Shown here: in pieces, positions 1 through 20,570 of the stretch
Numbering within the stretch: position 1 is the stretch's first letter
Layout: every line of letters starts with the position of its first letter
Source: a virus
IMG/VR virus record: IMGVR_UViG_3300032820_000155
Coordinates: 1-20,570 of that record
DNA: 20,570 nt
Strand: one strand, 5' to 3'
The notes under the pieces: generated by a model
Database searches by the model: none
What the model was told of the DNA's origin: nothing
Seen by the model: the letters and a program-made list of their open reading frames with translations, nothing else
Position numbers and translations under genes: made by a program

Positions 1-362
1 GGAATAAATTCCACAGCAAGCTTATTGAGGATGAGCCTAATCCTGATGTCTGTTGGTTTGTGCAGCATTTGGTCAAGCATGCTAATGACATTTCAATTAT
101 TGCTTTGACAGGTCGCAATGAAGCATTCCGTAACCTTACATATGACTGGCTTCAAAAATATAATTTTCCATTCGATCAAGTGATTATGCGACCAGAGGGT
201 GATTTTAGACCAGATCACGTTTTAAAGATCGAGATGCTGAAGGCGCATTGTCACCAAACTGGTCTTCAGATTCTTTTCGTTCTTGATGATAGGGACAAGG
301 TCGTGGAGGAATGGCGCAATTCGGGTTACAAATGTTGGCAAGTCAGGCCAGGAGGCTATTGA
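1..362 (+). CDS. Polynucleotide kinase 3'-phosphatase-like HAD protein (5' end missing)
   Basis: The frame is open from base 3, so this is the C-terminal ~119 residues of a longer protein cut by the window edge; the GTG at 60 is internal, not a start. The pattern matches the phosphatase half of phage polynucleotide kinases (T4 Pnk-like, HAD superfamily): an LTGRNE segment (HAD motif II), then an MRPEGDFRPD segment, then VLDDRDKVVEEWR with the paired aspartates of HAD motif IV, and a QVRPGGY tail. The catalytic DxD motif and any kinase domain lie upstream of the window. Such enzymes remove 3'-phosphates from nucleic acid ends so that they can be ligated or extended. It ends in TGATG, sharing one base with the next gene, so it belongs to the same operon. 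The family is clear; a full two-domain kinase/phosphatase versus a phosphatase alone cannot be decided. Confidence 0.82.
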   Translation, partial: NKFHSKLIEDEPNPDVCWFVQHLVKHANDISIIALTGRNEAFRNLTYDWLQKYNFPFDQVIMRPEGDFRPDHVLKIEMLKAHCHQTGLQILFVLDDRDKVVEEWRNSGYKCWQVRPGGY

Positions 363-706
363 TGAGTAAGACCGCTGATTTAAGAACTGTGCCAGAAATG
401 CTAATCCAAGCAGCAGAATTATATACCGAACGCAACAAATTGTATGGTGATAATTATAAATGTTTTGGATCCATTATGATGGCCTTGCAGCAAGGCATGC
501 CCAACACAATTAAAAGTCCAGAAGATTGGAATCGTATCGGCATTCTTGTACAGATGGTGGCTAAACTTTCTCGTTATGTAGAAAATTTCCACAGAGGTGG
601 CCATGCAGATTCACTCAATGATTTGGCAGTTTACTCAATGATGCTGCAGGAATTAGACAATTTAGAATATGCTTTAGATGGTGCAGCTGAGGTCATTGGC
701 GGATGA
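362..706 (+). CDS. DUF6378/DUF1599-like small phage protein
   Basis: 114 residues. The ATG at 362 follows a good AGGAGG (about 351-356) and overlaps the upstream stop by one base; the longer frame opening at 311 has no such site. Visible pattern: an alpha-helical start, ERNKLYGD (residues 23-30), DWNRIGILVQMVAKLSRY (55-72), and GHADSLNDLAVYSMML (80-95). This order (R..xYGD, a Lys-Leu-x-Arg helix, GHxDSLxDLAxY) is typical of small helical proteins common in phages and annotated as DUF6378 or DUF1599 (nucleotide-modification-associated domain 1). They look like an all-alpha MazG-type fold, so a role in nucleotide handling is plausible but unproven. The gene lies between the end-repair phosphatase and the exonuclease and overlaps the latter by ATGA. 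Confidence 0.72.
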   Translation: MSKTADLRTVPEMLIQAAELYTERNKLYGDNYKCFGSIMMALQQGMPNTIKSPEDWNRIGILVQMVAKLSRYVENFHRGGHADSLNDLAVYSMMLQELDNLEYALDGAAEVIGG

Positions 707-1239
707 AGAAGACATTTGTGTTTGACACAGAAACGACTGGGCTAGTAAAGAATAGGCTTCTTCCATTAGATCAGCAGCCTAGAGTGATTGAATTTTATGG
801 AGAAGTGATTAACTCTAAAGGCACATGTGAAGATAGAATACATTTCCTGTCCAATCCTGGATTCAGTCTTGAACCAGTTATAACGAAGATCACGGGATTG
901 ACAGATGTTGACTTACGATCTGAACCTCCCTTCAAAGAATCAATTGATGGCCTTGTCAAAATTCTTGAATCAGTGGACGCTATTGCAGCCCATAATATTA
1001 AATTCGACAAGACGATGCTTGAAATCGAATTTGAGCATGCACAGATGGACCTTCCATGGCCGACCAGATCTATTTGCACAATTGAAGCTTCTGAACATTA
1101 CAAGGGTCATCGGCTCAACCTTACCAAACTTCACGAATACCTATTTGACGAGATTTTTACTGATGCTCACAGAGCTAAAACAGATGTGGCGGCACTTGTT
1201 AGGTGTTTTAATGAAATGGTGAATAGAGGAGATATATAA
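703..1239 (+). CDS. DEDDh 3'-5' exonuclease (DnaQ-like proofreading subunit)
   Basis: 178 residues, translationally coupled to the previous gene by ATGA. All five catalytic positions of a DEDDh exonuclease are visible: D8 and E10 in FDTETTGL (Exo I), D102 in AHNIKFD (Exo II), and H156 plus D161 in HRAKTD (Exo III). A TKITGLTDVD segment (61-70) is the usual family signature between Exo I and II. The length equals a bare catalytic domain like the N-terminal part of bacterial epsilon. These enzymes hydrolyse 3'-terminal nucleotides. With a Pol III alpha-type polymerase 250 bases downstream, the natural reading is the proofreading partner of that polymerase, although a role in host DNA breakdown or end trimming is possible. 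Confidence 0.9.
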   Translation: MKKTFVFDTETTGLVKNRLLPLDQQPRVIEFYGEVINSKGTCEDRIHFLSNPGFSLEPVITKITGLTDVDLRSEPPFKESIDGLVKILESVDAIAAHNIKFDKTMLEIEFEHAQMDLPWPTRSICTIEASEHYKGHRLNLTKLHEYLFDEIFTDAHRAKTDVAALVRCFNEMVNRGDI

Positions 1240-1496
1240 TGACTCGACGATCTGAAAAAGATTTTAGAAGGCAACATAAATTATGGCAAGCTGGAAGAGA
1301 TATGGACCTAATCAAAAAGGAAGATGAAAAGGTAATAAGCAGCTATTCAAACACACGCCATGTTCTTATACGGTTCGCTGATGTCAGAGAAGGGAATGGG
1401 GCAAGAGTTGGGTACTATAAAATAATTAAGGATGGCAAACTCATTAATACTGCTTTGACTAAAACAATAGCTCTTCGAAGAGCACTCAATTGTTAA
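1239..1496 (+). CDS. Hypothetical 85-aa protein between exonuclease and polymerase
   Basis: Starts at ATG 1239 inside TAATG, sharing a base with the exonuclease stop, with GAGGAGA just upstream. The product is basic at the N-terminus (TRRSEKDFRRQHKLW), has a short charged helical stretch, then alternating hydrophobic residues (HVLIRFADV, VGYYKIIKDG) suggesting a small beta sheet, and a terminal helix ending in Cys. I do not recognise the family. The position, between exonuclease and polymerase and overlapping the polymerase start by seven bases, suggests a replisome accessory or nucleic-acid-binding protein, but that is inference from location only. Confidence 0.7.
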   Translation: MTRRSEKDFRRQHKLWQAGRDMDLIKKEDEKVISSYSNTRHVLIRFADVREGNGARVGYYKIIKDGKLINTALTKTIALRRALNC

Positions 1497-4378
1497 GAAC
1501 CAGAACAGGTTACTCGTTTCGCCACTCTGTTGGCCATTTACGAGACGTCATTGCTAGATTGCAAAAATGCAATTATTCTGCAGCACCTATCACTGACAGA
1601 GCCTCCACCTTTGGCTGGGTAAAATGGAATCACTTGTGTGAAGATAAAAAGATTCGCCCAGTGTTCGGAATAGAATTGGCCGTAACTGATAGCATCAATG
1701 CTAAACGCCCAACAGTTGATCATTGGGTGTTTCTTGCTCAAAATGACATCGGCGACATCAATCGTCTAACTGAGATAGCCACTAGACAATTCCGCTATCA
1801 GCCATTGCTGACTTACGAACAAGCCTGTCATGCTCCAGGTGTATTCAAGATCATGGGATATAAATCTCAACTTGATCACGTTGATCACGGCACAGATTTG
1901 TTTGCTGGGCTTTCACCAGCTTGTTCTCGTGGATATGTCACTGCCATCAAGAACAAGAAGATCCCCTTCTTGGCTGTTGGGGAGAATGTATTTACCATTC
2001 CTGAGCAAAATGGTTTTTATGAAGTTGTTGCTGGTAGAAATAGCTCAATGCAAAGTTACCCACAGCACATACTTACGCAAGACGAGTGGGAAGAAGCTGT
2101 ATCTTATGTAGGATTTTCTAAGACGCAACTTAATGATATTTGGAAAAATAGTCGACAGATACTTAAAAATTGCACCGCTAAGCTTAAGCATGGCAAGCTG
2201 CTCGCTCCAGAACGGCCAGTGCCTCTACTCAAGATGTGCGAGAAGGGGGCAGAGAAGCTTGGAGTTAATTTGAAAGATTCAATTTATCGAAAGCGTCTTC
2301 ACCATGAGCTAACACTAATTGAAGAAAAAGAGTATGAAGACTATTTTTATATCGTTTCAGATATTTGTGAATTTGCTCGTTCTCGAATGATTGTCGGTCC
2401 TGCTCGTGGCTCTAGTTGCGGGAGCCTTGTTTGCTACTTGCTTGGAATTACCACTGTTGATCCCATTCCTCATGGTCTCATATTTGAACGATTCATTGAT
2501 ATCAACCGTAACGATCTTCCAGACATCGATATAGATTTTTCTGATCAGCATCGCCACATGGTCTTTAAATACATGTCTGACAAGTACGGCGAAAATAGGG
2601 TAGCAAGACTTGGCACTGTGGCGATGTACAAATCTCGCTCAGCGCTTAGCGAGTCTGGTGCTGCTCTGAGTGCACCCAGATGGATGTGTGATGCAGTTGC
2701 TGAATCTTTGATTGAACGATCTAGTGGTGATTCTCGTGCACTTCTCACACTTGAAGACACACTCAAAACAATGCCAGCAGGGAAAGAGTTACTTGAAAAG
2801 TATCCAGCCATGATCGTAGCAGCGTCAATGGAAGGCCACCCACGTCATTACTCTCAGCATGCTGCTGCTGTTGTGATTGCCGAAAAGCCCATCACAGATT
2901 TTGTAGCCGTTGATCATCGTTCTGGTGCAACCATGTGTGACAAGTATGACGCTGAAGCTATCAACCTCCTGAAGATTGATGCGCTGGGTCTGACACAGTT
3001 GTCTGTATTTGAAGATGCGCTGGACATGGCTGGTTTGGCACGAGACACGCTGGAGAACTTATCGCTCGACGATCAGGATTCGTTCGAAGTACTTAATAAA
3101 GGGCATTTCGCTGGCATCTTCCAGTTTAATGGCATGGCGCTACAATCAATTTGCAAGCAATTTGAAGTCACTGACTTTAATGATATTGTCCAAGTTACAG
3201 CCCTAGGTCGCCCTGGACCTTTGGCCAGTGGCGGTGCGCATGAGTGGATTCGACGTAAGAATGGTATCAATAGCGTAACCTACCCGCATCCAGTATTTGA
3301 GCCTTATCTGAATGACACACTTGGCATCGTTCTGTACCAAGAACAGGTAATGGAGATTGGTCGCAATATTGGCGGACTCGATTGGGGACAGGTTACTGCT
3401 TTGCGCAAAGCCATGAGCCGATCACTGGGAACAGAATACTTTGATCAATTTGGGGATCCCTGGAAGAAGGGAGCAATTGCCAAGGGAGTGAACCCAAATG
3501 ATGCCAACAAAGTTTGGGACGATCTTTGTGCTTATGGAGCATGGTCATTTAATAAATCTCACTCTGTTGCATATGGTCTTATTTCCTACTGGTGCTGTTG
3601 GCTTAAGGCTCATCATCCTTTTGAATTTGCTGCAGCTACCCTGTCCCACGAAAAGGATCCAGATAGGCAGATACAGTTGCTCCGTGAAATTGTTTCTGAA
3701 GGATACAGCTATGAACCGTTCTCCCCAGAGTTAAGTGGAGAGGCATGGACAGTTGATTATAGGGAAGTTGATGGCGAGCTTTTAGAACAACCTGTGCTGA
3801 TTGGCCCATTGACAAATATCAAAGGTATTGGGCCAAAGACGCTGGCAGCAATACTTGATGCGCGGAAGAATAATGTGCCATTGCCTGAGAAAATTCAGAA
3901 AATGCTAAGTAAGGATATTGTCACGCCGATCGATACATTATACCCAATAGGTGATGCCTTTAAACGACTCATTCCTGATCCCAGCGCACGCAACATAATC
4001 ACTCCTCCAACTCCGATCATTGATATTAAGATCATGGAGAAAGATTATGAAGTGATGGTTTTCTGCACAACATCCAAGATAAATCCACGTGATGAGAATG
4101 AAGTGATTAATGTTCAACGCAGAGGCTACGAAATCAAGGATGGGCCAACAGCCTCACTAAATTTGCAGTTGACTGATGACACAGATACTGTGTTTGGCAA
4201 GATTGATCGTTTCAAATATCTCAAAATGGGAAAGCCAATTGTTGACAGAGGACGGCCAGGTAAATCTCTGTACGCTGTTAAAGGGGTCGTCAGAGGAGGT
4301 GGAACATTCCGTATGATACTGATTAAGCAACTGCGTTATATAGGGGACGTTGATGGGGGATCAAACAGCATTGGCTGA
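1490..4378 (+). CDS. DNA polymerase III alpha subunit-like (DnaE-type) phage polymerase
   Basis: 962 residues, shorter than bacterial DnaE (about 1,160). The TTG at 1490 is the only usable start before the N-terminal PHP region; the first internal Met is far inside it. Domains in order: a PHP domain (about 1-200) in which the usual HxH motif after the first strand is replaced (LRTRTGYS where E. coli has LRVHSDYS), so it is probably not a nuclease; a palm with ARGSSCGSL (about 306-314) and PDIDIDF (344-350), which supplies the paired catalytic aspartates; the third acidic residue D497 in KIDALGL; fingers with GIFQFNG and ALGRPGPLASGG; then IKGIGPKTLAAI (helix-hairpin-helix) and an OB-like C-terminal segment (about 880-955). 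It makes the phage replicative polymerase, presumably proofread by the nearby DEDDh exonuclease. No clamp or clamp loader is visible in the window. Confidence 0.95.
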   Translation: MLRTRTGYSFRHSVGHLRDVIARLQKCNYSAAPITDRASTFGWVKWNHLCEDKKIRPVFGIELAVTDSINAKRPTVDHWVFLAQNDIGDINRLTEIATRQFRYQPLLTYEQACHAPGVFKIMGYKSQLDHVDHGTDLFAGLSPACSRGYVTAIKNKKIPFLAVGENVFTIPEQNGFYEVVAGRNSSMQSYPQHILTQDEWEEAVSYVGFSKTQLNDIWKNSRQILKNCTAKLKHGKLLAPERPVPLLKMCEKGAEKLGVNLKDSIYRKRLHHELTLIEEKEYEDYFYIVSDICEFARSRMIVGPARGSSCGSLVCYLLGITTVDPIPHGLIFERFIDINRNDLPDIDIDFSDQHRHMVFKYMSDKYGENRVARLGTVAMYKSRSALSESGAALSAPRWMCDAVAESLIERSSGDSRALLTLEDTLKTMPAGKELLEKYPAMIVAASMEGHPRHYSQHAAAVVIAEKPITDFVAVDHRSGATMCDKYDAEAINLLKIDALGLTQLSVFEDALDMAGLARDTLENLSLDDQDSFEVLNKGHFAGIFQFNGMALQSICKQFEVTDFNDIVQVTALGRPGPLASGGAHEWIRRKNGINSVTYPHPVFEPYLNDTLGIVLYQEQVMEIGRNIGGLDWGQVTALRKAMSRSLGTEYFDQFGDPWKKGAIAKGVNPNDANKVWDDLCAYGAWSFNKSHSVAYGLISYWCCWLKAHHPFEFAAATLSHEKDPDRQIQLLREIVSEGYSYEPFSPELSGEAWTVDYREVDGELLEQPVLIGPLTNIKGIGPKTLAAILDARKNNVPLPEKIQKMLSKDIVTPIDTLYPIGDAFKRLIPDPSARNIITPPTPIIDIKIMEKDYEVMVFCTTSKINPRDENEVINVQRRGYEIKDGPTASLNLQLTDDTDTVFGKIDRFKYLKMGKPIVDRGRPGKSLYAVKGVVRGGGTFRMILIKQLRYIGDVDGGSNSIG

Positions 4379-4502
4379 TAGTGTTAAGGAGCTTGGCCAG
4401 TGGCTATCAAAACTTACAAATGGTGGAAAGCACAATCCGCAAATAGCAAAGGTTCTTGAAAGAGCCAGAGAGGCATTGAGGAATGAAGGTAAAAACACTT
4501 GA
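4353..4502 (+). CDS. Small 49-aa ORF bridging polymerase and primase-helicase
   Basis: ATG at 4353 with AGGGGA a few bases upstream; it reads 49 codons to a TGA at 4500-4502. It overlaps the polymerase 3' end by 26 bases and the primase start by 20, and fills what would otherwise be the only gap in this tightly packed block. The product starts MGDQTALADSVKELGQWLSK, with a predicted helix, a Gly-Gly turn (TNGGKHNPQ) and a second helix (IAKVLERAREALRNEG), so it looks like a folded helical hairpin. No family is recognised. Support is from context, spacing and amphipathic composition; chance is possible at this length. Confidence 0.6.
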   Translation: MGDQTALADSVKELGQWLSKLTNGGKHNPQIAKVLERAREALRNEGKNT

Positions 4503-6699
4503 TGATCTGCCAAGCACCAGCGCCTATCTCACACGCATAGGTGCAGAGGCCAGATCATTACGCACAGCTGTGATCAGGGAAACGCATGGTCATTATTGGA
4601 AGGATGTAGCTGTCATCCGTTTTTCTCCTGATGGGGAAATCAAATGCACAGATTGGCAATACAACCCAACAGACCTTGAAGCGGAAGCTATCAAAAAGGA
4701 ATTTGCTGAAGCTACTTTTCCTCAGCTGCTCAAACTCAAACGGATCGTCAAGCCTCCAAAAATGATGAAAGAGGCTGACTCTAGCGACATTTTTGAATTC
4801 AGAGATGAAACAGATTCTATCATCATGGTCCAAGTTAGAATTGAGCGAGATGATGGAGACAAGAATTATGTCCCATGGACTTATTGGGACGATCATGAGT
4901 GGAGAGCTTGTGAACCTGACGGACCATTGCCATTGTTCAACGCTCATCTTTTGGCAGATGCTCACTCAGTTTTCATTCATGAAGGAGCGAAGGCTGCACG
5001 CCATTGTCAATGGATGGTGGAGGCAGCTACCCCAGACGCAAAGGCTGCTCTGAGGAGCCACCCTTGGGGTTCAGAGCTACAATATTCCGTGCATATTGGG
5101 TGGATCGGTGGCGCTATGAGCCCATATCGCACCGACTGGAAGGCTTTGAAACGTGCAGGAGTTAACAGGGCATATGTGGTGGCTGACAATGATGAACCAG
5201 GCAGGGCAGCAGTACCAGCGATAGCACAGCAATTAAGAATCCCGACATTTTTGATTCAATTCACTAATGAGTTTCCTGCATCGTTTGATTTGGCAGATGA
5301 ATTCCCTAAAGTGCTGTGGGGCAAGGCAGACGGTTCTCGACACTACATCGGTCCCCAATTCAGAGATTGTCTGCATCCTGCCACTTGGGCTACCGATCTG
5401 ATACCTAATTTAAAGGGCAAACCGACACCTGCCTTGCGTGACAGTTTCCGGAACATGTGGGCTTATGTTGAGGAGGCAGATTTATTTGTTTGTACTGAAA
5501 TGCCAGAGATTCTGCGACCGGAAAGCATTCTCAATAAGATGTTGGCTGCATTCTCCCATGCCAGCGAGACGACTCGTTTGATTGTTAAAGCGTACAGAGG
5601 TCGCTCAGCACGCATCTGCTATCGTCCGGATCACCAAGGTCTTCTGGTGACGTTTCGTGGTTCATCAGCGATTAACTTGCACACACCTACCACCATAAAA
5701 TCAGCTAAGGGCAATGCTAAGCCATGGACAGATTTTCTTGAATATATGTTTGTGAAGCCAGATGAGTGCGAAAATGTAAAACGATGGTGTGCTACGCTAA
5801 TAGCTCGTCCAGAAATAAGAATTGGCTATGGTTTGCTTCTCGTCAGCGAGCGCCAAGGGATAGGTAAGACAACTCTAGGCTCGTACATCTTAGCGCCACT
5901 CGTTGGGCTGCAAAACGTGGGGTATCCCAGTGAAAATGATATAGCACTCAGTGGATTCAACGATTGGGTGGCAAATAAGCGTCTAGTCGTTGTTCATGAA
6001 ATTTACTCTGGCGCAAGCTGGAAAGCTTACCATGCCATGAAAGCAGTGATCACTGATAGGGACATCACAGTTAATCAGAAATACATGAGGCCATACACCA
6101 TTGAGAATTGGTGCCATGTTTTAGCTTGTTCAAACTCAATGCGTGCTCTGAAAATGGAAAATGATGATCGTAGATGGTTCTATCCTGAAGTCTCAGAAGT
6201 TCCATGGCCCAAGGAGAAATTTATTGAACTAAGGTTATGGATAGAAAGTGGCGGCTTGAGCATCATCAAAAACTGGGCAGAGAAATACAAGGATTATATA
6301 GGGCCAGCCGAAAGATCACCAATGACAGAGCGTAAGAGAGAAATGATTGAAGGCTCTCGATCAGAAGCACAACGTGAAGCAGTAGCATTGGCTGAAGCAT
6401 TGAAGGATGCTGGTCGGCCAGCCACCCTCTTAATCAAAGATATCATTGGGTGGGTGCGTGCTGCTTCACAAGGCAGAGTGTTTGATTCAGATTATGAATT
6501 ACGCAAAGCCATGATTGAAGCTGGTGTGCGCTGCTGGCCTAAGCGAATGAAGTTCCATGGACGATTGCAATATGTTATGCTTAATGATGAGCTATGGGAT
6601 GAAGTCTCACGTATCTCTGCAACAGAGGATGCACAAATAGCCAAGCTGTTGCGTGATAATGTAGTCAAACCTAATGAACTGATGGAGCATGATCTTTGA
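4483..6699 (+). CDS. Primase-helicase: Toprim domain plus SF3/D5-like AAA+ helicase
   Basis: 738 residues. The N-terminal part has a Toprim fold: FIHEGAK with E167, then VVADNDEPG with D235 and D237 as the metal-binding DxD. No CHC2-type zinc cluster is visible. The C-terminal half is an AAA+ ATPase of the DUF5906/D5/SF3-like kind: Walker A SERQGIGKTT (455-464, Lys462), an acidic Walker B-like strand ending H505-E506, a sensor-like ACSN with N551, and a DDRRWF segment (561-566) with a possible arginine finger. Residues after about 600 form a charged helical tail. Such proteins unwind DNA and make primers for the replicative polymerase encoded just upstream. ATG 4483 was chosen because it sits just after TTGAGG and overlaps the 49-aa ORF; the exact primase chemistry is inferred from the Toprim motifs. 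Confidence 0.9.
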   Translation: MKVKTLDDLPSTSAYLTRIGAEARSLRTAVIRETHGHYWKDVAVIRFSPDGEIKCTDWQYNPTDLEAEAIKKEFAEATFPQLLKLKRIVKPPKMMKEADSSDIFEFRDETDSIIMVQVRIERDDGDKNYVPWTYWDDHEWRACEPDGPLPLFNAHLLADAHSVFIHEGAKAARHCQWMVEAATPDAKAALRSHPWGSELQYSVHIGWIGGAMSPYRTDWKALKRAGVNRAYVVADNDEPGRAAVPAIAQQLRIPTFLIQFTNEFPASFDLADEFPKVLWGKADGSRHYIGPQFRDCLHPATWATDLIPNLKGKPTPALRDSFRNMWAYVEEADLFVCTEMPEILRPESILNKMLAAFSHASETTRLIVKAYRGRSARICYRPDHQGLLVTFRGSSAINLHTPTTIKSAKGNAKPWTDFLEYMFVKPDECENVKRWCATLIARPEIRIGYGLLLVSERQGIGKTTLGSYILAPLVGLQNVGYPSENDIALSGFNDWVANKRLVVVHEIYSGASWKAYHAMKAVITDRDITVNQKYMRPYTIENWCHVLACSNSMRALKMENDDRRWFYPEVSEVPWPKEKFIELRLWIESGGLSIIKNWAEKYKDYIGPAERSPMTERKREMIEGSRSEAQREAVALAEALKDAGRPATLLIKDIIGWVRAASQGRVFDSDYELRKAMIEAGVRCWPKRMKFHGRLQYVMLNDELWDEVSRISATEDAQIAKLLRDNVVKPNELMEHDL

Positions 6700-6700
6700 T

Positions 6701-6931
6701 ATGAAAACATGGACGCTATTTATTCTCCTGATGTGGGAACCTGTTCCGGGTGAATCTGGACAGGAACATGAATTGCTTAAGTTTGTTGACATCTCCTCTC
6801 AGGCTATATGCAAAAATCTTGGGAGGCGTTTGAGTCATCATTATAGAGCTGACGGTGTGGCTGTATCAATGCCTGAGTGCATTGGTCCATTTCCACCGGC
6901 ACAGAAGCAAGAGGAGGGTTGGAACGATTAA
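6701..6931 (+). CDS. Small protein with hydrophobic N-terminus, unknown function
   Basis: 76 residues from ATG 6701; an in-frame ATG at 6689 would add four residues but sits only one base after the GGAG at 6684-6687, so 6701 is preferred. The N-terminus MKTWTLFILLMWEP is a short hydrophobic stretch like a signal or membrane anchor. Two cysteines (37 and 60) lie in a small domain ending in a proline-rich charged tail. Small phage proteins of this plan (MxxW-hydrophobic start, CxxxGxxL, a later Cys) are frequent, and are possibly exported and disulfide-bonded, but have no assigned role. It follows the primase stop by one base and its own stop overlaps the next ATG as TAATG. Confidence 0.65.
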   Translation: MKTWTLFILLMWEPVPGESGQEHELLKFVDISSQAICKNLGRRLSHHYRADGVAVSMPECIGPFPPAQKQEEGWND

Positions 6932-7011
6932 TGGGAATTCTTGAGGCTATATTAACAGTGGTGGGCCCTATATTATTAGATTTTCTCTATCAAGTGGCGA
7001 TGATGCCATGA
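6931..7011 (+). CDS. 26-aa single-pass membrane peptide
   Basis: ATG 6931 overlaps the upstream TAA by one base, with AGGAGGG about 12 bases before it, and its TGA overlaps the next ATG as ATGA. Both junctions are the same type used by proven neighbours, which is why I call it a gene despite the length. The product is almost entirely hydrophobic: GILEAILTVVGPILLDFLYQ, followed by VAMMP, with acidic residues only at positions 5 and 17, so it looks like one amphipathic membrane helix with a central Gly-Pro kink. It could be a holin-like or membrane-targeting peptide, or a translational coupler for the nuclease gene. The function is unknown. Confidence 0.55.
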   Translation: MGILEAILTVVGPILLDFLYQVAMMP

Positions 7012-7457
7012 TCATCGATACCAGCAAAATACGTAACGAAAGTGATTTGCGCAAATGGCTTGAGCGCCAGGCACATGGCAATTTATATTGCATCGAGAAT
7101 AAGGGAAAAGGAGGAACACTCGGATTTCCTGACACGCTCATACCAGTTGGATCTGTGCTTGTGCCATTTGAACTCAAAATGGCGAAATATGATATGAAAA
7201 CAGGCCATTGGAGAATTAACTTGCGTGCACAACAAAAACAAGTGATGCGGCGATTTGAATCTGAAAAAGTGCAGGCGTGGGTTCTGGCTGCTATGACTGG
7301 GGGAGTTGATAAACGAATGTGCCATGCTTGGGTTGCACATAATTATTCTGGTGGGATTCCAGATGAAGAATGGCTGCCAGTTTACTCTTTAGCTGATATG
7401 ATCAAATACTATCATGCTGGTGTCCAAGTTGAGATGGAAAAACACAGTATTCAATGA
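7008..7457 (+). CDS. PD-(D/E)xK nuclease, VRR-NUC-like
   Basis: 149 residues from ATG 7008 (ATGA overlap). The catalytic pattern is visible: GFPD with D42, FELK with E55 and K57, and a downstream glutamine-rich helix LRAQQKQ (Q75/Q76), with an N-terminal E11 possible as an extra ligand. The spacing and the G-F-P-D ... E-x-K ... L-x-x-Q-Q order match small stand-alone VRR-NUC enzymes found in phage replication modules. Those in this family cut branched or flapped DNA, so the likely role is resolving replication or recombination intermediates before packaging. It is the last gene of the replication block and is followed by the large intergenic gap. Confidence 0.83.
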   Translation: MIIDTSKIRNESDLRKWLERQAHGNLYCIENKGKGGTLGFPDTLIPVGSVLVPFELKMAKYDMKTGHWRINLRAQQKQVMRRFESEKVQAWVLAAMTGGVDKRMCHAWVAHNYSGGIPDEEWLPVYSLADMIKYYHAGVQVEMEKHSIQ

Positions 7458-7475
7458 TATCATCGTGTTAAATGG

Positions 7476-7563
7476 TTCCACAGTTCGTAATTTTCTAGGA
7501 TCTCAAAACTCTATGGAGATTTAGAAAGAATATAAACTTAGGAAAGTTTCGGAAACTGTGGAA
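7476..7563. repeat. 10-bp inverted repeat with 68-bp spacer
   Basis: TTCCACAGTT at 7476-7485 is the exact reverse complement of AACTGTGGAA at 7554-7563. A related pair, GGTTCC at 7474-7479 and GGAACC at 7577-7582, overlaps the outer flank. The arms are too far apart for a simple terminator and have no T-run after them; they look more like paired protein-binding sites. Confidence 0.55.
7545..7557. repeat. Compact operator-like dyad AGTTTC-G-GAAACT
   Basis: Two perfect 6-bp arms separated by a single base, overlapping the right arm of the wider inverted repeat. The one-base spacer rules out an RNA hairpin of the usual kind, so binding by a dimeric protein is the likelier role. It lies 8 bases after the TATAAA element. 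Confidence 0.4.
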
Positions 7564-7597
7564 AAATAAGAACCTTGGAACCTTTGTGTCTGAACAG

Positions 7598-7609
7598 TGC
7601 AGATCTGCA
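7598..7609. repeat. 12-bp perfect palindrome TGCAGATCTGCA
   Basis: A gapless 12-bp palindrome in the intergenic region, 34 bases before the ATG at 7643. It is a candidate binding site for a dimeric regulator or terminase; it has no second copy in the region that I can see. Confidence 0.4.
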
Positions 7610-7642
7610 TGAAGTCTTAAAACACTTTCCTTCTTTGTCAAG

Positions 7643-7732
7643 ATGGAGAATACTTCTGTTCCGCTAGCTGCTAACAGCGTTGAGAACAGCCTTGCAACCA
7701 ACTGCATCCGTTCAAGAGGTTTTGCCTCCTAA
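7643..7732 (+). CDS. 29-aa ORF running into the small terminase; possible true 5' end of it
   Basis: ATG 7643 begins MENTSVPLAANSVENSLATN, and the frame ends ...GCC-TCC-TAA at 7730-7732. The small terminase frame is +1 relative to it and overlaps its second half. If the ribosome skips T7730 after TCC, it continues directly into AAA-AAA-GAT of the terminase frame, giving a 143-aa fusion. UCC followed by a stop codon is the arrangement used in antizyme +1 frameshifting, and a slow stop also drives RF2 frameshifting. No strong ribosome-binding site is seen before the ATG. Alternatives: a chance ORF, or a one-base assembly error. Confidence 0.35.
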   Translation: MENTSVPLAANSVENSLATNCIRSRGFAS

Positions 7733-8075
7733 AAAAGATGCGACGCATCTTGCCAAGCACAGATTTAAGCCTGGCAGGTCAGGAAATCCTTCTGGCCGTC
7801 CAAAATCCAAACCATTCAAAGAAGAACTGGCCAAGGCCATCGCCAAGGCGACAAAAAACAGTCGTGGCAAGACATCAACCAATCTTGCACAGATCGCCGA
7901 CTCTTTAGTCAGAGAAGCAAAATCTGGTGATGTTCAAGCCATCAAAGAAATTGCCGACAGACTTGATGGCAAGGTTGTTCAGGTGGTTGAAGGTGATGTT
8001 GACAATCCTGTGGTGACAGAGGTCAGGTATCTTGTCGTTCATGCAACACTTGAGGATATGAATGATGCCGCTTGA
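7680..8075 (+). CDS. Terminase small subunit-like protein (DUF5681)
   Basis: Up to 131 residues from TTG 7680; other in-frame starts are TTG 7692 and 7722, none with a convincing ribosome-binding site, and an in-frame TAG at 7665-7667 closes the frame upstream (see the ORF at 7643). The basic motif FKPGRSGNPSGRPK (residues 29-42 from the first TTG) is the DUF5681 signature found in many phage proteins encoded directly before the large terminase. After it comes a basic helical stretch and an acidic, beta-prone C-terminus. Small terminases bind the packaging site and load the large subunit. Assignment rests on the motif and on its place immediately before, and 14 bases overlapping, the large terminase. 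Confidence 0.72.
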   Translation: MRTALQPTASVQEVLPPKKDATHLAKHRFKPGRSGNPSGRPKSKPFKEELAKAIAKATKNSRGKTSTNLAQIADSLVREAKSGDVQAIKEIADRLDGKVVQVVEGDVDNPVVTEVRYLVVHATLEDMNDAA

Positions 8076-9348
8076 TGGTACGGTTATCACACCTCAGATT
8101 TCTGATGCCTACCAGCCATTTTTGAAGCCATCAAGATACAAAGCTGTTAAGGGTGGACGAGGATCAGGCAAGTCTCATTTCTTTGCACAAGCAGCAGTCG
8201 TCAATTGTGCAGCTGTGTTGGGCACTCGTGTTGTTTGCATTCGTGAAGTTCAGAAGACATTGCGTGAATCGGCAAAGCGTCTGATTGAGGATAAAATTGA
8301 AACACTTGGTGCAAAAGGCTTTAAGGTTAAGAACGATGAGATTGAAACGCCCGGTGGCGGTGTTATCATTTTTAACGGAATGCAGGATCACACTGCGCAA
8401 TCAATCAAGTCTCTTGAAGGTTTTAAAGTGGCTTGGGTTGAAGAGGCACAAACCTTGAGCAAGACGTCGCTTGAGTTGCTTCGGCCAACTATTCGTATTG
8501 ATGACTCGGAGATTTGGGCTAGTTGGAATCCTCGAAGTGCTGGTGATCCGATTGATGCATTCTTTTCCGGTGAGCATCCTCCAGAGAATGCTATCATTCG
8601 CCATATAAACTTTGATCAGAATCCATGGTTCACTTCTGTTCTCAAGGCAGAGCGCATTTATGACTTTGAGTCAAATCCTCATAGGTATGCGCACATTTGG
8701 CTGGGTGAGTATGAACCGATGGTTGCTGGCGCTATTTGGGACAGGGCAACTCTTCATGCCAATCGTCGCCGAGAAGCTCCTCAGCTTGAACGGATATTGG
8801 TCGGTGTTGATCCAGCAATCACAAGCCCAGAGACAAATGCCAGAGGAACTCCTGATTATCATGGCATTGGTGTAGCGGCATTGGGGGCAGACGACAGAGG
8901 CTATGTGCTTGAAGACGCATCACGACAAGGTGGCCCAAAGGATTGGGCAGAGCGGACCATCGCCACATTTGATAAGTGGGAGGCAGATGCAGTTGTCGTT
9001 GAGGTGAATCAGGGTGGCGACATGGTCAAGCACACGTTGCAGTCGTACCGTAGGGAGTTGCCCATCATTGAGGTGCGAGCGACACGAGGCAAGCATGTCA
9101 GGGCAGAACCGATTAGTGCACTTTACAAGTTGAATCGCATCAGCCATGTCGGAACACATAGGGAGCTTGAGGACCAGTTATGTCGTTTCACCAACCACGG
9201 TTATGAGGGACCATCCGGCGAGAGTCCAGACAGGGCAGAAGCAATCATTTGGGCATTGTCAGAATTGTTTCCTGCATTGACACAGTCAACTCAGAAAATG
9301 AATCATGAAGAGAACTTTCCTGTAGTTGAGGGAGCGTGGATGGGATGA
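8062..9348 (+). CDS. Terminase large subunit (ATPase plus nuclease)
   Basis: 428 residues from ATG 8062 (a second ATG is at 8065), with GAGG seven bases upstream. The ATPase domain has Walker A GGRGSGKS (31-38, Lys37), an adenine-region REVQKTLRESAKR segment, and Walker B VAWVEEAQ with E127/E128. The C-terminal RNase H-like nuclease shows D250 in GVDPAI, E314 in VVVEVNQGGD and D390 in SPDRAEAI, the three acidic metal ligands. This is the packaging motor that cuts concatemers and drives DNA into the prohead through the portal encoded next. The overall pattern is PBSX/Terminase_3-like in the ATPase with a Terminase_6C-like nuclease; it is shorter than P22 gp2 (499 aa). Confidence 0.96.
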   Translation: MMPLDGTVITPQISDAYQPFLKPSRYKAVKGGRGSGKSHFFAQAAVVNCAAVLGTRVVCIREVQKTLRESAKRLIEDKIETLGAKGFKVKNDEIETPGGGVIIFNGMQDHTAQSIKSLEGFKVAWVEEAQTLSKTSLELLRPTIRIDDSEIWASWNPRSAGDPIDAFFSGEHPPENAIIRHINFDQNPWFTSVLKAERIYDFESNPHRYAHIWLGEYEPMVAGAIWDRATLHANRRREAPQLERILVGVDPAITSPETNARGTPDYHGIGVAALGADDRGYVLEDASRQGGPKDWAERTIATFDKWEADAVVVEVNQGGDMVKHTLQSYRRELPIIEVRATRGKHVRAEPISALYKLNRISHVGTHRELEDQLCRFTNHGYEGPSGESPDRAEAIIWALSELFPALTQSTQKMNHEENFPVVEGAWMG

Positions 9349-11603
9349 GCCAGGAAAAAACAGTGGCAGATGATGTCATCAAAGATGCTATGGAGCGATT
9401 TGCTGAATCCAATTCCTCAACAGAGGAGGATCGTACCGATTATAAGAATGATTGGAAGTTTGCTCGTTTGGCAGATCAATGGCCAGCCGCCATTGCCAAG
9501 CAACGAGTTCAAGAAGCTCGTCCGGTTTTAGTCATCAACAAATTACCAGCTTTAATTAGATCGGTGGTGAATGAGTCACGTCAGAATAAACCATCCATTA
9601 GAGTTTCTCCAGTGGACAATGATGCTGATGAAGATTCGGCTGAGGTTATTGGCGGATTGATCCGTGCTGTTGAACGTGAATCGGGTGCTGATCTTGCTTA
9701 TGACACTGCGATTGATCAAGCAGTCACAGGTGGTTTTGGATTTTTCCGAGTGTCAATTGACTTTGCACATGAGGAGACATTTGATCTTGAGGCGAGAATT
9801 GAGCGCATCCCTTATGCCCCAATGGTCCATTGGGATCCCAGCTCAACAACTTTTGATGCCAGCGATTGGGATTACGCATTTATTTCAGAGGTGATGACCA
9901 AGCGTCAATACAATGTGAGATATCCTAAAGGCTCCAATGTTCCATTTGATGGATCAACCTCTGATGCTTCATTTGGTCAGGGCATTGATGAAGAGTCTAT
10001 TCGCATAGCAGAGTATTTCTTGCGTGAAGAAAAAGAGCGTAACATTCTTATGCTTGAGGTGCCGAACCCACAGACAGGTGAGATGGATTTGCAAGTGGTC
10101 AGAGAGGATTTGCTACCAGATCTGGCCAAGGCATTCTTTGATGCTTTACAAATTGATGGGTCTGGCAATGACAAGGAACTTATTTCATCGTTTATGGACG
10201 CCAGTGGTGTTAAAGAGATACGCAGACGCAAAGTTACATACCATAAAGTAACACGCCGTATCATAAATGGAGTTGAGGTCCTTGATGAGGGTGAGTGGCC
10301 GGGCACAATGATACCTATTTGCCCAGTGTGGGGAGATGAAACCTATGATGAACAGGGCAGACGCCATTTTCGTTCAATGATTAGGGACGCTAAAGATCCG
10401 CAGGTGATGTTTAATTTTTGGCGATCAGCAACAACTGAATTGGTAGCGATGGCACCTAAGAGCCCATGGATCGGTCCAAAAGGATTCATTCCCAAAGGTC
10501 ATGAGACAAAGTGGGCCAGCGCCAATACCCGTTCTCACCAATACCTTGAATATGATAAGAATGCTGGTGAGGCACCGCGCAGACAGGAGTTTGCAGGTGT
10601 CCCGACGGGTGCCTTGCAGGAAGCCATGAGTGCTGCTGATGATATGAAATCAATCACTGGAATTTTCGACTCATCACTTGGAGCACGGTCCAATGAAACG
10701 AGCGGAAAAGCTATTCTCGCAAGGGAACGACAAGGAGACGTCAGCAACTTCCACTTCATCGACAATCTCACAAGAGCAATTCGTTATGCCGGAGAGATTC
10801 TTATCGAGATTATACCATCTGTGTACTCGACGAGATCCGCTATTCGTATTTTGGGTGAGGATCAGAAAGAGAATATCGTCAATCTTACACAGCAAGATGG
10901 GGGATCAAGTCAAAAGGGACCAGATGGAGGTCCGGCATTGTACAATCTGAGTGTGGGCAAATATGATGTAACTGTGAGCACTGGGCCATCATTCTCCACC
11001 CAGAGGGAAGAAACACGTGAAACTCTTATTGAGATCATGCGACAGGTTCCTGATGCTGCTGCATTTTTGGGTGATGTGTTACTTGATCATATGGATTTCG
11101 TTGGTGCTGATAAAGTTGCCAAGCGTCTTCAGCTTATATTGCCGGAGGCGATTCGCAAAGCTGAAGAAGCTGAGACAGACAGCGACAATCCAGAAGCTGC
11201 AGCCCTCCTTCAAGAATTGCAAGCTAAGGACCAGGAATTTGCTCAAATAAAAGATCAGGTGATGTCTGAAATTGCAGAGTTGCAGAAAGAATTGGAATCA
11301 GAAAAGTTCAATAATGAAGCTGCAACAATCAAAGCGCAGGGTGATGTAAAGAAAATTGAGAATGATTCTAGAGAACTGGCTCTTAAGGAAAGTGCAGCAG
11401 TTCCTCCAAAATTGCAATGGGAATATGACAGACAATTAGCTCAGGATGATCGTAACTGGAGATCGGGTCAGAATGAGCTCGACAGAATGACTGATTTAGC
11501 CAAGGTCATTCTTAATAAGTCAATTGATGGCGAATTGCCTGAGGATCAAGAGGCAGCGATTAGCGAGGCTTTACGTCAAGCTGCAGAGGTGCTTCCACAA
11601 TGA
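9345..11603 (+). CDS. Portal protein, P22-type
   Basis: 752 residues from ATG 9345, chosen over the in-frame GTG at 9336 because GAGGGAG (9328-9334) is well spaced and ATGA overlaps the terminase stop. The sequence matches the P22 portal family: an N-terminal DWKFARLADQW, a KLPALIRSVVNESRQNKPSI segment, a GGFGFFRVSIDF stretch, HWDPSSTTFD, and a WRSATTELVAMAPKSPW region. Length is close to P22 gp1 (725 aa). The C-terminal part (about 615-685) is a long heptad-like coiled coil rich in Glu, Gln and Lys, corresponding to the barrel/crown region of long P22-type portals. It forms the dodecameric ring at the packaging vertex and the DNA exit channel. Confidence 0.95.
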   Translation: MSQEKTVADDVIKDAMERFAESNSSTEEDRTDYKNDWKFARLADQWPAAIAKQRVQEARPVLVINKLPALIRSVVNESRQNKPSIRVSPVDNDADEDSAEVIGGLIRAVERESGADLAYDTAIDQAVTGGFGFFRVSIDFAHEETFDLEARIERIPYAPMVHWDPSSTTFDASDWDYAFISEVMTKRQYNVRYPKGSNVPFDGSTSDASFGQGIDEESIRIAEYFLREEKERNILMLEVPNPQTGEMDLQVVREDLLPDLAKAFFDALQIDGSGNDKELISSFMDASGVKEIRRRKVTYHKVTRRIINGVEVLDEGEWPGTMIPICPVWGDETYDEQGRRHFRSMIRDAKDPQVMFNFWRSATTELVAMAPKSPWIGPKGFIPKGHETKWASANTRSHQYLEYDKNAGEAPRRQEFAGVPTGALQEAMSAADDMKSITGIFDSSLGARSNETSGKAILARERQGDVSNFHFIDNLTRAIRYAGEILIEIIPSVYSTRSAIRILGEDQKENIVNLTQQDGGSSQKGPDGGPALYNLSVGKYDVTVSTGPSFSTQREETRETLIEIMRQVPDAAAFLGDVLLDHMDFVGADKVAKRLQLILPEAIRKAEEAETDSDNPEAAALLQELQAKDQEFAQIKDQVMSEIAELQKELESEKFNNEAATIKAQGDVKKIENDSRELALKESAAVPPKLQWEYDRQLAQDDRNWRSGQNELDRMTDLAKVILNKSIDGELPEDQEAAISEALRQAAEVLPQ

Positions 11604-12487
11604 CCCCACTTCAATATTTTCTAATGACTTCACATGGACGTGATGATACACGTGGACCCACCACAGAATATGAGACGATGTTTCCTGGTCAAGTAAGCGC
11701 TCAAGGTGGGCCTGGATGGCGACCGGATGACTCAACACAGCCAGATGCAGCACTCAGAAATGTCAGATCCCCCAATAGATGGGGATGGGGATCTGGTTGG
11801 CCATCAAGAGAACAGTTAACATCAGGTGCTGGAAGTTTAATTGGAAGTTTACTCGGGCCAGCCGGGCAAGCCATTGGAGCAGGTGTTGGGGGTTACGCAG
11901 GAGGTATGAATGCTTCCAAGGCAGCGGGCACTGCTGCGGGAACTGCAATAGGTACGGCTCTAATGCCCGGCATCGGCTCAATGGTAGGCGGTTGGCTAGG
12001 TGGTAAACTTGGGGATCAGATTGGTAGTGGTACTGGGACAATAGACTATAGCGTACCTACTAGCTTGGAGGATGAACGGGCAATACACGGAACCTCAGCT
12101 CCAATCACTAGACCAGCCAGCCCAGCCAGCAGAGCATCAGCAATTGATTGGTACCAACCAACAAGTATTGCTGGTCCAGCTATGTATGCAAATCCGGCTG
12201 GACCTGCTGGCATGCCATGGAACGAGCTTCAGCAAATTCGGACATCAGAACTTGGAGGCGGACCTGGATGGTCGCCAACGGGTTATAATCGCACCGCTGC
12301 ATCACCAGTACCCTATGCGGAAAGTGTTTCGGATTTACAAACAATTCGGGCGACACCAACCCAAACGACTACGCCGTCCGCGCCACGAGTCGTCTCGGCA
12401 CCAACCCGCGCCGACACCGAGCGATATGATGAATGGCGACAAAATGAACCCTATGCCGGTTATGAACCGGGAGACCCTTGGGCATGA
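11600..12487 (+). CDS. Glycine-zipper, Pro/Ser-rich protein between portal and scaffold
   Basis: 295 residues, ATGA-coupled to the portal. Residues about 73-147 form a long glycine/alanine stretch with small residues spaced by three (GxxxG pattern: GPAGQAIGAGVGG, AAGTAAGTAIG, GSMVGGWLGGKLG), a glycine-zipper able to insert in or cross a membrane. The flanks are hydrophilic and disordered-looking, rich in Pro, Ser and Thr. A GGPGWxP motif occurs twice (36-42 and 220-226). I do not recognise a named family. A glycine zipper inside a virion gene cluster suggests an ejected protein that helps DNA cross the host envelope, but its place next to portal and scaffold could also mean a minor head protein. 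Confidence 0.85.
   Translation: MTPLQYFLMTSHGRDDTRGPTTEYETMFPGQVSAQGGPGWRPDDSTQPDAALRNVRSPNRWGWGSGWPSREQLTSGAGSLIGSLLGPAGQAIGAGVGGYAGGMNASKAAGTAAGTAIGTALMPGIGSMVGGWLGGKLGDQIGSGTGTIDYSVPTSLEDERAIHGTSAPITRPASPASRASAIDWYQPTSIAGPAMYANPAGPAGMPWNELQQIRTSELGGGPGWSPTGYNRTAASPVPYAESVSDLQTIRATPTQTTTPSAPRVVSAPTRADTERYDEWRQNEPYAGYEPGDPWA
12113..12130 (+). repeat. 9-bp tandem duplication CCAGCCAGC x2
   Basis: Two exact adjacent copies inside the glycine-zipper gene, encoding the repeated Pro-Ala-Ser of its linker. This is a simple slippage-type expansion in a disordered segment. Confidence 0.7.
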
Positions 12488-12593
12488 GACAAGACGATTT
12501 TGCCCCCAGTTGGACGGGTCATTAATGAGTTATGGCTATAAATGATCACAACCGGATGCCACTCGAGAGAGACATCCAAAAAAGGAGAGTATG

Positions 12594-13649
12594 ATGGCAG
12601 ATGAGACAACCGTCGCCGGTGGCGAAGTTGCCCCAGAAGTAGTTGCACCAATCCCAGTTGTAGATGCACCTGTTGAACAGGCGGCTGAAACAATTGAGAC
12701 GATAGACGTTACACCCACTGAAACTCTGGATCCTGCTTTGCCAGACGATGATGGTTTCATTGATGTTGAAGCAGCGGCTAATGCAGAAGAAGGTGGCGAA
12801 TCGTCTGGCGACGAATCTGAAGAGCCAAACTCTGATGAATCTGAAGGCGAAACTGCCGAGACAATTGAGTTCGATTTTGGCGGAACTAAGCTTGAAGTTC
12901 TGAAGGACTCTCTTCCACCAGAACTTGCTGGTCGTGTGCAAGAATTCGCTTCGGGTATTTGGAGCGATTACACAGGCAAGTCTCAAGCCAATGCTGATAT
13001 GGCGAAAGGACTAGAGGCACGTTCAAGTGCGCTAGATAACTTGACCCAACTCAATGGCGATGTACTGACAACTTATACACGAGGCATGCAAATTCAATCT
13101 GAGATTGCCCAATTGCGACAAGTTGATACCAATGCACTCTGGAATTCGCAAGATCCCGATCCTGCTGTCAGGCAGGAACAATCTGATCGAGCGAGACGTG
13201 TTTCGGATCTGTTATCGCAGAAACAATCTGAGTTTGATAACGTCGTTGCACAAGTCGGTGAATATGAGACCAGACTTAATTCAGCACAAGCAGAGGAATC
13301 TGTCCGGGTAGCTGAAAAGGGTAAGGCAGTTCTCGATGGCCGCATCAAGAACTTCTCATCTGAGAAAGCTCCTGAAGTGGTTAAATACGCCATCGCTAGT
13401 GGCATGGACAAAGCTACCGCTGAAGAGTGGTCGCACAATCCCAGAGTCACAGAATGGGCGTATAAAGCGATGCTTTATGATCGCATGGCAACCAAGAGGA
13501 AGCAAGTCTCACGTAAATCAACATCAGCAGTAGCACAGCCAGTCACACAAATGAAGTCGGCGGGCAATGCAGGTGTAGTTTCAAATGATCCTGAAAAAAT
13601 GTCGATGGGTCAATTGAGCAAGCACTTAGGATTACATCCTGATAGCTGA
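12594..13649 (+). CDS. Scaffolding protein
   Basis: 351 residues from ATG 12594, preferred over ATG 12591 because AAGGAG (12582-12587) is then six bases away rather than three. The N-terminal 90 residues are very acidic (Glu/Asp/Ser with Thr and Pro), followed by EFDFGGTKLEVL and a mostly helical, coiled-coil-like middle (Gln, Glu, Arg rich; about 130-260). The C-terminus is basic (KRKQVSRKS, about 302-310) and ends in a short helix, MSMGQLSKHLGLHPDS. An acidic start, helical middle and basic tail immediately before the coat gene is the plan of P22-like scaffolds, which bind coat subunits through the basic C-terminus and leave the prohead. P22 gp8 is 303 aa. Confidence 0.82.
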   Translation: MADETTVAGGEVAPEVVAPIPVVDAPVEQAAETIETIDVTPTETLDPALPDDDGFIDVEAAANAEEGGESSGDESEEPNSDESEGETAETIEFDFGGTKLEVLKDSLPPELAGRVQEFASGIWSDYTGKSQANADMAKGLEARSSALDNLTQLNGDVLTTYTRGMQIQSEIAQLRQVDTNALWNSQDPDPAVRQEQSDRARRVSDLLSQKQSEFDNVVAQVGEYETRLNSAQAEESVRVAEKGKAVLDGRIKNFSSEKAPEVVKYAIASGMDKATAEEWSHNPRVTEWAYKAMLYDRMATKRKQVSRKSTSAVAQPVTQMKSAGNAGVVSNDPEKMSMGQLSKHLGLHPDS

Positions 13650-13689
13650 TATCCGAAACGCCCATTGCGGGCAAGAATAGGAGCCAATC

Positions 13690-14931
13690 ATGGCTAATAC
13701 TCTGTTAACTGCGAGCATAATCGCTAAGGCGGCTGTGCTTCAGCTTGACAATAACCTCGTTATGGCCAAGAAAGTATTTCGTGGCTATGAAGGGGAATTT
13801 GCCAAGAACATAAATGGGTATGAGATTGGGGATTCGATCTCAGTCAGACGCCCAATGGACTTCACAGTTCGAGACGGTGCTGTGATGAATGTTCAAGACA
13901 CAACAGAAGGCAAATTCACGCTAACTGTTGATAAGCGTAAGGGTGTTGACTTTGAGTTCACGTCACAAGAGTTGACGTTGAGCATCAAAGAGTTATCTGA
14001 GCGTGTCATAAAACCAGCAATGATTCAGCTGGCTAACCAGGTTGACACTGATCTGATGGCACTCTATAAAGACGTTCCCTCATGGGTCGGTACTCCAGGT
14101 CAAACGATCAACAGTTTTGCTGATCTCGCCTTGGGACCGGAGCGGATGGATGAAATGGCAAATCCGGTTGATGGCCGGAGTGCAGTTCTTTCACCGGCAG
14201 ATCATTGGGGGATGGTTGGAAATCTGACGGGATTGTACATTGAACGCTCTGCTAATAGTGCGTATCGAAACGGTTCCCTCGGAAATGTTGGCGGACTTGA
14301 AGTTCTGATGTCTCAGAATGTACCGACACACACAGTCGGAACAAACTGGGCAACAGGCTCCACACCTCTGACGAATGGAGCTGCGCAGGAAACTACGTAT
14401 GCAGCTTCAAAGGACACAGATACAATGTCCTTGATCACAGATGGTTGGAGCTCTGGTGCGACTTCATTGAAGCAAGGTGATGTTTTCACCATTGCCAATG
14501 TGAATGCAGTGAATCCTGTAACAAAAGTCGATCTTGGCTTTTTGAAGCAGTTTGCCATCACTGCAGATATCAGCGATACATCAGGTGCGATCACGATGAC
14601 GATCACTCCTGCTGCGATCCTGACGGGTGCGCATCAGAACATTTCTGCCACAATTGCTGATGGTGCAGCACTAACTGAAGTTGGAACGGAAGCGACAGGC
14701 TATCGCCAGAATATGGTGTTCAATCAGAATGCTTTTGCTCTGGTTAGCGTGCCACTTGTTTCTCCTCCAGGTGCTGTAGATGTTGGACGTCAGTCATACA
14801 AAGGAACGAACGTTCGAGTGATTCCGGTGTATGATGGCACGAATGACATTTCCAAATGGAGACTTGACATTTTGTATGGTGTCAAGACTGTTGACTCTCG
14901 TTTGGCCCATCGTGTTAGTGGTACTGCTTAA
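13690..14931 (+). CDS. Major capsid (coat) protein, P22 gp5-like
   Basis: 413 residues (P22 gp5: 430), with GGAG seven bases before the ATG. The start MANTLLTASIIAKAAVLQL and the following VFRGYEGEF, GDSISVRRPMDFTVRDG and a DFEFTSQELTLSIKEL segment match the P22 coat family (HK97 fold: N-arm, E-loop, spine helix). A central block of about 110 residues (roughly 220-330, rich in Thr, Gly and Asp, with strand-turn character) sits where P22 coat carries its insertion domain, and the A-domain resumes with RQNMVFNQNAFALVSVPL. It builds the icosahedral shell around the scaffold. High-level expression is expected; the gene is followed by a short gap and a small structural gene. Confidence 0.95.
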   Translation: MANTLLTASIIAKAAVLQLDNNLVMAKKVFRGYEGEFAKNINGYEIGDSISVRRPMDFTVRDGAVMNVQDTTEGKFTLTVDKRKGVDFEFTSQELTLSIKELSERVIKPAMIQLANQVDTDLMALYKDVPSWVGTPGQTINSFADLALGPERMDEMANPVDGRSAVLSPADHWGMVGNLTGLYIERSANSAYRNGSLGNVGGLEVLMSQNVPTHTVGTNWATGSTPLTNGAAQETTYAASKDTDTMSLITDGWSSGATSLKQGDVFTIANVNAVNPVTKVDLGFLKQFAITADISDTSGAITMTITPAAILTGAHQNISATIADGAALTEVGTEATGYRQNMVFNQNAFALVSVPLVSPPGAVDVGRQSYKGTNVRVIPVYDGTNDISKWRLDILYGVKTVDSRLAHRVSGTA

Positions 14932-14987
14932 CTTTGAATGATTGACATCCTGCTTAATTTGGTGGGGCGTCAGTTAGGAGAACTATC

Positions 14988-15245
14988 ATGACTGTTGAGT
15001 ACATTGGTGATGGAAATACAGATGGAACCTGCCTTGGGCAGTCTTCATCTGAGCTTATTGCCTTTCACGGTGCAACACCTATTGCACAACCTGCTGCGGC
15101 AGCCCAAGCGGCTGCTCCTGCGGGTGGCACAGGTGCCACTGCTGGGGCATACGATACCGCCTCAAACCGGAATGACATGATCGACTTGGTCAACGCCATG
15201 AGAACGGTGTTGGTTAATAATGGTCTCATGAAGGGTTCGGCGTAA
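14988..15245 (+). CDS. Small head decoration/head-fibre-like protein
   Basis: 85 residues with AGGAGA before the ATG. The N-terminal GTCLGQSSSELIAFHGATPIAQP matches a motif (G-x-x-LGQS..., FxGxTPxxQP) common in small phage head-fibre or decoration proteins; then comes an Ala/Pro/Gly linker (AAAAQAAAPAGGTGATAG) and a helical C-terminus NRNDMIDLVNAMRTVLVNNGL. Its place directly after the coat gene and before a strong terminator fits a capsid-associated protein made in quantity. The family is recognised by motif only. Confidence 0.68.
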   Translation: MTVEYIGDGNTDGTCLGQSSSELIAFHGATPIAQPAAAAQAAAPAGGTGATAGAYDTASNRNDMIDLVNAMRTVLVNNGLMKGSA

Positions 15246-15250
15246 ATCTG

Positions 15251-15282
15251 ATGATGGGCCATCCTTCGTGATGGCCCATCAT
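15251..15282 (+). terminator. Strong hairpin terminator after the coat/decoration genes
   Basis: A perfect 13-bp stem ATGATGGGCCATC / GATGGCCCATCAT (15251-15263 and 15270-15282) with a six-base loop CTTCGT, starting 5 bases after the stop of the decoration gene and followed by TCTGATTCT. The stem is strong but the trailing T-tract is short, so it may be a partial terminator that lowers transcription of the tail genes relative to coat, or an mRNA-stabilising 3' structure. Confidence 0.8.
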
Positions 15283-15302
15283 TCTGATTCTAGGAGATTG
15301 TC

Positions 15303-15626
15303 GTGACAGATTTTTCGAGTATGTCGAAAAGAAATATTGTTGAAATGTTTCCTCAGCTGGATGCCAAGGAGACGAAGGATAAACTCGTTGCACAAGCTGA
15401 AGAGCTTGAAGCTGAAGACGCGCCTGATCATTCAGAAAAGATAACCATTCGTCAAGTCGGTGGTCCAGTCCACGGGTACAGGGATGGTAAAGATGGAACT
15501 ATCGAGGCGACTCAGTTCGACAATGGCTCTATTGGGAAAGGTTGGTTTGATAGCCCATCCAAGTGCAAAAATAGATCTACTGCTCCGAATGGCACGCACA
15601 TTTGGCTAAGAGCAGGGGACAGATAG
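15303..15626 (+). CDS. Small phage protein, virion-associated candidate
   Basis: 107 residues from GTG 15303, with CTAGGAGA upstream. The N-terminal FSSMSKRNIVEMFPQLDAKETKDKLVAQAEELE resembles a small SAP/HeH-like helical domain often seen in short phage proteins of head-tail cassettes, followed by an acidic linker and a C-terminal part with VHGYRDGKDGT and GWFDSPSKC (GW-x-DSPxK). Such proteins recur between coat and adaptor genes in short-tailed phages but have no assigned activity. It lies directly after the terminator, so it is the first gene of the next transcription segment or of read-through RNA. Confidence 0.65.
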   Translation: MTDFSSMSKRNIVEMFPQLDAKETKDKLVAQAEELEAEDAPDHSEKITIRQVGGPVHGYRDGKDGTIEATQFDNGSIGKGWFDSPSKCKNRSTAPNGTHIWLRAGDR

Positions 15627-15628
15627 TT

Positions 15629-16357
15629 GTGACGCTTCTTTCAATAGCAGACGATATTGCCTACGAGACGTCTGGACCAAATCCAGCGACCATCATTGGT
15701 AATACAAATCAGGATGCTCAGAACTATCTTCGCTTGATCAATAAGGTCGGCAAGCGTTTGCAATTGTCATATGCTTGGGACATTTTGACCAAACAGCATA
15801 CTTTTACATCTGTAGCCTTAGAAGCCCAAACAACCGCAACTCCAATCCCAACAGATTTTGGTAGATTCATTCCTGAAACCTGCTGGGACCGTTCAACCAA
15901 CAATCTTATTTCTGGCCCGATTAGTGCAGTTGAATGGCAAGGTCTTAAAGTTCAAACCTATTCTAGTCAAAATAAGAAGTTCCGTTACAGAGGTGGAGTG
16001 TTTTTAACCTCTCCTGTTCTCCCTGCTGGAAATACAATTGCTTACGAGTATGTTAATATAAATTGGTGCGATGTTGCTGCAACAGGCACTGAAAAGACTG
16101 CCATGACTCTTGATACTGATATCACGATCATTGATGAAGAACTTGTTACACTTGGTGCGATCTATGAGTTTCTGCTTCAGCAGGACCAACCTTGGCAGAT
16201 GGCTGCTCAAGCTTATGAGAATAGATTCAATACACTTGTTGATAATGACGCAGCTAGTGGAAATATTGGTGTTGTTGGGGATATTTTTGCCCAGAACACT
16301 CGTCATTTTGACGGTACGCCCAAAGCCTCAAGAGCAAGCTACGGAGGAGATTTCTAA
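15629..16357 (+). CDS. Head-tail adaptor / tail tubular A-like (gp4-like) protein
   Basis: 242 residues from GTG 15629, which has AGGGG ten bases upstream and sits two bases after the previous stop; the in-frame TTG at 15602 lies inside the upstream gene and is not favoured. The N-terminus LLSIADDIAYETSG, then NQDAQNYLRLINKVGKRL and AWDIL, is the standard opening of a widespread podoviral head-completion/adaptor family. The rest is beta-rich with RYRGGVFLTSPVLPAG and a C-terminal helix QMAAQAYENRFN. In P22-type virions the protein in this slot (gp4) attaches below the portal and receives the tail. Assignment from motif and order. Confidence 0.75.
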   Translation: MTLLSIADDIAYETSGPNPATIIGNTNQDAQNYLRLINKVGKRLQLSYAWDILTKQHTFTSVALEAQTTATPIPTDFGRFIPETCWDRSTNNLISGPISAVEWQGLKVQTYSSQNKKFRYRGGVFLTSPVLPAGNTIAYEYVNINWCDVAATGTEKTAMTLDTDITIIDEELVTLGAIYEFLLQQDQPWQMAAQAYENRFNTLVDNDAASGNIGVVGDIFAQNTRHFDGTPKASRASYGGDF

Positions 16358-17863
16358 GTGGCACAGTCGGTTTCCATACCTGTTCCGATCGGTGGCTGGG
16401 ATACTCGACAGGCCTTGTCGATGATGGATCCGACACATGCTGTTATTTTGGATAATTGGTTTCCTGGAACAGCAAAGTTAACACTCAGGAAAGGAAATAC
16501 ATCTTATGCCACCGGAATGGCTGGTTCTATTGAATCTCTAATCCCTTATGTTCCATTAACTGGAGCAGGTAAATTATTTGCCGCAAATGGTGGTAATATT
16601 TTTGATATTTCTTCTTCTGGCGCTGTGGGTTCTGCAGTTGTATCGGGTATGACTAATGCACGTTGGCAACACGTTAATATAGGCACAGCAGCAGGTCAGT
16701 TTCTGCTTGCTTTTAATGGTGCAGATGTTCCAAGAACATATAATGGATCATCATGGTCTACTTTTGGAGGAACTGGCCCAACGGTTGCGAATTTGATATG
16801 GTGCAATCTCCACCAACGTCGTTTATGGTTTGGTGAAGAGGATAGTTTATCGGCTTGGTATTTAGCGACCAATGCTATTACAGGAACTGCAACAGAATTC
16901 CCATTACATGGCATTGCCAGAAAGGGTGGTTTCCTCATGGCAATGGGGACATGGACTAGGGATTCAGGTGCGGGTATGGATGATGTTGCTGTCTTTTTAA
17001 CATCTGAAGGTGAAGCAATTATTTATGTTGGAACTGATCCATCTGCAGCAGCAACATGGGAATTGATTGGCGTCTTTCGAATTGGCAAGCCCATTGGTCG
17101 ACGATGCATGGTTCAAGGTGGTAGCGATCTTATTCTCGTAACTCAAGATGGTTTTGTTCCGTTATCCGGAATCCTAAGCACTGATCGTAGCCAAGCTCGT
17201 CTTGTGGCTCTTTCTGATCAAATCAATGAAGCTGTCAATGTTGCTGTCACTAGATATGGATCAGTGTATGGGTGGCAGCCAATCGTTTATGCACAAGGAA
17301 CGATGCTCATTTTTAATATCCCTAAATCAGCAACTGAGTCTATTCAATATATTTTTAATACTATTACTGGAGCACCATGTAGATTTACAGGAATTAATGC
17401 TGTCTGTTTTGGACCACTTGAAGATGATATGTATTGGGGCGGGAATGATGGGGTTGTTTATAAATTTGATGATGGAACAAGCGATAATGGTACGGAGATA
17501 GAAGCAGATGCTGTTCCTGCATTTTCATATTTTGGTTTACCAGATTTATCTAAGTTATTTAAATTAGCTGAACCAATATTTGAAAGTGATGGTAATCCAA
17601 ATCCAGCAGTCGATGTGAATACAGATTTTCAAGTTGCAGCACCTACAGGTCTTCCTGGACCTTCATCTGTTGGATCAGCAATTTGGGGATCTTCTACATG
17701 GGGTTCTGGAACTTGGGGTTCAGAGGGACAAATTTATCGTGGTTGGCGTGGAGTGAGGGGAGTCGGGCGAGCAGGTTCAGTGAGGATAAGGTTAAGTTCT
17801 TCAGTCGCTAGACCATCATGGATTTCTACAAATTTAACCTTCGTGAATGGTGGCCAGATCTGA
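16358..17863 (+). CDS. Tail protein, P22 gp10-like (tail hub/DNA stabilisation)
   Basis: 501 residues from GTG 16358, with GGAGGAGA seven bases upstream and directly after the previous stop. The start SVSIPVPIGGWDTRQALSMM, then DNWFPGTAKLTLRKG, matches tail/stabilisation proteins in podoviruses; the body is a run of beta strands (repeated Gly/Thr/Asn turns, W-rich), consistent with a beta-propeller. P22 gp10, 472 aa, plays this role, closing the portal channel beneath gp4 and anchoring tailspikes. Near the C-terminus (443-457) are three WGSxx units, a likely flexible turn array. The stop overlaps the next ATG as TGATG. Confidence 0.75.
   Translation: MAQSVSIPVPIGGWDTRQALSMMDPTHAVILDNWFPGTAKLTLRKGNTSYATGMAGSIESLIPYVPLTGAGKLFAANGGNIFDISSSGAVGSAVVSGMTNARWQHVNIGTAAGQFLLAFNGADVPRTYNGSSWSTFGGTGPTVANLIWCNLHQRRLWFGEEDSLSAWYLATNAITGTATEFPLHGIARKGGFLMAMGTWTRDSGAGMDDVAVFLTSEGEAIIYVGTDPSAAATWELIGVFRIGKPIGRRCMVQGGSDLILVTQDGFVPLSGILSTDRSQARLVALSDQINEAVNVAVTRYGSVYGWQPIVYAQGTMLIFNIPKSATESIQYIFNTITGAPCRFTGINAVCFGPLEDDMYWGGNDGVVYKFDDGTSDNGTEIEADAVPAFSYFGLPDLSKLFKLAEPIFESDGNPNPAVDVNTDFQVAAPTGLPGPSSVGSAIWGSSTWGSGTWGSEGQIYRGWRGVRGVGRAGSVRIRLSSSVARPSWISTNLTFVNGGQI
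17684..17728 (+). repeat. Three tandem 15-bp units encoding WGSxx
   Basis: Units TGGGGATCTTCTACA, TGGGGTTCTGGAACT and TGGGGTTCAGAGGGA encode WGSST-WGSGT-WGSEG near the C-terminus of the tail protein. They are conserved in the first seven codon bases and diverge after, so this is an old duplication of a loop. Confidence 0.75.
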
Positions 17864-18312
17864 TGATCGTGACTTTTCAAGATGATCAGGTTCAAAAATG
17901 GGTAGCTGATCAACTGCCTTACGTTGATGAATTTGGACCATCTACGTCTTGTGCAGCAATTTCTAAAGAAGGTAAAATGATTGCTGGTTTTGTATTTCAT
18001 GAATATCGTCCTAACCTGAAGACAGTACAGATCTCAATGGCATCAATCAATCCGATGTGGGCAAGGAGAGAAAACATTCATCAAGTGCTGTCATATCCAT
18101 TTGAACAATTGCAGGTGTTTAAATTATGGATTGCAACAATGCATACCAATGAGAAGATGCTGAAGGCTGCATCCCATATTGGCTTTCGTAAAGAAGCGAT
18201 ATTGGCTCATCAATATGGCATTAAACGTCATGCTGTAATTATGCGCATGCTTCAACCTGACTATATGAGGCTTTTTGGAGGTTGTTATGAAAAACAAGCC
18301 ATCTGCGCCTGA
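17863..18312 (+). CDS. GNAT-family N-acetyltransferase-like protein
   Basis: 149 residues from ATG 17863, whose A is the last base of the upstream TGA; the in-frame ATG at 17818 would add 15 residues inside the tail gene. The layout is GNAT-like: strands CAAISKEGKMIAGFVFHEY (30-48) and VQISMASINPMWARR (55-69), then a helix in the acetyl-CoA site position (IHQVLSYPFEQL, 72-83), LWIATMHTNEKMLKAASHIGFRKEAI (88-113) with the GFR motif, and a last strand KRHAVIMRML. The usual pyrophosphate loop QxxGxG/A is degenerate, so acetyl-CoA binding is likely but not certain. Such acyltransferases are found within tail cassettes of podoviruses; the substrate is unknown. Its end overlaps the next gene by 26 bases. 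Confidence 0.75.
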   Translation: MIVTFQDDQVQKWVADQLPYVDEFGPSTSCAAISKEGKMIAGFVFHEYRPNLKTVQISMASINPMWARRENIHQVLSYPFEQLQVFKLWIATMHTNEKMLKAASHIGFRKEAILAHQYGIKRHAVIMRMLQPDYMRLFGGCYEKQAICA

Positions 18313-19177
18313 GCGTATTTATATCCCGAGTCCTGTCACGACGAGCGATCAGCAAGTAAAATATAATAAGGAAGCTGCGCTTCAAAGTCGTGCAATGGGT
18401 CTTATTGATCAATACTCGCCAGAGGGGAGTATTAGATATTCTCAAACTGGTGAAGAAGTTGAAGGTATTCCTACAATTAGGATGGATCAAACATTATCTC
18501 CAGAGCAACGAGGCCTCTATGATGCAGGCCTCAGGATGTCTCAGGACTATGCCAATATTGCTGAAGCGCAGCTTGGGAGAGTTGGCGAGACATTGAGTTC
18601 ACCGTTTGATATTTCTGGCATTGGCGATGTACCAACTCCTAGTGAGGCAACACGTCTGGCAGCACGAGAATCCATTCTTCAACGGGCACTACCACAGCTT
18701 GATCGAAGAAGAGAACAGCTAGAAACAAGTTTAGCTAATCAAGGTTTCACTTACGGGAGTGAAGGCTGGAATGAAGCTATGGACGAAGACAATCGCCGAA
18801 GAAATGATTTATTATTAGCAGCTGACATGCAGGCTGGTGGAGAAATGGATCGTTTATTTGGTCTTGAGACTGCAGATCGTGATCGACGTATTAACGAGTT
18901 AGCAATGCTTCGTAACATCCCTATAGGAGAGCTTGCTGCTCTTAGGGCTGGTTCGGTTCCAGGAGCACCTCAATTTCTTCAAACTCCATCAGCTACTGTT
19001 GCTGCACCTGATTATCAAACGGCTGCATATGCATCAGCTAATCAAGCAGCTAATCAAGCTAATCAGGCATTTCAAGCGGAAAACCAGTATCGGCTCGCCC
19101 AGGGAAGAGGTTTGTATGGTATTGGTGAATCAGCTCTACTGGCCGGCTCGCAACCTTGGAAGTGGGGTGTAGGATGA
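18287..19177 (+). CDS. Virion structural protein, DNA-ejection candidate
   Basis: 296 residues from ATG 18287, with GGAGG at the right distance; TTG 18275 lies within that ribosome-binding site and is rejected. The N-terminus PERIYIPSPVTTS and the middle block (about 148-205; SLANQGFTYGSEGWNEAM, then a helical run with RLFGLETADRDRRINEL) are typical of a podoviral family encoded after the tail completion genes and found in virions. The C-terminus is Ala/Asn/Gln-rich (ASANQAANQANQAFQAENQ) and predicted disordered, then GRGLYGIG. The slot matches P22 ejection (E) proteins gp7/gp20/gp16, so a pilot or ejected protein is likely; homology to those is not claimed. Confidence 0.7.
   Translation: MKNKPSAPERIYIPSPVTTSDQQVKYNKEAALQSRAMGLIDQYSPEGSIRYSQTGEEVEGIPTIRMDQTLSPEQRGLYDAGLRMSQDYANIAEAQLGRVGETLSSPFDISGIGDVPTPSEATRLAARESILQRALPQLDRRREQLETSLANQGFTYGSEGWNEAMDEDNRRRNDLLLAADMQAGGEMDRLFGLETADRDRRINELAMLRNIPIGELAALRAGSVPGAPQFLQTPSATVAAPDYQTAAYASANQAANQANQAFQAENQYRLAQGRGLYGIGESALLAGSQPWKWGVG
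19036..19068 (+). repeat. 12-bp tandem repeat AGCTAATCAAGC x2 plus partial third copy
   Basis: Exact adjacent copies at 19036-19047 and 19048-19059, then TAATCAGGC at 19060-19068. They encode the Ala-Asn-Gln-rich stretch near the end of the structural protein. Confidence 0.75.
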
Positions 19178-19222
19178 GAATTTTTGAATACAATGTGATG
19201 AATTGCATTGGAGTGATTTCTA

Positions 19223-20473
19223 ATGGCTACTAGATTTGGATACGGAAAGGGAGATGAATTGACATCTCGCAATAGGTTTGCGAGATTGATGATGGAACAA
19301 AACCGGAAGATGCCGGAGATCACGACCAATGTTGAAGGTTTTGGCAGACTTTTTAATGCTGCTCTTGGAGGTATGGCGCAAAGAGAAGATGTTCGTCAAA
19401 GGAGGGCAGCTGATGAGGCATTCACTCAGGGAATGCCACAAGGTTATGAAGCCAGCCTTGCTGCGATGCAAGAGTTACCTGATAATGAGTATGCTCAAAG
19501 ATATGCCCGTGATTTGCGAAGCCAATTAATGGCTACATCCGCTGCCGAAGAAGCGGCGGAGCTAAAGCATACACGTGCGATGGAAGTTGCTGGAGCTAAA
19601 CCAGTCAAAGATCCAACGAGTTTTGCTGAATTTGAAAAAGCTAAAAATGATGGGTATGGCGGAACCTATGCTGAATATTTACAAGATCGGGATTTATGGA
19701 AATTTGGTGTTATTCGGAATAAGAATCTAGTTTTGCCGGAAGGAGAGGCTAGACCTGGGACAGGTGCCGCAACCACAATTATTGAAGGAAGTCGTGCTGA
19801 CATAGCAAAGAAAACAGCAGAAGCAAGGGATCGATCTACAACTTTGGCAGAGGCAAGACATTCAGTGCAGGAAGAGAGGCTACGGATATTGGAGAAAAAC
19901 CAAGATCCAGAAGTCATTATGCAGAGGAGAAGGCTCCTCAAACGAGCCGACCTTGAAATAGATAATGAAAGAGCCATGCCCGGTCGTCGTTTTGATATAA
20001 TGACCAAGACAGATCGTGAACCAATATTGGAAAGAACAATCGAAGAAATAAAGGATCTGTCCAGCAAATGGTCAACTGGCGGCACACTTGGTCAGATGTT
20101 GGCAAACCGTCCTGAATCAGATCAATATGCTCTGAATAAGAAGATGGAGCAGATCAAGGCAGCTGTCGGTCTTCAAGAGCTGATTGACATTAAGGCAGCT
20201 GGAGGGACATTCGGTGCGTTGTCAGATACTGAAATGTCGTTGTTGATTTCGGCAGTTGGTGCACTCGATCCTTACTTGGATGTTAAAGATCTTGGTAGAA
20301 CACTTGATGATGTAATGAGGCTTTACAGTCTGGGTCTAGCACGTAAAAAGATGGATTTTGCGGAAATGTATCCAGATGTTAAACGTCCATGGGAAAAGAA
20401 ATCTGCAGTACCAACAGTACCCACAGCTTCTAAAGTTCTACAATTTGATGAACATGGAGAGCTTATCCCATGA
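19223..20473 (+). CDS. Internal virion / ejection protein candidate
   Basis: 416 residues from ATG 19223, with GGAG ten bases before it after a 45-base spacer. The product is largely alpha-helical and charged: an N-terminal LMMEQNRKMPEITTNVEGFGRLFNAALGG, an Arg/Glu/Ala-rich middle (about 100-260) likely coiled, then a conserved-looking block AAVGLQELIDIKAAGGTFGALSDTEMSLLISAVGALDP (about 312-350) that recurs in structural proteins of short-tailed phages, and a C-terminal MYPDVKRPW tail. Its slot in the ejection region and helical composition fit an internal virion protein released with DNA. No enzymatic motif is visible. It overlaps the next gene by ATGA. Confidence 0.68.
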   Translation: MATRFGYGKGDELTSRNRFARLMMEQNRKMPEITTNVEGFGRLFNAALGGMAQREDVRQRRAADEAFTQGMPQGYEASLAAMQELPDNEYAQRYARDLRSQLMATSAAEEAAELKHTRAMEVAGAKPVKDPTSFAEFEKAKNDGYGGTYAEYLQDRDLWKFGVIRNKNLVLPEGEARPGTGAATTIIEGSRADIAKKTAEARDRSTTLAEARHSVQEERLRILEKNQDPEVIMQRRRLLKRADLEIDNERAMPGRRFDIMTKTDREPILERTIEEIKDLSSKWSTGGTLGQMLANRPESDQYALNKKMEQIKAAVGLQELIDIKAAGGTFGALSDTEMSLLISAVGALDPYLDVKDLGRTLDDVMRLYSLGLARKKMDFAEMYPDVKRPWEKKSAVPTVPTASKVLQFDEHGELIP

Positions 20474-20570
20474 CCGAATGTCCACCTGGCAAACGCTGTG
20501 CTCAATTATCTGATGGCACTCTGCTTGAATTCCCTGAAAATACAAATAATCAGGTAATTCAAGATACAGT
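20470..20570 (+). CDS. Start of a large virion protein, transglycosylase-like N-terminus (3' end missing)
   Basis: ATG 20470 overlaps the previous stop (ATGA); 33 codons remain before the window ends. The visible MTECPPGKRCAQLSDGTLLE followed by FPENTNNQVIQDT follows the pattern (LPDGTxxEFPxxxxxxxI) seen at the start of phage virion proteins carrying lytic transglycosylase or ejection functions. Only the N-terminal tag can be seen, so any activity is inferred from location and pattern. Confidence 0.55.
   Translation, partial: MTECPPGKRCAQLSDGTLLEFPENTNNQVIQDT

Follow-up and report, generated by a model that had tools for sequence, protein, structure and literature searches.

A 26-codon reading frame at a VapE/nuclease junction: a candidate ribosome relay in a lineage-specific viral insert

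What is the role of a 26-codon reading frame that is joined end to end with both of its neighbours? The frame lies in a 20,570-base virus record (IMGVR_UViG_3300032820_000155, positions 1 to 20,570; this whole stretch of analysed DNA is called the window), in which Pfam recognizes DNA polymerase III alpha, VapE/DUF5906, a terminase (Terminase_3) and a P22-like portal. The stop of the VapE gene (6699) and the start of a nuclease gene (7008) enclose an 80-aa ORF followed by the frame in question, the micro-ORF, for which a sequence-only reading had suggested three roles: a tiny holin-like membrane peptide, a membrane anchor or a translational coupler for the nuclease. The elements of the site are as follows.

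4483-6699, + strand: VapE/DUF5906-type gene (helicase-primase type), the upstream anchor of the site (Pfam PF19263, E 1.4e-19)
6689-6931, + strand: 80-aa ORF, family unknown, with a short hydrophobic N-terminus and two Cys
6912-6917, + strand: AGGAGG, Shine-Dalgarno (SD)-like, within the 80-aa gene and 13 nt 5′ of the micro-ORF ATG
6931-7011, + strand: micro-ORF of 26 codons with a TAATG 5′ end and an ATGA 3′ end, from direct sequence reading
6998-7017, + strand: perfect 7-bp hairpin with the nuclease ATG inside its 6-nt loop, from a stem search
7008-7457, + strand: PD-(D/E)xK nuclease, Hjc/VRR-NUC-like fold, 149 aa, with a poor SD of its own, from profile and model matches

Direct reading bore out a 26-aa frame bounded by TAATG and ATGA. 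At the 5′ junction (6929-6933), the TAA of the 80-aa gene (6929-6931) shares a base with the ATG of the micro-ORF (6931-6933); at the 3′ junction (7008-7011), the TGA of the micro-ORF (7009-7011) overlaps the nuclease ATG (7008-7010). Both are stop/start overlaps of the coupled-pair type (4 or 1 nt). The AGGAGGG said to precede the frame is also present, but its AGGAGG lies 13 nt from the ATG, a long spacing compared with the 5-8 nt seen in 14 of the 21 other start rows scored. The pairing of AGAGGAGGG amounts to -11.8 kcal/mol, the strongest among the 22 start rows scored, versus a best value of -3.8 kcal/mol for the nuclease. AGGAGG as such occurs 11 times in the window against an expectation of 8.5, which is no enrichment.

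The predicted product of the micro-ORF, MGILEAILTVVGPILLDFLYQVAMMP (26 aa), had been described as almost purely hydrophobic. This is fair with regard to a GRAVY of 1.57 and a best 19-residue mean of 1.96, but the peptide also holds E5, D17 and Q21; K and R are absent, and its C-terminus reads QVAMMP. Holins possess one or more transmembrane segments with a basic or charged tail. A holin-like lysis peptide would agree with the shortness and hydrophobicity of the product; the lack of any basic residue argues against it, as does the position of the micro-ORF between VapE and nuclease, outside lysis-type genes, which are grouped at 8034-9552 of locus L068, a record that matches the window exactly in the parts compared. 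The lysis role is thus the part of the earlier proposal that we abandon as highly improbable. The L068 stretch is itself a possible lysis cassette, with roles assigned partly by eye: it contains two proteins of 88 and 117 aa that bear hydrophobic stretches, a DUF5675 protein, an 82-aa protein (Rz-like, at an E of 0.087 only) and a 48-aa ORF with LSGC.

How readily could such a frame arise by accident? In 200,000 first-order Markov spacers of 76 nt with the nuclease ATGA held fixed, an ORF overlapping both ends appeared 5,523 times (2.8%), because the ATGA comes free: the nuclease begins with ATG ATC. Equal hydrophobicity was seen in 0.22% of these double-overlap ORFs and in 0.14% of random open frames. 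Among the 149 ATG-started ORFs of 20-60 aa on both strands of the window, the micro-peptide ranks third in hydrophobicity, after two ORFs that are out of frame within longer ones. Its codon score falls at the 43rd percentile of real coding pieces and exceeds 482 of 483 open off-frame pieces; tested against Markov frames it reached P = 0.032 only (rank 8 of 149). By synonymous choice alone, the micro-ORF is indistinguishable from non-coding pieces (index 0.675, the 15th percentile of coding pieces, with 38% of off-frame pieces equal or higher).

One explanation is that the 76-nt spacer is open by chance, that the nuclease initiates otherwise, and that neither a peptide function nor coupling exists. 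The 2.8% of random spacers with a double overlap, the two more hydrophobic out-of-frame ORFs, the modest codon score, the synonymous choice and the failure to detect a homolog of the peptide (see below) all fit this explanation. It has to accept, however, that geometry, hydrophobicity and codon score coincide in one frame, the other two containing stops, and that a strong SD-like site stands before the micro-ORF while that of the nuclease is weak; we regard it as rather unlikely. The micro-ORF is probably translated, though this is not certain, each single feature being only moderately unlikely by chance. Among 15 gap rows checked, a second nearly bridged gap was found at 14931-14988, where a 17-aa ATG ORF ends in ATGA; it starts 7 nt past the upstream stop, and the gene downstream has its own SD.

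The gene that the micro-ORF leads into appears, from profile and structure-model matches, to encode a PD-(D/E)xK nuclease with an Hjc/VRR-NUC-like fold. An alignment (A3) of 29 of the 33 nuclease loci described below, from which L093, L104, L107 and L138 were left out since they run off the locus without a stop, shows G35, G39, D42, E55, K57 and Q76 to be invariant (the D, ExK and Q motif). Searched as a profile, A3 matched 4qbo (E 1.8e-7) and also 4qbn, both titled VRR_NUC, and a structure model (mean pLDDT 71.5) gave a Z of 9.5 to 1ob9, a Holliday junction resolving enzyme, and of 8.8 to 4qbn. Foldseek returned no match to this model at E 0.001 or better, and Pfam VRR_NUC was hit by 1 of the 29 members (E 0.013). 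In PHROGs, 13 of the 29 matched an endonuclease family and 14 of the 29 a family called DNA helicase. A Pfam GlfB_C match of the window nuclease alone (E 0.16) was rejected, and a scan of viral contigs with this single sequence gave no pattern match and no close relative. Regarding the start-codon hairpin, stems of 7 or more occur at 7 of the 1,379 start-like codons of the window, the nuclease ATG included; folding of the whole junction was not more stable than that of shuffled sequences (z -0.07 and 0.35).

Locus L002, which is related to the window through portal and terminase and was read apart from the VapE loci, has an ORF at 770-1264 with the start MIVLGVDPGKTGG, upstream of the terminase genes and in the place of the window's PD-(D/E)xK nuclease; judged by eye it is putatively RuvC-like. 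Between L002 and the window, it is possible that one resolvase has been exchanged for another (RuvC-like versus PD-(D/E)xK).

The sequence-only reading had looked to related phages for conservation of the frame and its two junctions. A VapE alignment search matched 95 viral loci, of which 80 were taken together with two loci from bacterial genomes, both without a nuclease match. These genomes are from a Methylobacterium and a Sphingomonas, and an alphaproteobacterial host for the virus would be a guess. In total, 88 VapE loci including the window were examined (76 distinct VapE sequences, four contigs being present twice), and the VapE gene of the window is 44-75% identical to its relatives. 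Of the 88, 49 gave a match to the nuclease profile, and these comprise 39 distinct VapE DNA sequences; the remaining 39 loci, in which a divergent nuclease may have escaped the profile, were screened for tiny hydrophobic ORFs only. After L064, L126 and L127 had been dropped as near duplicates from a set of 36, 33 nuclease loci including the window were left, forming 31 clusters at 85% identity, again with the window included. The two genes adjoin in four clusters (L062, L065, L080 and L091), with a spacing of -4 to +9 nt, and are separated by 120-2,519 nt in the other 27, including the window. Three of the four insert-free lineages display a direct VapE/nuclease overlap (ATGA in L062, TGATG in L080 and L091), and L065 has a strong SD of its own, 9 nt after VapE. 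The ORFs in the gaps differ mostly between lineages; by eye, tiny ORFs are common to L104 and L130, and a 61-aa ORF to L124 and L136.

The micro-ORF was detected in none of the 30 other lineages compared that carry the VapE-nuclease pair (4 direct, 26 with other DNA in between), which bears out in part the lack of conservation that the sequence-only reading had named as refuting it. Decay of the micro-ORF beside a retained 80-aa gene was not seen, because the 80-aa gene has no homolog in those lineages either. In a tblastn search of 155 loci with the micro-peptide and the 80-aa protein, the only full match was L001, which is the window itself, and the next best hits had E values of 1.8 and 1.4. 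Likewise, neither protein had homologs in phages (DNA and protein) or plasmids, a degenerate nine-residue pattern of the micro-peptide had no match in viral contigs, and a defence library search gave none. A match of the micro-peptide to NCBIfam RC1041 (11.7 bits, cut-off 90) was rejected as chance. For the 80-aa ORF, which could also start at 6701 to give 76 aa, family searches, phages, viral contigs, the 155 loci and the defence library revealed neither family nor homolog; a viral-contig scan produced 12 pattern matches of which none was confirmed, and plasmid matches at E 0.1-0.6 were read as chance. Since it was found in no relative searched, the micro-ORF is more likely to be a patch confined to this lineage than a conserved membrane protein.

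A peptide may still act without being conserved, e.g. as a single-helix membrane anchor or accessory effector co-produced with the 80-aa protein. The hydrophobicity given above is in keeping with this, and so is the order in L085, the closest to that of the window, in which VapE is followed by a 60-aa ORF with a hydrophobic start and Cys, a 41-aa peptide with a strong transmembrane stretch, and the nuclease; tiny hydrophobic ORFs also occur at the VapE-nuclease site of L086, L104 and L130. However, the parts of L085 cannot be aligned with those of the window, and homology of the 76-aa form of the upstream protein with the 60-aa protein was rejected on this ground; no sequence conservation was detected in the relatives searched, and two acidic and no basic residues are a poor fit to such a peptide. 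We consider an acting peptide unlikely. In L104 (5588-7581) and L130 (5575-6668), VapE-nuclease gaps of > 2 kb contain several tiny hydrophobic ORFs.

What recurs in the relatives is the overlap before the nuclease, not the sequence of the micro-ORF. Twenty of the 33 loci have it: the start assigned to the nuclease shares 4 or 1 nt with the stop of an upstream frame that stays open for 25 codons or more, such frames being selected by openness and only putatively genes. The count may be inflated by the choice made where several nuclease starts were possible. As background, the same overlap occurs at 1,602 of 15,064 start-like codons (10.6%) and, among codons internal to the nuclease, at 20 of 314. 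The other 13 loci lack such an overlap, and for L085 the 41-aa peptide, which ends 16 nt earlier, is more plausible than the 57-aa frame counted as overlapping. With a 76-nt gap, a nuclease SD of -3.8 kcal/mol and an overlap that recurs in relatives, coupling to the nuclease emerges as the best supported of the three roles proposed. Our preferred reading, to which we assign a probability of about 0.5, is that a lineage-specific insert occupies a translationally coupled junction between VapE and the resolvase-like nuclease, and that the micro-ORF relays ribosomes over the 76 nt.

In this relay, ribosomes would end the 80-aa gene at UAAUG and restart on the micro-ORF, perhaps helped by the AGGAGGG. 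They would translate its 26 codons, running into the hairpin at the nuclease start codon, terminate at the UGA within AUGA, and begin anew at the AUG of the nuclease; both the translation and the reinitiation are what we infer from the arrangement. The main effect of the micro-ORF would be to carry coupling across the gap, the peptide being secondary. With the 76-nt gap closed by the micro-ORF, a relay would explain together why both ends overlap, why the SD of the nuclease is poor and why no conservation is seen. It leaves the hydrophobicity unexplained, which may reflect chance or a peptide function. For a programmed frameshift fusing micro-peptide and nuclease, no slippery heptamer was visible by eye at 6998-7011.

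Published work bears on the length of the gap and on the SD. Termination-reinitiation is most efficient when the two genes overlap or lie very close together (PMC10666635, PMC12548453); a gap of about 20 nt all but eliminates coupling, for which the final 15 nt of the upstream gene suffice (PMC10666635). A 76-nt gap without the micro-ORF would thus weaken or break coupling. It need not be fatal, since one study with coupling over far larger spacings is cited in PMC12548453. The role of the AGGAGGG is ambiguous, because an SD near and upstream of UAAUG can, with a very short upstream ORF, divert released ribosomes from the downstream AUG, as described in PMC9955659.

How might the insert have arrived? 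Its two borders resemble each other.

6688-6701, + strand: border repeat, left copy, CATGATCTTTGATA, from alignment and a register test
7007-7020, + strand: border repeat, right copy, CATGATCATCGATA, 12/14 identical to the left copy

In start-codon register, a 12/14 agreement is reached by 14 of the 35,778 ATGA/GTGA context pairs of the window, this one included. Taken alone, the 14-nt imperfect repeat is only suggestive, because free local alignments reach an equal score in 166 and 133 of 2,863 other 70-mers and in 5 of 56 cross-pairings with other loci. The clearest case of a duplicated junction is L132, where a 22-nt direct repeat (20/22; 4059-4080 and 4244-4265) comprising an SD and GTGA flanks a 62-aa ORF situated between VapE and nuclease, its score being reached in 0 of 940 control windows. 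A weaker, gapped border repeat in L098 was reached in 0 of 1,098 controls. Over the 29 loci with a gap of at least 60 nt, to which border-repeat tests were applied, own borders were more alike than shuffled pairings (P = 0.0038), a result driven largely by L132 and L098; in most other loci border similarity was ordinary. The window's record holds one copy of the insert, and neither protein is duplicated in the 155 loci. An origin of the micro-ORF tail in the 3′ end of VapE was rejected, since the stretch shared with L062, GCGATGATG, spans 9 nt only. A broader and distinctly tentative idea, which we think improbable as it stands, is that the junction is a growth site of phage genomes, at which incoming accessory genes would use the stop/start overlap as their point of entry, copy it and thereby leave the resolvase coupled to its new upstream neighbour, with the 26-codon ORF as a minimal repair of the 76-nt gap; arrival by junction duplication is here something that we infer.

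The surroundings of the insert were also compared with record G001 (behind L003). Against window positions 3000-10600, G001 is 100% identical over 3000-4299 and 10504-10600, with a third stretch at 77%. It otherwise lacks window 4300-10503 and contains none of the insert, and is uninformative on the micro-ORF for that reason. The third stretch is intergenic in the window (7473-7587, between the nuclease and a DUF5681 gene) and corresponds to G001:19272-19387 (L068 about 12273-12388), where the copy adjoins a reverse-strand helicase ORF; it is a repeated intergenic element, perhaps with the role of a promoter or regulatory site. A promoter scan found 7 promoter-like sites versus 2.3 expected, which is not decisive, and a terminator scan found none.

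If the relay reading is true, some tiny hydrophobic phage ORFs are kept for the position at which ribosomes stop and not for their peptide, and caution is called for in counting such ORFs as membrane proteins. In addition, recurrent insertions at one coupled junction, with the border duplicated in L132, would offer a tractable model of phage gene gain, and of how genes are added without breaking the translation of their neighbours. In the literature on small phage ORFs and coupling mini-ORFs, covered incompletely and by titles and the opening of abstracts, we found no report of a VapE/micro-ORF/nuclease junction. The relay would be a device of known kind; of greater interest is the site itself, at which insertions recur.

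Three known systems invite comparison. Mycobacterial MIRUs insert at start codons and carry an ORF coupled at -4 to the displaced gene (PMC12548453), and the insert of the window may be like them in both respects. Unlike for a MIRU, no repeat family was found for it in its own record, in G001 or in the 155 loci, inserts at this site are mostly lineage-specific, and the repeat at its borders, imperfect and 14 nt long, is short. At the coat/lysis junction of the RNA phage GA, the gene downstream is presumably a full-length lysis gene, whereas the ORF restarted here has 26 codons and a distant SD. The two junctions share the same UAAUG and a restart without a well-placed SD (PMC9955659). Short ORFs have also been proposed to serve solely for ribosome delivery (PMC12548453). 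The micro-ORF differs from these upstream ORFs in that it sits inside a gene run, overlaps the preceding gene as well and is known here from sequence alone; it resembles them in being a short ORF whose stop overlaps the next start, before a weak downstream ribosome site.
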